Origin: Cyanobium sp. CH-040
Lineage (GTDB): Bacteria; Cyanobacteriota; Cyanobacteriia; PCC-6307; Cyanobiaceae
Reading direction: 5' to 3'
DNA: 64,000 nucleotides
NCBI RefSeq assembly: GCF_024346135.1
Contig: NZ_JAGQCJ010000004.1
Coordinates: forward strand, 1-64,000
This document shows, piece after piece, positions 1 to 64,000 of the stretch. Position numbers and translations under genes: made by a program. Numbering within the stretch: position 1 is the first letter of the stretch; every line of letters starts with the position of its first letter. The notes under the pieces are model-generated. The model was not told the origin of the DNA and ran no database searches. It saw only the letters and a list, made by a program, of their open reading frames with translations.

Positions 1-320
1 AAACGCTGCAGCGCCGACGATATTGGGGGGGAAGCCCCCTGAGAAAATAGGACGATGCCAGGATAAACCTCCACATCATTGCCACTCCATCCAGCAAGGA
101 CGCGCTGAGCGCTGCCGCAGCACAGGCCGCGCGGCAGGGCCAGCGGTCGGGCACTGCCTCATGAGTCGCTGTGATGCCTCAGCTGTCTGTCCATTCTTGG
201 TTTTTTAGGTCAGGACCCAGCACCCGGGGGCTTGCCTCTCTTGGGGATCTGAACCTGTCAGGCCGGCAGCCGATACGCTCCTGATTGTCTACCCTAAGCT
301 GCCACTGACGTTGTACGCCC
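1..320. other. Upstream region without a recognisable gene
   Basis: No convincing coding frame or RNA gene is visible before the BrkB-like gene. A short G/C inverted repeat (GGGGG, 5-base loop, CCCCC) lies at about 26-39 but lacks a T-run on either strand, so it is not a clear terminator. A six-T run near 206-211 has no good stem before it. An open frame at 23-208 has low-complexity, unfamiliar sequence and was not accepted. The region probably holds the promoter of the gene starting at 321, but I cannot point to convincing -35/-10 boxes. Confidence 0.4.
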
Positions 321-1244
321 ATGGGCTGGCCTGTTCAGCGCCTTCGTGCACTCGTCAGGCCGTTCTGGTGTGCGCTGTTGCTCTGGAACAGAGAGGGCTG
401 CACTGATCTGAGTGCCGCGTTCGCCTATCACACCCTGCAGTCCCTGCTGCCGATCCTGCTGATCGCTCTGTCCTTCATCGCCTGGTTCCTGGGTCGCGAT
501 GAGGTGCTGGTGGACCAGCTGCTTGATCAGCTGGTGGGCATCGTGCCCGCATCAACCCTGGAGCTTCTGGAATCGTCCCTGGCGGGATTCATCCGGCAGA
601 GCGCCGGCGCCGGGGTCCTCGGCCTCGGTGTGCTGGTGTTCACCGCCAGCAATGCCTACCTGGCACTCAGCCGTGGAGCTGACCGTCTCTGGTGGCAGGG
701 CGCCACCCACCGTTTTGAGCGCTCCTGGGTCAGCGCTCTGCGGCATCAGTTTCAGCTGCGCCTCAAGGCCATGGCCCTGCTGGCTGTGCTGTCACTGCTG
801 TTCGTTCTGGATCAGCGGGTGTCGCGGGTGTCGCGGGTGCCCTTCCCTGCACCTGCGGCGCTGAAGCAATGGCTCGATAGCAACCTGCCCGTGCTCCAGG
901 GTTGGCAGCAGCAGGTGACTGCGGGGGTGGATGTGTTGGTGTCGTTCGCGCTCTCCTTTCTGGCGGCGCACCTGCTGCTGTGGATGCTGCCATCTCGGCC
1001 TGTCCGCTGGAATCTGCTGTTCCCAGGGGCCGCGTTCATCGCTTCCGCGCTGACCCTCCTCAATCTTCTGCTGGGCCGCATCCTGCTCGCGCTTGGTCAG
1101 CGCTTTCAGGCGTACGGGGTCATCGGCGGTGTGCTGGTGTTCAGTCTGTGGGTATGGATGGTGGGCGCCATCCTCTACTACGGGCAGTGCCTCTCCATCA
1201 CCATGGGCAGGCGTCAGGATGGGGTTGCAGGGCAACTCTCCTGA
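321..1244 (+). CDS. YihY/BrkB-family inner membrane protein
   Basis: 307 residues, the usual length for the YihY/UPF0761 (BrkB) family. The N-terminal part has the family signature of 'AAFAYHTLQSLLPILLIALS' followed by an amphipathic stretch and further strongly hydrophobic segments (roughly residues 38-60, 95-115, 150-165, 205-225, 235-260 and 270-295). The 'YGVIGGVLVFSLWVWM' stretch near the C-terminus is also typical. The protein sits in the cytoplasmic membrane; its biochemical role is not established, and the old 'ribonuclease BN' name is known to be wrong. The ATG at 321 is the first in-frame start. The next gene on the same strand begins two bases after the stop, so they probably share a transcript. 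Confidence 0.85.
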   Translation: MGWPVQRLRALVRPFWCALLLWNREGCTDLSAAFAYHTLQSLLPILLIALSFIAWFLGRDEVLVDQLLDQLVGIVPASTLELLESSLAGFIRQSAGAGVLGLGVLVFTASNAYLALSRGADRLWWQGATHRFERSWVSALRHQFQLRLKAMALLAVLSLLFVLDQRVSRVSRVPFPAPAALKQWLDSNLPVLQGWQQQVTAGVDVLVSFALSFLAAHLLLWMLPSRPVRWNLLFPGAAFIASALTLLNLLLGRILLALGQRFQAYGVIGGVLVFSLWVWMVGAILYYGQCLSITMGRRQDGVAGQLS

Positions 1245-1246
1245 CC

Positions 1247-1588
1247 ATGCAACGGCCGATTCCCTGGTTCTGGATCCTGCTGGCTCTGCTGCTGCTCCTG
1301 GCCCCCGGGCCGGCCGGGCGTTTCCTCATTGATCTGCTGGGCAGCATCACGTTGCTGCTGCTGGTGCTGCCGCTGCTCCTCGGCGTGGCCGGCTTCGTCG
1401 GCTGGCAGATCCTCAGGCGTCGTCTGCGCACCTGCGAGGTGTGCGGGTTCAGCAGCCTGGATCAGGAGGTCTGCCCGGCCTGTGGAACGTCCTTTGCTGC
1501 CTCCTCCCCGCAGCCATCCGCAGACGTCGCCGCGGCAGACGCAACCATCGACGTGGAGGTGGTGGAAGTCAAGGATCAGTCTCCCTGA
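1247..1588 (+). CDS. Small membrane protein with a C-terminal zinc-ribbon-like motif
   Basis: 113 residues. Two hydrophobic segments occupy residues about 6-23 and 28-50 and are followed by 'RRRLRTCEVCGF' and 'CPACG', giving a CxxC-x10-CxxC arrangement typical of zinc ribbons. The acidic, alanine-rich tail after the ribbon looks disordered. I do not recognise a named family. The start chosen is the ATG two bases after the BrkB-like stop; the open frame extends further upstream but only inside the BrkB gene. The 3' end overlaps the convergent DUF2834 gene by 13 bases. Function unknown; the layout suggests a membrane-anchored metal-binding domain facing the cytoplasm. Confidence 0.65.
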   Translation: MQRPIPWFWILLALLLLLAPGPAGRFLIDLLGSITLLLLVLPLLLGVAGFVGWQILRRRLRTCEVCGFSSLDQEVCPACGTSFAASSPQPSADVAAADATIDVEVVEVKDQSP

Positions 1589-2010
1589 GCCCGGGTCGGC
1601 GAGTCGTCGGCCTGCCGTCTGAGTTCCGCAAGCCGACGCTCCCGCAGATACAGAAACAATGGGGCGCCGCAGGCAAATGCCAGGGTGAAGCAGCTGAGCA
1701 GCACCCAGGGCAGTCCCCGCATCTGCAGGCGGCGGCCTTCGTGAACGATCCAGATCAGCACCGCCGTGGCGCCGATGGCCAGGTCGCGGGAGAGGGACTC
1801 TGCCGCTGGATTGGCGGAGGCCAGTCGCAGGAACAGTCCCAGATCACCCGCTGAGCCGTACTGATGGATGAAGGCGATGTTCGCCAGCCAGGGCAGCACG
1901 GCTCCGGCGATGGCCAAGGCCAGGTACACCCACTGCAGCCAGGCCGAGTGGTGCTCACCGCCCTGCTGGAGGGGCTCCGGTGTGATCGAGGGCTGCGGAG
2001 TCGGGCTCAT
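1576..2010 (-). CDS. DUF2834-like multi-pass membrane protein
   Basis: 144 residues with about four hydrophobic segments (residues roughly 23-42, 45-65, 78-90 and 98-122) and a charged C-terminus ('YLRERRLAELRRQ'). The pattern 'LALAIAGAVLPWLANIAFI', then 'LAIGATAVLIWIVHEGRR' and a final membrane span fits DUF2834, a small membrane family of unknown function seen in cyanobacteria. It lies downstream of xseA-xseB on the same strand (32 bases after xseB), so it may be co-transcribed. Its 3' end overlaps the opposite-strand zinc-ribbon gene by 13 bases. Family assignment is by pattern recall only. Confidence 0.65.
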   Translation of the reverse strand: MSPTPQPSITPEPLQQGGEHHSAWLQWVYLALAIAGAVLPWLANIAFIHQYGSAGDLGLFLRLASANPAAESLSRDLAIGATAVLIWIVHEGRRLQMRGLPWVLLSCFTLAFACGAPLFLYLRERRLAELRRQADDSPTRAQGD

Positions 2011-2042
2011 ATGGCGGGGCTGGGAGGATGGTGGCTCGGTGG

Positions 2043-2357
2043 TCAGTCCTGGGAGGAGAGGGGGCCACCGGGTTGCGGGGGGGCATCCGGGTCGTTGAGC
2101 GCATCCCAGAGCAGGACGTCCTGCTCCACCTGATCCAGGATCGCTCCGCAGCGCCGGGCGTAGGCCTGACCGCGCCGGTACAGGCCGATCATCGCCTCGA
2201 CATCGAGATCACTGGCCTGCAGCTCCGCCAGCACCAGCTCCAGGGCGGTCCGGGCCTGGCTGTAGCTGAGATCGCCGGCGGCGCCGTCCGCACCCTCATG
2301 GTGCTCACGGGCTGCCGGCTGCGGGGGAGTCGGGTCCTTGCTGGTTTTTCTGGCCAT
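2043..2357 (-). CDS. xseB: Exodeoxyribonuclease VII small subunit
   Basis: 104 residues. The core from about residue 34 ('SYSQARTALELVLAELQASD', then 'LDVEAMIGLYRRGQAYARRC') is the helical XseB fold, with the usual spacing of an EL/LD helix and an acidic tail. It binds the large subunit in multiple copies to form exonuclease VII, which degrades single-stranded DNA in the cytoplasm in both directions without ATP. It is about 20 residues longer than the E. coli protein because of a low-complexity N-terminus. It follows xseA by 36 bases on the same strand, the expected operon order. Confidence 0.88.
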   Translation of the reverse strand: MARKTSKDPTPPQPAAREHHEGADGAAGDLSYSQARTALELVLAELQASDLDVEAMIGLYRRGQAYARRCGAILDQVEQDVLLWDALNDPDAPPQPGGPLSSQD

Positions 2358-2393
2358 CGATCAACAGGCGCCGGTGGGTCCTGGCAGTCGCCA

Positions 2394-3563
2394 TCAACTC
2401 TGACCCAGCCACTCCGCAGGCGCTGCCTCCACCTGCTGCACCAGGGCCTCTGCACGACCATCGGCCAGGGTCAGCAGCACCCCGTCACCTGGATGGAGCT
2501 GGGATGTGCTGCGAACCAGCCCGCCGTCGGCGGTACGCAGCAGGGCGAACCCCCGTGCCAGCGCGTGCTGGGGGGAAAGGGCCTCCAGAAGCACCCGGCT
2601 GCGCTCGAGATCCAGCCGCCGCCGGTCCAGCTGGCCACGCGGGTGCAGCTGGGCGAGCCGCTCCAGCAGCCCTCCAAGCTGCTGACGCTCTCCCTGCAAC
2701 CGCAGTCCCACCACCTGGGTGAGATGGCGGCGCAGTTGCTGCAGCGCAGATGCGGCCAGGTGCTGATCGGGCAGCAAGGCCACCAGGGCCGCCGTCGGTG
2801 TGGCTGCCCGGTAGTCGGCCACCAGATCAGCGATGGTGGTGTCGTCCTCATGGCCGATGCCGCTCACCACCGGCACGGTGGATGCGGCGATGCAGCGGGC
2901 GAGCCGTTCGCCGTCGAAGACGGCGAGGTCCTCACGGTTCCCGCCGCCACGGGCCAGCACGATGGCTTCGACTCCCAGCGTCTCGGCGCGGGTGCAGAGG
3001 CGCTCCAGGGCCATGGCGATCTGCTCCTCGGCGTTGCCCTGGACCGGGATCGGCACCACCAGCACCCGGGTGGCAGGCCACCGCTCGGCGGCGGTGCGCA
3101 GCATGTCGGCCAGGGCCGAGCTGGGCACGCTGGTCAGCAGGGCGATGCAGGCCGGGGTGTCCGGCAGGGGACGTTTGCGGCGGGGATCGAACAGGCCCTC
3201 AGGCTCCAGCCGGTCGCGCACCCGCTCGAAGCGGCGCAGCACGCTGGAGAGACTCGGGCGCAGGTCGAGGATCTGAACGCTGAGACTGGCGCGGGTGGCC
3301 CAGAAATTCAGTTTGCCCACCACCACAACCCCGTCGCCCTCGGCCGGCTGGAAGCTCAGCTTCGCCAGTTGGCTGGCCCAGACGACGCCCGAAATGGACG
3401 CGGTCTCATCGACCAGATCCATCCACAGGTGGCCTTTCCTGACCTGAGGCCGGCTCACCGTGGCGTCGAGCAGGAAGCGGGGGGCGAAGCCCCGCTCCAG
3501 CAGAGTGGCCACAGCGCGGTTGAGGCTGGTGACGCTGTAGCGGGGAAGCGGCGGCTCAGTCAT
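2394..3563 (-). CDS. xseA: Exodeoxyribonuclease VII large subunit
   Basis: 389 residues, short compared with about 450 in E. coli but normal for picocyanobacteria. The N-terminal OB-fold is visible ('RYSVTSLNRAVATLLERGF', 'GHLWMDLVDETASISGVVWA', 'VVVVGKLNFWATRASLSVQI'), followed by the catalytic core with 'IALLTSVPSSALADMLRTA' and 'IVLARGGGNREDLAVFDGE', then 'VPVVSGIGHEDDTTIADLVA', which carry the conserved Arg, Gly and Asp residues of the family. A helical C-terminal region is shortened. With XseB it hydrolyses single-stranded DNA to oligonucleotides during repair and recombination. Confidence 0.95.
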   Translation of the reverse strand: MTEPPLPRYSVTSLNRAVATLLERGFAPRFLLDATVSRPQVRKGHLWMDLVDETASISGVVWASQLAKLSFQPAEGDGVVVVGKLNFWATRASLSVQILDLRPSLSSVLRRFERVRDRLEPEGLFDPRRKRPLPDTPACIALLTSVPSSALADMLRTAAERWPATRVLVVPIPVQGNAEEQIAMALERLCTRAETLGVEAIVLARGGGNREDLAVFDGERLARCIAASTVPVVSGIGHEDDTTIADLVADYRAATPTAALVALLPDQHLAASALQQLRRHLTQVVGLRLQGERQQLGGLLERLAQLHPRGQLDRRRLDLERSRVLLEALSPQHALARGFALLRTADGGLVRSTSQLHPGDGVLLTLADGRAEALVQQVEAAPAEWLGQS

Positions 3564-3745
3564 GGCGCCGGCTGAGTCGCGACTCCCGGATGTGAATCGC
3601 TGCTGGGGAGAGCGTGTTGTGATCCAGGGGCAAGCACACGCTGCTGCTGATCAGGCCGCGGTGCTGATCAGGCCGAGCGCTCAGGGCCGAGGCCGGGTGG
3701 CTGAGGGGTGGACCGAGAAGGGAAAGGGCGTGAAGACCGGACAAA

Positions 3746-3767
3746 GCGGCACCTTCAGGCTTGCCGC
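3746..3767 (-). terminator. Weak stem-loop downstream of hli
   Basis: On the minus strand GCGGCA and TGCCGC form a six-pair stem around a small inner CC/GG hairpin with a TGAA loop, followed by TTTG. It lies about 90 bases after the hli stop and could end that transcript. The T-tract is short, so this is a tentative call. Confidence 0.3.
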
Positions 3768-3854
3768 TGCCAGTGTCCGTCACGCCCTGCTCCGGTCTGA
3801 TGGCTGCTCCCGTGTGATGGTTGCTCAGACCTGTGGCTGCTCAGGGCTGCGGGA

Positions 3855-4001
3855 TCAGCCGAGGCCGATCTGGGCCAGGATGCCCTGGCCGGTGAGCAGC
3901 TCGGTGGCCAGGCCGATCACGAAACCCATCATGGCCAGACGGCCGTTCCAGGTTTCGGCGAAGTTCACGAATCCGAAGCGGGGCTGGGAAGCGTCAGACA
4001 T
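3855..4001 (-). CDS. hli: High-light-inducible protein (HLIP/one-helix CAB-like)
   Basis: 48 residues. The single membrane helix holds the chlorophyll-binding signature 'ETWNGRLAMMGFVIGLATE' (residues 16-34; E16, N19 and R21 are the key residues), preceded by 'RFGFVNFAE', which is typical of cyanobacterial HLIPs. These proteins bind chlorophyll and carotenoid in thylakoids and protect photosystem assembly intermediates under high light. The C-terminal 'LTGQGILAQIGLG' is the usual short lumen-side tail. The gene is monocistronic, with a readable promoter about 110 bases upstream of its ATG. It is shorter than most gene-finders' cutoff and easy to miss. Confidence 0.93.
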   Translation of the reverse strand: MSDASQPRFGFVNFAETWNGRLAMMGFVIGLATELLTGQGILAQIGLG

Positions 4002-4113
4002 GGCTGGATCGCAACGCAATGGAGGGGTGGAGAAAGGCGTGCCGGGGACACGGTCCGGAGGGAATCCCGGCCTTGGCGGCCTGGATCGGCGGGCCGGTCA
4101 GCGCACCGAACAA

Positions 4114-4142
4114 ATTGTAAAGAAGCTTGGTGATGGATTGAC
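4114..4142 (-). promoter_or_regulatory. Sigma70-type promoter for hli
   Basis: On the minus strand GTCAAT (complement of 4137-4142) and TACAAT (complement of 4114-4119) are separated by exactly 17 bases. They would start a transcript near 4107, leaving a 5' leader of about 105 bases before the hli ATG at 4001. The local drop in GC here contrasts with the surroundings. The -35 box is poor, so this is a prediction. Confidence 0.5.
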
Positions 4143-4178
4143 GGCTTCTGGCCATCCTGTTCGCCGGCCGGGGGGCTG

Positions 4179-4972
4179 ATGGCCCCGGGGGAAGCGCCGA
4201 CGCGTCGACGGGTCCTGGAGCGGCGGCTTGCGGGGCCCCTGCCTCGGGCTCCGGAGCTCGTGCTGGTGACCGACCTCGACGGCACCCTCCTGGACGGTGA
4301 GCTCCCTGAGCGCCGCAGTCTCTATCGCTGGCTGGAGCGGCAGCGGCAGCGGGTGCTGCATGTGTTCTGCACCGGCCGCGGCCTGACCTCCGTCGAGGGG
4401 CTGCTCAGGGAGCAGCGGCCGCTGGGGTTGCGGGCTCCCCACCTGGTGATCAGCGATGTGGGGTGCACCGTGGCCTGCGGCACCAGCCTGCAACCCCTGC
4501 CGGAGATGCTGGAGCCGATCGAAGCCCGTTGGCGAGGCAAGAGCCGGAAGCTGGCACCGCTGCTGAAGGACGTCCCCGGCCTGTCACCCCAGCCCATCAG
4601 CACGGACCGGCGTCTGGGCTACACCTATCAGCCCCAGCGCTTCGACCCCGCCCTCATCCCACGCCTGGAGCGCTATGGGGTGGACTGTCTGCTCTCGGGT
4701 GAGCGCTATTTCGACGTGCTGCCGGCGGGTGTCAACAAGGGAAGCACCCTGCGCCTGCTGCTGGACTGGCTCGGGGTCGACGACGGCCGGGTGGTCACGG
4801 CCGGTGACAGCCTCAACGATCTGGCCATGTTCGAGACGGGGCTGGCGGGAATCATGGTGGCCAATGCCGAGCCCGCCCTGCGCAGCCTGCTCCCGCGGCT
4901 GCCACGCACCTATGGCGCGCGCGCCCAGGGATGCGCCGGCATCGTCGAGGGCCTGCACCACTTCGGCTTTGC

Positions 4973-4988
<16 letters not shown>
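4179..4988 (+). CDS. HAD-superfamily sugar-phosphate phosphatase (S6PP/Cof-like)
   Basis: 269 residues. Motif I 'VTDLDGTLLDGELPERR' has the nucleophile D32 and acid D34. A Ser/Thr motif is visible at 'HVFCTGRGLTSVEGLL', the conserved Lys at 'GVNKGSTLRLLLDWLGV' and motif IV at 'TAGDSLNDLAMF' (D210, D214). The type IIB cap lies between. Overall it resembles the sucrose-phosphate-phosphatase domain family (S6PP), which also includes glucosyl- or mannosylglycerate phosphatases, so the substrate cannot be fixed. It might serve compatible-solute synthesis, but no partner synthase is in the window. The 3' end overlaps convergent hrpB by 16 bases. Confidence 0.8.
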
Positions 4989-7492
<2,504 letters not shown>

Positions 7493-7508
7493 GGCCCGGG
7501 TGCGCGGA

Positions 7509-7892
7509 TCAGCGCACGTGGCGCATGCCGTCGACGGGGTGGTAGGCCTCGCCGGTGAGCTCCTCGTAGACGATCGCGGGCAGGCCGGTTTCGAACATCG
7601 TCTGCAGGGCCTCCTTGAGGTAGGGGTTCCAGCCGCCGGTGCTCACCTTGCCGTGACGCACGGTCCAGTCCCAGGTGCCCTGCAGATCGCGGGGAATGCG
7701 CCCCTCGCGGTCCCGGCGGGCCACCAGATCCTGCGATTCGAGCAGTCCCACCAGCACCGGCGCCTTGCCGTAGGCCGGAGTGAGGCTGAGCTCAAGGCGC
7801 ACCGGATCCTCCTTGGTCAGCTTGAGGCGAAACCGGGGCGGCAGCTTCAGGTTGCGCAGCACTGCTGCCACGATTCGCGTGCGTTGATCCAA
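7509..7892 (-). CDS. Conserved cyanobacterial hypothetical protein
   Basis: 127 residues, soluble, with no signal peptide or membrane segment. I do not know a function. Visible features are a basic N-terminus ('RTRIVAAVLRNLKLPPRFRL'), the phrase 'AYGKAPVLVGLLESQDLVA' and a C-terminal segment rich in aromatic and acidic residues ('TWDWTVRHGKVSTGGWNPYL'). The pattern looks like one I recall from picocyanobacterial genomes as a conserved hypothetical. The start used is TTG at 7892, the only one that keeps the conserved-looking N-terminus. It lies 16 bases upstream of hrpB on the same strand, so co-transcription is likely. Confidence 0.65.
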   Translation of the reverse strand: MDQRTRIVAAVLRNLKLPPRFRLKLTKEDPVRLELSLTPAYGKAPVLVGLLESQDLVARRDREGRIPRDLQGTWDWTVRHGKVSTGGWNPYLKEALQTMFETGLPAIVYEELTGEAYHPVDGMRHVR

Positions 7893-7958
7893 GCCGGTTG
7901 TCTCCGTCGATTCAAGGACTGGTCCTTGAGCCTATTCAGTGGAGGGGTCGGGCCGGAT

Positions 7959-8255
7959 TCAGGCGGGATCGCCAGGGGGGGCGGAGGGGTCCTGATCGCT
8001 GCCGAAGCGCACGGTGAGCAGATCCTCCCGGGTGAGCTGGCCCTCGGCATCCAGCAGCTCCGGGTGGATGGTGAGGCGGCCGGTGCGATCACCGGGGCCG
8101 TTCCGATCCGGGGTGGAAGGGTCGAGCGAAGGGGCGGGCGTGGGGCGTGATGCCGCCTGAAACCCCTGACCCATCACCCTGAACGCCTGCCAGAGGAGGA
8201 CGAGGAAGCAGACGCCGTACAGGATGGGGAAGATCTGGGAGAGAAGGGCACTCAT
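7959..8255 (-). CDS. DUF2973 single-span membrane protein
   Basis: 98 residues. An N-terminal membrane helix ('ILYGVCFLVLLWQAFRVMG', residues about 11-29) is followed by a Pro/Ser-rich linker and the conserved block 'GRLTIHPELLDAEGQLTRED' with 'LLTVRF', which is the hallmark of DUF2973, a cyanobacterial family of unknown function. The ATG at 8255 gives the usual length; a longer open frame upstream has no such similarity. The 37-codon membrane protein gene lies just upstream on the same strand. The acidic 'LLD' block suggests a cytoplasmic docking segment, but that is inference. Confidence 0.78.
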   Translation of the reverse strand: MSALLSQIFPILYGVCFLVLLWQAFRVMGQGFQAASRPTPAPSLDPSTPDRNGPGDRTGRLTIHPELLDAEGQLTREDLLTVRFGSDQDPSAPPGDPA

Positions 8256-8301
8256 GGGCTCGGGCCCGCTGCTGAGGCGGGATGCGCAGCCGACCCACCC
8301 A

Positions 8302-8415
8302 TCATCGCCTGGCCTGGTCGGATGCGCTGGACGCCGAGGCGAGCATCCAGGCCCAGAGGGTGGTGCAGGCGGCGCCGAATGCCAGGAAGGCCAGAAGCAG
8401 CCGGGATGTGTCCAT
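8302..8415 (-). CDS. Possible 37-residue single-span membrane protein
   Basis: A short frame from ATG 8415 encodes 'MDTSRLLLAFLAFGAACTTL' followed by 'WAWMLASASSASDQARR'. It has one clear membrane span with a basic tail. It precedes the DUF2973 gene by 46 bases on the same strand, and the intervening DNA contains nothing else. Its small size means chance cannot be excluded, but the clean N-terminus, single helix and charged end are typical of the small membrane proteins of cyanobacteria. Function unknown. Confidence 0.45.
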   Translation of the reverse strand: MDTSRLLLAFLAFGAACTTLWAWMLASASSASDQARR

Positions 8416-8608
8416 GGCTTGAAATATTTCTTCGTACAGGATAGGCCGCCTGCCCTGGCGGCGCCCACCGGGGCGGGTGGGGTGGGGCAGCGGTGGGGTG
8501 TTTGTGGGGCAGTGGGCGATGGAAGGGCCGGTCCGCCCCCCTTTCTGTGGCCTGGCCCTCCTGGTTACGGTCCAGTCATCCCCCTGGTGCGGCCTTCCGC
8601 CTCCAGTC

Positions 8609-9775
8609 ATGTCCGTTCTCCGCTCACGCGTTCCGGCCCGGCAACGCCTGCTGCTGCTGCCCCTGCTGCTGGCCGGCCTCAGCCGGCCTCCGGCGGCCCT
8701 GGCCTCCACCCCCGCAGCCATCGCCGCGTCCCCCACGTCTCCCGCGGTGGCTGCCGCCCTCGGCCGCCAGTCCTTCGTGGCCGCTGCGGTGCGGCGCACC
8801 AGTCCTTCGGTGGTGACGATCGACACCGAGCGCACCGTGACGGTGGGCGGCCAGTCCGGCGTGCCCAGTTCGCTGTTCAACGATCCTCTGTTCCGCCAGT
8901 TCTTCGGACTGCCGCAGCAGAGTCAGCCTCCCAGGCCCTCCCAGCGCACCGAGCGGGGCCAGGGCAGCGGCTTCATCTTTCAGCCTGATGGCCTGATCCT
9001 CACCAACGCCCATGTGGTGGAGCGCACGGACAAGGTGACCGTGGGGCTGCAGGATGGCCGCCGCGTTCTCGGCACCGTGGTGGGCCTGGACCGGCTCACC
9101 GACCTGGCGGTGGTGCGGCTGGATGGTTCCGGTCCGTGGCCGGTGGCTCCCCTCGGCAACTCCGACCGTCTCGAGGTGGGCGAGTGGGCCATCGCCGTCG
9201 GCAACCCCTATGGCCTGGACAACACGGTGACGATGGGGATCATCAGCAACCTCAACCGCAATGCGGCCAAGCTGGGGATCACCGACCGCCGTCTGGACCT
9301 GATCCAGACCGATGCCGCCATCAACCCGGGGAATTCGGGCGGACCCCTGCTCAATGCCGACGGCGAAGTGATCGGCATCAACACCCTGGTGCGGTCAGGC
9401 CCCGGGGCAGGCCTGGGTTTCGCGATCCCGATCAACAGGGCCCGTGACATCGCCCGTCAGCTGGTGGCCAGTGGACGGGTGAGCCATCCGGTGATCGGCA
9501 TCGGCATGGACGCCGTTCGCCCGGGCGATGGCACCGGGGTTGACCGTGGCGTGCGGGTGGCCTCGGTGGTGGCCAACAGTCCGGCCCAGCGGGCGGGATT
9601 GCGGCAGGGCGATGTGGTGGTTGCGGCCAACGGCCAGCCGGTGCTGGAGCCCTCCCAGCTGGTGACGGCTGTGGAACGGGTCGGCGTGGGGGGCAGGCTC
9701 AACCTCAGCATCAACCGCCAGGGGCAGATGGTGAACCTCGAGGTGGTGCCGGCGCAGCTGAGCAGCAACCGCTGA
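8609..9775 (+). CDS. htrA: HtrA/DegP-type periplasmic or thylakoid-lumen serine protease
   Basis: 388 residues. A signal peptide covers about residues 1-33 ('[20 protein letters not shown]'). The trypsin-like domain has a complete triad: H135 in 'LTNAHVVE', D165 in '[12 protein letters not shown]' and S243 in '[20 protein letters not shown]'. One PDZ domain follows (residues about 290-375, '[19 protein letters not shown]'). This one-PDZ layout matches cyanobacterial HhoA/HhoB/HtrA, which degrade misfolded exported proteins. The ATG at 8609 is chosen because it opens directly on the signal peptide; the open frame extends 44 codons upstream without similarity. The 3' end is overlapped antisense by the next entry. 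Confidence 0.93.
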
Positions 9776-10023
9776 GCTGTCCCCGCCCTGTGGGATCTGG
9801 CCGCCTGACCCCACGGGGCGGCCAGGTTGCGGCCCAGGGTGGGAGGGGCACTCAGCTGCTGGCGCATCACCCACTGGGTCGCGGCCTTCTGGCTCTGCCA
9901 GGCCTGCAGCAGCTGTTTGGCGATCCCCTGCAGCACCTTGGGGTCGGCCGTCTCGTCGATGGCCCGGCTCATGCGCTCCAGCTCGAACTGCTGGCCCAGG
10001 GAAAGGGCGAGAGGTTCCGTCAT
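9457..10023 (-). CDS. Conserved small cyanobacterial protein, apparently with a read-through C-terminal extension
   Basis: Residues 1-60 ('[20 protein letters not shown]' ... '[17 protein letters not shown]') match a short helical family I recall from picocyanobacteria, normally about 65-70 residues. Here no stop follows: the frame continues for some 125 further codons, of which the last 106 run antisense through the 3' third of htrA. That tail is rich in Arg, Thr, Pro and Ser and looks like antisense translation rather than an evolved domain. Either the stop was lost or an indel is present. The conserved head is well supported; the extended end is not. Confidence 0.5.
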
Positions 10024-10137
10024 GGGGGGCTCCTGGATCGGCGTCTACGGCTGCAAGGCTACAAACTGTTGCAATAGGTTGCGTAGCGGTTGCGACGAGC
10101 CCTCGGGTTTGTCCTTGTTCCCGAATCCGGGCGGGCC

Positions 10138-11877
10138 TCAGGCTGCCGGAGTGCGGCGGGCGGCCTGGCGGGCCGCCTGTTTCTGGCGCTGCCGCTCGCG
10201 CTCGGCGCTGCGCTTCTCGGCCCGGGCCCTCTCCTCGGCTTCCGCCCGGGCGGCCTCGGCCTCCTCCTGCTTCTTCTCTAGGTAGTAGGCGTAGTCGCCG
10301 CGGTAGAGCACCAGCTCGCCGTCACGCAGCTCCACGATTTTGTTGGCCACTCGCGAGATGAAGTAGCGGTCGTGGCTCACCAGCAGGGCGGCGCCCTCGT
10401 AAGCGATCAGGGCGTCCTCGAGCATCTGCTTGGCGGGGATGTCGAGGTGGTTGGTGGGCTCATCGAGCACCAGCAGGTTGCAGGGCTTGAGCAGCATCAG
10501 CGCCAGGGCCAGGCGCGCCTTCTCGCCGCCGGAGAGCTTGCCCGCCTCCTTGAACACGCTCTCATTCGAGAAGCAGAAGCTGCCCAGCAGCGAGCGCACC
10601 TGGGTCTGGGTCCAGTCGGGCACCACCTCGAAGATCGTGTCGATCACGGTCTTGGAGAGATCCAGGGCCTCGGCCTGGTTCTGCTCGAAGTAGCCGGCGA
10701 TCACGTTGTGCTCGCCCAGGCCGGCCCGGCCCTCATCGGGCTGCTCGCTGCCCATGATCAGCCGCAGCAGGGTGGACTTGCCGGCGCCGTTGGGGCCCAC
10801 GAAGGCGATCCGGTCGCCCCGCTCCACCTCCAGCTCGGCCCCGATAAACAGGATCTGCTCGCCGTAGCTGAGGGTGAGGTCCTTCACCTCCGCCACCAGG
10901 CGGCCGGAGCGCGGTGCCTCGGGGAAGTGGAAGCGGGGCCCACCCACGCTCTCGATCGGCGCCTCGATCCGCTCCACCTTCTCCAGCAGCTTCTCGCGAC
11001 TCTTGGCCTGGGTGGAGCGGGTGGCGCTGGCCCGGAAGCGATCGATGTAGGCCTGCTGGGCGCTGAGCTCCTTCTGCTGGCGCTCGAAGGCCGCCTGGGA
11101 GGCCTCGCGCTCGAGGGCCTTCTGCTCCAGGTGCTGGCTGTAGTTGCCCAGGTAGGTGCGCGAGACGCCCCGCTCGGTTTCCACGATCTGGGTGCACACC
11201 CGATCGAGGAAGGTGCGGTCGTGGCTGATCACCACGATCGCCGCGCTCTGCTCGATCAGGTAGCCCTCCAGCCACTGGATCGTCTCCACGTCCAGGTGGT
11301 TGGTGGGCTCATCGAGCAGCAGCAGGTCGGGATCCTGGAGCAGGATCTTGCCCAGGGCGATGCGCATCTGCCAGCCGCCCGAGTAGTCGGCCACCAGCTG
11401 CTCGGCCCCCTCGGGCGTGAAGCCGATCGTGGGCAGCAGCTTGTCGATGCGGGCGTCGAGCTCGTAGCCGTGCAGGGCCTCGAAGCGCTCGTGCAGGCGG
11501 CCCAGCTCGTGGATCAGCTCCTCGAGATGGTCGGGATCGCTGGCGGCCTTCTCGCTGGCCATCTCGTGCTCCACCGCGTGCTTGCGCTGGAGCACCACGG
11601 CCGCCTCGCCGAAGGCCTGGAACAGCTCCTCGCGCACGGTGCGCTGCGGATCCACATCGAATTCCTGCTGCAGGTAGGCGATGCGCGGTGTGCCCTGCTT
11701 CACCACGCTGCCGCTGCTGGGCTCCTCCAGGCCGGCGATGATCCGCAGCTGGGTGGATTTACCGGCGCCGTTGACGCCCACCAGGCCGATGCGATCGCCC
11801 GCCTTCACCTCCCAGGTGACATCGCGCAGCACCTCCCCGGTGGGATAGATCTTGCCGATGCGTTCGAGACGGAGCAC
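10138..11877 (-). CDS. ABC-F family ATPase (ribosome-associated, no membrane domain)
   Basis: 579 residues from GTG 11877; an ATG at 11967 would add 30 low-complexity residues. Two ABC domains are present, each with Walker A ('GVNGAGKSTQLRI', 'GPNGAGKSTLLRL'), signature ('YSGGWQMRIALGKIL', 'LSGGEKARLALALML') and Walker B ('LLLLDEPTNHLDV', 'LLVLDEPTNHLDI'). They are joined by the ABC-F linker and followed by a basic, Lys/Arg/Ala-rich coiled tail. There is no membrane domain, so it is not a transporter. Known ABC-F proteins bind the ribosomal E site and rescue or throttle translation. GTG 11877 is favoured because homologs begin at 'LRLERIGKIYPTGEVL'. Confidence 0.9.
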   Translation of the reverse strand: MLRLERIGKIYPTGEVLRDVTWEVKAGDRIGLVGVNGAGKSTQLRIIAGLEEPSSGSVVKQGTPRIAYLQQEFDVDPQRTVREELFQAFGEAAVVLQRKHAVEHEMASEKAASDPDHLEELIHELGRLHERFEALHGYELDARIDKLLPTIGFTPEGAEQLVADYSGGWQMRIALGKILLQDPDLLLLDEPTNHLDVETIQWLEGYLIEQSAAIVVISHDRTFLDRVCTQIVETERGVSRTYLGNYSQHLEQKALEREASQAAFERQQKELSAQQAYIDRFRASATRSTQAKSREKLLEKVERIEAPIESVGGPRFHFPEAPRSGRLVAEVKDLTLSYGEQILFIGAELEVERGDRIAFVGPNGAGKSTLLRLIMGSEQPDEGRAGLGEHNVIAGYFEQNQAEALDLSKTVIDTIFEVVPDWTQTQVRSLLGSFCFSNESVFKEAGKLSGGEKARLALALMLLKPCNLLVLDEPTNHLDIPAKQMLEDALIAYEGAALLVSHDRYFISRVANKIVELRDGELVLYRGDYAYYLEKKQEEAEAARAEAEERARAEKRSAERERQRQKQAARQAARRTPAA

Positions 11878-12033
11878 AGGGGGGAGCTGCTGAAGGGGAG
11901 GGCGCACCGCGGGGCGGCTGTCCTCATCATCACTGCCCGTGCGATGGCGGCGCGCGCGCTGGCCCATGGCCCCCAGCCCACTCGACCAGGAGTGGGCTGG
12001 GGCAGACTCCAGGGAGCCGGGGTCGACGCCGCC

Positions 12034-12390
12034 ATGATCAAGCGCCTGGAGCAGGTGGCTGCCCTGGTGGTGGCGGCTGGTCTGGCGATCGTGAGCTACT
12101 GGCTGTTTTTCAGCTGGGCCCAGGGGGGAGGGTTCAACCGCCCGGCCCGATCCCCCCGCTCAGAGGCCGCCACGGGCCTTGAGCAGCCATTGTTTGCTGG
12201 CCGGGTCCTCCAGGGAGGCCACATGGGCCTTCACCTCCTCGCGGCTCACCGGCAACCCCAGCTGCTGGCCGAGCGCCACGATGCGATCGAGCGCTCCCGC
12301 GGGATCCTGGAGGGCCTGGCGGAACAGCGACTGGGTGAGCTCGGTGTCAGCGCTGATGCGCTCGTAGAGCGTGGCGGCGTTGGCGGCTGA
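12034..12390 (+). CDS. Possible small membrane protein with doubtful 3' half
   Basis: ATG 12034 opens 'MIKRLEQVAALVVAAGLAIV' then 'SYWLFFSWAQGGGFNRPAR', a basic head, one membrane span and a short polar tail, which looks like a genuine small membrane protein of about 40-50 residues. The frame has no stop until 12390, so its second half is antisense to the Nif11-like gene and is probably not meaningful. It is divergent from the ABC-F gene. Low-confidence call; the true end is uncertain. Confidence 0.3.
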   Translation: MIKRLEQVAALVVAAGLAIVSYWLFFSWAQGGGFNRPARSPRSEAATGLEQPLFAGRVLQGGHMGLHLLAAHRQPQLLAERHDAIERSRGILEGLAEQRLGELGVSADALVERGGVGG

Positions 12391-12456
12391 ACCGTCAGGG
12401 CTGGCACTGGGCGTGGGGCTGGGAGCGGCTGACGGCTGGGGGCTGCTGGTGCTCAT
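12160..12456 (-). CDS. Nif11-like small protein
   Basis: 98 residues. After a Pro/Ser/Ala-rich N-terminus of about 28 residues comes a helical domain: 'ATLYERISADTELTQSLFRQ', 'DPAGALDRIVALGQQLGLPV' and 'REEVKAHVASL', ending in 'LKARGGL'. This fits the Nif11 fold (short helices, 'G..LGLPVS.EE' turn), a family found as nitrogen-fixation-associated proteins and as leader peptides of ribosomally made natural products. The widely conserved cyanobacterial version with a 'KARGGL' end is a stand-alone protein with unknown role. There is no modification enzyme nearby, so a precursor-peptide role is not supported. Confidence 0.6.
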   Translation of the reverse strand: MSTSSPQPSAAPSPTPSASPDGSAANAATLYERISADTELTQSLFRQALQDPAGALDRIVALGQQLGLPVSREEVKAHVASLEDPASKQWLLKARGGL

Positions 12457-12565
12457 GGCGGCGGACCTGACGCACCGACCCTATGGGTGATCGCCGCCGC
12501 TGGCTGCCGGCCGTTACACAGCTCCGGTCTGACGCTCAGCGCTGTGGGCGCTCAGCGCGTGCCGA

Positions 12566-12817
12566 TCAGGCGGCGCGGGGGCTGTCGCTCACCGGCGTGC
12601 CGCTGGCGGAGGCGTCTTCCATGCTGCGGGCATCGAGACAGAGCACCTTGCGCAGCTGGGCGTAGTTGGCGGCGAGGGCCGTGCGGCCCTCCTGCTGGGC
12701 GCCGTATTCGGCCCGCTGGAGCACATGGTGGAGGTGGGTGAGCAGGTAGGTGCTGATCACGGCCGAGACGAGCACGTCGCTGCGGTCGGTCGTGCGCTGG
12801 GTGCGTCGCTTGGGCAT
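12566..12817 (-). CDS. Conserved cyanobacterial hypothetical protein
   Basis: 83 residues beginning 'MPKRRTQRTTDRSDVLVSAV'. The middle is a helical stretch 'TYLLTHLHHVLQRAEYGAQQ' followed by 'GRTALAANYAQLRKVLCLDA' and a polar tail. The His-rich helix and the 'TALAANYAQLR' phrase resemble a small family I recall from marine Synechococcus; its function is unknown. The ATG at 12817 is preferred over longer frames because the basic N-terminus is part of that family pattern. Confidence 0.6.
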   Translation of the reverse strand: MPKRRTQRTTDRSDVLVSAVISTYLLTHLHHVLQRAEYGAQQEGRTALAANYAQLRKVLCLDARSMEDASASGTPVSDSPRAA

Positions 12818-12922
12818 GGGAAACCTCGGGACTGAAACCTCAAGGGCGGGCCCGCCGGGCGGGCTCACCTGCCTGAACGGATGCCCTGAACGGGTGCGGG
12901 GATCTCTGCCTGCAGCATAGGC

Positions 12923-13306
12923 ATGGATACTACCCATGCGCATCCGACTAGACTGATGCGTAGCCAAGAGCAACCCAGCCGCCAGCACCGGCACCCATCC
13001 CCGGCCCATCCACTGCACCCCGGCGTGGCCACGCGACAAACCTCCTCCAGCGGGCGCCCCAAGTCGCCCAGGATCCAGGTCGTTCTCCCGGAGGATCTCT
13101 GCCGTCGCCTGGCCGAGCTGGCGGAAGCCGAGGCCAGGACCGTCAGCAACATGGCCCGGGTGCTGATTCAGCAGGGGGTGGAGCGGCATGAGGCCAGCCG
13201 GGGCCAGCCCATGGCCGCCGACCGCTTTCGCCAACAGCTCGAGCATCAGCGCACCCAGCGGTTGAGGCGGGCGCCGCGGCGCCTGCGTCTGCAGCGTCCG
13301 GACTAG
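12923..13306 (+). CDS. Ribbon-helix-helix (CopG/Arc-like) DNA-binding protein
   Basis: 127 residues from ATG 12923; a second ATG at 12956 is equally possible. The C-terminal half contains 'PRIQVVLPEDLCRRLAELAE' and 'AEARTVSNMARVLIQQGVER', the strand-helix-helix pattern of CopG-type regulators with the SNMAR..I helix. The N-terminal 45 residues are His/Pro/Ser-rich and probably disordered. The last four bases overlap convergent anmK. There is no toxin gene beside it, so a toxin-antitoxin role is not indicated. Target unknown. Confidence 0.65.
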   Translation: MDTTHAHPTRLMRSQEQPSRQHRHPSPAHPLHPGVATRQTSSSGRPKSPRIQVVLPEDLCRRLAELAEAEARTVSNMARVLIQQGVERHEASRGQPMAADRFRQQLEHQRTQRLRRAPRRLRLQRPD

Positions 13307-14487
13307 GGTCCGGCCTCAGGGGTGGGTTCGGCCCGTACGCCGAGCACGGCCCTGCGACGCGCCCCGGTGATCGATGGGGCATTGCCCGGATGGCCATGGC
13401 GGTGCCACCAGGCCAGCAGCGCGAAGGCCATGGCCTCCCGCTGTGATTCGCCGATCCCGAGCTCAGCCAGGGGCCGCACGATCATCCCGCGGCAGCGGCG
13501 TTGCAGCTCTGCCATCAGCAACCGGTTCCGGGTTCCCCCGCCGGCCACCAGCAGCTCCACCGGCCGGGGTCCGCGCGCCAGGTCCTGGGCCACCACCGCG
13601 GCGCTGAAGGCGGTGAGGGTGGCCAGCGCGTCGGCGGGCTCCAGAGCCTGCCCGCGTTCCCGGGCCGCCCGCTCGAGCCACGTCAGCCGGCGTTCGAGAT
13701 CGCTCTGCCCGAAGAGTTCACGCCCCGTGGACTTCGGAGCGCTTCTCTGGAAGTAGGGCTCCTGCAACCATGCCCTGAGGGCGTCCTCGTCGATGCGGCC
13801 CCGGCTGGCCCATGCGCCGCCGGCATCCACCTGCTCCCGGCCGTCCGTGAACCGGGCCACGGCCAGATCCAGCAGGGTGTTGGCGGGGCCGCAGTCCCAG
13901 CCCCGCACCGGCAGCCGTCGATCCGGGCCCTGCCCGGGCGGGATCAGCGTGAGGTTGGCGATGCCGCCCAGGTTGAGGAGAGCCCGCCAGCCCCCGGTGC
14001 GTCCGATCAGGGCCTCATCGGCCGCCGGCACCAGGGGCGCCCCCTCCCCTCCCAGGGCCAGGTCGGCCGCCCGCAGATCGTGCACCACCGGGCGCTGCAG
14101 CAACTGGGCCAGCAGAGGGCCCTGCAGCAGCTGCCAGCTGGCCCCCCGGCGCCGCTGCGCAGGGGGGCGATGCCAGATGGTCTGACCATGGCAGCCCACC
14201 AGTTCCGCCAGGCCCTGCGGGTCGCAGGCCCTGGCGGCGGCGGCCTGTGCTTCGGTCACGGCCTCAGCCAGGTCGAGCAGTGCGGCGCTGCTGCGCAGGG
14301 CTCCCTGGCCCACCGCCACCAATTCCTGGCGCAGCGGGTCGGGATAGGCGCTGAACCGGCTGGCCAGGATCCGCCAGCGGGGCCGGGGGCAGCACCGGGA
14401 GAAGCGGACCAGCACCGCATCCACCCCATCGGCGCTGGTGCCGCTCATCAGCCCCAGCACCACCATGGGGCGGTGAAGCGGGTTCAC
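13303..14487 (-). CDS. anmK: Anhydro-N-acetylmuramic acid kinase
   Basis: 394 residues (family usually 365-390). The N-terminal ATP-binding signature 'VLGLMSGTSADGVDAVLVRF' is diagnostic, with 'VGCHGQTIWHRPP', 'LLNLGGIANLTLIPPGQG', 'GWDCGPANTLLDLAVARFTD' and 'LLVAGGGTRNRLLMAELQRR' in order. The enzyme cleaves the anhydro ring and phosphorylates 1,6-anhydro-MurNAc to MurNAc-6-phosphate in cell-wall recycling. The start codon overlaps the stop of the upstream peroxiredoxin gene by four bases (ATGA), so translation is probably coupled. No MurQ etherase gene is in the window. Confidence 0.93.
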   Translation of the reverse strand: MNPLHRPMVVLGLMSGTSADGVDAVLVRFSRCCPRPRWRILASRFSAYPDPLRQELVAVGQGALRSSAALLDLAEAVTEAQAAAARACDPQGLAELVGCHGQTIWHRPPAQRRRGASWQLLQGPLLAQLLQRPVVHDLRAADLALGGEGAPLVPAADEALIGRTGGWRALLNLGGIANLTLIPPGQGPDRRLPVRGWDCGPANTLLDLAVARFTDGREQVDAGGAWASRGRIDEDALRAWLQEPYFQRSAPKSTGRELFGQSDLERRLTWLERAARERGQALEPADALATLTAFSAAVVAQDLARGPRPVELLVAGGGTRNRLLMAELQRRCRGMIVRPLAELGIGESQREAMAFALLAWWHRHGHPGNAPSITGARRRAVLGVRAEPTPEAGP

Positions 14488-15119
14488 TTGTTCGGCTGGG
14501 GGGTCATGCGCAGGTAAGGCCTGATCTCGGTGACGCCCTTGGGAAACTTGCTGCGGGCCTCGTCGGTGGGGATCGAGGGCACCACCACGCAGTCGTCGCC
14601 GTCCTTCCAGTTCACCGGGGTTGCCACCTGGTGGTAGTCGGTGAGCTGCAGGGAATCGATCACCCGCAGGATCTCATCGAAGTTGCGGCCGGTGCTGGCG
14701 GGATAGGTGATCTGCAGACGCAGCTTCTTGTTGGGGTCGATGATGAACACCGAGCGCACCGTGAGGTTGTTGAGCGCGTTGGGATGGATCATCCCGTAGA
14801 GGTCGCTGACCGTCTTGTCCTCATCGGCGAGGATGGGGTAGTCGACGGTGGTGTTCTGGGTCTCGTTGATGTCGCAGATCCAGCCCTTGTGGCTTTCGGC
14901 GGAGTCCACGCTCAGGGCAATGGTCTTGACGTTGCGCTTCTCCCATTCGGAGCGCAGGCGTGACACTTCACCCAGTTCGGTGGTGCACACCGGGGTGTAG
15001 TCGGCGGGGTGGGAGAACAGCACCACCCAGCTGTCGCCGGCGTAGTCGTAGAAGTTGATCGGACCCAGCTGGGAATTCTGGGTGAAGTCGGGCACGGTGT
15101 CGCCGAGTTGAAGGGCCAT
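14484..15119 (-). CDS. 1-Cys (Prx6-type) peroxiredoxin
   Basis: 211 residues, the normal length. The peroxidatic cysteine C45 sits in 'SHPADYTPVCTTELGEVSRL', with the catalytic Thr of PxxxTxxC. The long C-terminal extension ('KFPKGVTEIRPYLRMTPQP') is typical of the Prx6/1-Cys group. No resolving Cys partner is apparent. It reduces hydrogen peroxide and organic hydroperoxides in the cytoplasm. It lies directly upstream of anmK with a four-base overlap. Confidence 0.93.
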   Translation of the reverse strand: MALQLGDTVPDFTQNSQLGPINFYDYAGDSWVVLFSHPADYTPVCTTELGEVSRLRSEWEKRNVKTIALSVDSAESHKGWICDINETQNTTVDYPILADEDKTVSDLYGMIHPNALNNLTVRSVFIIDPNKKLRLQITYPASTGRNFDEILRVIDSLQLTDYHQVATPVNWKDGDDCVVVPSIPTDEARSKFPKGVTEIRPYLRMTPQPNK

Positions 15120-15216
15120 GACTGGGGAGAGACAGGGGAAAGGTTGGTGGGACCGCGGAATCCGTCCGCGGGCATTGCTGACACGACAGCCCAGGCGGGC
15201 CTGGCAGGGCCAGACC

Positions 15217-17013
15217 CTAGAGCCTGAAGTGCCGGCAGATCAGGAAGGGAACGAGCAGGGTCATGATCACAGTGAGAGGGAATCCATAGCGGGTCACGTC
15301 CAGAAACCGATAGCGGCCGGGACCGAACACCATCAGATTGGTCTGATAGCCCACCGGGCTGAGAAAGCTCTGGCTGGCCCCGAACAGCACGGCATAGATG
15401 AAGGCCAGGGGGGGCTGGCCCAGGCCCACCGCCAGCTGACCGGCCACGGGAATCAGCAGCGCCACGGTGGCGGCGTTGCTCATCACCTCGGTGAGCAGGG
15501 TGGTGAACAGGAACACCCCCAGCAGCGCCGCGTACACCGGCCAGCCGGCCAGGCCGCTGATCAGTGCCTGGGCCAGGGCCGCGGCCAGTCCGGTCTTCTC
15601 GAGCGCGACGCTGAAGCTGGCCAGGGATCCCAGCAGCAGGATCACATCGAGGCGGATGGCCCGCTGGAGTTCCCCCGGCCGCAGGCAGCCGGTGGCCACC
15701 ATGGCGACGGTTCCCAGCAGCACCGACGCCACCAGCGGCATCAGGTTGAGGCTGGGCAGAAGGATCACCAGTACGCCGATCACCAGGGCCACACCCTTGC
15801 GGCTGACGGTGGGAAGGTCCTTCTCCAGTTCCTCGAGCACCACCAGGTCGTCGCTGTCCTGCAGACCGCGGATGGCGTCCTTCGGTCCCTGCAGCAGCAG
15901 CACGTCGCCCTCGTGGAGTGAGATGCGGCCAAGGCGCTCACGCAGCACCGCGTTGCCGCGGCGCAGGGCCAGCACGGTGAGGTTGTAGCGCTGGCGGAAG
16001 CGCAGATCCCGCAGGCAGTCGCCGGCCAGGGTGGAGCCCGAGGGCATCAGCACCTCCACCATGCGCTGGTTGTTCTGCTGGTCGCCGGGGGGATCGGGTT
16101 CAGGCGTCGGCGCCAGCACGATCGTGTGCTCCTGCTGCAGGCGCAGCAGTTCGTCGCGGCTGCAGCGCAGCACCAGGCGGTCGCCGCGCTTCAGGGTGCG
16201 GTCGGCCAGGGGTGGCAGGAACCGTTCCCGCCCCCGGTGCAGTTCCAGCACGTCCACATCGAAGCGGCGCTGCAGGCGGCTGGCGTGCAGCGACTGGCCC
16301 ACCAGCCCGGAGCCCCGGGGGATCAGCACTTCCGTGATGTAGGCGCTGGTGCTCCTGAGGTCGTCGGCATCGCTGCCCCGATCGGGGAGGAACCGATCCG
16401 CCAGCAGCACCATCGCCGCGCCGCCCGCGACCCAGACGCCGAGGCCGATCGTGGTGAAGTCGAACAGGCCGAAACTGCCGTAGCCCAGGCGCTCGCTCAC
16501 CTCACTGGCCAGCAGGTTCACCGAGCTGCCCAGCAGGGTGAGGGTGCCGCCCAGCACGGTGGCGAAGGACAGGGGCAGCAGCACCTTCGAAGGGGGAACG
16601 CCGCGGCGTTGGCACCAGCCTTCGATCACCGGCAACAGCGCCGCCACGATCGGCGTGTTGGGCACGAAGGCGGACACTGGCCCGACCACCGCGGTCAGCA
16701 GGGCGATCATGCGCTTGGGACTGCGGATCGCATCCGAGCCGATCTGAGCGCGCAGGCGATCCAGGGTGCCCGAACGGAACAGGCCGGCTGAGAGCGCGAA
16801 GAGGCCGATCAGGGTGATCAGCGCCGGGCTGCCGAAGCCGGAGACGGCTTCCTTGGCCTCCAGCACGCCGGTGGCCATCAGCAGGCCGGCGGCCAGGAGG
16901 CCGATCACTTCCGGCGGCAGCCAGTTGCCCACGAAGAGGACCACGGCCCCGGCGAGCACCGCCAGGGTGATGAGGGCGTCCGGCTGGAGACCTGCGGGGA
17001 TGAGGTCGGGCAT
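15217..17013 (-). CDS. SLC13/DASS-family permease with RCK_C (TrkA-C) domains
   Basis: 598 residues from ATG 17013; 17 further upstream codons are open but look non-coding. The N-terminal half has the membrane segments and the 'PNTPIVAALLPVIEGW' and 'GGTLTLLGSSVNLLASEV' transport motifs of the divalent-anion:Na+ symporter family. Two soluble RCK_C domains (about residues 200-370, e.g. 'VGQSLHASRLQRRFDVDVLE') separate it from the second half ('TEVMSNAATVALLIPVAGQL'). This layout is common in cyanobacterial and algal sulfate transporters of the SLC13 type, so sulfate is a fair guess, but substrate is not fixed. Confidence 0.85.
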   Translation of the reverse strand: MPDLIPAGLQPDALITLAVLAGAVVLFVGNWLPPEVIGLLAAGLLMATGVLEAKEAVSGFGSPALITLIGLFALSAGLFRSGTLDRLRAQIGSDAIRSPKRMIALLTAVVGPVSAFVPNTPIVAALLPVIEGWCQRRGVPPSKVLLPLSFATVLGGTLTLLGSSVNLLASEVSERLGYGSFGLFDFTTIGLGVWVAGGAAMVLLADRFLPDRGSDADDLRSTSAYITEVLIPRGSGLVGQSLHASRLQRRFDVDVLELHRGRERFLPPLADRTLKRGDRLVLRCSRDELLRLQQEHTIVLAPTPEPDPPGDQQNNQRMVEVLMPSGSTLAGDCLRDLRFRQRYNLTVLALRRGNAVLRERLGRISLHEGDVLLLQGPKDAIRGLQDSDDLVVLEELEKDLPTVSRKGVALVIGVLVILLPSLNLMPLVASVLLGTVAMVATGCLRPGELQRAIRLDVILLLGSLASFSVALEKTGLAAALAQALISGLAGWPVYAALLGVFLFTTLLTEVMSNAATVALLIPVAGQLAVGLGQPPLAFIYAVLFGASQSFLSPVGYQTNLMVFGPGRYRFLDVTRYGFPLTVIMTLLVPFLICRHFRL

Positions 17014-17116
17014 CGCCGATTCTGGCTGCGGGAAACATAGCACGACTCCTGGATCGGGAATCAAGGAGGTTCAGTGGCTTGGTTTTGCAAGCGCTTTCCC
17101 GTCATGCAGGGCGCCG

Positions 17117-17132
17117 TAGGGATCAATCCCTA
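17117..17132. repeat. Palindrome across the hflX stop codon
   Basis: TAGGGAT-CA-ATCCCTA is a perfect inverted repeat with seven-base arms and a two-base centre. The hflX stop codon (17123-17125) lies inside it. There is no T-run, so it is not an obvious intrinsic terminator; it may be a protein site or chance. Confidence 0.35.
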
Positions 17133-18793
17133 TCTCGCTGCCGGGATATATGGGCTGGCTCCGGCCAGCGCCGCAGCTCGCCGCGCAGGTGCTGCAGGCC
17201 GAGCCGGGCCGTGGCCGAGACGAACAGGGCCTGGGGATCGAGTGCCCGGGCCCGCTCCAGTTCGCCCGCCGCGCAGCGGTCGATCTGATTGGCCACCAGC
17301 CGGCGGGGAGCCGTCGAGCCCAGGGAATCGAGAATGGCGTGCACGGTGCGCAGCTGCTCGGGCCAGGCCGGATCGCTCAGATCCACCACCACCAGCAGGC
17401 CGTCGGCGGCCAGGGTTTCCTCGAGGGTGGAGCGGAACGCCTCCACCAGGGGTGGCGGCAGATCGCGGATGAAGCCCACCGTGTCGGTGACCAGCACCGG
17501 CACGGTGGGGCCGCCGGCGGGGTCGGGCAGCTCCAGGCGCCGGGTGGTGGGGTCCAGGGTGGCGAACAGCTTGTTCTCGGCCAGTACCTCCTGGCGCCGG
17601 TCGCCCCGGCCGAGAGCATTGAGCAGGGAACTCTTGCCGGCGTTGGTGTAGCCCACCAGGGCCAGGCGCCGCATGGCACCCCGCCCCTGCCGCAGCCGCG
17701 CCCGGTGTTCCCCCAGCTCTCGCCCCTGCCGCTGCAGCCGTTCGATCCGGCGGGCGATGGCGCGGCGGTCCTTCTCCAGCTGGGTTTCCCCAGGTCCCCG
17801 CGTGCCGATGCCGCCCCCCTGGCGGGAGAGGCTGCGCCCCCGCCCCAGCAGCCGCGGCAGGCGGTAGCGCAACTGGGCCAGTTCCACCTGCAGCCGGCCG
17901 GCGGCGCTGCCGGCGCGCTGGGCAAAGATGTCCAGGATCAGTTCGCTGCGGTCACTCACCGGCAGATCCAGCAGCCGCTCGAGGTTGCGGCCCTGCACCG
18001 GCGTGAGCTCCCGGTCGGTCACCACCAGCGTCGCCCCGAGCCGCCGCGCCTCCAGGGCGGCCTCCGCGAGCTTGCCCTCACCCCAGACCGTGGCTCCCGC
18101 CGCATGGCTGCGGCGCTGCTCCACGGTCCCCACCGGCTCGCCGCCGGCGCTGCGCACCAGGCCCTCCAGCTCGCCGATCCAGCGCTGGGCCTCGCTGCGG
18201 TCCGCCGGCGTCAGCGCGAGCAGCAGCACCCGCTCCGTGCCCGAGTCCGCGCCGCCCGGGGCAGGGAGGGGGCCGGCTTGGGCCACTGGCCGGGGGTCGC
18301 GGCTGCAGAGCGCCGCCAGATCGCCGCTCTCCTCCACCTGCCAGGGCTGCGGGGCGCCCCGGTCGCTGCGCAGCAGCACTGCCGGCCAGCGTCCTCCCGG
18401 CGCCGGCTGATCGGGGAATCGGAGCCACAGCCCCGCAGCCAGATCCAGCCCCGCCACGCCCTCCGGCTGGCCCGGTTCCAGCTGGCGGCCGCGGCCGCAG
18501 CAGGTGAGCAGCCGCAGGTCCCGCTCCTGCCCCCGCCGGCTGCCCGGCAGGGTGTCGAGGTGCTGGCCCCAGGACTGCAGCGGACCCACCCAGAGCAGGC
18601 GGCAGAGCCCGCGCTCATCGACCACCAGGCTGAGCGGCAGCCCCAGCTCCCGGCTCTCCGCCGCCAGGCGCTGCAGGCACAGCAGGTCCGCCACGGCCGC
18701 CGCTGGATGGCGGCGATGGCAGAGCTGCTCCAGCCGCCGCCGCTGGGAGGGCCTGAGGCCTGCCGTGCGTCCTCCCAGAACCCCCTGCCTCAA
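17123..18793 (-). CDS. hflX: GTPase HflX
   Basis: 556 residues when started at TTG 18793, which overlaps the stop of the upstream HAD gene (TTGA). The longer open frame to 19204 lies inside that gene and looks non-coding. After a cyanobacteria-type N-terminal extension (about 200 residues) comes the HflX N-domain ('GEGKLAEAALEARRLGATLV', 'LILDIFAQRAGSAAGRLQVE') with 'GGGIGTRGPGETQLEKDRR', then the G domain: G1 'LVGYTNAGKSSLLNAL', G3 'DTVGFIRDLPPPLVEAF' and G4 'NQID' (in 'LVANQIDRCAAG'). HflX binds the 50S subunit and splits stalled ribosomes. The TTG start would predict low, coupled translation. Confidence 0.92.
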   Translation of the reverse strand: MRQGVLGGRTAGLRPSQRRRLEQLCHRRHPAAAVADLLCLQRLAAESRELGLPLSLVVDERGLCRLLWVGPLQSWGQHLDTLPGSRRGQERDLRLLTCCGRGRQLEPGQPEGVAGLDLAAGLWLRFPDQPAPGGRWPAVLLRSDRGAPQPWQVEESGDLAALCSRDPRPVAQAGPLPAPGGADSGTERVLLLALTPADRSEAQRWIGELEGLVRSAGGEPVGTVEQRRSHAAGATVWGEGKLAEAALEARRLGATLVVTDRELTPVQGRNLERLLDLPVSDRSELILDIFAQRAGSAAGRLQVELAQLRYRLPRLLGRGRSLSRQGGGIGTRGPGETQLEKDRRAIARRIERLQRQGRELGEHRARLRQGRGAMRRLALVGYTNAGKSSLLNALGRGDRRQEVLAENKLFATLDPTTRRLELPDPAGGPTVPVLVTDTVGFIRDLPPPLVEAFRSTLEETLAADGLLVVVDLSDPAWPEQLRTVHAILDSLGSTAPRRLVANQIDRCAAGELERARALDPQALFVSATARLGLQHLRGELRRWPEPAHISRQRDRD

Positions 18794-19431
18794 GGCCGGC
18801 GCACCAGCAGGCAGCGCAGTCCGGCTGCCGCGGCTCCCTGCACATCCTCGGGGCTGTCGCCCACATGCCAGGCCTCCTGCGGGCTGAGGCCGAGGCCCGC
18901 CAGGGCAAGCCTGAAGGGCGCTGGATCCGGCTTGGCGGCCCCTGCGACACTGGACACCACCACGACCTCCAGCCACCGCGCCAGACCCAGGTGCTCCAGC
19001 AGGCCGGGCAGCCGGCTGTCGAAGTTGCTCACCACCGCCAGCTTCAGGCCACGGGCGTGCCAGCGCTCCAGCTGGGCGGGCACATCGGCGTACACCTGCC
19101 AGCGGACGGGATCGGCGAAGTGAGCGAACAGCTCCTGCACCAGTGCCTCGGGGGCAGGCGGGCCGCCGGCACCCACCACGCTCTCGCTGATGCGCTCGCC
19201 CCACCAGGCCACCTCGGCGCGCTCCAGCGCCGCGCCACCGAGGTCGGGAAAGGCGAGGGGTGGAGCCTGCCGGTAGGAGGCGCGGAACGCCCGCTCCACC
19301 GCCTCGGCCGCGACGCCGATGCCATGACGCCCCGCCAGGCGGGCATAGGTGAGGCCCACCGGCTCCCGCAGGCCGATCAGAGTGCCCATGGCATCAAGCA
19401 GCAGGCCGCGGGGGCGCTGGCCCGCGGTCAT
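18790..19431 (-). CDS. HAD-like hydrolase of the HDHD3/REG-2 type
   Basis: 213 residues. The core matches the HDHD3/REG-2 subgroup: 'LLLDAMGTLIGLREPVGLTY', 'FRASYRQAPPLAFPDLGG', 'VVSNFDSRLPGLLEHLG', 'KPDPAPFRLALAGLGLSPQE' and motif IV 'HVGDSPEDVQGAAAAGLRC'. Motif I is DAMGT instead of DxDGT: the second Asp, the general acid in HAD phosphatases, is Met, as also in HDHD3-type proteins. Catalysis may be weak or absent. The gene overlaps both neighbours by four bases (ATGA upstream with NDH-2, TTGA downstream with hflX), so it belongs to a tightly coupled operon. Substrate unknown. Confidence 0.85.
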   Translation of the reverse strand: MTAGQRPRGLLLDAMGTLIGLREPVGLTYARLAGRHGIGVAAEAVERAFRASYRQAPPLAFPDLGGAALERAEVAWWGERISESVVGAGGPPAPEALVQELFAHFADPVRWQVYADVPAQLERWHARGLKLAVVSNFDSRLPGLLEHLGLARWLEVVVVSSVAGAAKPDPAPFRLALAGLGLSPQEAWHVGDSPEDVQGAAAAGLRCLLVRRP

Positions 19432-20690
19432 GGCTGCCAGTCGGCCAGCCAGCCGGCCGCCACCCGCAGCTGATGGGACCGTCCCGGCAGGCGGGACAGG
19501 TAGGCCAGTCGGCGCAGTTGAAAGGCGGCCGGCCCGGCCAGGGTGAAGCCGCCGCCCACGAGGCTGGCCTCGCCCTTCCCCAGGCTGATCATCTCGCCCA
19601 GATCCTGGAAGCGGAAGGGCTCCAGCGGCTCGTCGCAGCGGGCCCGCAGCAGGTTGTCCGCCAGGCAGGTGGCCTGCTGGAAGGCCACCTGGGCGGTGGC
19701 GGGCAGCGGCGGAGAACTCTCGGCACCGCCGTGGTCGCCGCCCACGGCGGCGATGTCGCCGAGGGCGAACAGATGGGTGTGGCCCTGCAGCCGCAGCTGG
19801 GGGTCCACCAGCAGGCGCCCCCGGGAATCACGCGCCGGCTCCGGCCGGATCGCCGGCGGCGCGAAGTCCAGGCCGGCGGTCCACACCACCGCCTCCACGA
19901 CCAGGCGCTCCGGCCCGCTGGCCGTGTCCAGATCCAGGTGGTCGGCCCCCACCTCCCGCACCCGGCAGCCGCAGCGCAGGCGCACATCCCGGCGCTGCAG
20001 AGCGAGCAGGGCCTGCTCCCGGTTGAAGGCGCGGGCCTGGGGCAGTGCCGCGGGCCCCTGCTCGATCAGCTCCACCACGGCGGCGCCCTCCAGCAGATCG
20101 GCCAGCTTGCAGCTCAGTTCCACGCCGCTGGGGCCGGCCCCCACCACGGCCAGACGCTGCAGGGGCCGCCGCCGCTGCCGCAGCTGGCGCACCACGGTCT
20201 GGAGCCGTTCCACATCCGCCAGGCTGCGGAAGCCGAGGCCGTGTTCCACCACTCCGGGGATGCCGAAGCTGTGCATGCGTGACCCGGTGGCCAGCACCAG
20301 CTGGCCGAAGTCCAGCTGCCGGCCTCCGGTGGTGTGCAGGCAGCGCCGGGCAGCGTCGATCTCCACCACCCGATCCTGCAGCCAGGCCACACCGCGCCCG
20401 GCCAGCAGGGCGTCGTAGCGGGGGGCGATCTCCCAGCGCCGCAGCTCACCGCTGAGCAGCTCGTAGAGCAGGGGCAGGAACAGGAAGCAGTCCTGGGGCT
20501 CGATCAGCAGCAGCGGCGGGTGGCGGCGCTGCTGGGAGAGGGCCAGGGCCGTGTAGAGCCCGCCGAAGCCGCCGCCCACAATCACGACGGGTCCGCGCAC
20601 CTCCGGGTCGTCGCCGCTGGCATCGGTGTGGGCCATGGTCTGGGGGCCGGCCGGTTGCTCAGCGGCGGGCTGCGGATCCGTGCGGGTCAT
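19428..20690 (-). CDS. Type II NAD(P)H dehydrogenase (NDH-2)
   Basis: 420 residues from ATG 20690; ATGs at 20711 and 20636 are alternatives. The FAD-binding motif is 'VVIVGGGFGGLYTALALS' (G39, G41, G44), the NAD(P)H motif is 'RLAVVGAGPSGVELSCKLAD', and 'GHTHLFALGDIAAVGG' is the conserved C-terminal FAD contact of the family. The C-terminal region lacks clear membrane spans, as in other NDH-2 enzymes, which bind the membrane by amphipathic helices. The enzyme oxidises NAD(P)H and reduces plastoquinone without pumping protons; cyanobacterial members may act in redox sensing. It heads an operon with the HAD protein and hflX and is divergent from cysH. Confidence 0.88.
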   Translation of the reverse strand: MTRTDPQPAAEQPAGPQTMAHTDASGDDPEVRGPVVIVGGGFGGLYTALALSQQRRHPPLLLIEPQDCFLFLPLLYELLSGELRRWEIAPRYDALLAGRGVAWLQDRVVEIDAARRCLHTTGGRQLDFGQLVLATGSRMHSFGIPGVVEHGLGFRSLADVERLQTVVRQLRQRRRPLQRLAVVGAGPSGVELSCKLADLLEGAAVVELIEQGPAALPQARAFNREQALLALQRRDVRLRCGCRVREVGADHLDLDTASGPERLVVEAVVWTAGLDFAPPAIRPEPARDSRGRLLVDPQLRLQGHTHLFALGDIAAVGGDHGGAESSPPLPATAQVAFQQATCLADNLLRARCDEPLEPFRFQDLGEMISLGKGEASLVGGGFTLAGPAAFQLRRLAYLSRLPGRSHQLRVAAGWLADWQP

Positions 20691-20759
20691 CGCTGCGGGT
20701 TCGCCCATCTGCCGTGAGAACCCTAACCAGCGTCCCGCGCACGGGAGCATGATGGCCCC

Positions 20760-21527
20760 ATGGTCACCGCCCAGGCCCAGATCCTGCCTCGTGACAGCGA
20801 CGGCACGCCCGTGGTCCTCGAGCACGCCCTCGAGCGACTGCAGGGGCTGGATGCCTACGGCCGCCTGGCGTGGGCCCAGGACACCTTCGCCGACGGCTTC
20901 GCCGTCACCACCAGCTTCGGCATCCAGTCGGCGGTGCTGCTGCACCTCGTCAGCCGCCTTCAGGCCGAGCGCGGCCGCTCGGTGCCGGTGGTGTGGGTCG
21001 ACACCGGCTACCTGCCCGCCGAGACCTACCGCTACGCCGAGCAGCTGCGGGAGCTGCTCGGGATCCACCTGCACATCGCCCAGGCCGAGATGACGCCGGC
21101 CCGGATGGAGGCCCTGCACGGCCGTCTCTGGGAGACCGGTCTGGTGGCCGACCTGGAGCTCTACCACCGCCTTCGCAAGGTCGATCCCCTGGAGCGCGCC
21201 TTCGCCGGCCTCGGGGTGACTTGCTGGGCCAGCGGCGTGCGCGGCAGCCAGACCGACCATCGCCGCTCGATGGCGCTGCTCGATGCCATCCGCCAGCGCT
21301 GGTCGCTGCGGCCGTTGCTGAGCTGGACGAACAGGGACGTGTACTACTACATGCAGGAGCACGACCTGCCCCAGCACCCCCTGTTCGAGCAGGGCTACTC
21401 CACGGTGGGCGACTGGCACTCCAGCGCTCCCGACACTGGTTCGCTGAACGGCCGCGACACCCGTTTCGGTGGCCTCAAGCAGGAGTGCGGCATCCACCTG
21501 CCCGGCCTGATGGGTGAAGGCATCTGA
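20760..21527 (+). CDS. cysH: Phosphoadenylyl-sulfate (PAPS) reductase
   Basis: 255 residues. The PP-loop fold is shown by 'AVTTSFGIQSAVLLHLVS' and 'VWVDTGYLPAETYRYAEQL', with the conserved 'WASGVRGSQTDHRRSMAL' and the catalytic 'GLKQECGIH' (C243). The CC...CxxC cysteines of the 4Fe-4S cluster that mark APS reductases are missing, so this is the PAPS-specific, thioredoxin-dependent form. It makes sulfite and PAP from PAPS in assimilatory sulfate reduction. The coaX frame begins inside its last codons (14-base overlap), so the two are probably co-translated. Confidence 0.93.
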   Translation: MVTAQAQILPRDSDGTPVVLEHALERLQGLDAYGRLAWAQDTFADGFAVTTSFGIQSAVLLHLVSRLQAERGRSVPVVWVDTGYLPAETYRYAEQLRELLGIHLHIAQAEMTPARMEALHGRLWETGLVADLELYHRLRKVDPLERAFAGLGVTCWASGVRGSQTDHRRSMALLDAIRQRWSLRPLLSWTNRDVYYYMQEHDLPQHPLFEQGYSTVGDWHSSAPDTGSLNGRDTRFGGLKQECGIHLPGLMGEGI

Positions 21528-22254
21528 GCCGGCCCACTGGCTGCTGATCGGCAACAGCCGCTGGCACTGGGCCTGGGGCGAGCCGGACGCCCTGGTCTGC
21601 CGCAGCCAGCCACCCCCCGACCCGGGCGCTGAAGCCAGTCTCGGTCTCGGCGAGGTCCTCTCGGCGCTGTGCGCCTGGGCGGCGGTGGGTCCTGTGCCCC
21701 CAGTCCCAGGGCTGGATCCCCGTCGACGGATCCTCCTCAGCCGCGTGCCCCTTCAGGGGATGCCGCACTGGCTGGGCATCGACCGGGCCCTGGTGGGCTG
21801 GCAGGCCTGGCGGCGCAGTGGGTCGGCGGTGCTGGTGGCCGATGCCGGCACCGCCCTCAGCCTCACCCTGGTGGATGCCGAGGGCCGCTTTGTCGGCGGT
21901 CGCATCCAGGCGGGCCTCGCCCTGCAGTTGCGGGCCCTGGCCCGTGGCACGGCCGGACTGCCGGCCCTGCCGGTGGACGCGGGCTCGGAGCCAGGGTGGA
22001 CGGGCGCTGACCCCTGGCCCTCGGCCACCGCCGACGCCATGGTGACGGGGGTGCGCGAGGGTCTGGTGGCATCCGTGCGCCATGCCTGGCGCCAGGCCCG
22101 CCAGCGCCACGGCGACTGCCGGCTGTGGATCACCGGTGGGGATGGCGGCTGGATCGCCGACCGCCTGGAAGGGGCGCACCGGCCGGACCTGGCCCTGCAG
22201 GCCCTGGCCTGCCTGGCCCAGGAGGCTGAGCTCAGTTCAATCCCAGATCAGTGA
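21514..22254 (+). CDS. coaX: Type III pantothenate kinase
   Basis: 246 residues from GTG 21514, overlapping cysH by 14 bases. The ASKHA fold motifs are recognisable: a phosphate-1-like 'LLIGNSRWHWAWGE' where the first Asp is Asn, 'VLVADAGTALSLTLVDAEGR' with the catalytic Asp, 'GGRIQAGLALQLRALARGTA' and 'RLWITGGDGGWIADRL'. The divergent N-terminus is known in marine cyanobacterial CoaX proteins. It phosphorylates pantothenate at the first step of coenzyme A synthesis. The 3' end overlaps convergent bcp by about 20 bases. Confidence 0.83.
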   Translation: MKASEPAHWLLIGNSRWHWAWGEPDALVCRSQPPPDPGAEASLGLGEVLSALCAWAAVGPVPPVPGLDPRRRILLSRVPLQGMPHWLGIDRALVGWQAWRRSGSAVLVADAGTALSLTLVDAEGRFVGGRIQAGLALQLRALARGTAGLPALPVDAGSEPGWTGADPWPSATADAMVTGVREGLVASVRHAWRQARQRHGDCRLWITGGDGGWIADRLEGAHRPDLALQALACLAQEAELSSIPDQ

Positions 22255-22699
22255 GGATCGTGTCGGCCATGGTTTCAGCCTTCACCTTGGTGTAGATCCG
22301 CTCGATGTTGCCCTCGGGATCGACGACGAAGGTGTGCCGCATCATGCCCATGTACTCACGACCCATGAACTTCTTGAGGCCGTAGCTGTCGTAGGCACTG
22401 GCCACGGGACAGGGCTCAGCGTCGGTGAGCAGGGTGAAGGGAAGGCTGTACTTGGCGATGAACTTGGCATGGCTGGCGGCGCCGTCCTTGCTGATGCCCA
22501 GCACCTTGATGCCGTGCTCCTCGAAGCTGCTCCACTGATCGCGGAAGTTGCAGGCCTCCTTGGTGCAGCCCGGGGTGTCGTCCTTCGGATAGAAGTAGAT
22601 CACCACCCTCTGGCCCAGCAGTCCGGACAGACTCACGGGATTGCCCTCCTGATCGGGAAGGGTGAAGTCGGGTGCGCTGGCGCCGATCTCCAGGGCCAT
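22232..22699 (-). CDS. bcp: BCP/PrxQ-type thioredoxin-dependent peroxiredoxin
   Basis: 155 residues from ATG 22699 (an ATG three codons upstream at 22708 is possible). The peroxidatic Cys C45 and the resolving Cys C50 lie in 'YFYPKDDTPGCTKEACNFRD', the CxxxxC arrangement of the BCP/PrxQ group. Other family features are 'IGASAPDFTLPDQEGNPVSL' and 'RHTFVVDPEGNIERIYTKV'. It reduces peroxides using thioredoxin, which fits a genome with ferredoxin-thioredoxin reductase. Its 5' end overlaps the divergent phosphopantetheinyl transferase frame and its 3' end overlaps coaX. Confidence 0.93.
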   Translation of the reverse strand: MALEIGASAPDFTLPDQEGNPVSLSGLLGQRVVIYFYPKDDTPGCTKEACNFRDQWSSFEEHGIKVLGISKDGAASHAKFIAKYSLPFTLLTDAEPCPVASAYDSYGLKKFMGREYMGMMRHTFVVDPEGNIERIYTKVKAETMADTILTDLGLN

Positions 22700-23388
22700 C
22701 GGGTGCATGGAGCAAGAATGGCCGGAGCCTAGGGGAGTCACGCCTGGCTCGCCCCGATCCTTCCGCCCCTCCCCGGCTCTGGCTGGGCCCTCTGCAGGGC
22801 GCCTGCGCCGACGCGCTCTCCGCCGCGGAGCTGGCCTGGGGGCGGGGGCTGACGCCCGGCCGGCGCCGGCGCTACTGGCAGAGCCGGGCCGCCCTGCGGC
22901 ACTGGCTGGCCGGGGTGCTGGACTGCGGAGCCGCCACGGTGCCGCTGCACAGCCCGCCCGGCTGCCCGCCACGGCTGCTGGGGGGGGCTGGGTGCGTGAG
23001 CCTGAGCCATAGCGGCGGCGCGCTGTTGCTGGGCTTCTCCGCCGATCCGATCGGGGTCGATCTGGAGCCGGCCGATCGGCCCGTGGCGGCAGCGGCCCTG
23101 ATGCGGCGCTGGTTCCCGCCGGAGGAAGTGGCGCAGCTCTGCCATCTCGACCCCGAGCCGCTGCGTTCCGCGGTGCTCGCCAGCTGGGTGCTCAAGGAGG
23201 CGGCGATCAAATGGCGCCAGCGATCCCTGGCCGCCGAACTGGCCCTCTGGCGTCTCGACCATGCCAGCGGGCAGTTAGTGCATGGCCGGGACGGCGTGCA
23301 GCCCGAGGCCCGGAGCGGCACCACAGGCGGCTGGCGCTGGGCGGTGGTGGGTCCAGGCGCACGGCAGAGCAGCCTTGTCGCAGCCTGA
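22672..23388 (+). CDS. 4'-phosphopantetheinyl transferase (Sfp-type)
   Basis: 238 residues from ATG 22672. The family motifs are present: 'CVSLSHSGGALLLGF', the Mg-binding 'DPIGVDLEPADRP' and 'WVLKEAAIKWRQRSL' (WxxKEAxxK). The enzyme moves phosphopantetheine from CoA to the serine of acyl or peptidyl carrier proteins; cyanobacteria usually have a single Sfp-type enzyme for fatty-acid synthesis. The first 30 residues look non-conserved and the ATG lies inside the divergent bcp 5' end, but no other ATG, GTG or TTG occurs before the conserved region, so the true start might be a CTG near 22744. The neighbour coaX also serves CoA supply. Confidence 0.82.
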   Translation: MRWRRSPGPSGAWSKNGRSLGESRLARPDPSAPPRLWLGPLQGACADALSAAELAWGRGLTPGRRRRYWQSRAALRHWLAGVLDCGAATVPLHSPPGCPPRLLGGAGCVSLSHSGGALLLGFSADPIGVDLEPADRPVAAAALMRRWFPPEEVAQLCHLDPEPLRSAVLASWVLKEAAIKWRQRSLAAELALWRLDHASGQLVHGRDGVQPEARSGTTGGWRWAVVGPGARQSSLVAA

Positions 23389-23523
23389 GACGGATTGCTG
23401 CGCATCGCGTCATCGAATGCGTAATTTCCCGGTCAATTGTTTCAATTCCTTGACCAGGCTTGCTCGTTATGGGCAGGGGTGACAGCGCTGACTAATTTCT
23501 GGGGGAACTCACCGATCTTCGCT

Positions 23524-24204
23524 GTGATCAAACATCTGCTCGCTGGTCTCGTGGTGGGCTCGGCGATCACCTCCACGGCCTTCCTGCCTGCCAACGCTGC
23601 CGTTCAGAACGGCCTGCCGATCCGCTGGAACACCGGCGGAGCCGTCTGGTCCACCAACACCAAGGCGATGGAGACCTTCCTCGAGACCGGTGAAGTCACC
23701 GATCGGGGTCTGCGGGGCGGTCTGAACCTCTCGGGCTGGTCCGACGAGGAGGTGCGCGAGGGCCTCACCAAGTCCTATGACGTGGACATGGTGGGCCTGC
23801 ACCGCTTCCTCTACTCCGACGAGGGCGTCCGCTTCCTCAAGAACCAGACCACCAGCTACTTCCCCTACCACTCCAAGACGGAATACTCGGTGCAGGCCCT
23901 GCGTTCGGCGATCATCGCCGATGCCCGCGATGGCTCGATCTCCTCGGCCGGGATCATGGCCAACCTGCCGGTGGATATGCGCCTGGCTGATTTCTGCGGC
24001 ACCTACACCGGGGCCCAGAACGTCTGCGCCGAGGGCCAGTGCCAGGGAGAAGCCCAGTGCACCTCTCTGCTGTCCTGGTATGTGTTCCTTCCGGCCTGCG
24101 TCCAGGCCAACCAGGTGAGGCAGCCCGTGGCTGAGGTGCGTCGCACCGTGGCGCCGGCTCCGACCCCGATGCCCCAGCCCCAGATCATCCGCGGTCTCTG
24201 GTGA
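23524..24204 (+). CDS. Secreted DUF1400-domain protein (alpha/beta-hydrolase-associated)
   Basis: 226 residues from GTG 23524, chosen because it opens on a signal peptide ('IKHLLAGLVVGSAITSTAF' followed by 'LPANAA'). The domain after cleavage ('RWNTGGAVWSTNTKAMETFL', 'TGEVTDRGLRGGLNLSGWSD', 'EEVREGLTKSYDVDMVGLHR', 'FLYSDEGVRFLKNQTTSYF') is DUF1400, a short helical module that in other cyanobacteria sits in front of an alpha/beta hydrolase. No hydrolase domain or GxSxG motif follows here, so the protein is the DUF1400 part plus a Cys-containing C-terminal region and a Pro-rich tail. Exported; function unknown. An ATG at 23437 adds 29 residues. Confidence 0.7.
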   Translation: MIKHLLAGLVVGSAITSTAFLPANAAVQNGLPIRWNTGGAVWSTNTKAMETFLETGEVTDRGLRGGLNLSGWSDEEVREGLTKSYDVDMVGLHRFLYSDEGVRFLKNQTTSYFPYHSKTEYSVQALRSAIIADARDGSISSAGIMANLPVDMRLADFCGTYTGAQNVCAEGQCQGEAQCTSLLSWYVFLPACVQANQVRQPVAEVRRTVAPAPTPMPQPQIIRGLW

Positions 24205-24252
24205 GCCCGCGGCCCGGGAGGTCTGGCCCCTGGGGTCAGTACCTCCCGGTGA

Positions 24253-26451
24253 TCAGCATCTTCCGGCGATCAGCAGGCTGTGCCGAAGCTCCTGGGGCAG
24301 GCGTTGCCCCAGGGCCCGGCGCAGCTGCTCGGCCAGTGCGGTGAAGGTCGATGTGTCCAGGCTGCGAAGCTGACGGCGGTAGGAACCGCCCGGGTCCAGC
24401 CAGCGACGCAGCACACTCTCACTGAGTTCCAGCTCCAGGGCTTCGTTCCACACCTCCCGCCGCACCGTCAGCCCCTGTCCTGCCAGGGCCTTGAACCAGC
24501 GCTCCGGGCCCAGCTCCTGCCGCCTCACGGCCCTGGCTTCCGCCGTCAAGGCGTCCCGCAGGTCCCCTTCCCGCTCGTCACCAGGGTCGTGGCATCGGTT
24601 GAGTGCGCTGGCGGGACCAAGCTGGGGCTGGCTGAACAGCAACCGCCACTCACCGCCCGGCTCCAGCAGGGGGGTGAAGGCGTGGACCCAGCGCTCGATC
24701 CGGCTCGCGCTCGGTTCCTCCCCCACCCGCCGTGCCGCGATCCAGTCGAAGCGGCCTTCCCCGCAGTCCGCAGCCAGCTGCTCCGGCTCCGTGGCGGCCG
24801 AGATCCGCAGTTCGGGCCGGCGCAGGCTGTCGAGCACCTGCAGCTGGGCGCGCAGCCGTGCGGCCGTGCTCTCCTCTCGCACCTGAATCGTCACCCCGCC
24901 TTCGGGCGTGGCCTGCAGGGGGTCGAGGGCCCAGAGCAGGGAGCGGCCATCGAGCAGCAGCACCCGGTGATGACGCTGCCAGCCGGCTCCGGCCCATAAG
25001 CGTTGCCGCAATCGGTCCAGCCGCGCCCCCTCACTGGCCGCCTGGCGCTGCAGCCAGCGTTCCAGCTGGGGGTCTTCGGGGCCGCTGCTGAGCACGTCAC
25101 CCCGCTCATGGGCCGTTTCGGCGACGGCCGCCAGCTGGGCGCCGCGGCGCTGCTGCAGCCGCTGGCGCAGGGCGCCCTCCCAGCCCAGCTGCCCCGGCTG
25201 CCAGAACACCTCCCCCTGCAGCTCACCGGGCAGGTACTGCTGCGCCACCCAGTGCTCGCTGTAGGCGTGGGGATAGCGGTAGCCCACGCCATCGCCGAAG
25301 GCCTTGCCGTCGCGGTTGGCATCGCGCAGGTGGGCCGGCACCTGCTGGCGATTGGCCGACCGCACCGTCTTCACCGCATCGAAGAACCCCAGCACGCTGT
25401 TGCTCTTCTCGGCCCCGGCCAGATACAGGGCCGCCTGGGCCAGGGGGTAGAGCCCCTCGGGCAGTCCCACCCGCTCGAAGGCCGCGGCGCAGGCCTCCAC
25501 CACCACGATCGCCTGGGGATCGGCCAGGCCGATGTCCTCGCCGGCGGCGATCAGCATGCGCCGGAAGATGAAGCGGGGGTTCTCGCCGGCCTCCACCATC
25601 CGCGCCAGCCAGAACAGGGCGGCGTCGGGATCGCTGCCCCGCAGCGACTTGATGAAGGCGCTGATGGTGTCGAAGTGGGCGTCGCCCTGCTTGTCATAGA
25701 GCACGGCCCGCTCCTGGATCGACTCCTCGGCGATCGCCAGATCGATCGTGATCACGCCATCCGGCCCTGGCTCCGTCGTCTCCACCGCCAGTTCCAGGGC
25801 ATTGAGCAGGCTGCGGGCGTCGCCGCCGGCCACATCCACCAGATGGGCGGCCGCCGCTTCGGCGATCGCCACGCGCCGGTCGCCGTAGCCCCGCTCCGGG
25901 TCCGCCAGGGCGCGCTCCAGAAGCTGGCGCAGGTGCCGGGCTTCGAGGGGCTGCATCCGGAACAGGCGCGAGCGGCTCACCAGCGCCTTGTTCACCTCGA
26001 AGAAGGGGTTTTCCGTGGTGGCCCCGATCAGGGTCACGGTGCCGTTCTCCACCCAGGGCAGCAGGGCGTCCTGCTGGGCGGTGTTGAAGCGGTGCACCTC
26101 ATCGATGAACAGGGTGGTGCGCAGGCCGTGCAGGTCGAGCCGCTGGCGGGCGGCGTCCACTTCGGCGCGCAGATCCTTCACCCCCGCCAGCACGGCGTTG
26201 AGGCTGCTGAAGTGGGCGCGGGTGGTGCCGGCGATGATCCGCGCCAGGGTGGTCTTGCCCACCCCGGGCGGGCCGTGCAGGATCAGGTTGCCCACCCGGT
26301 CGGCGGCGATGGCGCGCCGCAGCAGCCGGCCGGGCCCCAGGATCGGCTCCTGGCCGACGAACTCATCGAGGGTGCGCGGTCGCAGCCGGTCGGCCAGGGG
26401 CGCCAGCCGGCGCAGGCGCTCGTTGCGCTGGTGGGAGAAGAGGTCGGTCAC
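24253..26451 (-). CDS. rarA: RarA (MgsA) AAA+ ATPase fused to a C-terminal methyltransferase-like domain
   Basis: 732 residues. Residues 1 to about 430 are a complete RarA: 'RPRTLDEFVGQEPILGPGRL', Walker A 'GPPGVGKTT' (60-68), DEVH Walker B (117-120), sensor region 'IGATTENPFFEVNKAL' and the tetramerisation region ending 'YLPGELQGEVFWQPGQLGWE'. RarA acts at stalled replication forks with SSB. About 300 residues follow that are absent from E. coli RarA; they include 'RFDWIAARRVGEE' and 'ERWVHAFTPLLEPGGEWRLL', which resemble the later strands of a Rossmann methyltransferase. Such fusions are known in cyanobacteria as 'RarA/unknown domain'. Catalysis by the second domain is not proven; no clear SAM-binding GxGxG is visible. 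Confidence 0.88.
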   Translation of the reverse strand: MTDLFSHQRNERLRRLAPLADRLRPRTLDEFVGQEPILGPGRLLRRAIAADRVGNLILHGPPGVGKTTLARIIAGTTRAHFSSLNAVLAGVKDLRAEVDAARQRLDLHGLRTTLFIDEVHRFNTAQQDALLPWVENGTVTLIGATTENPFFEVNKALVSRSRLFRMQPLEARHLRQLLERALADPERGYGDRRVAIAEAAAAHLVDVAGGDARSLLNALELAVETTEPGPDGVITIDLAIAEESIQERAVLYDKQGDAHFDTISAFIKSLRGSDPDAALFWLARMVEAGENPRFIFRRMLIAAGEDIGLADPQAIVVVEACAAAFERVGLPEGLYPLAQAALYLAGAEKSNSVLGFFDAVKTVRSANRQQVPAHLRDANRDGKAFGDGVGYRYPHAYSEHWVAQQYLPGELQGEVFWQPGQLGWEGALRQRLQQRRGAQLAAVAETAHERGDVLSSGPEDPQLERWLQRQAASEGARLDRLRQRLWAGAGWQRHHRVLLLDGRSLLWALDPLQATPEGGVTIQVREESTAARLRAQLQVLDSLRRPELRISAATEPEQLAADCGEGRFDWIAARRVGEEPSASRIERWVHAFTPLLEPGGEWRLLFSQPQLGPASALNRCHDPGDEREGDLRDALTAEARAVRRQELGPERWFKALAGQGLTVRREVWNEALELELSESVLRRWLDPGGSYRRQLRSLDTSTFTALAEQLRRALGQRLPQELRHSLLIAGRC

Positions 26452-26540
26452 GTTTGTCCATCATCCCGCCGGCTGCAGGCCGTTGGTTGTGGGGCAACGC
26501 GCTGATCGCCGGTAGCTTGCGAGCAGCGGAGCACCGCGGT

Positions 26541-27734
26541 ATGCAGCCCTGGCTTCCCCCTGGCGCTCAGGCCACGACCCTGGTGGCAGCGCTGGTGATC
26601 GGCGGCTGCGCCGCCCATGCGCCTCAGGCCCGGCAGCCGCCGGCGGTGCAGGTGGAGGCCATCGGTGACGCTGCGTTCAGCCCTGGGATCGAGATGGTGA
26701 GCCAGCTCTCCACCACCACCGATGTGGCGCTCCGGCCCCAGGTGGAGGGCCGCGTGGTGCAGATCCTGGTGCAGCAGGGCCAGCGGGTGGAGGCCGGCCA
26801 GCCGATCCTGGTGCTCGACAACGCCCAGCAGCGGGCGGCTCTCGATGCGGCCCGCGCCGAGGCCCGCCGGGACGCCGTTAATGCCCAGCGCTACACCTTC
26901 CTGCAGCAGCGGGGCGCGGTGTCTGCCCGGGAACGGGACTTCTATGTGACCCAGGCGATCACCAGCCGGGATCAGGCCCGGGTGCGCGAAGCCGACCTGG
27001 CCTACAAGGTGGTGCGGGCGCCGATCAGCGGCCTGATCGGCAACCTCTCCTCGGTACAGCTGGGGGATGTGGTGCGCGCCGGGCAGGTGATCACCGGCAT
27101 CGTCGACAACACCAGCCTCTACACCCTGATGGATGTGCCGGCCACCCAGGCCAGGCAGGTGGCGATGGGCCAGACGGTGGAACTGGAAGCCCAGACCACA
27201 CCCCCGATCAGCGGCAGCGGCCGGGTGGTGTTCATCTCCCCCTACTTCGGTGTCCGGGGCGGCCCGCAGTCCCCCAACAGTGTGCTCGTGAAGGCTGAGT
27301 TCGCGAACCCCACCGGCGACCTGAAGGCCGGCATGTTCGTGAGGAACCGCATTCTCACCAGCCGCACCCGCCAGCTCTCGGTGCCGGTGCAGGCGGTGCA
27401 GATGCAGGCCCAGCAGCCGTTTGTGTACAGGGTGGTGCCGCTGGCCCAGGTGCTGCCTGACATCCGCGAGTCCCCGCGGATTCCCGAGCTGCAGAAGCGC
27501 AGGCTGGAAGCCCTGCCTCCCACCAGCCCCGTGGTGCTGCAGACGCCGGTGCGCCTGGGGCCCCTGGAGGGCAATCGCTATCCGCTGCTCTCGGGCCTGC
27601 AGGCCGGAGACCGGGTGGTGGTGAGCAACACCGCCCTGCTGCGCTCGGGCATGCCGGTGCGGATCGCCACGGGGCCCACCGCCCCGCCGACGTCCCCGCC
27701 GCCAGCCACGAAACCTGCGCGTACTGCCGGATAG
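26541..27734 (+). CDS. RND efflux periplasmic adaptor, first module (lipoprotein)
   Basis: 397 residues. The N-terminus is a lipoprotein signal with lipobox 'VIGGC' (Cys about residue 22). The adaptor core shows the paired lipoyl halves ('TTDVALRPQVEGRVVQILVQ' with 'GQRVEAGQPILVLD', and 'AYKVVRAPISGLIGNLSSVQ'), separated by a coiled hairpin ('RAALDAARAEARRDAVNAQR'), then beta-barrel and membrane-proximal parts. The AcrA/MexA family bridges an RND pump to an outer-membrane channel. The Pro/Ala/Thr-rich C-terminus is unstructured. The permease follows 11 bases downstream. It is divergent from rarA across 89 bases. Confidence 0.9.
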   Translation: MQPWLPPGAQATTLVAALVIGGCAAHAPQARQPPAVQVEAIGDAAFSPGIEMVSQLSTTTDVALRPQVEGRVVQILVQQGQRVEAGQPILVLDNAQQRAALDAARAEARRDAVNAQRYTFLQQRGAVSARERDFYVTQAITSRDQARVREADLAYKVVRAPISGLIGNLSSVQLGDVVRAGQVITGIVDNTSLYTLMDVPATQARQVAMGQTVELEAQTTPPISGSGRVVFISPYFGVRGGPQSPNSVLVKAEFANPTGDLKAGMFVRNRILTSRTRQLSVPVQAVQMQAQQPFVYRVVPLAQVLPDIRESPRIPELQKRRLEALPPTSPVVLQTPVRLGPLEGNRYPLLSGLQAGDRVVVSNTALLRSGMPVRIATGPTAPPTSPPPATKPARTAG

Positions 27735-27745
27735 GGCGCGCCGCC

Positions 27746-30700
27746 ATGTCTCTCTCTGACCCCTTCATCAGGCGGCCGGTGCTCACCACGGTGTGCAGCG
27801 TCCTGATCGTGCTGGTTGGGCTGATCAGCATCCCCGCCCTGCCGATCGAGAACCTGCCCAACATCGCGCCCCCGCAGATCCAGGTGACCGCCACCTACGG
27901 CGGCGCCAACTCCCTGGTCACCGAGCAGGCCGTGACCAATGTGCTGGAGCAGCAGATCAACGGCGTTCCGGGCGCCGATTACATCTCCTCGCTTACCACC
28001 AGCACCGGCTCCAGCACGGTGAACGTGTTCTTCGACAAGGGCACGGACATCAACATCGACCAGGTGAACGTGCAGAACCGGGTGTCGCTGGCGATGCCCC
28101 AGCTACCCCAGCAGGTGAGCAGCACCGGCGTGTCGGTGAAGCAGACCACACCCTCGATCCTGCTGGCCTATCAGGTGTCCTCCAGCGCGGGGCAATTCGA
28201 TGCGGCCTATCTCAACGGCCTCATCTATCAGCGCCTCTACTACCAGCTCGGCCGCGTTCCGGGGGTGGCCCAGGTGGCGCTCTTCGGCGGCAGCCAGCCG
28301 GCCTTCTGGCTGTTCGTGGATCCACTCAAGCTGGCGGCGAACCGCATCACCGCCGATCAGGTGGTGGCGGCGGTGGCCAGCCAGAACACGGTCGCGGTGG
28401 GCGGGCTTGTGGGCGGACCGCCGGCCGGTGGTGATCAGCTGTTCACCTATCCGATTCTGGTGGAGGACAACGGCAACCTGGTGTCGATCGATCAGTTCAA
28501 CCAGCTGGTGATCGGCCGCACGCCCCAGGGCAATCTGCTGCGTCTCCGGGATGTGGGTGAGGCCACCTATGGGTTCTCCTCCTTCTCCACCCAGGGTGTG
28601 GACATCAAGGGCTATCCGTCGATCACGATCGGGGTCTACCAGACACCGGACAGCAATGCCCTGAAGGTGTCCCAGGCGGTGGTGGCGCTGATGCAGGAGT
28701 TCTCCCAGCAGCTGCCGCCGGACGTCACCCTGGTGCAGATCTATGACGTCGGCCAGTTCATCGAATCCGCGGTGGACGGCGTGGTGGATGCGCTGGGACT
28801 GGCGATCGTGCTCGTGCTCTCGATCCTGCTGCTCTTCCTGCAGGACTGGCGCTCCACGGTGGTGCCCAGCCTGGCGATTCCGGTGGCCCTGGTGGGCACC
28901 TTCGCCTTCATTCAGGTGTTCGGCTTCTCCATCAACCAGCTCACCCTCCTGGGCCTGGTGCTGGCCACCGGCCTGGTGGTGGATGACGCCATCGTGGTGG
29001 TGGAGGGGGTGACGGCCAAGATCGAGGCGGGCATGCGGCCCCGTCAGGCCGCCCAGGCCTGCATGGGGGAACTCTTCGGCGCCATCATCGCCACCTCACT
29101 GGTGCTGATGGCGGTGTTCGTGCCGGTGGCCTTCTATCCGGGCGGCATCGGCATCATCTACCGCCAGTTCGCGCTCACGATCGCCTTCTCCATCGGCATC
29201 TCCACCTTCAACGCCATCACCTTCTCGCCGATGATGGCGGGTCTGCTGTTCAGATCCGAGGCGGCGGGACGCCCGCGGGGCTGGGGATGGCCCATCGGCG
29301 GCGTGCTGCTCGGTCTGGCCTTCGGCCGCTTCAGCGCCGCGTCCTTCGGGCCCGGCGCCTACGTCTTCGGCCTGGTGCTGTTCGGCCTGGCCGGGTTCCG
29401 CCTGGCCTGGATCTTCGACGGCTTCAACGCCGCCTTCCATCGGCTCCAGGGTGGCTACAGCCGACTGCTGCGGGTGCTCATCCGTCGGCGCCGGCTGGTG
29501 ATGGCCGCGCTCGGCGCCGGCATCGTGCTCACCGCCTACGCGTTCAACGCCCTCCCCACCGCCTTCATCCCGGAGGAGGACCAGGGCTACGGGCTGGGCA
29601 TCTTCCAGCTGCAGAGCGGCGCCTCGCTCAACGAAACGCAGCGGGTGGGTCTGCAGATCGCGGAACTGCTGCGCGAGGAGGAGGACATCACTTCCGCAGC
29701 GATCATCAGCGGCGCCGGCTTCAACGGCAACAGCCCTGACCAGGGCCTGTTCTTCTTCGGTCTCAGGCCTCTGGAGGAGCGCTCCGGCAGCGCCCACCGG
29801 GCTCCGGCGATCGTGGCCCGGCTGAACGCCCGCCTGGGTGACTTCAGCACCGGCCTGGCGGGGGCGTCCCAGCCGCCCGCCATCCCGGGGTTCTCGGCCC
29901 AGGGGGGCTTCTACTTCCAGTTCAACGACCTCAGCGAGGGTGGGTACAGCTTCGAGGAGCTGGATGAGCAGGTGCAGAGCCTGCTGCTGGCGGGTCAGGC
30001 CAGCGGGGACTTCTCCAGCCTCTACACCCAGTTCATTCCCAGCTCGCCTGCCTTCGGCCTGAGCATCGACCGTTCTGCCATGGGGGCCCTGAACATCGAC
30101 TTTCAGCAGGCGATGCAGACGATCGCCATCCTCGCCGGTGGCAACTATTCCGGTCTCACCTATGAGGGCGGCCAGGTGCGCAACATCTATGTGCAGGCGG
30201 CCGAGAGTGGCCGCAGCCGGCTCGAGGACATCCTCAGCTACTACGTCGGCAACCGCGACGGTGAGCTGATCCAGGTGTCCCAGTTCGCCCGGGCCGATCT
30301 CACCAGCGCGCCACCGGTGATCAGCCACTACAACCTCTACCGCACGATCCTGGTGCAGGGAGTCGAAGCCGCGGGCAGGAGCTCGGGCCAGGCGCTGGCG
30401 GCGATCCAGCGCGTCTTCCGGGACCAGGACTTCAACAACATCGGCTCTGCCTTCACCGGCATCGCCTCCCTTCAGCTCTCGGCCGGCAATGCCAGCGTGC
30501 TGGTGTTCGGTCTCGGCATCCTGTTCGTGTTTCTCGTGCTCTCCGCCCAGTACGAGAGCTACGTGACGCCGGTGATCATCCTGATGACGGTGCCGCTGGC
30601 CATGCTGGGCGCCCTGGTGTTCCTGGCACTGCGCTCGATCGACCTGAACATCTATGCCCAGGTGGGGCTGGTGACCCTGATCGGTCTGGCGGCCAAGAAC

Positions 30701-31045
30701 GGCATCCTGATCGTGGAACTGGCGGAGCAGCAGCAGCGGGAACGAGGCCTGGCGCCGGCCGCTGCCGTGATGGCCGCGGCCGAATCCCGCCTGCGCCCGA
30801 TCCTGATGACCGCCATCGCCTCCCTGGCCGGCTTCCTGCCCCTGGTGCTGGCCACCACGGCCGGGGCCAACAGCCAGCAGTCGCTTGGCACGGTGATCTT
30901 CGGTGGCCTGCTGGTGGCCACGGTGCTCTCCCTCGGCGTGGTACCGCCCTTCTATGTGGTGGTGAAGGCTCTGCAGGAGCGCTTCACAGGCCCAGGGATT
31001 CCAGACCCGGCTGGATCGGAGGCCAGGGCTGAGCCGGGTGCCTGA
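27746..31045 (+). CDS. RND (HAE1/AcrB-type) efflux permease, first module
   Basis: 1099 residues. The proton-relay residues are intact: D413-D414 in TM4 ('LATGLVVDDAIVVVEG') and K984 in TM10 ('GLAAKNGILIVELAE'), matching AcrB D407, D408 and K940. The N-terminus 'FIRRPVLTTVCSVLIVLVGL' starts TM1. Two large periplasmic loops with porter and docking subdomains follow TM1 and TM7. The D414-to-K984 distance is about 38 residues longer than in AcrB; the extra length lies around residues 500-565, between TM6 and TM7, and contains two hydrophobic stretches ('PIGGVLLGLAFGRFSAASF', 'YVFGLVLFGLAGFRLAWIF'). It exports hydrophobic or amphipathic compounds using the proton gradient; substrate unknown. Confidence 0.93.
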   Translation: MSLSDPFIRRPVLTTVCSVLIVLVGLISIPALPIENLPNIAPPQIQVTATYGGANSLVTEQAVTNVLEQQINGVPGADYISSLTTSTGSSTVNVFFDKGTDINIDQVNVQNRVSLAMPQLPQQVSSTGVSVKQTTPSILLAYQVSSSAGQFDAAYLNGLIYQRLYYQLGRVPGVAQVALFGGSQPAFWLFVDPLKLAANRITADQVVAAVASQNTVAVGGLVGGPPAGGDQLFTYPILVEDNGNLVSIDQFNQLVIGRTPQGNLLRLRDVGEATYGFSSFSTQGVDIKGYPSITIGVYQTPDSNALKVSQAVVALMQEFSQQLPPDVTLVQIYDVGQFIESAVDGVVDALGLAIVLVLSILLLFLQDWRSTVVPSLAIPVALVGTFAFIQVFGFSINQLTLLGLVLATGLVVDDAIVVVEGVTAKIEAGMRPRQAAQACMGELFGAIIATSLVLMAVFVPVAFYPGGIGIIYRQFALTIAFSIGISTFNAITFSPMMAGLLFRSEAAGRPRGWGWPIGGVLLGLAFGRFSAASFGPGAYVFGLVLFGLAGFRLAWIFDGFNAAFHRLQGGYSRLLRVLIRRRRLVMAALGAGIVLTAYAFNALPTAFIPEEDQGYGLGIFQLQSGASLNETQRVGLQIAELLREEEDITSAAIISGAGFNGNSPDQGLFFFGLRPLEERSGSAHRAPAIVARLNARLGDFSTGLAGASQPPAIPGFSAQGGFYFQFNDLSEGGYSFEELDEQVQSLLLAGQASGDFSSLYTQFIPSSPAFGLSIDRSAMGALNIDFQQAMQTIAILAGGNYSGLTYEGGQVRNIYVQAAESGRSRLEDILSYYVGNRDGELIQVSQFARADLTSAPPVISHYNLYRTILVQGVEAAGRSSGQALAAIQRVFRDQDFNNIGSAFTGIASLQLSAGNASVLVFGLGILFVFLVLSAQYESYVTPVIILMTVPLAMLGALVFLALRSIDLNIYAQVGLVTLIGLAAKNGILIVELAEQQQRERGLAPAAAVMAAAESRLRPILMTAIASLAGFLPLVLATTAGANSQQSLGTVIFGGLLVATVLSLGVVPPFYVVVKALQERFTGPGIPDPAGSEARAEPGA

Positions 31046-31103
31046 GCTGAACCGCTGACGCCTGCTCGCCCGCCCATGGCCGCTGCCGTGCGGTACGGGC
31101 ACA

Positions 31104-32225
31104 ATGACCCGGTCTGCCTGCTGCCGGGGCGTGCTGATTCGCCGGTTGTCCGCTCTGGCTCTGATGACCGGAGGCAGCCCTGGGCTCGTGGCCTGCGCCC
31201 GCCAGCCGGTCACGGCGCCGCCAACCCTGGTGCCGGTGGAGGCCGCGCCGGTGCAGTCCTCGGCCTTCGCGGACCAGCTCACCACCGTCGGCACCCTGGA
31301 ATCGGTGGAGAAGGTCTCCCTGGCGGCCAGGGCGGGGGGACGCATCGAGCGCATCCTGGTGCGGGAGGGGGAGGTGGTGCAGGCCGGGCAGCTGATGGTG
31401 GTGCTGGATCAGAAACAGAGTCAGGCCGAGCTGGCGGCGGCCCGGGCCACCATGGAGCAGAACCGGATCGACTTCAGACGCTACGAATTCCTGGCGGCCC
31501 AGGGGGCAGCCAGTGCCTTCCAGCGCGATCGCTTCCGGGAAGCCTTCCTGCAGTCCCAGGAAAACGTGCGGATCCGGCAGGCCGATCTGGCCTTCAAGGA
31601 CCTGCGGGCCCCCATCACCGGCGTCGTCAGCGACCTGGAGGTGAAGGTGGGGGATGTGATCCGGGAGGGCACCCCGTTCACCAGCCTGATCCGCAACGAC
31701 CGCCTGCAGGTGCGCGTGGAGGTGCCCGCGGTCCACGCCTCCCGCGTGCGGCTTGGGCAGCAGGTGTTCGTGGAGGCTCCCGGTGGCGGCGGCACCCTGG
31801 CCAGCGGCCGGGTGAGCTTCGTCGACCCCAACGTCACGGCCGACACCCAGGGACTGCTGGTGACGATGCCCTTCGACAACCCCGGTCCGGACCTGCGCAA
31901 CGGCATGCGCCTGCGCACCCGCGTGGTGTTCGACACCCGGCCGCAGTTCGCGGTGCCGTTCAGCGCCGTGCGGCAGACCTCCGGGCAGAGCTTCGTGTTC
32001 CGCGTCGGTGGACTGCAGGAGCTCAGGGCCAATCCCGGACAGCTCACCGAGCAGCAGCTGGCCACCCTCCCGGCCGATGGCGCCTATGCCCTGCAGACCC
32101 CCGTGGAGCTCGGTGCCGTGCAGGGCGACCGCTACCCGGTGCTCAAGGGCCTGCAACCGGGTGAGCGGGTGATCACCACCAACCTGATCAGGCTCCGGCA
32201 CGGCACGCCGGTGGTGGTCAAGTGA
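31104..32225 (+). CDS. RND efflux periplasmic adaptor, second module (lipoprotein)
   Basis: 373 residues. A lipoprotein-type signal ends at 'GLVAC'. The family core is clear: 'KVSLAARAGGRIERILVREG' and 'DLAFKDLRAPITGVVSDLEV' form the two lipoyl halves, with 'LAAARATMEQNRIDFRRYEF' as the helical hairpin, then 'NDRLQVRVEVPAVHASRVRL' in the barrel. It is clearly paralogous to the adaptor at 26541 but has diverged strongly. It lies 58 bases after the first permease and 11 bases before the second, so all four genes probably form one transcript. Confidence 0.9.
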   Translation: MTRSACCRGVLIRRLSALALMTGGSPGLVACARQPVTAPPTLVPVEAAPVQSSAFADQLTTVGTLESVEKVSLAARAGGRIERILVREGEVVQAGQLMVVLDQKQSQAELAAARATMEQNRIDFRRYEFLAAQGAASAFQRDRFREAFLQSQENVRIRQADLAFKDLRAPITGVVSDLEVKVGDVIREGTPFTSLIRNDRLQVRVEVPAVHASRVRLGQQVFVEAPGGGGTLASGRVSFVDPNVTADTQGLLVTMPFDNPGPDLRNGMRLRTRVVFDTRPQFAVPFSAVRQTSGQSFVFRVGGLQELRANPGQLTEQQLATLPADGAYALQTPVELGAVQGDRYPVLKGLQPGERVITTNLIRLRHGTPVVVK

Positions 32226-32236
32226 GGCCCTAGCTG

Positions 32237-35200
32237 ATGTCTCCTTCCAACACCTTCATCACCCGGCCGGTCCTCACCACGGTCTGCAGCCTGTTGATCG
32301 TGATCGTCGGTCTGATCGCCATCCCCGTGCTGCCGGTGGAGAACCTGCCGGACATCGCCCCTCCCACGGTCACCGTGCGAGCCGTCTATCCCGGTGCGGA
32401 TGCCATCTCGGTGGAGGAGGGCGTGACCTCGGTGCTGGAGCAGCAGATCAACGGCGTGCAGGACATGGAGTTCATCACCTCCACCAGTTCTGCCGATGGG
32501 GTCTCCAGCATCACCATCTCCTTTGCCAGTGGCACGAACGGGGACATCAACCAGGTGAATGTCCAGAACAGTGTGTCCCTGGCCGAACCGAGGCTGCCCC
32601 AGGAAGTGCGGCAGACCGGCGTCAGTGTTCAGAAGGCTTCGAATTCGATTCTGCTTGTTTATAACTTCGCATCAGAGGATCCGCAGAATCCCTACAGCGT
32701 CGAGTTTCTCTCCGGTCTGCTCGATCAGAACCTCACCGATCCGATCCGCCGTGTTCGTGGCGTCGGCTCCCTCACCTATTTCGGCAACCGCCAGCTGGCT
32801 TACCGGATCTGGCTCGATCCCGGTCGCCTCACGTCCGTCGGCCTCACCTCGGCCGATGTGCGGGCGGCATTGCAGAGCCAGAACCGCCTGGTGCCCGCCG
32901 GACAGGTGGGTGGCGAGCCCTCGCCGGACGGCCAGCCCTACACCTTCACCGTGCAGCTGCAGGGCCGTCTGCGCTCGCTTGAGGAATTCGAGAATCTCAT
33001 CCTCAGGCGCATGGGCGATGGGTCGCTGATCCGGCTCAAGGATGTGGGCCGCGTGTCCCTCGGGGGTGAGACCTTCAACATCGGTGCCACCGACATCAAC
33101 GGCGTGCCCTCGGTGGGCATGGCGATCTACCAGCTCAGTGGCAGCAATGCCGTTGACGTTTCGGCCGGTGTGGAGAAGGTGATCGAGGACTTCCGGGCCA
33201 GCCTGCCCCCCGGCGTGAAGGCGGAGAAGATCTACGACACCACTGACTTCATCAACGCCTCGATCCGGGGCGTGGCCAATGCCCTGCGGGATGCGGTCGT
33301 GCTGGTGGTGCTGGTGCTGTTCCTCTTCCTGCAGGACTGGAAGTCGACCCTCGTGCCGGGGATCGCCATCCCGGTGGCTCTGATCGGCACCTTCGCCGGT
33401 GTGCTGGCGGCCGGATTCTCCCTGAACCAGCTCACCCTGTTCGGGCTGGTGCTGGCCACCGGACTGGTGGTGGACGACGCCATCACGGTGATCGAGGACA
33501 CCACCAGCAAGAAGCAGTCGGGACTGGGGGCCATCAGGGCGGCCATGGCCACCATGGATGAGCTGTTCTCCGCGGTGATCGCCACCTCCCTGGTGCTGTT
33601 CGCGGTGTTCGTGCCGGTGCTGTTCTTCCCAGGCGCCACCGGCACGATCTACAAGCAGTTCGCCGCCACGATCATCTTCTCGGTGGCGATCTCCACCTTT
33701 AATGCCCTCAGCTTCTCGCCCATGCTCTCGGGTCTGCTGCTGGGGCTGGAAGGGGGCACGCCCTCCCGCCGCACCTACGGCATCGGTGGCGGCTTCGTGG
33801 GCTTCGTCTATGGACTGCTGTCCGCCGGCGGAGGCGTGGTGCCGGCGCTGCTGGCGACCCTGGCCGGCGTGCTCGTCGGCTTCGCGCTCAAGCTGACCAC
33901 CGGGCTTCCCCTGCGCCTGCCTTTCGCCATCGGCGGTGCCGCCGCAGGTGTGGTCTTCGGTGGCCTGGCCAATCCCCTGCCGGTGGTGATCTTCACCGCC
34001 ATCGGCCTGCTGCTGGGCTTCTTTCTCGACCCCATCTTCGCCGTCTTCAACCGCTTCTACGGCCGTGTCGAGAGCGGTTACAGGGGCCTGCTCGGCTGGG
34101 TTCTCGACCACCGCCGCGTTGTCATGGGCCTGCTGGCGGGCGGCATCGCCCTCACGGCCGTGGCCTTCAATGTGATGCCTTCGGGTTTTGTGCCCACGGA
34201 GGACCAGGGTTATGCCATCGGCTTCGTGCAGGCTGCCGACGGGGTGTCGCTGGAGCGCACCGAGGCGATCAATCAGGAGGTGGCGGAAATCCTGCGAACG
34301 GAGCAGGAGAACGGCGTGCAGAGCGCCGCTCTCTTCAGCGGGGCCAGCCTGCAGGGCAATGCTCCCAACCGCGGCATTTTCTTCCTCGGCACCGAGAACT
34401 GGGATCAGCGCCAGTCACCTGAGCGCAGTGTCGCGGCGATCGTGGCGCGTCTCAACGACAAACTCCAGAGGGTGGAGGATGCCCGGGTGTTCGTCGTCGA
34501 GCCTCCAGCCGTGCCCGGCTATGGCACCGGGGATGGTTTCGAGCTGCAATTGCTCGATCAGAGCGGCGGTGCCTTCTCCCTGCCCGAGCTGGCCGAGCAG
34601 GCCAGCACCCTGATCCGCAACGCCACGCAGACCGGTGTGTTCAGCCGGGTGTTCACCCAGTTCTCGCCGGAAAGTCCGCAGCTGGAGGTGCTCGTGGACC
34701 GGGATCGCATGGCGGCCCTGGGGATTGATTATGGCGATGCCATGAGCACCTTCAGCTTCTATTTCGGTGGCTCCTACGTGAACGACACGTTCGTGGAGGG
34801 TCAGGCCAGGCGCGTCTACATCCAGGCAGATGAGGCTTATCGATCCACTCCCGAATCACTGACCGAGCTGTTTGTGCGCAACGGCAACGGAGATCAGGTG
34901 CCGCTCTCGGAGTTCTTCGCGGTACGCCCCATCACCGGTCCGTCTGTGATCCCCAGATTCAACCTCTTCCGGTCCATCCAGGTGGAAGGCAATGCCGCTG
35001 CGGGCAGGAGCTCCGGTGAAGCCATCAGCACCATCCGTTCCCAGTTCGAGCAGCTCAATGTGCCTGGTCTTGGTTATGACTGGACGGGAATTTCCCGCGA
35101 AGAGGTGAAGGCCGGCGCCTTGGCGATCGTGATCTTTGCCCTTGGCATCCTGGTGGTGTTCATGGTGCTCTCCGCGCAGTACGAGAGCTACACCGACCCC

Positions 35201-35659
35201 TTGATCATCCTGATGACGGTGCCCACCGCCATGCTGGGTGCCCTGCTCTTCCTTGCCGCTCGCGGTGAGGTGCTGAACATCTATGCCCAGGTGGGTCTGG
35301 TGATGCTGATCGGCCTGGCGGCCAAGAACGGCATCCTGATCGTGGATCTGGCCAACCAGCGCATGGCGGCCGGGGCAACGGCCCTGGTGGCGGCCCGGGA
35401 GGCTGCCCAGTCACGCCTGCGGCCGATCCTGATGACGGCGATCTCCTCCCTGTTCGGCTTCCTGCCCCTCGTGCTGGCCAGTGGTGCCGGGGCACGCAGC
35501 CAGTCCTCCCTGGGCACCGTGGTGTTCGGCGGGCTGCTGGTGGCCACCATCCTCTCGCTGCTGGTGGTGCCGGTGTTCTATGTGGTGATGAAGCAGTTCT
35601 TCGGCGAGGGCGGTGCCGACGCAGACACAGCCGCTTCCGCTCAGGAGAGCAGCGCCTGA
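32237..35659 (+). CDS. RND (HAE1/AcrB-type) efflux permease, second module, with expanded membrane region
   Basis: 1140 residues. Paralog of the permease at 27746: 'FITRPVLTTVCSLLIVIVGL' in TM1, D413-D414 in 'LATGLVVDDAITVIED' and K1030 in 'GLAAKNGILIVDLAN' form the proton relay. D414 to K1030 is about 84 residues longer than in AcrB. The added stretch, residues about 500-612 between TM6 and TM7, has several hydrophobic runs ('GIGGGFVGFVYGLLSAGG', 'VVPALLATLAGVLVGFAL', 'IGGAAAGVVFGGLANPLPV', 'VIFTAIGLLLGFFLDPIF'), enough for two to four extra membrane helices. The rest is normal for a tripartite drug pump. No outer-membrane channel gene is near. Confidence 0.93.
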   Translation: MSPSNTFITRPVLTTVCSLLIVIVGLIAIPVLPVENLPDIAPPTVTVRAVYPGADAISVEEGVTSVLEQQINGVQDMEFITSTSSADGVSSITISFASGTNGDINQVNVQNSVSLAEPRLPQEVRQTGVSVQKASNSILLVYNFASEDPQNPYSVEFLSGLLDQNLTDPIRRVRGVGSLTYFGNRQLAYRIWLDPGRLTSVGLTSADVRAALQSQNRLVPAGQVGGEPSPDGQPYTFTVQLQGRLRSLEEFENLILRRMGDGSLIRLKDVGRVSLGGETFNIGATDINGVPSVGMAIYQLSGSNAVDVSAGVEKVIEDFRASLPPGVKAEKIYDTTDFINASIRGVANALRDAVVLVVLVLFLFLQDWKSTLVPGIAIPVALIGTFAGVLAAGFSLNQLTLFGLVLATGLVVDDAITVIEDTTSKKQSGLGAIRAAMATMDELFSAVIATSLVLFAVFVPVLFFPGATGTIYKQFAATIIFSVAISTFNALSFSPMLSGLLLGLEGGTPSRRTYGIGGGFVGFVYGLLSAGGGVVPALLATLAGVLVGFALKLTTGLPLRLPFAIGGAAAGVVFGGLANPLPVVIFTAIGLLLGFFLDPIFAVFNRFYGRVESGYRGLLGWVLDHRRVVMGLLAGGIALTAVAFNVMPSGFVPTEDQGYAIGFVQAADGVSLERTEAINQEVAEILRTEQENGVQSAALFSGASLQGNAPNRGIFFLGTENWDQRQSPERSVAAIVARLNDKLQRVEDARVFVVEPPAVPGYGTGDGFELQLLDQSGGAFSLPELAEQASTLIRNATQTGVFSRVFTQFSPESPQLEVLVDRDRMAALGIDYGDAMSTFSFYFGGSYVNDTFVEGQARRVYIQADEAYRSTPESLTELFVRNGNGDQVPLSEFFAVRPITGPSVIPRFNLFRSIQVEGNAAAGRSSGEAISTIRSQFEQLNVPGLGYDWTGISREEVKAGALAIVIFALGILVVFMVLSAQYESYTDPLIILMTVPTAMLGALLFLAARGEVLNIYAQVGLVMLIGLAAKNGILIVDLANQRMAAGATALVAAREAAQSRLRPILMTAISSLFGFLPLVLASGAGARSQSSLGTVVFGGLLVATILSLLVVPVFYVVMKQFFGEGGADADTAASAQESSA

Positions 35660-35687
35660 TGCCCCGTCTCACCTCTCGGAGCCGCTG

Positions 35688-38232
<2,545 letters not shown>

Positions 38233-38255
<23 letters not shown>

Positions 38256-38754
38256 ACCCGAACCCCGGCGCCGGGCGTGGCGGGCTGGAGTTGGCCCTCG
38301 GGGTGGCGGGCTGGGCGTTGCGGGGGCAGAAGCGCATCAGATCCTGGCCGGCCCGATCGAGGCGATCGCGCCGCTCGAAACTGTTCTCGGGTGCCGTCAC
38401 CGCCTGCTCGCGGATCTCCCAGAGCGCGTCCTTGCAGCTGCCCGGCAGCCGCGGATGGTCGAGTAGGGGATCGGCCTGCAGGCGGGCGCCATCGCAGTCC
38501 CCGGCCTGGTTCTCCCGGGCGCAGTTGAAGGTGGCCAGCTGCAGTTCGCGCAGCTGCTCACGCGTGGGATAGGGGGGCTCGCTGGCCCGGGCGGGCGTCT
38601 GGGCCGCAGGCGCCATGGCCAGCACCAGCAGCAGACCTGCCCAGCGCAGGAGTGCGGTGGCCAGCGGTCCTGGGCCGGGCCGCCGGCGGCCGGGGGACGG
38701 AGGGGAAGCGAAGCGGAGCATGGCTGTGGCGGGCCCTGCGGCAGAACCCATCAT
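38233..38754 (-). CDS. Small secreted cysteine-containing protein
   Basis: 173 residues from ATG 38754, whose ATGA overlaps the stop of the upstream FAD monooxygenase; an ATG at 38721 would remove a long N-region. A signal-peptide hydrophobic core ('ALLRWAGLLLVLAMAPAAQT') precedes the mature 'YPTREQLRELQLATFNCARE', 'GSCKDALWEIREQAVTAPEN' and 'RLDRAGQDLMRFCPRN'. Four cysteines are visible. The C-terminal tail is Pro/Gly-rich. No known family. The overlap suggests coupling with the monooxygenase, which may be structural rather than functional. Confidence 0.6.
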
Positions 38755-39983
38755 CGCCGCGCCGCCGCCGCTGCCGCCGCCGCCGCTGGCGTGGTTCCGT
38801 CACCGTGGAGGTTGGTGACACCGAGCCGCAGGGGCAGCTGCTGGCGGCGCCAGCGTTCGGCCACCAGCGCTCCCAGCCAGGGGGCATTCAATGCCAGGGC
38901 CCGGCGCAGCCAGCCCTGCCGGCGCAACAGCAGTCCCCGCTGTGTCTCCTCCGCCTGCAGCGTCTGGATGCGCTCGCACTCGGGCCGGCGGCGTGCCTCG
39001 ATGCGTGCCAGGGCCCGGTCGAGCCGCCGCTCCTGCTCCTCGCCACCGCAGCCCTCCAGGGCCTTGAGGAGTTCTTCTGCCGCTGTGCAGGCATCCCGCA
39101 GGGCCAGGTTGATGCCCTGGGCCCGCACCGGGCTCATCGGATGGGCGGCATCGCCCAGCAGCAGCAGGCCGGGCCGCCACCAGCGTTCGACCTGGCCTAC
39201 CTCCACCCGCAGCCGCACCGGCTCGCGCAGGTCGGCGGCCGCGTCGCGCAGCCAGGCCGCCAGGGCCGGCGGACTCAGGGCGGCGAAGCGCTCCGCCCAG
39301 TCGCCGCTGGTCTCCTCCCCCTGGGGCACCCAGCCCAGCTGCACCCCGCCGCTGGCACTGTCGAAGGCGCTGAACAGCCCGCCAGGGCCGATCAAAGTGG
39401 TGAACCAGCCCTGCAGCGGGCTGGGATCGTGACCCTCCAGCCGGAACCAGAGCAGCTCGATGGCATCGCCCCGGCGCTGCAGGGGGAGACCGGCCTGCTG
39501 CCGCAGGCGGGATGCCCGGCCATCGGCCGCCACCACCAGGCTGGCCGTCAGCGTCTGGCCGTCGTCCAGCCTCACGCCCGCCACCCGGCCGTTCTCCAGC
39601 AGCAGGCCCGCCGCCCGCCGGCCCAGCAGCAGCCGCGCTCCCGGCAACTCCCCGAGTTCCGCCAGCCAGTGGCGCAGCAGCTCCGGCTGGCTGATCAGGG
39701 TGCAGGCTGCCGCGTCCGGCCCCGCTTCCAGGGGCTCGGCCAGGCGGAACAGCTCGCGCCCCTCGAGCACGAAGCTCCAGCCGCAGAGCGGCCGCTGGGG
39801 GATGGCGCCGGCCAGCGGCAGCAACCCCATCGCCTCCAGGGCCTCAAGGCCATGGGGCATCAGGGCCTCACCGCGGAACTGGCGCTCGAGGGAGGTGGAC
39901 GCCTCCACCAGCGTCACCGGCCGGCCGGCGCGGGACAGACGCAGGGCCAGAGTGGCGCCGGCGGGACCGGCGCCCACGATCAC
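38751..39983 (-). CDS. FAD-dependent monooxygenase (UbiH/PHBH-like)
   Basis: 410 residues from GTG 39983, the first in-frame start after an upstream stop. The FAD motif 'MIVGAGPAGATLALRLSRAG' opens the protein directly. Other motifs of the aromatic hydroxylase and halogenase-type flavin fold are 'DGRASRLRQQAGLPLQRRGD' and 'LLLGDAAHPMSPVRAQGINL'. It resembles UbiH/VisC or geranylgeranyl-reductase-like flavoproteins; substrate not assignable. The last 13 residues are nearly all Ala from a GCC-type repeat, an odd and variable-looking end. The stop overlaps the start of the downstream secreted-protein gene. Confidence 0.83.
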   Translation of the reverse strand: MIVGAGPAGATLALRLSRAGRPVTLVEASTSLERQFRGEALMPHGLEALEAMGLLPLAGAIPQRPLCGWSFVLEGRELFRLAEPLEAGPDAAACTLISQPELLRHWLAELGELPGARLLLGRRAAGLLLENGRVAGVRLDDGQTLTASLVVAADGRASRLRQQAGLPLQRRGDAIELLWFRLEGHDPSPLQGWFTTLIGPGGLFSAFDSASGGVQLGWVPQGEETSGDWAERFAALSPPALAAWLRDAAADLREPVRLRVEVGQVERWWRPGLLLLGDAAHPMSPVRAQGINLALRDACTAAEELLKALEGCGGEEQERRLDRALARIEARRRPECERIQTLQAEETQRGLLLRRQGWLRRALALNAPWLGALVAERWRRQQLPLRLGVTNLHGDGTTPAAAAAAAAARR

Positions 39984-40019
39984 GATCGGATCAGGCGTGG
40001 GTGGTGTCGGAGAGCGGTG

Positions 40020-40283
40020 TCAGAGATAGGCGGTGTAGCTGGGATGGGACTGGCCGTCGCGGCAGTTCTGCCCCATCAGCTCGCTCTTCTTGGCCAGCAG
40101 GTAGTCCACGAGCTCCTGCTGCACCTCCAGCAGCTCGCGGGTGCAGCCCCGGAAGGCCGCCCTGTGGCGGATGTCGTCGTGGCGCGTGTGCAGGTCACGC
40201 AGCATCAGCTGGATCGCATCCAGGGTGGCGCGCTGTTCGCGGGATGCGGAGGGGGAGGGCATGGGGGCTGCTGACCCGGACAT
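40020..40283 (-). CDS. Conserved small cyanobacterial protein
   Basis: 87 residues from ATG 40283; a second ATG at 40262 would give 80. The sequence 'LDAIQLMLRDLHTRHDDIRH' then 'RAAFRGCTRELLEVQQELVD' and 'YLLAKKSELMGQNCRDGQSH' is a single helical hairpin with two cysteines, ending 'PSYTAYL'. It matches a family that I recall as conserved in Synechococcus and Prochlorococcus with no assigned role. It sits between the phospholipase-D-like gene (five bases upstream) and the monooxygenase. Confidence 0.65.
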   Translation of the reverse strand: MSGSAAPMPSPSASREQRATLDAIQLMLRDLHTRHDDIRHRAAFRGCTRELLEVQQELVDYLLAKKSELMGQNCRDGQSHPSYTAYL

Positions 40284-40288
40284 CGATC

Positions 40289-41656
40289 CTATGCGGCGGC
40301 CCGGCGTCCGCTGCCGCAGCGCTCCAGCATCCGCTGCTGTTTGCGCTGCAGCCGTTCGGTGATGCCCAGCTCCGCCCCCTTCCAGAGCCGGTCCACCTCG
40401 GCGCCGAAGTGCGCCGCCAGCCGGGGGGAGTCGATCACCAGCAGCGTTTCGTCGTTGGTGTGCGCGGCGGCGGGGCTCCAGTTGAAGGAGCCGGTGATCA
40501 CCCGCCGCCTGTCGATCACCGCCAGCTTGTGATGCAGCTTGTCTCCCCCGGCCAGGCGGGGCGTGCCCACGCCCGGGAGGGGATCGTCGAGGGGGCGGTT
40601 GCCGGCCTGCACGATGCAGCGGTGATCGGGCAGCTCCAGCCCGAGCAGATCCAGCACTTCGCTGAAGAAGCGGTTGGCGAAGCCCGGATCGGCCAGCAGG
40701 CGCACGGCCACTCCGCGCGCATGCAGATCGCCCACCACGTTGCCCAGCCGCTGGTCGGAGAACACGAACAGGGCCAGATCGAGTCGCGTCTCGGCCTGCT
40801 GGAGCAGCTCCGCCAGCAGCTGCAGTCCGTTGCGCTCGTCCCTCATCCGGTGGGGCGTGAACAAGACGCCCACGGGCGTGCTGCCCACCCTCACCCAGCG
40901 CAGGCCCGCACTCTCCTTGGCCAGGCCGAAGCGGCTGCCCTGGCCGCCCAGCGGACCTGAGCCCCACAGGCGCTCGAATTCCTCCCGGAACAGGGCCGCC
41001 AGCTCCTGGCTGTGCAGCCGCAGCATGTGGTTCACGTTGCCCCGGGTGCTGGCGTCATCGGGGTCGCCGTGGATGCACGAGGAGGTGAAGTTGGTGGAGC
41101 CGGTGAGCACCTCGCGCCCGTCGATCACCATGAACTTGTGGTGCATCAGGCCGCTGCCGGCGCTGCCGTCGGCGGTGTCATCGATCACCGGTATGCCGCC
41201 GTCGCGCAGCAGGGCCACCGCATCGCCCCCGCCCAGAGCCTCCAGCTGGGCCCTGCGGTGCCGCTCCCGGGGGGAGAGATCGGCCAGGTGCTGCTCACTC
41301 CAGGGGGTGCTGTAACTGTTCTCCAGCACCACCCGCACCCGCAGCCCCTGGCGATGCCGCTCCACCAGAGCCCGGGCGATGCGGGGCAGGGTGAGCTCCT
41401 GAACCGCCACGAGAATCTCCCGCTCGGCGCCGGCGATCGAGGCGAGCACGAAGGCCTCGAGGTCGTCGCCCTGGCGCCAGCGGCCATCGATCGGGCTGCG
41501 GTAGCGGCTGGCGGGGTTGTGGTTGAAGGCCACCGCCATGCCTTCAGGCAGGGGCGGGGGCTTCGGCGGGGACCCCACCAGGGCGGCCTCGGCGCCGCAA
41601 CCGGCCAGCAACAGCCCCAGGGCAGCGGCCCAGGGCAGGCGCCGCAGCTTCAGCAT
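40289..41656 (-). CDS. Phospholipase D-like lipoprotein (two HKD motifs)
   Basis: 455 residues. The N-terminus is a lipoprotein signal ('AAALGLLLAGCGAEAALVG'). Two complete HxK(x)4D motifs are present, near residue 171 ('HHKFMVIDGREVLTGSTNFT') and near residue 373 ('HHKLAVIDRRRVITGSFNWS'), each followed by the GSxN of active PLD domains. Both halves are needed for one active site. Members hydrolyse phosphodiester bonds in lipids or in nucleic acids (Nuc-type), so the substrate is open. The lipobox predicts an anchor in the periplasm or outer membrane. It starts the minus-strand run that continues to the monooxygenase. Confidence 0.88.
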   Translation of the reverse strand: MLKLRRLPWAAALGLLLAGCGAEAALVGSPPKPPPLPEGMAVAFNHNPASRYRSPIDGRWRQGDDLEAFVLASIAGAEREILVAVQELTLPRIARALVERHRQGLRVRVVLENSYSTPWSEQHLADLSPRERHRRAQLEALGGGDAVALLRDGGIPVIDDTADGSAGSGLMHHKFMVIDGREVLTGSTNFTSSCIHGDPDDASTRGNVNHMLRLHSQELAALFREEFERLWGSGPLGGQGSRFGLAKESAGLRWVRVGSTPVGVLFTPHRMRDERNGLQLLAELLQQAETRLDLALFVFSDQRLGNVVGDLHARGVAVRLLADPGFANRFFSEVLDLLGLELPDHRCIVQAGNRPLDDPLPGVGTPRLAGGDKLHHKLAVIDRRRVITGSFNWSPAAAHTNDETLLVIDSPRLAAHFGAEVDRLWKGAELGITERLQRKQQRMLERCGSGRRAAA

Positions 41657-41733
41657 GGCAATCGGGCAACACCTGGATCAGGGTTGCCCCGGCACGCAGC
41701 ACGCGGCTGAGGGCGGCCTGCGGTTCAGTCGTG

Positions 41734-41916
41734 TCAGTCGTGAGAGGGCATTTCGGCGCTGAACAGCATCACCACGAACCAGAGGCTGCCGAGCACGACG
41801 GCGGTGAGCACGGCCGAGGGCAGCCCCATCGAGCGGATCACCAGGGGCACGGCCACCGGAAAGGCGATCGCTCCCACCAGCGGTGTGGCAGCTACCAGCA
41901 CACGCTTCAGCTGCAC
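41734..41916 (-). CDS. Small two-span membrane protein
   Basis: 60 residues from GTG 41916, one base after the stop of the DUF4912 gene. The sequence 'QLKRVLVAATPLVGAIAFPV' then 'AVPLVIRSMGLPSAVLTAVV' and 'LGSLWFVVMLFSAEMPSHD' gives two membrane spans joined by a short loop. I recall near-identical small proteins downstream of DUF4912 in other picocyanobacteria. Function unknown; coupled translation with DUF4912 is likely. A longer upstream frame is a shadow of the DUF4912 gene. Confidence 0.65.
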   Translation of the reverse strand: MQLKRVLVAATPLVGAIAFPVAVPLVIRSMGLPSAVLTAVVLGSLWFVVMLFSAEMPSHD

Positions 41917-41917
41917 G

Positions 41918-42994
41918 TCAGAACCACTCGCTGGCGGCTTTCTCGGCCGGGTTGCTGTTGTCTTCGGGTGTGCTGCGGGTGAATTCCAGGGTGATGTTGC
42001 GCTTCTGCTCCCCGTCAGCGGCCACGGCCTCGATCGGATAGAGCTGCTTGCCATCCCGGAAGGGCACCTGCACCCGGAATGTGCCGTCGGCGGAGAGCGG
42101 CACGTCCTCGCCGCCGATGCTCAGGCGGGCGGAGGGATCGGTGGCGCCGTAGACGATCAGTTCGGCATCGGCCACCAGCCAGAAGGAGCGCTGGCGGGGA
42201 GCCACGCCGCCGATGCCGGAATCGCGGCCGCTGGCCCAGATGCCGATGCCGGAGGCGTTCAGTTCGGCGCCCTCCAGGCCGGCTCCCTCGAGTTCGTGGA
42301 AGGCCTCCGAACCGCGGCTGATGCGGCGCCACTGGGACGTGGCGCTCTGGTAGAGGCGCTCGTGCAGGCCCGTATCCCCCACCGGCTCGACGGGAGCCTG
42401 CGGGGTGGGTGCCGGGGCGCTCTCGAGGGAGAAGGGAACGAACTGGTCGAGGATCTGGTCACTGGGGTGGAGGGCCGGCACCCGTGCCACCGAGGAGAAG
42501 GCCAGCGACATCCAGCCCCCTGAGCCGCCCTTGCGGTAGCCGAGCTCAACCCGGTAGTCGCGGTCGCTGAGGGGAACGGGCAGATACCACTCGGTGGCGT
42601 GGCTGTCGACGATCACCTCCTGGAGGGTGTGGGGGTGGGCCGAACCCCCCGGCAGGCCCGTCACGTCGGCGACCCTCAGGCACAGCTGGGAAGCCCCGGC
42701 GGCCTGGGCGGCTGCCCGGTCGGCATCGGAGATCTCCCAGAACACGTAGGCCCACTGCGGGTCACGGGGCAGGAACACGACGCTGGTCTCCGCCTGCGGA
42801 CGGGGGGCGGGCTCCAGCTCGGCTTCGATGGCCTGCAGGCTCGGCTCGTTGGTCTCCTGATCCTGACGTTCCTCGATGGCCGCCACCAGCTGTTCCTTGG
42901 ATTTGCGGCTGTAGAGAGCCACGCCGAGATCGCTGGCAACCTGGCGCAGTTGCCGCAGGGTCATGCGGGCGAGCGATCCGAGCGACTTGGCCAC
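41918..42994 (-). CDS. DUF4912 protein with N-terminal Rho-N/SAP-like domain
   Basis: 358 residues. Residues about 10-45 ('MTLRQLRQVASDLGVALYSR' followed by 'KSKEQLVAAI') form a Rho-N or SAP-like helical domain that binds nucleic acid in other proteins. The next block ('SVVFLPRDPQWAYVFWEISD', 'LCLRVADVTG', 'ATEWYLPVPLSDRDYRVELG') is the DUF4912 domain, a beta-rich module, and a second similar module ends the protein. A GACAAA-x-TTTGTC palindrome lies 27 bases before the ATG. It sits between cpcG and the 60-residue membrane protein on the same strand. Function unknown. Confidence 0.8.
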   Translation of the reverse strand: MAKSLGSLARMTLRQLRQVASDLGVALYSRKSKEQLVAAIEERQDQETNEPSLQAIEAELEPAPRPQAETSVVFLPRDPQWAYVFWEISDADRAAAQAAGASQLCLRVADVTGLPGGSAHPHTLQEVIVDSHATEWYLPVPLSDRDYRVELGYRKGGSGGWMSLAFSSVARVPALHPSDQILDQFVPFSLESAPAPTPQAPVEPVGDTGLHERLYQSATSQWRRISRGSEAFHELEGAGLEGAELNASGIGIWASGRDSGIGGVAPRQRSFWLVADAELIVYGATDPSARLSIGGEDVPLSADGTFRVQVPFRDGKQLYPIEAVAADGEQKRNITLEFTRSTPEDNSNPAEKAASEWF

Positions 42995-43020
42995 AGTGAA
43001 CGTTTCCTTCGGGATCAGTG

Positions 43021-43033
43021 GACAAACTTTGTC
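43021..43033. repeat. Short palindrome upstream of the DUF4912 gene
   Basis: GACAAA-C-TTTGTC is a perfect inverted repeat with six-base arms, 27 bases before the ATG at 42994. The position fits a promoter operator, but no regulator is known and it could be chance. Confidence 0.35.
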
Positions 43034-43147
43034 ACCATCGGCTCCCCGCTGCGCAGGCGGTCAGCAAGCACTGACGGGTTGAGCGATTGTCCGTGACCGG
43101 CCCCCGCTGCCCCTGGCCCGCCGCAGGCAACCATCGATCCAGCCATG

Positions 43148-43169
43148 AAAAAAGCGGCCTTGCGGCCGC
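43148..43169 (-). terminator. Intrinsic terminator after cpcG
   Basis: On the minus strand GCGGCC, a four-base loop and GGCCGC form a strong hairpin followed by six T's. It lies 23 bases after the cpcG stop and cleanly separates cpcG from the DUF4912 gene. This is the clearest intrinsic terminator in the window. Confidence 0.85.
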
Positions 43170-43191
43170 CGGGAGAACGCTGGGCTGAAGC

Positions 43192-43950
43192 TCAGCGGCC
43201 GATGCTGCGGTAGGGAACCCTGGCCAGATAGTCGATGTCGGCGCTGGCGGAAGCGCTGCTGGCGCGCATGGCCGGCAGGCCGCGCACCCAGCTGAGGTAG
43301 TCCTCGGGATAGCCGCCGCGGCGCTGGCGGGCACGCTCCGGCAGGGTGCGGGCGGTGCCGGTGTACACCACCTGGGGGAAGCCCAGGATGTTGCGGTAGT
43401 AGGCGTCGTAGCGGGGGCTGGTGATGTTGAAGGGGGTGTCGCCCAGATCCCGGCTGCCCACCACCCGGTTGCGGTGGAAGGGAACGGTGTCGTAGCCGAA
43501 GGCCTCCAGGTATTCCTGGCTGTCGAGGATGTCGTCGACCATCCCCTTGACCCCGCGGGTCATCAGCACGGCCGACCAGGCGATCTCCTCGGCCTTGCCG
43601 TGGGTCTTGCGGCCCAGCAGCTTCTCCACCAGGTGGCGGGCCACCCTGTAGTTGCTGTTGAGGTTGTAGAAGCTGCGGGTGAAGGTGTCGGACAGGCAGA
43701 GGGAGCGGATGAAATCCCGCACGGTGATCTGGCCGTCGCGCAGCTGGGACTCCAGCGTGCGGTCGCGGTCGACCTTGAAGGCATGGAAGAAGATCTGGCG
43801 GTAGGCCGCCTCGATCACGAAGTTCTGGTCTTCGCGATCCATGGCCTTGTCCATGGACACGGCCTTGGGATCCTCATCCGAGCCCACCCGGAGGGACTCC
43901 ACCCTGGCGTTCTGGCTGATGGGCGCGTACTTCAGGAGAGGCAGGGCCAC
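43192..43950 (-). CDS. cpcG: Phycobilisome rod-core linker polypeptide
   Basis: 252 residues, the normal size. The protein starts 'MALPLLKYAPISQNARVESL', the conserved N-terminus of CpcG. The PBS-linker domain (about residues 15-190) contains 'AYRQIFFHAFKVDRDRTLES', 'DFIRSLCLSDTFTRSFYN' and 'RHLVEKLLGRKTHGKAE'. The C-terminal 60 residues, ending 'PYRSIGR', form the core-binding part. It attaches phycocyanin rods to the allophycocyanin core on the stromal side of the thylakoid. A strong terminator follows. Its presence shows that the organism has phycobilisomes. Confidence 0.95.
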   Translation of the reverse strand: MALPLLKYAPISQNARVESLRVGSDEDPKAVSMDKAMDREDQNFVIEAAYRQIFFHAFKVDRDRTLESQLRDGQITVRDFIRSLCLSDTFTRSFYNLNSNYRVARHLVEKLLGRKTHGKAEEIAWSAVLMTRGVKGMVDDILDSQEYLEAFGYDTVPFHRNRVVGSRDLGDTPFNITSPRYDAYYRNILGFPQVVYTGTARTLPERARQRRGGYPEDYLSWVRGLPAMRASSASASADIDYLARVPYRSIGR

Positions 43951-44076
43951 ACGACTTCGGCATCCGTCGCTGGGGATCGTAGAAGTGCGGCCGGGGAGCC
44001 ACTGAAGCCTTTCCGGCAGGGCTCACAGTCCGTAACGTTCAACACCACAGCCAACACCGCAGCGGGCCGGCCGGGC

Positions 44077-44685
44077 TCACCAGCCCAGCGGTGACAGCGC
44101 CGCCCCGTCGTCCGTGGCCGCGGCCGCCGCGGCCTGCGGCTGTTCCGCCGCCGCTGGCACCACCCGGGTCTCGATGCAGAAGGAGGCGGTGTTGGAGAGC
44201 CCTTCGACCGTGCTGGTGCGCAGACGCACATCGGGTCCGGCGAAGCTGAACCGCTCCAGGCTCTGCATGGTCTCGTAGCTGGTGGTGAGCAGCAGGCCGT
44301 CGCGCTCATCCATGGCGAAGCGGCCGGCCACCGGCGCGGTCTCCGCGTAGCCGCGGTCCCGCAGCAGCAGTCCCGCGCGGCCCCGGGAGTCCGTGGGGAT
44401 CAGTCCGAACACGCTCTCGCCCTCATGGGCCTCTCCGGCCTTGTCCCAGGCCATCGAGGCGTTCCAGGTGACGCGGCAGCCTCCGGCCAGGCCGTCGGGA
44501 TCCTGACCGTGCAGTGCGGCCACGGCGATCAGCCGGGGATCGTCCGGCTGCAGTTCCACCACCTCGATCCAGGAGTCCCCGGCCTCGGCGCGGCGGTGCA
44601 GGAGGTGGTGGCTGCTGCGCTGCGAGCGCCAGCGGCCGCAGCTGAGCCGGAAGAAGCTGATGGCGTCGGCGATCGGCTCGGTCAC
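44077..44685 (-). CDS. cpcS: CpcS/CpeS-family phycobiliprotein bilin lyase
   Basis: 202 residues when started at GTG 44685, which opens 'TEPIADAISFFRLSCGRWRS', followed by 'QRSSHHLLHRRAEAGDSWIE'. This is the characteristic N-terminus of the S-type lyase family (FF..S.G.W.SQR..HHL). The lipocalin-like barrel continues to 'GPDVRLRTSTVEGLSNTASF' and 'IETRV', then an Ala-rich tail. S-type lyases attach phycocyanobilin or phycoerythrobilin to Cys-84 of phycobiliprotein subunits. It precedes cpcG on the same strand by 126 bases. Specificity cannot be told from sequence. A longer frame to 44790 overlaps the divergent EamA gene. Confidence 0.82.
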   Translation of the reverse strand: MTEPIADAISFFRLSCGRWRSQRSSHHLLHRRAEAGDSWIEVVELQPDDPRLIAVAALHGQDPDGLAGGCRVTWNASMAWDKAGEAHEGESVFGLIPTDSRGRAGLLLRDRGYAETAPVAGRFAMDERDGLLLTTSYETMQSLERFSFAGPDVRLRTSTVEGLSNTASFCIETRVVPAAAEQPQAAAAAATDDGAALSPLGW

Positions 44686-44735
44686 GAGAGCCAGGGCATC
44701 TGCAGCGATGATCGCAGGACGCGCATGTCCCTGCG

Positions 44736-45641
44736 GTGACGACTGGGGTGGTGGCGGCACTGCTGGCCGCCCTGGGCTGGACCCTGGCAAGCGGTCTCTG
44801 GCGCCGCGTCCCCACGTCCCTGGGGGCGGCCCAGCTGAACCTGCTCAAGAACCTGCTCGCCCTGAGCCTGCAGCTGCCCCTGCTGGTGCTGCTGCTGGAG
44901 CGCGCGGCCATGGCGCCGCTGCCCCTCAGCCTGCTGCTGGCCAGTGGGGCACTCGGGATCGCCGCCGGCGACAGTTTCTACTTCGCGGCGCTGCGCCGGC
45001 TGGGCACGCGGCGCACGCTCACCTTCGAGGCCGGGGGGCCGGCCGTCACCGGAGCCGCCGGCCTCGTGCTGCTGGCGGAGGTGCCGCGCGCGCACCAGTG
45101 GGCCGGCATCCTGCTGGTGAGCCTGGCCCTGGTGCTGGTGGCCCGGCAGCAGCCCCCCCAGCCTCGGGATGCCCCGGCCGGTGCCGACCGCGGTCAGCCC
45201 GGACTGCAGCAGCTGGGGGTGCTGCTGGCGCTGCTGGCCCTGGTGTGCGGCAGCGGTGGTGCCCTGCTGGCCCGGGCGGCGCTGCGTCTGCAGCCCATCA
45301 GCCCGCTGGAGGCCTCGAGTGTGCGACTGCTGGGGGCCTGCGTGGCCCTGCTGCCCCTGCTGCCGGCGTTGCTGGTGCCGGGGCGGTGGCGGACGGGTCC
45401 GGCGCCGGCGGCCCGTCGCTGGCCCCTGGTGCTCGCCGCCACCCTGCTCGGCACCACCGCTGGAATCGCCCTGCAGCAGCTGGCCCTGCAGCGCCTGCCG
45501 GCGGGACTGGCGGTGGCCCTGCTGGCCACCGCCCCGCTGATGGCCGTGCCGCTGGCCCCGCTGGAAGGGGACCGGCCCGGGCCCGCGGGATGGCTGGCGG
45601 CTGCCCTTGGCGTGCTGGGGGTGGGGCTGCTGGTGCGCTGA
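44736..45641 (+). CDS. EamA-family (DMT superfamily) permease
   Basis: 301 residues from GTG 44736. There are ten hydrophobic segments in two EamA repeats: the first from 'GVVAALLAALGWTLASGLWR' to 'WAGILLVSLALVLVARQQ', the second from 'LGVLLALLALVCGSGGALLA' to 'GWLAAALGVLGVGLLVR'. A polar Pro/Gln/Ala linker of about 25 residues separates them. Members export or import amino acids, nucleotide sugars or metabolites; the substrate is unknown. The gene is divergent from the bilin lyase across 50 bases. Its 3' end abuts the opposite-strand gene at 45650. Confidence 0.85.
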   Translation: MTTGVVAALLAALGWTLASGLWRRVPTSLGAAQLNLLKNLLALSLQLPLLVLLLERAAMAPLPLSLLLASGALGIAAGDSFYFAALRRLGTRRTLTFEAGGPAVTGAAGLVLLAEVPRAHQWAGILLVSLALVLVARQQPPQPRDAPAGADRGQPGLQQLGVLLALLALVCGSGGALLARAALRLQPISPLEASSVRLLGACVALLPLLPALLVPGRWRTGPAPAARRWPLVLAATLLGTTAGIALQQLALQRLPAGLAVALLATAPLMAVPLAPLEGDRPGPAGWLAAALGVLGVGLLVR

Positions 45642-45649
45642 CGGCCTGG

Positions 45650-46030
45650 TCAGTCGCCGCGGCGGTGGGCGTCGATGCGGCGATCGGCCTGGCTGCGGGC
45701 CCAGTCCGTCAGCTCCGCGAGCGTGAGCCCCAGGGGGTCGCGGCCCAGGGCGGCGGCGATGGCTGCAAGCTCATCCCCCAGCTTCTGCAGCTGGGCGGTG
45801 AAGGCATCGGCGAAATCGGAGGCTGCGGCCACCTGTGGCTGCCGAAGCGCCCAGCTGGCCAGGTCCCTGGGATCGGGCAGGGGGCCATGGCGACGTCCGG
45901 CGGCCTCCTGAAGGCTGCGCAGGCCATGGGCGAGCAGCCTCAGGTGGTGCCGCTCGAGAGCGGGCAGCAGGGTGGCGTCGAGCTCGTCGACTTCGGCGGC
46001 CGTCAGCGGTCCTCCGGGGTGGTCCATCAC
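45650..46030 (-). CDS. Conserved helical hypothetical protein downstream of sufR
   Basis: 126 residues, soluble and mostly helical: 'PLTAAEVDELDATLLPALER', 'HHLRLLAHGLRSLQEAAGRR', 'DPRDLASWALRQPQVAAASD' and 'ELAAIAAALGRDPLGLTLAE'. No known motif. It begins seven bases after the sufR stop, so the two almost certainly share a transcript, and I recall the same pair in other picocyanobacteria. A role linked to SufR or Fe-S sensing is a guess from position only. Confidence 0.65.
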   Translation of the reverse strand: MMDHPGGPLTAAEVDELDATLLPALERHHLRLLAHGLRSLQEAAGRRHGPLPDPRDLASWALRQPQVAAASDFADAFTAQLQKLGDELAAIAAALGRDPLGLTLAELTDWARSQADRRIDAHRRGD

Positions 46031-46037
46031 CGGCCGC

Positions 46038-46784
46038 TCAGCCGGGGTTGCGCGACTCGTCGCCGGCCGTCGGGCAGAGCCGGAATCCGCAGGAGTGGCC
46101 CTGTTCCAGACGCCACTGCACGCGCTCGACGGCGCAGTCCGGGAAGGTGTTACGGATGAGGCTGAGTTCCTGATCGCAGACGCAGGGGAACTTTTCGGCG
46201 ATGCGCATCACCGAGCAGTGAAGTTCCCGCATCAGCCACGACCGGCCGTTCTGATCCGGGGCGCATTCGGCCACATATCCCTCCTGGCGGCGCAGTTCCA
46301 CCAGGCGTTCCAGGCGCTGCTGGAGGGGACCGTCGCCGATCCGGGCCCGGTAGAGCGCCGCTTTCTGGACGGCCTGCTGGGCGAGCAGGCTGCGCAGGGT
46401 CTCGGCCGGAAGCGAGCCGCTGATCGATTCGAGCAGGCTGAGGGCGAACTGCTCGCTGCCGTCAGGGAAGTGATCCTGGGCCTTGGCGGTGAGCTGCCAG
46501 CGGTTGCTGGGGCGCCCCGGCCCCTCGCTGGCCGGGCTGGCCTGCACCAGGCCGTCGTCCTCCAGGCTGCGCAGATGACGGCGCATGGCCTGCACGGACA
46601 CCTCCAGGGCGTGGGCCAGTTCGCTGGCGGTGGCCTGGCCGCGGCGCAGCAGCAGGGACAGGGCCTCCTCGCGCGTGGACGACTGCGGTGGGGCCGCAGC
46701 GGACGTGGTCGGGACGGGCGGGGTCGCGGCGGGCGGGGTCACTCCGGCAGTGTCGGTGGTGCTGGTGGCGGAGTGGGAGCCCAT
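46038..46784 (-). CDS. sufR: SufR, Fe-S cluster biosynthesis repressor
   Basis: 248 residues from ATG 46784, after a Pro/Ala/Thr/Ser-rich head. The winged helix is 'EEALSLLLRRGQATASELAH', 'ALEVSVQAMRRHLRSLEDDG' and 'LVQASPASEGPGRPSNRWQL'. The C-terminal cluster-binding part has the Cys residues of 'EKFPCVCDQELSLIRNTFPD' and 'CAVERVQWRLEQGHSCGFRL', followed by another 'CP'. SufR is a DeoR/ArsR-like repressor that binds a 4Fe-4S cluster and represses the suf genes when clusters are plentiful. It is divergent from ftrC-sufBCDS across a 385-base region with an inverted repeat that fits its operator. Confidence 0.93.
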   Translation of the reverse strand: MGSHSATSTTDTAGVTPPAATPPVPTTSAAAPPQSSTREEALSLLLRRGQATASELAHALEVSVQAMRRHLRSLEDDGLVQASPASEGPGRPSNRWQLTAKAQDHFPDGSEQFALSLLESISGSLPAETLRSLLAQQAVQKAALYRARIGDGPLQQRLERLVELRRQEGYVAECAPDQNGRSWLMRELHCSVMRIAEKFPCVCDQELSLIRNTFPDCAVERVQWRLEQGHSCGFRLCPTAGDESRNPG

Positions 46785-46931
46785 GGCCTTGATCCGGCCA
46801 GCACACGATGCCACGCACGGCGAGGGGTTGGGGATCGTGGTGCGGGGCTGGCGGTCAGGACGCTGCCGGCACCGGAGCGGCACAATGGCCCAGCACCCAG
46901 GTTCCCATGGGGTGCCCTAGGGTGCCGACTA

Positions 46932-46951
46932 ACGAAACACCCCTGTTTCGT
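46932..46951. promoter_or_regulatory. Probable SufR operator
   Basis: ACGAAAC-ACCCCT-GTTTCGT is a perfect inverted repeat with seven-base arms and a six-base spacer; one mismatch further out extends it to nine bases. The AAC-N6-GTT core agrees with the CAAC-N6-GTTG core reported for SufR sites in cyanobacteria. It lies between sufR (start 46784) and ftrC (start 47170), the expected place for autoregulation and control of the suf operon. No -35/-10 boxes could be fixed. Confidence 0.7.
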
Positions 46952-47072
46952 AACTGGCCGCCGATCGCTGGTCCGGCTGCGCGCTCCTGATCCACCTTCC
47001 CGGGTGCATCGGTGCCAACCCGGCAGCGCGCCCTTGGGTTGGGTCCAGCGCCGAGCCCCGTCCCCGACCCGG

Positions 47073-47163
47073 TCCTCGTTGCCCAGCCCCTGTCGTCCAG
47101 ACCCAGTCGCCAAGGCCCTGCCGCCCAGCCCCCTTCGATCAGTCCTCGTCGCCCAAGCCCGAT
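47073..47163 (+). repeat. Imperfect short tandem repeats in the ftrC leader
   Basis: A degenerate unit close to TCGTCGCCCAGGCCC recurs about five times at roughly 13-17-base intervals just before the ftrC ATG, for example CCTCGTTGCCCAGCCC (47074-47089) and CCTCGTCGCCCAAGCCC (47144-47160). It may arise from slippage. The region is untranslated leader; a frame runs through it but has no similarity. Any effect on expression is unknown. Confidence 0.45.
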
Positions 47164-47169
47164 CGCGCC

Positions 47170-47544
47170 ATGCCCGACAGCAACGCCGACAGCAACGCCA
47201 ACCCCGCCCCCAGCGCTGACAGCCTCGAGGTGATCCGCAAGTTCGCGGAAACTTACGCCCAGCGCACCGGCACCTACTTCTGCAGCGATTCCGGCGTCAC
47301 CGCCGTGGTGCTCGAGGGGCTGGCCCGGCACAAGGACGAGCTCGGCGGCGCCCTCTGCCCCTGCCGCCACTACGAGGACAAGGAGGCGGAGGTGGCCCAG
47401 GCCTTCTGGAACTGCCCGTGTGTGCCGATGCGGGAGCGCAAGGAGTGCCACTGCATGCTCTTCCTCACCGAAGACAACCCATTCCGCTGCGACAAACAGA
47501 CCATCACCGCCGAAGAGATCAAGGCCGCCACTGCCGGCAACTGA
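47170..47544 (+). CDS. ftrC: Ferredoxin-thioredoxin reductase, catalytic beta chain
   Basis: 124 residues. All seven diagnostic cysteines are present with the family spacing: C38, then C63 and C65 ('LCPCRHYED'), C82 and C84 ('[12 protein letters not shown]') and C93 and C95 ('CHCMLF'), i.e. CPC-x16-CPC-x8-CHC. These hold the 4Fe-4S cluster and the active-site disulfide. The enzyme passes electrons from ferredoxin to thioredoxin in light. The N-terminus is a low-complexity Asp/Ser/Asn/Ala stretch from a 12-base repeat. It is the first gene after the SufR operator and lies 26 bases before sufB, so the suf system probably controls it too. The variable chain is not in the window. Confidence 0.95.
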
Positions 47545-47570
47545 CCTGCACCCCGCTCCCTCTCCCCGCC

Positions 47571-49013
47571 ATGAGCAGCACAGCCACCGTTGGTGATCTG
47601 GTTTCGCAGCCTTACAAATACGGCTTCGTCACCGACATCGAAACCGAGAAGATTCCCAAGGGGCTCAGCGAGGATGTGGTGCGGCTGATCTCCTCCATGA
47701 AGGAGGAGCCCGCCTTTCTGCTGAACTTCCGTCTGCGGGCCTACCGGCAGTGGCTGCAGATGCAGGAACCGGACTGGGCTGCCCTCGGCTATCCGCCCAT
47801 CGACTATCAGGACATCGTCTACTACGCGGCTCCCAAGCAGAAGCAGCAGAAGGCCAGTCTTGACGAGGTGGATCCCAAGCTCCTGGAAACCTTCGACAAG
47901 CTCGGCATTCCGCTCAGCGAGCAGAAGCGTCTCTCCAACGTGGCCGTGGATGCGGTGTTCGACAGCGTCTCCATCGCCACCACGTTCCGCGAGAAGCTCG
48001 CCGAGCACGGCGTGATCTTCTGCTCCATCAGCGAAGCCGTGAAGGAGCATCCCGAGCTGGTGGAGCGGTATCTGGGCACTGTCGTGCCCAGCAATGACAA
48101 CTACTTCGCAGCCCTCAACTCGGCGGTCTTCAGCGACGGCTCCTTCGTCTATATCCCCAAGGGTGTGGACTGCCCGATGGAGCTCTCCACCTACTTCCGC
48201 ATCAACTCCGGCGACACCGGCCAGTTCGAGCGCACCCTCATCATCGCCGAAGAGGCTTCCTCGGTGAGCTATCTCGAGGGTTGCACCGCGCCGATGTTCG
48301 ACACCAACCAGCTGCACGCGGCTGTGGTGGAACTGGTGGCCCTCGAGGATGCCTCGATCAAGTACTCCACCGTTCAGAACTGGTATGCCGGCGACGAGAA
48401 TGGTGTGGGCGGCATCTACAACTTCGTAACCAAGCGCGGTCATTGCCGCGGCGATCGCAGCCGCATCAGCTGGACCCAGGTGGAAACCGGCTCGGCCATC
48501 ACCTGGAAGTACCCCAGCTGCGTTCTGCAGGGTGCCGATTCGGTGGGTGAGTTCTACTCCGTTGCCCTCACCAACAACCGGCAGCAGGCCGACACCGGCA
48601 CCAAGATGGTGCACGTGGGCCCCCGCACCCGCTCCACGATCGTGAGCAAGGGCATCAGCGCCGGCCACTCCGTCAACAGCTACCGCGGCCTGGTGCAGAT
48701 CGGCCCCAAGGCCATCGGTGCCCGCAACTACAGCCAGTGCGATTCGATGCTGATCGGCGATCAGGCCGGCGCCAATACCTACCCCTACATCCGCTCCCAG
48801 CAGCCCCAGGCCAGCGTGGAGCACGAGGCCAGCACCTGCCGCATCTCCGCAGATCAGCTCTTCTATCTCCAGAGCCGCGGCATCGGCTTCGAGGAGGCGG
48901 TGTCAATGATGGTGAGCGGCTTCTGCCGCGACGTCTTCAACCAGCTGCCGATGGAGTTCGCCGCCGAAGCCGACAAGCTGCTGGCCCTCAAGCTCGAGGG
49001 CTCGGTGGGCTGA
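47571..49013 (+). CDS. sufB: SufB, Fe-S scaffold complex subunit
   Basis: 480 residues, the standard length. It begins '[20 protein letters not shown]' and contains '[20 protein letters not shown]', '[20 protein letters not shown]', '[20 protein letters not shown]' and '[20 protein letters not shown]', the conserved beta-helix core and the Cys used in persulfide transfer and cluster binding. SufB forms the SufBC2D scaffold that assembles clusters from SufS-derived sulfur. Transcribed with ftrC (26 bases upstream) and sufCDS. Confidence 0.96.
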
Positions 49014-49107
49014 TGCCCGCCCGTTGGCCGCTGCGGGCTGCTCAGCCGTCCCGGTCCGCCTTCCTCCCTGCCCCGTCTTCCGTCGTCCCTCCGCTCCCTG
49101 CTTCCCT

Positions 49108-49922
<815 letters not shown>

Positions 49923-49923
<1 letters not shown>

Positions 49924-51095
49924 TGGTGGCCGCACCCGTCACCTCGGCTGCCGCCGCAGCCCCAGCCGCTGCCGACGCCTCCGCCTGGCTGGCCGAGCTG
50001 GCCGGCGCGCTGCTGCCGAGCCGTCGCCAGGAGGACTGGCGCTTCACCGATCTCTCGCCGCTGCTGGCCATCCCCACCGGCATCGCCGCTCCCTCGGCTG
50101 AGCCCTCCGTCGCGGTGCCGGCCGATCCCTGGACCGGCCTCAGCCTGCCGGCCGGGGTGGAGCGGCTGACCGGAGCGGACGCTGAGCGCCTGCTCGGAAC
50201 CGCCCTCACGGCAACCGGCGCTGCCGACCACTGGCCGGTGCGTCTCAATGCCGGTGCCGCTCCCGCCCCCCTGGTGCTCCGGGTTCGCAGGGATGGCGGC
50301 AGCCTCGAGCTGCCCCTGGCGGCGCCCGCCGGCGATGGCCTGGCCGCCTGGCGTCTGCTGGTGCTGCTCGAGCCTGGCGCCCGTCTGGAGCTGCTGCAGG
50401 TGCCGAGCGCGGCTCCAGGCCAGCGCCAGCTGCTCAGCCTGGTCACCGAGGTGGTGCTGGCGGAGGACGCTCGCCTCAGCCTCGGCTGCCTCGCCCTCGG
50501 CCGCGACGACTGCTGCCTGCTCAACCACCTGGTGGTGCGTCAGGCCCCGGGAAGCGAGCTGCTGGCCGCCACGGTGTCCGCCGGCTGGTCGCTGGCCCGC
50601 CACGAGCCCCGCGTGCTGCAGGAGCGGGGTGCCGCCAGCACGCGCCTGCGGGGTCTGCAGCGGGTGGAGGGCCATCAGCTGGCCGATACCCACAGCTGCG
50701 TGCGCTTCGAAGGCCCGGAGGGGGAGCTCGACCAGTTGCACAAGGCCGTGGCCGGCGGTGCCGGACGCAGCGTCTTCAACGGCGCCGTGCAGGTGCCCCG
50801 GGCCGCCCAGCGCACCAACGCCGCCCAGATGAGCCGCAACCTGCTGCTCTCGGACCGGGCGCGGATTGACACCAAGCCCGAGCTGGAGATCGTCGCCGAC
50901 GACGTGAAGTGCGCCCATGGGGCAACCGTGAGCCAGCTGCAGAGCGAGGAACTCTTCTACCTTCGGAGCCGTGGCATCGATGCGGCCGCCGCCGCCCGTC
51001 TGCTGCAGCGAGCCTTCTGCGAGGACGTGCTCCGCTTCCTTCCGGCCGCCGCCCGACGCCACGATCCCATCTCCGCCCTGCTGGGGGACGCCTGA
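49923..51095 (+). CDS. sufD: SufD, Fe-S scaffold complex subunit
   Basis: 390 residues, starting within the sufC stop (TGATG). The N-terminal helical part contains 'LLPSRRQEDWRFTDLSPLLA', a family hallmark, and the C-terminal beta-helix has 'RNLLLSDRARIDTKPELEIV', 'DDVKCAHGATVSQLQSEELF' and 'YLRSRGIDAAAAARLLQRAF', including the His of SufD that joins in cluster assembly. It pairs with SufB. sufS follows by five bases. Confidence 0.94.
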
Positions 51096-51100
51096 TCGCC

Positions 51101-52435
51101 ATGACCGCCTCCCCCGCTCTGCGCTTCGCATCCGCATCCGGTTCGATCCAGGGATCCGCTGCCATGGGGGACAGCGCGGTCAGCCCCGCCGCCGAGAACC
51201 TGGCAGCGCTCACCCGCCCCGACTTTCCGCTGCTGGCTCAGACCGCCTGTCTGGGGCAGCCGCTGATCTACCTGGATCACGCGGCCACCAGCCAGAAGCC
51301 CGTGCAGGTGCTGGAGGCCCTGCAGCGCTACTACGGTCACGACAACGCCAACGTCCACCGCGGTGCCCACCAGCTCAGCGCCCGGGCGACGGAGGCGTTC
51401 GAGGGGGCGCGGGAGAAGGTGGCCCGCTTCGTGGGGGCCGCCAGCAGCCGCGAGATCGTCTTCACCCGCAACGCCAGCGAGGCCATCAACCTGGTGGCCC
51501 GCACCTGGGGCGAGGCCAATCTGCGCGAGGGCGACGAGGTGCTGCTCACGGTGATGGAGCACCACAGCAACCTGGTGCCCTGGCAGCTGCTGGCGGCCCG
51601 CACCGGCTGCGTGCTGCGCCACGTGGGCCTCACCCCCAGCGGCGAACTGGATCTCGATGACCTCAAGGCCCAGCTGAACGAGCGCACCAGACTCGTGAGT
51701 GTGGTGCAGGTGAGCAACACCCTCGGCTGCCTCAATCCGATCGCCGAGATCGCAGCCCTGGCCCACGTGGCCGGTGCCCTGGTGCTGGTGGACGCCTGCC
51801 AGAGCCTGCCGCACATGCCGGTGAAGGTGGGCGAGCTGGGCTGCGATTTCCTGGTGGGCAGCTCCCACAAGCTCTGCGGCCCCACCGGCACGGGCTTTCT
51901 CTGGGCGCGGGAAGCGCTCCTGGAGGCGATGCCGCCGTTTCTGGGGGGCGGCGAGATGATCCAGGACGTGTTCCTGGACCACAGCAGCTGGGCCGAGCTG
52001 CCCCACAAGTTCGAGGCCGGCACCCCCGCCATCGGCGAGGCGATCGGCATGGGCGCTGCGCTCGACTATCTCGAGGCGATCGGTCTGGACCGGATCCACG
52101 CCTGGGAGCAGCAGCTCACCCGCCGGCTGTTCGATCGCCTGCAGGCCATCGACGGCGTGAGGGTGCTCGGCCCCACCCCCGATCAGCAGCCCCACCGCGG
52201 CGCCCTGGCCGCCTTCACCGTGGATGGGCTGCACGCCAACGACATCGCCGCCCTGCTCGATTCGGCCGGCATCTGCATCCGCAGCGGTCACCACTGCACC
52301 CAGCCCCTGCATCGCCTCTACGGCATTCCCGGCTCGGCCCGGGCCAGCCTCAGCTTCACCACCACGCCCGAAGAGGTCGACCGCTTCGCCGAGGAACTGG
52401 TGGGCACGATCGGCTTCCTGCGCGAGCACAGCTGA
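51101..52435 (+). CDS. sufS: SufS, cysteine desulfurase (group II)
   Basis: 444 residues from ATG 51101; an ATG at 51164 would remove a low-complexity head. The PLP lysine is in 'FLVGSSHKLCGPTGTGFLWA', with 'YLDHAATSQKPVQVLEALQR', 'VHRGAHQLSARATEAFEGAR', 'NASEAINLVARTWG', 'MEHHSNLVPWQLLAARTGC' and the catalytic Cys in 'SGICIRSGHHCTQPLHRLYG'. The short active-site loop is the SufS type. It releases sulfur from cysteine, as persulfide, for SufE or SufB. Last gene of the operon; no SufE gene is nearby. Confidence 0.95.
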   Translation: MTASPALRFASASGSIQGSAAMGDSAVSPAAENLAALTRPDFPLLAQTACLGQPLIYLDHAATSQKPVQVLEALQRYYGHDNANVHRGAHQLSARATEAFEGAREKVARFVGAASSREIVFTRNASEAINLVARTWGEANLREGDEVLLTVMEHHSNLVPWQLLAARTGCVLRHVGLTPSGELDLDDLKAQLNERTRLVSVVQVSNTLGCLNPIAEIAALAHVAGALVLVDACQSLPHMPVKVGELGCDFLVGSSHKLCGPTGTGFLWAREALLEAMPPFLGGGEMIQDVFLDHSSWAELPHKFEAGTPAIGEAIGMGAALDYLEAIGLDRIHAWEQQLTRRLFDRLQAIDGVRVLGPTPDQQPHRGALAAFTVDGLHANDIAALLDSAGICIRSGHHCTQPLHRLYGIPGSARASLSFTTTPEEVDRFAEELVGTIGFLREHS

Positions 52436-52527
52436 GCGGGCCGCCACGTTCGCGCTGCACGCCAGCGGCCTGCTGCTGCCGGCATCCGGTGCGCTTGGTG
52501 CCCTGATGGGCTCACGGGGTGGCCGGT

Positions 52528-53460
52528 TCATCCGAGTGGTTCATCCCAGAGGGCGGTGCGGCTGTAGGGCCCACCGGGCAGCTCCCAGAAGCTGCCGTCC
52601 ACGAAGCGATGGTGCCGATCGAGGCCGGTGATCTCCTCCAGCTCGGCGGCGCTGAGCCGCAGCCGGCTGGCGCGGAGATTGGTCGCCAGCCGCCGGGGCT
52701 GAACGGATTTGGGAATCACGCTGGTGCCGCAGGCGAGGCCCCAGGCCAGCAGCACCTCGGCCGCACTCACCCCACGGTCCTCGGCCATGGCGTTGATCAC
52801 CGGATCAGCGAGCAGGGGGGCGGGGCCGTCGCCGGCCGGGGACCCCAGGGGGGCGTAGGCAGTGACGCCAATGCCCTCACCACGGCAGAAGGCCAGCAGC
52901 TGGTTCTGCTGCAGCCAGGGATGGCGCTCCACCTGGTTCACAGCCGGCCGGTGGCGGCAGTGGGGCAGCAGGGCGGCGAGTTTGGCCGCGCTGCAGTTGG
53001 AGACGCCGATCCGCCGCACCAGACCCGCATCCACCAGCTCCTCCATCGCCGCCCAGGTGACCTGCAGCGGCAGCTTCTCCAGGGGGATCTGGTCGGCGGC
53101 GACGCTGGGCATCAGCACGCCGTGGCGGTGCGCCACCGGCCAGTGGATCAGATAGAGGTCGAGATCATCGAGCTGCAGATCGGCCAGGGTGCGCTCCAGG
53201 GCAGGGCGCACCTGCTCGGGGGCATGGCAGTCGTTCCAGAGCTTGGAGGTGATCCAGAGCTGCTCGCGCCGCAGCTCCCCCAGGTCCAGGACGCTGCGCA
53301 GGGCGGCGCCGATCTCGGCCTCGTTGCCGTAGATGGCGGCGCAGTCGATGTGGCGGTAGCCCAGCTCGAGGGCCGTGCGCACCGCCGCACCCACCTCGCC
53401 GGGGGCGGCCTTCCAGGTGCCCAGCCCGAGGGCGGGCATCGCGGCGAGCGCTGGGGTCAT
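52528..53460 (-). CDS. Aldo/keto reductase
   Basis: 310 residues from ATG 53460. The AKR tetrad is recognisable: Asp and Tyr in 'YRHIDCAAIYGNEAEIGAAL', Lys in 'LWITSKLWNDCHAPEQVRPA', His in 'LDLYLIHWPVAHRHGVLMPS'. The C-terminal NADPH site is 'GTSVIPKSVQPRRLATNLRA'. It reduces aldehydes or ketones with NADPH; substrate not assigned. It is convergent with sufS and divergent from the DUF1543 gene. A longer upstream frame is not conserved. Confidence 0.92.
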   Translation of the reverse strand: MTPALAAMPALGLGTWKAAPGEVGAAVRTALELGYRHIDCAAIYGNEAEIGAALRSVLDLGELRREQLWITSKLWNDCHAPEQVRPALERTLADLQLDDLDLYLIHWPVAHRHGVLMPSVAADQIPLEKLPLQVTWAAMEELVDAGLVRRIGVSNCSAAKLAALLPHCRHRPAVNQVERHPWLQQNQLLAFCRGEGIGVTAYAPLGSPAGDGPAPLLADPVINAMAEDRGVSAAEVLLAWGLACGTSVIPKSVQPRRLATNLRASRLRLSAAELEEITGLDRHHRFVDGSFWELPGGPYSRTALWDEPLG

Positions 53461-53536
53461 CGGGCTGGAGACACGGGCGGCAGAGCCAGCCTGGCGCCCA
53501 TCGGCCCAGGTGGCGGCCCGGTTCTGGTTTGCTGGG

Positions 53537-54100
53537 ATGCAACGACCGCCCTGGATGCCCTCCCCGCAACAGCCATCGCCGCTTCTGTTTCTGGTGGTGC
53601 TGGGCGGCCGCGCCCCCGGCTGCCACATCGAACTGCACGACGTGCGCTTCGTGGCGGCGGCCACGATCGAGGCGGCGATCCCGGAGCTGCGGCGGCAGTG
53701 GTTCGGGCGGCGTGAGGGCCTGCACCTGGATGCGTACATGGCGGTGCAGGCGGTGGATGGCTGGGCCGTGCGCCTGGGGCGCGAGCCTGGCGCGCCCCGG
53801 CCCGAGCGGCTCTGGTTTGTGAACCTGGGCGCCTATCGCCCCGATTCGCTGGCCGAGCTGCACCACTTCGGCCTGGTGGTGGCCCCGTCGGCCCAGGGGG
53901 CCAAGGCGGCGGCCAGACGCCAGTGGCTGCGTGGCGCCCTGCAGCAGCACAGGGACGACCTCCATGCCGTGGACGACTGCCTGGCCCTGGACCAGCTGGA
54001 GCTGCTGGGCGGCGGGCGCTGGCATGTGCACCTGGAGCCCCACCCGGCGGGACTCAGCCAGAGCCAGGTGCCGGACTGGTTCGGCTACCGGCCGATCTGA
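53537..54100 (+). CDS. DUF1543-domain protein
   Basis: 187 residues from ATG 53537; the ATG at 53555 is a possible alternative. The core is 'LLFLVVLGGRAPGCHIELHD', 'VRFVAAATIEAAIPELRRQW', 'GLHLDAYMAVQAVDGWAVRL' and 'RLWFVNLGAYRPDSLAELHH', all typical of DUF1543 (a small alpha/beta family of unknown function), followed by a second copy-like region 'LDQLELLGGGRWHVHLEPHP' ending 'VPDWFGYRPI'. Cytoplasmic. It lies 78 bases before mtnA on the same strand. Confidence 0.8.
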   Translation: MQRPPWMPSPQQPSPLLFLVVLGGRAPGCHIELHDVRFVAAATIEAAIPELRRQWFGRREGLHLDAYMAVQAVDGWAVRLGREPGAPRPERLWFVNLGAYRPDSLAELHHFGLVVAPSAQGAKAAARRQWLRGALQQHRDDLHAVDDCLALDQLELLGGGRWHVHLEPHPAGLSQSQVPDWFGYRPI

Positions 54101-54178
54101 AGGCCCAAACAGGGGACACCAGCGCCTGCGCCGCAGGCGGAGATGATCAGGTCCCCATGCCCCGCTGACCACGCAGCC

Positions 54179-55294
54179 ATGAATATCGACGGCAAGCCCT
54201 GGCGCACGATCTGGCTGGAGGAGGGGGAGCGCCCGGGCCTGGATGCGGTGGGCGTGATCGACCAGACCCTGCTGCCGCACCGCTTCACCACCCGCACCCT
54301 GCACACCTGCGACGAGGCCGCCGAGGCGATCCGAACGATGGTGGTGCGGGGGGCGCCGCTGATCGGCGTCACCGGGGCCTACGGCCTGATGCTGGCCCTG
54401 CAGGCCGATCCCAGCGATGGCGCGCTGGCGGCGGCCTTCGAGCAGCTCAACGCCACCCGACCCACGGCGATCAACCTGCGCTGGGCGCTGGAGCGCGTGC
54501 GCGACCGGGTGCAGCCGCTGCCGCCGGAGCAGCGCGCCGAGGCGGCCCGGGCGGAGGCCGGGGCCATCGCCGATGAGGACGTGGCCATGTGCGAGGCAAT
54601 CGGCGAGCACGGGCTGGGTCTTCTGCGGCAGCTGGCGGCGGCGCGGCCGCCCGAGCGCCAGGGTGAGTCCCTCAACGTGCTCACCCACTGCAACGCCGGC
54701 TGGATCGCCACGGTGGACTGGGGCACGGCCCTGGCACCGATCTACAAGGCCCACCGCGCCGGGCTGAAGGTGCATGTGTGGGTGGATGAGACCCGCCCCC
54801 GCAACCAGGGCGCCAGCCTCACCGCCTGGGAACTGGGCTGCGAGGGGGTGCCGCATACCGTGATCGTGGACAACGCCGGCGGCCACCTGATGCAGCACGG
54901 CCAGGTGGACGCGGTGATCGTGGGCACCGACCGCACCACCCGTCGCGGCGACGTGTGCAACAAGATCGGCACCTACCTCAAGGCCCTGGCCGCTCGCGAC
55001 AACGGCGTGCCCTTCTACGTGGCCCTGCCCGCCTCCACGATCGACTGGAGCATTGACGACGGCGTGGCCGAGATCCCGATCGAGGCCCGCAGCGCCGCCG
55101 AGGTGACCCACATTCAGGGCCGCGGCGCCGACGGCACGATCGCCTCGGTGCAGCTCAGCCCCGACGGCAGCGCCGGCTTCAACCCGGCGTTCGACGTGAC
55201 GCCGGCGCGGCTGGTCACCGCCCTGATCACCGAGCGGGGCGTGGCGCCGGCCAGCGAGGACGGGCTGCGGGGGCTCTATGGAGTCACCGCCTGA
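54179..55294 (+). CDS. mtnA: S-methyl-5-thioribose-1-phosphate isomerase
   Basis: 371 residues. Catalytic C171 ('NVLTHCNAGWIAT') and D251 ('AVIVGTDRTTRRGDVCN') are present, with 'TMVVRGAPLIGVTGAYGLML' and 'ALPASTIDWSIDDGVAEIPI'. It converts methylthioribose-1-phosphate to the ribulose form in methionine salvage; it also accepts 5-deoxyribose-1-phosphate. The 3' end overlaps an opposite-strand remnant of htpX (next entry). A diverged, broken copy of its last ~50 codons lies 1.1 kb downstream. A class II aldolase gene 2.1 kb further on could be the next step. Confidence 0.93.
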   Translation: MNIDGKPWRTIWLEEGERPGLDAVGVIDQTLLPHRFTTRTLHTCDEAAEAIRTMVVRGAPLIGVTGAYGLMLALQADPSDGALAAAFEQLNATRPTAINLRWALERVRDRVQPLPPEQRAEAARAEAGAIADEDVAMCEAIGEHGLGLLRQLAAARPPERQGESLNVLTHCNAGWIATVDWGTALAPIYKAHRAGLKVHVWVDETRPRNQGASLTAWELGCEGVPHTVIVDNAGGHLMQHGQVDAVIVGTDRTTRRGDVCNKIGTYLKALAARDNGVPFYVALPASTIDWSIDDGVAEIPIEARSAAEVTHIQGRGADGTIASVQLSPDGSAGFNPAFDVTPARLVTALITERGVAPASEDGLRGLYGVTA

Positions 55295-55356
55295 AGCGCT
55301 CGGGCCTCGCGCAGGGCGCGGATGCGCTCGGCGAGGGGAGGATGGCGACGGTAGTG
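55276..55356 (-). pseudogene. 3' fragment of an htpX gene
   Basis: Read on the minus strand, these bases encode 'HYRRHPPLAERIRALREARA' followed by 'LQAVTP' and a TAG. It is clearly the C-terminus of an HtpX homolog: the intact htpX at 56430 ends 'SHPPLEARIRALREAQALQTVAP' in the same pattern. Nothing of HtpX precedes it, since the PAP2 gene begins at 55363. The fragment overlaps the last 19 bases of mtnA, as the intact htpX does with the mtnA remnant. It is a scar, not a gene. Confidence 0.85.
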
Positions 55357-55362
55357 GACAGC

Positions 55363-56166
55363 TCAGGCGCCTTCGGCGGTGCGTTCGCGCCGCGGTTGTC
55401 GATCCAGCCACCGCCGCACCCTGGCCGGGGTCCAGGACCGGAGCCAGTCCTCCAGCACCGGCACGATGCGGCGGTCGATCGGCGCTTCCAGGCCGAGTCC
55501 TCTGTATAGCTCGATGGTGATCAGTCCCAGCGCGATCGATCCGCAGAGCAGATCGGAGAGCCAGTGGGCCCCGCTCATCAGTCGTGGCAGGCTGAACACC
55601 ACCGTGGCAACGGCGGCGCTCCAGCGGGCCCAGGGTTCCAGGACGCGCCAGCCGTAGAGGGTGATCGTGAACAGCACCAGCCCGTGATCGCCGGGGAAGC
55701 TGCCCCGGGCTGCATCTTTGGTTCGGATCCAGGGCGTGAGTTCACTCAGCCGCTGGCTGCCGGGGATCTCCAGCGTGGGGCTCAGCCGGCTCAGGTCCCA
55801 CCACTGATGCACCAGGGCCTGGGTGAGCAGGGCCAGCAGCGCGCCGATCAGGGCGTGCACCAGCAGGTTCGCCCAGCGCGGCGGCGTGCTGCTGCGGCCG
55901 GAGAGCAGAAAAATGGCAGCCATGACAAGGGCCGCCGGGATGTCGAACAACCGGTGGTTGGAGATCGCCCAGAGGCCATCCCAAACCGGGCTGAGGCCCA
56001 GGGATGGGTTGGTGATCGAGAACACCCACAGGTCGATCCCATCCCAGAGGGTGCGGATCGGCCCCTGCACCAGCCAGGACGCCAGCAGCAGCCCCCCGGC
56101 CAGCACCAGCAACCAGCCCTGGCGCCTGCGGCCGTGAGCGGACGGGTTGCGGGCAGCGGCGGGCAT
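55363..56166 (-). CDS. PAP2-family membrane phosphatase
   Basis: 267 residues with about six membrane spans. The PAP2 signature is present: K150 with R154 ('KDAARG'), 'SFPGDHG' (156-162), and R195, H201 and D205 in 'PRLMSGAHWLSDLL'. The order K..R - PGDH - SR/PR..SGAHWLSD matches lipid phosphate phosphatases such as LpxT and BacA-type helpers. It probably dephosphorylates a lipid-linked pyrophosphate at the periplasmic face. The gene lies between two fragments of the mtnA/htpX junction, which suggests that it was brought in by recombination. No regulator nearby. Confidence 0.82.
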   Translation of the reverse strand: MPAAARNPSAHGRRRQGWLLVLAGGLLLASWLVQGPIRTLWDGIDLWVFSITNPSLGLSPVWDGLWAISNHRLFDIPAALVMAAIFLLSGRSSTPPRWANLLVHALIGALLALLTQALVHQWWDLSRLSPTLEIPGSQRLSELTPWIRTKDAARGSFPGDHGLVLFTITLYGWRVLEPWARWSAAVATVVFSLPRLMSGAHWLSDLLCGSIALGLITIELYRGLGLEAPIDRRIVPVLEDWLRSWTPARVRRWLDRQPRRERTAEGA

Positions 56167-56345
56167 GGGATCAGAGGGAGCTGAAGACAGTTGAAGGCTG
56201 GGTTAAGGGGCTCAAGCGCATTGAGCCACCTGCGTCTGGGCCGATCCGGTGCTGGGGCCGGCGATGGAGGATGCCGGCTGCAGCTGCCATCCAGGGACGT
56301 TTGCTCGCCGGTTCTGATGCAGATGGATCCGCTACCGGCAGGCTC

Positions 56346-56448
56346 GCCCTGGTGCAGCTCACCCCGCTGGCAGCGCTGGCTTCAACCCCGCCCTCGATGT
56401 GATGCCAGTGAGGCGGGTCTGCGCAGCCTTTACGGCGCGACCGTCTGA
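56346..56448 (+). pseudogene. 3' remnant of mtnA (frameshifted and internally deleted)
   Basis: Aligned to the end of the intact mtnA (55146-55294), this stretch contains, in one frame, 'GSAGFNPALDVMPVR', matching 'GSAGFNPAFDVTPAR', then lacks about 15 codons, and ends in another frame with 'EAGLRSLYGATV' and a TGA, matching 'EDGLRGLYGVTA'. A one-base loss also breaks the frame before the first block. It is diverged by many substitutions, so it is either old or from another lineage. Its stop overlaps the 3' end of htpX exactly as the real mtnA stop overlaps the htpX fragment. Confidence 0.85.
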
Positions 56449-57326
56449 AGTGCCTGAGCCTCGCGCAGGGCTCGGATGCGAGCTTCGAGGGGCGGATGGC
56501 TGGCGAACAGGCCGAGCAGGGCCGGGGGTGCGGAAATCTTGAGCGTGTCGAAGGCGGGGCCATCACGCCGGTCTGCCAGCTGCATGGCACCACCGAGCCG
56601 CTCCAGGGCGGCCACCATCGCGTCGCCACCTACGAGCGCAGCTGCGCCGGCATCGGCCCGGTATTCCCGGTGGCGGGAGAACCAGGCGGTGACCAGTGAT
56701 CCGGCCAGGCCGAGCAGCAGCTCGAAGGGCTGCACCAGCAGCGGGAAGGGAGCGCGCACCCGGCCCTGCGCGTCGCTGCTGCGGGGCAGCGCCACCCACA
56801 ACAGCCGTGCCAGGAAGAGCACGAAGGCGTTCACCACCCCCTGCAGCAGGGTCATGGTCACCATGTCGCCATTGCCCACGTGGCTGAGCTCATGGCCGAG
56901 CACGGCCTCCAGCTCGGCCGCGGGCATGCCCTCCAGGATGCCGCTGGACACGGCCACCAGAGCGCGATCGGGGGAGGGCCCGGTGGCGAAGGCATTGAAC
57001 TCCGGCGCGGGGTAGATGCCCACTTCGGGCATCGGCAGGCCCGCCTTGTCGGCCAGGGCGGCCACCGTGTTCACCAGCCAGCGGGCTTCCGCACCGCTGG
57101 TCTGATCCACGAGCTGCACGCCCATGCCGCGGATCGCCGATTCGCGCGACAGCTGCAGCGAGATCCAGGAGCCCACGGCTCCCCAGAAGAAGCTGCCGAT
57201 CAGCAGGGGGATGACGGGAAGGTCGCTGGGCAGCAGACCGGCGGCGGTGGCCAGGCCGAGCAGCACGGCGATCGTGGCGACCACCGCCAGGTTGGTGACC
57301 AGAAACAGGCTGGTGCGCAGGGCCAT
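56430..57326 (-). CDS. htpX: HtpX-type membrane metalloprotease (M48)
   Basis: 298 residues. The zinc motif HELSH (145-149, 'VLGHELSHVGNGDMVTMTLL') and the downstream 'RHREYRADAGAAALVGGDAM' Glu are present. Two membrane spans precede the domain ('SLFLVTNLAVVATIAVLLGL', 'DLPVIPLLIGSFFWGAVGSW') and two more follow the active site. HtpX cleaves misfolded cytoplasmic-membrane proteins. The stop TAA lies inside the mtnA remnant. The start ATG 57326 opens 'MALRTSLFLVTNLAVVAT', typical of HtpX. It is divergent from the class II aldolase. Confidence 0.93.
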   Translation of the reverse strand: MALRTSLFLVTNLAVVATIAVLLGLATAAGLLPSDLPVIPLLIGSFFWGAVGSWISLQLSRESAIRGMGVQLVDQTSGAEARWLVNTVAALADKAGLPMPEVGIYPAPEFNAFATGPSPDRALVAVSSGILEGMPAAELEAVLGHELSHVGNGDMVTMTLLQGVVNAFVLFLARLLWVALPRSSDAQGRVRAPFPLLVQPFELLLGLAGSLVTAWFSRHREYRADAGAAALVGGDAMVAALERLGGAMQLADRRDGPAFDTLKISAPPALLGLFASHPPLEARIRALREAQALQTVAP

Positions 57327-57441
57327 GGTGCGATGCGCCGCGGTTCACCTGCAGTGGTAGCAGCGGTGGAATGCCTTGGCCGGTGCGGCACGGGATCGCC
57401 GCTCTGCGACTGCCTAGGGTCGCTTCAGCGGAGACGGCACC

Positions 57442-58113
57442 ATGCCGCTGGCGAACGACGACCCCCGGCGCCGGCTGGTGGCTTCCGCCAGGCGGCTTCA
57501 GGCCCTGGGCTTGAACCAGGGCACGGCCGGCAACCTCTCGCTGCGGCTGCCGGACGGCCTGCTGATCACCCCCAGCTCGCTGCCCTGCGATCGGATGGGC
57601 CCGGAGGATCTCGTGGAGCTTGATCCCCAAGGACGGGTGCGCAGCGCCGCCCCCGGGCGTCAGCCCTCCTCGGAGTGGCGTCTGCATGCCGACATCCTGC
57701 GCAGCCGGCCCGAGGTGCAGGCGGTGGTGCACTGCCACTCGATCCGGGCCACGGCCCTGGCCTGCCACGGCCGCGGCATCCCGCCGTTCCACTACATGGT
57801 GGTGCAGGCCGGCGGCGCCGACATCCGCTGCGCCCCCTACGCCACCTTCGGCGGCCAGGCGCTCTCCGATGCGGCACTGGTGGCCCTTCGCGACCGCCGT
57901 GCCTGCCTGCTGGCGCACCACGGCCAGGTGACCCTGGGCCGCGACCTGGATCAGGCCCTGCAGCTGGCGGTGGAGGTGGAGACCCTGGCCCACATGTACC
58001 TGGAGGCGTGCCGGCTCGGGGAGCCGCCCGTCCTCGACGCCGCCGAGATGGAGCGGGTCTCGACCCGTATGGCCGAGCTCCACTACGGCGCCGCCGGTCC
58101 GGCCCCCGGCTGA
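57442..58113 (+). CDS. Class II aldolase (FucA-like)
   Basis: 223 residues. Zinc ligands match E. coli FucA: H97 and H99 ('VVHCHSIRATALA'), H159 ('LLAHHGQVTLGRDLDQAL'), with the catalytic Glu in 'SSEWRLHADIL'. Other family motifs are 'LNQGTAGNLSLRLPDGLLIT' and 'MVVQAGGADIRCAPY'. FucA-type aldolases split ketose-1-phosphates; some form the last step of the DHAP shunt that salvages 5-deoxyribose and methylthioribose. The linkage with mtnA (same strand, 2.1 kb upstream) makes this role plausible but not proven. It could instead be a methylthioribulose-phosphate dehydratase (MtnB), a sister family. Its 3' end overlaps convergent gltS by 31 bases. Confidence 0.82.
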   Translation: MPLANDDPRRRLVASARRLQALGLNQGTAGNLSLRLPDGLLITPSSLPCDRMGPEDLVELDPQGRVRSAAPGRQPSSEWRLHADILRSRPEVQAVVHCHSIRATALACHGRGIPPFHYMVVQAGGADIRCAPYATFGGQALSDAALVALRDRRACLLAHHGQVTLGRDLDQALQLAVEVETLAHMYLEACRLGEPPVLDAAEMERVSTRMAELHYGAAGPAPG

Positions 58114-59456
58114 CGGGCCATGGCCGCGCCGAAGGCCAGGCAGGCCGCGGTGAGCGCCAGCGCCAGCAGGGTCCAGAGGGGCAAGCCCAGGGCCACCAGG
58201 GCAATGGGGGCAAAGGCGGTGATCAGCCCGCCGCCCAGGAACGGCTCGTAGACCAGCTGCTTGAAGGAGAAGGCCTCCAGTGCCGGGCTGCGCCCGTAGG
58301 GGTCGGCCATGCGCAGCAGCAGCAACCCGGTGGCGGTGACGCCGGTGCTCTGGCCGAAATCGGCGATCGCCCGCTCGAACCAGGCGTCGCGGAACAGACG
58401 GGGCCCCAGCCACAGAAACACCGTCACCGTCCAGGCCAGCCCCGCCAGCGCCAGCACCAGCAGCGGCAGCCAGGCCTCCCCCACCAGCGGCAGGTTGAGG
58501 CTGGCCATCGCCGCTGCGATCAGCACATCCATCGCCAGCGCGCCGATCCGCCGCTGATCCCCGGCGGAGGCCAGGTCGGGCTGGCCCTGCCACTGCAGCA
58601 GCCGCTGCATCAGCAGCCCTCCCACCATCGCCAGCGGGAACAGGGGCAGGGCCGAGAACAGCCGGCCGGCCTCCTCTCCCCACAGCCCCGCGGCCATGCT
58701 CACCAGGCTGTGCCGCAGCAGCACCCCGAGGCCGATGGCGCCGCCGATCAGGGCGATGTTGACGGTGAGGCCGTCGATCCCAGGGGAATCGAGCAGCGCT
58801 GCCCTGCCTGCCGCCCTGCCTGCCGCCCTGCCGTCCACGCCGCGGGCGCCCCGGTCCGCGGCCGGGTCGGTCAGCAGCCACCGCCGCCGGCGGCCGATCA
58901 GCACCAGCGTGCTGCCCACCAGCACGCCCGCCAGGATGCCGAAGGTGGCCATCGCCAGTCCCAGGGCCTCGCCCGAGGCCAGCCCCAGCCGGCTGAACAC
59001 GGGGCCCATCCCGGCGGCGGTGCCGTGCCCTCCCTCGAAGCCCACCTCGATCAGGCAGGCCATCAGCGGATCGGTGCCCAGCACCGGCCTGAGCACCAGC
59101 AGCACCACCAGCCCGCCTACCAGGTACTGGCCGAAGCCCAGCACCATGCCGAAGGCGGCCTGGCCGGCGGCCCGCTCCCACAGCAGCCGCGGGCTGGGGA
59201 GGGTCTGGCCGAGGAACAGGCTGGCGAACACCACGTTGATCAGCACCCCGGGGGTCTGGCTCCAGACGGTGTAGACGCTTTCGGGAAAGATCCGGATCGG
59301 GCTGTAGGGGCCGATCAGCAGGCCGAGCAGACCCGCCACCAGGGCTTCCGGCAGGCCCAGGCGGCGCAGCAGCGGCAACCGCTGGCGCAGGGCCGTGGCG
59401 AGCAGCAGCAGCAGGCTGAGCGCCACGAAGGCGATCAGCACATCGAACAGCGTCAT
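58083..59456 (-). CDS. gltS: GltS-type sodium/glutamate symporter, first copy
   Basis: 457 residues with about 12 membrane segments in two inverted halves. The GltS signatures are 'LMACLIEVGFEGGHGTAAGM' and its counterpart 'LMADPYGRSPALEAFSFKQL'. The interdomain loop contains the 12-base tandem repeat at 58801, encoding 'GRAAGRAAGRAA'. GltS imports glutamate with Na+. A paralog lies directly upstream. Its 3' end overlaps the class II aldolase. The real substrate may differ, since two copies side by side suggest specialisation. Confidence 0.87.
   Translation of the reverse strand: MTLFDVLIAFVALSLLLLLATALRQRLPLLRRLGLPEALVAGLLGLLIGPYSPIRIFPESVYTVWSQTPGVLINVVFASLFLGQTLPSPRLLWERAAGQAAFGMVLGFGQYLVGGLVVLLVLRPVLGTDPLMACLIEVGFEGGHGTAAGMGPVFSRLGLASGEALGLAMATFGILAGVLVGSTLVLIGRRRRWLLTDPAADRGARGVDGRAAGRAAGRAALLDSPGIDGLTVNIALIGGAIGLGVLLRHSLVSMAAGLWGEEAGRLFSALPLFPLAMVGGLLMQRLLQWQGQPDLASAGDQRRIGALAMDVLIAAAMASLNLPLVGEAWLPLLVLALAGLAWTVTVFLWLGPRLFRDAWFERAIADFGQSTGVTATGLLLLRMADPYGRSPALEAFSFKQLVYEPFLGGGLITAFAPIALVALGLPLWTLLALALTAACLAFGAAMARQPGAGPAAP
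58801..58832. repeat. 12-base tandem repeat inside the first gltS
   Basis: GCCCTGCCTGCC occurs twice in full and once in part (2.7 copies). The unit is a multiple of three, so copy-number change would keep the frame and alter only the length of the 'GRAA' run in a loop between the two halves of the carrier. Confidence 0.8.
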
Positions 59457-59483
59457 CGCGCCAGCCGCTTCATCGTGCCCGTC

Positions 59484-60869
59484 TCACGGCCCCTGCCTCG
59501 CCAGCAGCAGCGCCAGTGCGATCCAGAGCACGGTGAGTCCGAGGCACAGCTCGCCCCACAGCGGCAGGCCCCAGCTGTGCACCGCCAGCGGTGCCGCCAC
59601 CGTCACCACCCCGCCCGCCAGCACCGGCTGCAGCAGCAGCTGCTTGATCGAGAAGGCCGGCAGGGCGCCGCTGCGGTTGTCGGGGTCGGCCATGCCCAGC
59701 AGCAGCAGTCCGCTGGCCGCCACGCCGGTGGCCTGGCCGAATTCGATCACCGCCCGCTCGAACCAGTCCACCGGCAGCACCCGCCGGGCCAGCACCAGCA
59801 CCACCAGCAGATTCCACCCCAGCCCGGCCACGGCCAGCACCGTGAGCGGCAGCCAGTTGCGCGCCAGCTGGCTGAGGTTCAGCCCCGCCATCGCCGCGGT
59901 GATCAGCAGATCGGTGGCCAGTCCCCCCAGGCGCGTCTGCAGCTGGGGGGAGGCCAGATCGCTCAGCCCGCCGCGCTCCAGCGCCAGGCGCACCAGCAGA
60001 GAGCCCGCCAGGGCCAGGGGGTAGACGGGCAGGGCATCCACCACGGTGCGCCAGGCGCCCTCCAGAGGGGTGGCCGCCCAGGCCAGGGCTGCCTGCATCA
60101 GCACGCCCAGCCCCACGGCCAGGCCTGCCAGCCCGAGGTTGAGCAGCAGCACCGCCGCCTGGCCCCGTTCCAGGGCCGGGGCCGGATCGGGCAGCGGACA
60201 GCTGGGCTGGTGCGGGTCGGTGGCAGGGAGGGGCGGCGACAACGCCTCCGCCACGGGGCCGACGGGCTCCAGGGCCATCAGCCAGCCGTAGCGCTGGCCG
60301 AGCACCACCAGCACTCCCCCAAGCACGGTGGAACTGAGCAGCCCCACGGTGGCCATGGCCAGTCCCAGATCGGTGCCCTCCTCGAACCCCAGGCCCGCAT
60401 AGATCGGTCCCATCACCGCGGCGCTGCCATGGCCGCCCTCGAAGCCCACCTCGATCAGGCAGGCCATCAGCGGGTCCACCCCCAGCAACGGGCCCAGCAC
60501 CAGCAGCACCGCCAGAGCCCCCATCAGGTGCTGGCCGAATCCCAGCGTCAGCCCGACCAGGGTCTGGGCGGCGGCAGGCCGCCAGAACTGCCGCAGGGCG
60601 GGCAGGGGCCGGCCGAGCATCAGGGTGCCGAACACCAGCGTGAGCAGGATCATCGGCAGCCGGGCCCAGAGGGCCTCCACGGCCTCGGGCATCACCGGCC
60701 AGGGCCCCTGGGGGCCGACCAGCAGCCCCAGCAGCCCCGCCACCACCGAGGCCGGCAGGCCCAGCCGCTGCAGGCCGAGGGCCGGGCCGATCGCCCGCCC
60801 CAGCGCCAGCAGCAGCCCCAGGGCCGCGAAGGCCCCGCCGATCACCAGGACGGCCGGCAGCGTGCTCAC
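59484..60869 (-). CDS. GltS-type sodium/glutamate symporter, second copy
   Basis: 461 residues from GTG 60869, overlapping the S9 peptidase stop by four bases (GTGA). Paralog of the first copy: 'LMACLIEVGFEGGHGSAAVM' in the first half and 'GMADPDNRSGALPAFSIKQL' in the second. The interhalf loop here is Pro/Ser-rich and lacks the GRAA repeat. The two copies are 27 bases apart. Both keep the presumed substrate-binding GGHG residues, so both are probably active. Confidence 0.86.
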   Translation of the reverse strand: MSTLPAVLVIGGAFAALGLLLALGRAIGPALGLQRLGLPASVVAGLLGLLVGPQGPWPVMPEAVEALWARLPMILLTLVFGTLMLGRPLPALRQFWRPAAAQTLVGLTLGFGQHLMGALAVLLVLGPLLGVDPLMACLIEVGFEGGHGSAAVMGPIYAGLGFEEGTDLGLAMATVGLLSSTVLGGVLVVLGQRYGWLMALEPVGPVAEALSPPLPATDPHQPSCPLPDPAPALERGQAAVLLLNLGLAGLAVGLGVLMQAALAWAATPLEGAWRTVVDALPVYPLALAGSLLVRLALERGGLSDLASPQLQTRLGGLATDLLITAAMAGLNLSQLARNWLPLTVLAVAGLGWNLLVVLVLARRVLPVDWFERAVIEFGQATGVAASGLLLLGMADPDNRSGALPAFSIKQLLLQPVLAGGVVTVAAPLAVHSWGLPLWGELCLGLTVLWIALALLLARQGP

Positions 60870-62824
60870 GGGGCGGGCAGGCCGAAGTGGCGCCGGAAGA
60901 AGGCCTCGCTGGCTTCCAGCACCTGGGTCTGCACGGTCCCGTCGCGAAAGCCATGGCCCTCGCCGGCGAAGCGGTGCACGTCCACGGGGATGCCGTGGGC
61001 CGCCAGGGCGGCCGCCATGCGCTCGGTCTGCTCGGGCGGCACCACGGTGTCCTCGAGTCCCTGGAAGAAGATCACCGGGCAGCGGATCCGGTCGGCGTGC
61101 GCCAGGGGCGAACGGGCCTCATAGGTGGCGGCGGCCTGGGGCCAGGGTCCGATCAGGCCGTCGAGGTAGCGGGCCTCGAAGCGGTGATCATGCGCTGCCA
61201 GGGCGGCCGGATCGCAGACGGGATAGCGGCAGGCGGCGGCCCGGAACACGTCCGTGAAACAGAGCGCCGCCAGGGCGGTGAAGCCCCCGGCGCTGCCCCC
61301 CTCGATGGCGACGCGGGCAGCGCTGGCCCGGCCGGAGGCCACGAGGGAGCGGGCGGCGGCGGCGCAGTCGGCCACATCGGCCACCCCCCAGAGGCCGTCA
61401 AGCCGCTCCCGGTAGGCCCGTCCGAAGCCGGTGGAGCCGCCGTAGTTCACGTCCACCACCCCCCAGCCGCGGCTGGTCCAGAACTGGATCGCCAGGCTCA
61501 GCCCTCGCCGCGCCATGCCGGTGGGACCGCTGTGCCCCTTCACCAGCAGAGGGGAGTCGGCTGTGGCGCCGCCGATGGGGGGATAGAACCAGGCGTGGGT
61601 GCGGGCTCCCTCGTGGCCGGCGAACCACCAGGCCTCGGGCAGGCTGATCGCCTCCGGCGCCAGCGGGCAGGGGGCCACGGGGCTGTGCCGCCAGCGGTCT
61701 GTGGCCAGCTCCAGCTCCAGCAGGCCCTGGGGCACGCCGGGAGCACTGGCCACCGCCGCCAGCCGTCCGTCCTCGGCGCTGAGGCCGGCCAGGTCGTCGA
61801 AGGGCAGGGGCAGGGGCTGCCAGGCCTCGGCGCTGCCCGAACGCTGTTCCTCCAGGGCCACCCGGCCCAGTTCCCAGACGCCATCGCGGCAGGCCGCGGC
61901 GATCAGCTGCCGCCCATCCCAGGCGCTGGTGCGCAAGCCGTACACCCACTGGGGCATGGCGAATTCCGCCGCCATCGGCAGCAGGGGCTTCCAGGTGCCG
62001 GAGCCGGTGTGCAGGTGCTGCAGGTTCCACCAGCCGCCGGCATCGCTGGCCACCACCAGCTCGCCGGCGCCGATCCAGAGGGGCTGGAACACCGAGATGC
62101 CGCGATCGTCCGCCGGGCCGGACCCGGCCACCGGCCGGGCGTTGCGGAGATCCCCGGCCGGCGTCACCTCCGCCAGCCACAGCTGGCTGCGCTCCCAGGG
62201 CATGTGCGGCTGCTGCCACTCCACCCAGGCCAGCTCGGCCCCGTCGGGGCTGAGGCAGGCGTAGCCGCAGAAGTCCGCGGGCCGGTGCAGCACCGCGGGC
62301 TCGCCACCCGCCAGCGGCACCGCCACCAGCCAGTCGCGCTCCCCGGCTTCCATCACGCCGATCCAGCGCTGCCGGGCGGTGTCGATCAGGCCATCGGCGA
62401 AGGCCCGCGCGGCCGGGGTGGTGAGGACCTGCAGCGGCCCCGCAGGCTTGCCGCTGGTGCGGTCCACAGGGCAGCGCCAGAGGCAGCGGTCGCCGTCGTG
62501 CACGAACACCAGCGTGCCGTCGGCATAGGCGTAGCTGCCGCCCCCATAGGCGTGCACGCGGCTGCGCAGGTTCCAGGGCGCCGGCGTGAGCTCCACCGGC
62601 TCGGCGCCGGGGCGGGCGGCTGGCCGCGCCAGCAGCGTGGTGCGGCCGCCCTCCTGGGGCCGCTGCTCCAGCCACAGCAGCAGTCCATCGCGCAGCAGGG
62701 GCTCGCGCAGGGCCGGGGCGCTGCCCACCACCAGCGCGGCCGGCAGGGGAGGCTGTGGCGTTGGCTGTGGCGTTGCCTGCGGCGGTGGCGGGTGGTCTGG
62801 GTTGGCGATCGGCGACTGCCCCAT
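60866..62824 (-). CDS. S9-family (prolyl oligopeptidase-type) peptidase
   Basis: 652 residues from ATG 62824; the frame continues upstream without conservation. Residues about 30-390 form the beta-propeller, and the C-terminal alpha/beta-hydrolase has the nucleophile in 'VAIEGGSAGGFTALAALCFT', the Asp in 'VIFFQGLEDTVVPPEQTERM' and the His in 'FAGEGHGFRDGTVQTQVLE'. It is a cytoplasmic dipeptidyl- or acyl-aminoacyl-type peptidase that degrades short peptides; the exact specificity is not visible. The N-terminus carries a short PTPQP repeat. Its stop is coupled to the second gltS start. Confidence 0.88.
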   Translation of the reverse strand: MGQSPIANPDHPPPPQATPQPTPQPPLPAALVVGSAPALREPLLRDGLLLWLEQRPQEGGRTTLLARPAARPGAEPVELTPAPWNLRSRVHAYGGGSYAYADGTLVFVHDGDRCLWRCPVDRTSGKPAGPLQVLTTPAARAFADGLIDTARQRWIGVMEAGERDWLVAVPLAGGEPAVLHRPADFCGYACLSPDGAELAWVEWQQPHMPWERSQLWLAEVTPAGDLRNARPVAGSGPADDRGISVFQPLWIGAGELVVASDAGGWWNLQHLHTGSGTWKPLLPMAAEFAMPQWVYGLRTSAWDGRQLIAAACRDGVWELGRVALEEQRSGSAEAWQPLPLPFDDLAGLSAEDGRLAAVASAPGVPQGLLELELATDRWRHSPVAPCPLAPEAISLPEAWWFAGHEGARTHAWFYPPIGGATADSPLLVKGHSGPTGMARRGLSLAIQFWTSRGWGVVDVNYGGSTGFGRAYRERLDGLWGVADVADCAAAARSLVASGRASAARVAIEGGSAGGFTALAALCFTDVFRAAACRYPVCDPAALAAHDHRFEARYLDGLIGPWPQAAATYEARSPLAHADRIRCPVIFFQGLEDTVVPPEQTERMAAALAAHGIPVDVHRFAGEGHGFRDGTVQTQVLEASEAFFRRHFGLPAP

Positions 62825-62893
62825 GGTGCGGGCACCCCGACCCGGATGCCTGTTCAGCCGCCTTAAGCTGCCATAAACAAGGGAGATCGGTTC

Positions 62894-63499
62894 TTGGCAC
62901 GCAGCTTCGCCCAGATGGCCCGCACGGCGGAGCAGCCCGGCCGCAGCGTCCAGGTGCCCAAAGAGCCCCTCGCCCAGTCCCCCATGCCGATCCACACCCT
63001 CGGCGACCGGGTGCTGCGCACCCCCGCCAGGCGGATCGGCAAGGTGGACGAATCCGTGCGCGATCTGGCCCGGGACATGCTGCGCAGCATGTACACCGCC
63101 CAGGGCATCGGCCTGGCCGCACCCCAGGTGGGCGTGCACAAGCAGCTGCTGGTGATCGACCTCGATCCCGACAACGCCGCCACGCCGCCTCTGGTGCTGA
63201 TCAACCCCGAGATCCGCTCCTTCGGCTCCGGCCTCGACTCCTACGAAGAGGGCTGCCTGAGCATCCCCGGGGTGTATCTCAACGTGGTGCGTCCCTCCAC
63301 GGTGGAGGTGACCTACCGCGATGAGCTGGGCCGCCCCCGGCGCCTGAAGGCCGATGGCCTGCTGGGTCGCTGCATCCAGCATGAGATGGACCATCTCAAC
63401 GGGGTGCTGTTCGTGGACCGGGTCACCGACGAGCTCAGCCTCAACGCCGAGCTGCAGGAGCATGGCTTCCAGCGGGGCGACGTCCAGCCGATCCACTGA
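62894..63499 (+). CDS. def: Peptide deformylase
   Basis: 201 residues from TTG 62894, with an ATG at 62915 as the alternative. The three signatures are present: 'GIGLAAPQVGVHKQ', 'EEGCLSIPGVYLN' (metal Cys) and 'RCIQHEMDHLNGVLFVDR' (metal His-Glu-His). It removes the formyl group from nascent proteins and is essential. The N-terminal extension of about 30 residues is typical of cyanobacterial PDF. Divergent from the S9 peptidase across 69 bases. Confidence 0.95.
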   Translation: MARSFAQMARTAEQPGRSVQVPKEPLAQSPMPIHTLGDRVLRTPARRIGKVDESVRDLARDMLRSMYTAQGIGLAAPQVGVHKQLLVIDLDPDNAATPPLVLINPEIRSFGSGLDSYEEGCLSIPGVYLNVVRPSTVEVTYRDELGRPRRLKADGLLGRCIQHEMDHLNGVLFVDRVTDELSLNAELQEHGFQRGDVQPIH

Positions 63500-63507
63500 T
63501 CCCCGCC

Positions 63508-63705
63508 ATGCCGATGAAACCCCTGGCCGGGCTGTTCCTGGCCCTGGCCTGCCTGCTCGGCATCGCCGCCACCGGATCCGTCTTCGAACTCGCCTACGGA
63601 GACCCCGATCTGGGTGTGGCGACCACTCGCTCGATTCTGGCCCTGAGCCTGCCCGGCACGGTCCTCAGCCTGCTGCTGGCCATCCGCATCAACAGGCCGG
63701 TCTGA
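63508..63705 (+). CDS. Small two-span membrane protein after def
   Basis: 65 residues from ATG 63508, eight bases after the def stop. The sequence 'PLAGLFLALACLLGIAATGS', then 'VFELAYGDPDLGVATTRSIL' and 'ALSLPGTVLSLLLAIRINRP' gives two membrane spans with a short loop. I recall short proteins like it next to def in other Synechococcus genomes, with no known function. Co-transcription with def is likely. Confidence 0.62.
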   Translation: MPMKPLAGLFLALACLLGIAATGSVFELAYGDPDLGVATTRSILALSLPGTVLSLLLAIRINRPV

Positions 63706-63758
63706 ACGCTCGCCTCACTGGCCCCCACCCCTGGTGAGCCAGGTCCGGACTGCATACC

Positions 63759-64000
63759 ATGGCGATCTGCCTGGTCTCCCTCGCCATGCCCTTCCCCGCG
63801 CTGCTCCGTCGCAGCCCCCTGGCCGGTGTCGTGGTGGCCCTGGCTGCCTCGACCGTGTCGGCCGTCCCGGCCCTGCCGCCGGCCGGCGCCGCGTCACTGT
63901 TCCAGACCGCGGAGCTCAATCCCGACAACTTCGTGCTGGTGGCGGCGCCGATCGGTGACGGCACCCGTGCCCAGCTGAACATCTACGAACAGATCAACAG
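63759..64000 (+). CDS. DUF3747 secreted protein, 5' part (runs off the window)
   Basis: The frame is open from ATG 63759 (or ATG 63786, which fits a shorter signal peptide) to the end of the window, so only the first 71-80 residues are seen. A signal peptide ('SPLAGVVVALAASTVSAV') is followed by 'AASLFQTAELNPDNFVLVAA' and 'PIGDGTRAQLNIYEQIN', the start of DUF3747, a cyanobacterial secreted beta-domain of unknown function. The C-terminus lies beyond this window. Confidence 0.78.
   Translation, partial: MAICLVSLAMPFPALLRRSPLAGVVVALAASTVSAVPALPPAGAASLFQTAELNPDNFVLVAAPIGDGTRAQLNIYEQIN

Follow-up and report, generated by a model that had tools for sequence, protein, structure and literature searches.

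AcrB-type pumps of the RND class follow a standard plan of twelve transmembrane (TM) helices. An RND permease encoded in the window analysed here, a 64,000-nucleotide stretch from Cyanobium sp. CH-040, raises the question of whether this plan can be extended in the middle of the protein: the original prediction gave this permease (P0001) about 84 extra residues between TM6 and TM7, and its neighbour (P0002) a shorter version. The two proteins have a conserved AcrB core. P0001 matches PF00873 (E 1.2e-302) and scores 1053.3 bits against TIGR00915, over the cut-off of 940.35, while P0002 matches PF00873 and stays under that cut-off with 880.1 bits; only P0001 is thus over both cut-offs that define HAE1. 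The top five Foldseek matches of the P0001 AlphaFold2 model to AcrB have target TM-scores of 0.95-0.96, and the scores are 0.89-0.97 among the 50 PDB matches listed, in agreement with the AcrB fold of both the TM and the porter domains. Alignment with AcrB (D407, D408, K940, R971, T978) indicates that the proton relay is kept in P0001 (D413, D414, K1030, R1060, T1067) and in P0002 (D413, D414, K984, R1015, T1022). A periplasmic adaptor (MFP) gene lies beside each of the two permease genes, as it does for most relatives with enough flanking sequence. Since the proton relay and the core fold are kept, transport is expected to proceed as in AcrB.

Features of the two pump loci in the window, with residue numbers of the proteins concerned
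Feature	Position	Strand	Evidence
Periplasmic adaptor (MFP), partner of P0002; start codon uncertain	26454..27734	+	TIGR01730, 180.9 bits
P0002, RND permease of 1099 aa, carrying one hairpin	27746..31045	+	PF00873, E 6.2e-275
Predicted single hairpin of P0002, residues 514-551 (helices 514-534, 536-551)	29285..29398	+	AlphaFold2
Periplasmic adaptor (MFP), partner of P0001	31104..32225	+	TIGR01730, 193.6 bits (cut-off 94.9)
P0001, AcrB-type (HAE1) RND permease of 1140 aa, carrying two inserted hairpins	32237..35659	+	PF00873, TIGR00915, Foldseek to AcrB
Proton-relay pair D413/D414 in TM4 of P0001 (AcrB D407/D408)	33473..33478	+	Alignment with AcrB
Predicted hairpin 1 of P0001, residues 511-555 (helices 511-529, 534-555)	33767..33901	+	AlphaFold2, block pLDDT 76-84; profile A2 match
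Predicted hairpin 2 of P0001, residues 560-595 (helices 560-574, 581-595)	33914..34021	+	AlphaFold2; second profile A2 match; hhalign with hairpin 1
Retained cytoplasmic helix Ialpha of P0001, residues 597-624	34025..34108	+	Model helix 597-624; AcrB 514-530 aligns with P0001 602-618
K1030 in TM10 of P0001 (AcrB K940)	35324..35326	+	Alignment with AcrB
Candidate partner: predicted small membrane protein with two TM helices, encoded directly behind P0001	35688..36041	+	Conservation, alignment A4

The excess length is real and can be placed precisely. The distance from D414 to K1030 is 616 residues in P0001 compared to 532 in AcrB, which makes the predicted difference exactly 84, and the distance from D414 to K984 in P0002 is 570, exactly the predicted 38 more than in AcrB. 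When P0001 was compared to PDB sequences with phmmer, the alignment stopped at about residue 508 and restarted at 599/600, the two best chains going from 503/504 to 511. The insert thus covers about residues 503-600, between TM6 and the cytoplasmic helix Ialpha, and the linker measured between these two elements is 112 residues long in P0001 compared to 29 in AcrB. The original prediction located the excess where AcrB has its amphipathic helix, but Ialpha is not replaced, as the model and the alignment, in which AcrB 514 faces P0001 602, both place it after the insert. The four hydrophobic runs proposed at residues 500-612 were also recovered, their best 19-residue Kyte-Doolittle means being 1.41, 2.23, 1.53, and 2.06, while neither of the two periplasmic stretches scanned exceeds 0.85. 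The insert is no artefact of assembly or reading frame, as it is retained in 37 distinct sequences with two hairpins, drawn from many genomes, and shows a dN/dS of 0.07-0.15 in five pairs.

The insert is built from a modular unit. Among 206 distinct permeases (213 ORFs, reduced to 208 after dropping the own-genome copies L002, L004, L005, L083, and L133), linkers fall into classes of 17-39 (91 sequences), 56 (1), 64-69 (77), and 109-114 residues (37), counts that are not frequencies given that hairpin queries served in part to collect the sample. The classes correspond to the absence, presence, or doubling of a unit some 40-45 residues long. In one set of ten loci, the anchor method used for the measurement covered six, leaving out L163, L166 (a 70-residue open frame with a stop), L167, and L168. 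A profile of the single hairpin (A2) matches P0001 twice in tandem, at 33680-33892 (model positions 1-69) and 33908-34096 (model positions 28-91). With hhalign, hairpins 1 and 2 of P0001 align over 41 columns with a score of 20.8, while the best of 83 control windows reaches 12.7; the TM-domain windows among these controls rule out the insert being an internal copy of another TM pair of P0001. Moreover, in profile comparison, hairpins from all three paralogue groups align with one another across most of the unit (P 3e-4 to 9e-16), indicating that the units are homologous.

What these units form in the membrane was examined with models, charges, and insertion energies. The AlphaFold2 monomer models (mean pLDDT 82.2 for P0001 and 79.6 for P0002, the remaining four models per protein scoring lower) contain four additional helices before Ialpha in P0001 and two in P0002, arranged as glycine-rich pairs of uncharged hydrophobic helices. 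Among the 37 two-hairpin sequences, no charge is found in helices a1, b1, and a2, and 0.17 per sequence in b2. The first two presumed cytoplasmic loops carry 2.51 and 1.59 K+R per sequence, compared to 0.00 and 0.11 for the presumed outer turns, so that the positive-inside rule is followed in three of the loops concerned. Predicted insertion energies of the P0001 hairpin helices are 1.89, -0.21, 1.00, and -0.52 kcal/mol, inside or slightly above the range of the protein's own 12 canonical helices (-2.98 to 1.27 kcal/mol), whereas Ialpha and the periplasmic domains give about 4.2 or more on the same scale. Hydropathy, insertion energies, and models together rule out a soluble loop, which appears in no model. 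These data fit hairpins that would span the membrane with both ends in the cytoplasm, giving 14 predicted helices in P0002 and 16 in P0001, and so lend computational support to the predicted change of the 12-helix plan. In the HAE1 description, the TM helices number 12 and nothing but Ialpha lies between TM6 and TM7; P0001 and P0002 are therefore classed as a variant of HAE1 and not as plain members.

Three observations count against a full-span topology: the presumed cytoplasmic loop after hairpin 2 carries only 0.27 positive charges per sequence in the 37 sequences, insertion is predicted to be less favourable for helix a1 than for any of the other membrane helices, and the hairpin 2 helices are only 15 residues long in the model. 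The hairpins, or at least hairpin 2, could instead be re-entrant or monotopic, entering the inner leaflet from the cytoplasm without crossing the membrane, and here the nearly uncharged turns, which would be tolerable inside the membrane, and the very tight turn of the one-hairpin GKPLQ type would fit as well as the short helices do. However, each hairpin has an uncharged span of some 36-37 residues, enough for two crossings, the model helices are continuous (19 and 22 residues in hairpin 1, 21 and 16 in P0002), and the insertion energies resemble those of canonical TM helices. We consider a re-entrant arrangement rather unlikely, hairpin 2 being where it could still apply, and we infer that the hairpin helices cross the membrane fully.

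The distribution of the hairpin is narrow. Hairpin pumps were found only in the Synechococcus/Cyanobium family, with matches in 193 of 400 genomes. No hairpin was present in 49 permeases measured from other Cyanobacteriota families or in 30 permeases from a draw around a Glaciecola genome, and tblastn gave no match to the insert in 72,556 plasmid records. Pumps of the same length outside the cyanobacteria, which would have spoken against the original prediction, were thus absent from the permeases measured; its mention of cyanobacterial HAE1 permeases was too wide, given that the insert turned up in a single family. In a quick tree built without the linker, with long branches flagged, from 130 of 179 measured ORFs (own copies having been removed and cut-offs on length and 97% identity applied), a branch with an SH-aLRT of 95% keeps all 86 hairpin rows together. 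As judged from these sequences, hairpin pumps form one clade, inside which no row of the tree lacks a unit altogether. In the P0001-type clade, the copy number shifts between one and two, with four changes of the two-hairpin label, three of them forced by starred branches.

Such shifts would be expected if the hairpins were nearly neutral passengers, inert greasy inserts tolerated by the fold whose copy number varies by recombination between like copies, and the insert dN/dS is indeed above that of the rest of the permease in 5/5 pairs. The values themselves nonetheless remain low and indicate purifying selection, Gly 518, 522, 526, 548, and 590 are kept in 35-37 of the 37 two-hairpin sequences, and complete loss of the unit is seen in no row of the hairpin clade, which makes the passenger explanation unlikely.

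Taken together, we estimate at about 0.78 the probability of the following account. P0001 would be the AcrB-type (HAE1) permease of a tripartite, proton-driven efflux system, with its core kept, and its hairpin, gained in a single ancestral insertion between TM6 and Ialpha, would have been duplicated in tandem and would span the membrane. The insertion would have occurred at the TM6/Ialpha junction in the ancestor of the Synechococcus/Cyanobium-family pumps, and the duplication within the P0001 lineage. From the cytoplasmic end of TM6, the chain would cross the membrane twice (P0002) or four times (P0001), re-enter the cytoplasm, and run into an unchanged Ialpha and TM7. By analogy with TMA and TMB of the MFS pump EmrB, the hairpins would lie on the outside of the helix bundle, close to where the two six-helix repeats meet, and there they may serve as a built-in brace, a lipid belt, or a docking site for a small membrane partner. 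Other cyanobacteria, whose membranes are presumably similar, do without hairpins, which counts against such a role.

RND pumps draw substrates from the membrane, and the hairpins could accordingly be elements of the substrate path, lengthening the lateral groove of the TM domain and altering which lipophilic compounds enter. The AcrB drug-pocket residues F610, F615, G616, and F617 align with A, A, S, and L in P0001, as might be expected in this case. However, P0002 has a hairpin and yet its switch loop still contains Gly and Phe (G658, F659); the pocket change and the hairpin are therefore not coupled, and we regard this function as improbable.

Of the 38 P0001-type permease genes followed by 300 nt or more of sequence, 34 have the small two-TM gene behind them. 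A small two-TM protein is also encoded behind pumps of families in which no hairpin was found.

Both the hairpins and this protein are small glycine-rich two-helix units at one locus, and AcrB is bound on its concave TM surface by the small TM partner AcrZ (PMC7267776). The hairpins could thus derive from the neighbouring protein, or from a similar accessory protein, fused into the permease as an AcrZ-like helix made permanent. Profile comparison does not support this origin: matches are short or weak, the best-scoring pairs covering 17 columns out of register (P about 1e-4), whereas matches among hairpins extend over the greater part of the unit. Besides, the protein is still encoded behind hairpin pumps as well as behind those of hairpin-free families, and we hold such a fusion to be highly improbable.

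Twelve helices have long been regarded as fixed for this type of protein; in this multidrug-type efflux pump of small cyanobacteria, the predicted outcome is one or two additional pairs of helices that cross the membrane, inserted midway along the chain. Our literature search, which mostly covered sources other than subscription journals, found no published report of such hairpins in RND pumps. The pumps offer a natural series of 0, 1, and 2 units, two of them adjacent in one gene cluster, that lets one ask what the TM6-Ialpha-TM7 seam does in coupling proton flow to drug export, and also bears on whether unrelated transporter superfamilies gain helices at the same loop. A broader idea, which we put forward tentatively and consider doubtful, is that RND pumps grow by whole hairpins, from 12 to 14 to 16 helices, through insertion of a glycine-zipper hairpin at the repeat seam and tandem duplication, as MFS pumps would have done independently, and that the hairpins and the small two-helix protein encoded next door make a regulatory membrane belt round the trimer.

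Among known systems, glycine-zipper families (Gly-zipper_Omp, Gly-zipper_YMGG, Rick_17kDa_Anti) share with the hairpins a regular Gly spacing in hydrophobic helices, but no Pfam family is over its cut-off, the glycine-zipper matches being weak (E 0.00095 to 4.2, best 19.5 bits compared to 25), and the likeness probably reflects shared composition. The AcrB/HAE1 permeases (PF00873, TIGR00915) resemble P0001 in fold, proton relay, upstream adaptor gene, and the position of Ialpha between the TM repeats, and differ from it in having 12 TM helices without hairpins. AcrZ likewise adds a helix beside the TM core of an RND pump (PMC7267776), but it is a separate one-helix protein while the hairpins belong to the permease chain. 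An architectural counterpart is found in EmrB and other 14-TM MFS pumps of the DHA2 type, where two extra helices, TMA and TMB, are inserted in the cytoplasmic loop between the six-helix halves, as the hairpins are in P0001 and P0002, and lie against the periphery of the core (PMC13139468), where the hairpins would also pack. EmrB belongs to an unrelated superfamily, and the AcrB-type hairpin also occurs doubled, giving four extra helices; the likeness is a parallel and not a kinship.

Two adaptor-permease pairs, with all four genes on the + strand, are found in the window, and the second contains P0001, a permease of 1140 residues. Judged by its profile matches, P0001 is a full AcrB-type (HAE1) RND permease. 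Alignment with E. coli AcrB places its proton relay at D413, D414, K1030, R1060, and T1067, and its AlphaFold2 model retains the AcrB fold outside the insert. At the drug pocket/switch loop, F610, F615, G616, and F617 of AcrB correspond to A698, A703, S704, and L705 in P0001 (window 34328-34360, residues 698-708); the neighbouring permease P0002 keeps the Gly and Phe of the switch loop (G658 and F659). The substrates of the two neighbours may differ.

Genes of the two pump pairs and of the small protein that follows them
Feature	Position	Strand	Remark
MFP adaptor	26454-27734	+	pairs with P0002
P0002, RND permease	27746-31045	+	
MFP adaptor	31104-32225	+	pairs with P0001
P0001, RND permease	32237-35659	+	PF00873, E 1.2e-302; TIGR00915, 1053.3 bits (cut-off 940.35)
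Small predicted two-helix membrane protein	35688 (ATG)-36041	+	directly behind P0001

The AcrB alignment shows that the distance from D414 to K1030 exceeds its AcrB equivalent by 84 residues, and that the corresponding distance in P0002 exceeds it by 38, exactly the excess lengths of the original prediction, whose observation of extra sequence between TM6 and TM7 of P0001 is confirmed. This excess corresponds to residues about 503-600, from the end of TM6 to the cytoplasmic helix Ialpha, which is retained beside the insert. In the AlphaFold2 model of P0001 (54 sequences), helices 511-529, 534-555, 560-574, and 581-595, predicted to form two hairpins, precede Ialpha (597-624) and TM7 (626-646), with a block pLDDT of 76-84 over residues 511-600. 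The P0002 model contains helices 514-534 and 536-551, then 553-580 (mean pLDDT of 82.2 for P0001 and 79.6 for P0002).

Of the four hydrophobic segments, three contain no K, R, D, or E in any of 37 distinct two-hairpin sequences; the fourth averages 0.17 per sequence. K+R reach 2.51 per sequence in the loop before hairpin 1 and 1.59 in the loop between hairpins, with 0.00 and 0.11 in the turns; judged by sequence, this distribution fits the positive-inside pattern with both turns periplasmic. The last loop, after hairpin 2, gives no topology signal (0.27 K+R vs 0.32 D+E). Insertion energies, predicted with Hessa-type parameters, are 1.89, -0.21, 1.00, and -0.52 kcal/mol for the P0001 hairpin helices. 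These values fall inside or slightly exceed the span covered by the 12 canonical helices of this permease (-2.98 to 1.27), and they are well below those of Ialpha (4.16) and the periplasmic domains (at least 4.20). Median values are 1.13, -0.80, 0.73, and 0.27 kcal/mol for the 37 two-hairpin linkers and 0.80 and -0.64 kcal/mol for 74 one-hairpin linkers, the linker being the stretch from TM6 to Ialpha. Glycines spaced by four, at 518, 522, and 526 (36, 35, and 36 of the 37 sequences) and at 590 and 594 (36 and 34), form a glycine-zipper-like face. Modelled helices, charge pattern, and insertion energies support the extra membrane helices that had been proposed, and the hairpins most likely cross the membrane fully, hairpin 2 being the weaker case.

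Linker length, measured between fixed anchors at the TM6 end (497 in P0001) and within Ialpha (609), falls into classes of 27-35 (AcrB 29), 64-69, and 109-113 residues in 98 ORFs from related loci, the same genome, and AcrB. A larger set of 206 distinct permeases, partly gathered with hairpin queries so that the counts describe classes and not frequencies, gave 17-39 residues in 91, 56 in 1, 64-69 in 77, and 109-114 in 37; the sole 56-residue linker (L075) is rich in charged residues. Profile A2, built from one-hairpin linkers only, aligns with P0001 at two tandem sites, 33680-33892 (profile positions 1-69) and 33908-34096 (28-91), and does so in many other genomes too. The two halves of the insert align over 41 columns (profiles from 34 sequences) with a score of 20.8, vs at most 12.7 for 42 TM-domain and 11.1 for 41 periplasmic control windows. 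Hairpins of the three paralogue groups (P0001, P0002, and GKPLQ types) show mutual matches along most of their length. The GKPLQ type is a sister permease type with one hairpin in which TM6 ends in GKPLQ and not in a TP/SP motif (L013, L014, L023, L048, and others); two consecutive adaptor genes precede it at several loci, e.g., L043, L045, and L048. Two P0001-type genes are apparently broken by a frame change, at L074 (5619-9304, two overlapping frames) and L040 (6001-8619, a short frame of 873 residues).

In a core tree computed without the linker (130 rows; a quick tree with long branches flagged), all hairpin rows lie on one side of a branch with 95% SH-aLRT. The three linker states need five changes; the two-hairpin label needs four (three forced by starred branches), all within the P0001-type clade, whose first fork sets two rows, both with two hairpins, apart from the rest. 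The simplest history would be that a hairpin was gained once, was duplicated once, and shrank back to a single unit several times. The insert is under purifying selection (dN/dS of 0.07-0.15, five pairs), although in each pair it evolves faster than the remainder of the protein.

The hairpin profile matches 35 of 61 genomes of the order PCC-6307 at E <= 1e-6, all of at least 2.1 Mb, the 26 genomes without a match being of at most 1.9 Mb. In the Synechococcus/Cyanobium family (Cyanobiaceae), 193 of 400 genomes match, and among 194 Cyanobacteriia genomes matches at E <= 1e-10 are confined to this family. Weaker matches outside it (8e-10 and worse) begin in the profile's TM6 flank; 20 of these loci (L143-L162) have linkers of 17-26 residues without an insert. 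A phylum draw of 59 genomes gave 29 permeases, one each from 29 genomes of other families, with linkers of 20-32. Taken with the 20 loci above, this makes 49 measured permeases of other families in the phylum, all lacking an insert. Outside the phylum, where sampling was thinner, 10 of 296 genomes around a Glaciecola genome matched (best E 1.7e-4), and the six of ten loci that could be measured have linkers of 23-36; 30 HAE1-type permeases from 61 genomes of this draw have linkers of 23-39. A draw of 198 genomes around a Bacteroides genome returned the same genomes and adds little. None of the 60 PDB sequences listed exceeds 1069 residues. Two loci filed as Bifidobacterium breve and Phycisphaerae (L037, L055) carry picocyanobacterial permeases with two hairpins and are probably mis-binned MAG contigs.

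Relatives of the small two-TM protein (located in L007-L058 and L212-L219) directly follow 34 of the 38 P0001-type permeases that have 300 nt or more of downstream sequence and 33 of 39 other hairpin permeases, five of the six exceptions being of the P0002 type. Most rows of their alignment start with basic residues; there is a TP turn, and the second helix ends in G...E..RQL. No Pfam or NCBIfam family fits consistently. The protein matches in 18 of 194 class genomes, and at seven of nine loci outside the family the C-terminal part of an RND permease lies just upstream on the same strand. Since no hairpin was found in these families, the small protein seems older than the hairpins. It is not an evident source of them, and is a candidate accessory subunit of cyanobacterial HAE1 pumps.

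With both the proton relay and the fold preserved in its core, the hairpin pump should transport as AcrB does. According to a review (PMC8277102), Ialpha links the two TM repeats of AcrB from TM6 to TM7, and these repeats rock relative to one another as the pump cycles. It is exactly this seam that the hairpins occupy, and we infer that they would act as a built-in brace or lipid belt, the reading we prefer. A phylogenetic survey names an RND permease clade found mainly in Cyanobacteria (PMC10872679); its text never mentions insertion, transmembrane, or Synechococcus. Among known systems, 14-helix MFS pumps such as EmrB, in which two additional helices (TMA, TMB) are inserted into the cytoplasmic loop that connects the six-helix halves (PMC13139468), are a parallel and not kin. 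A second parallel is AcrZ, a separate helix that lies on the TM surface of AcrB, on its concave side, and has an effect on some substrates (PMC7267776).
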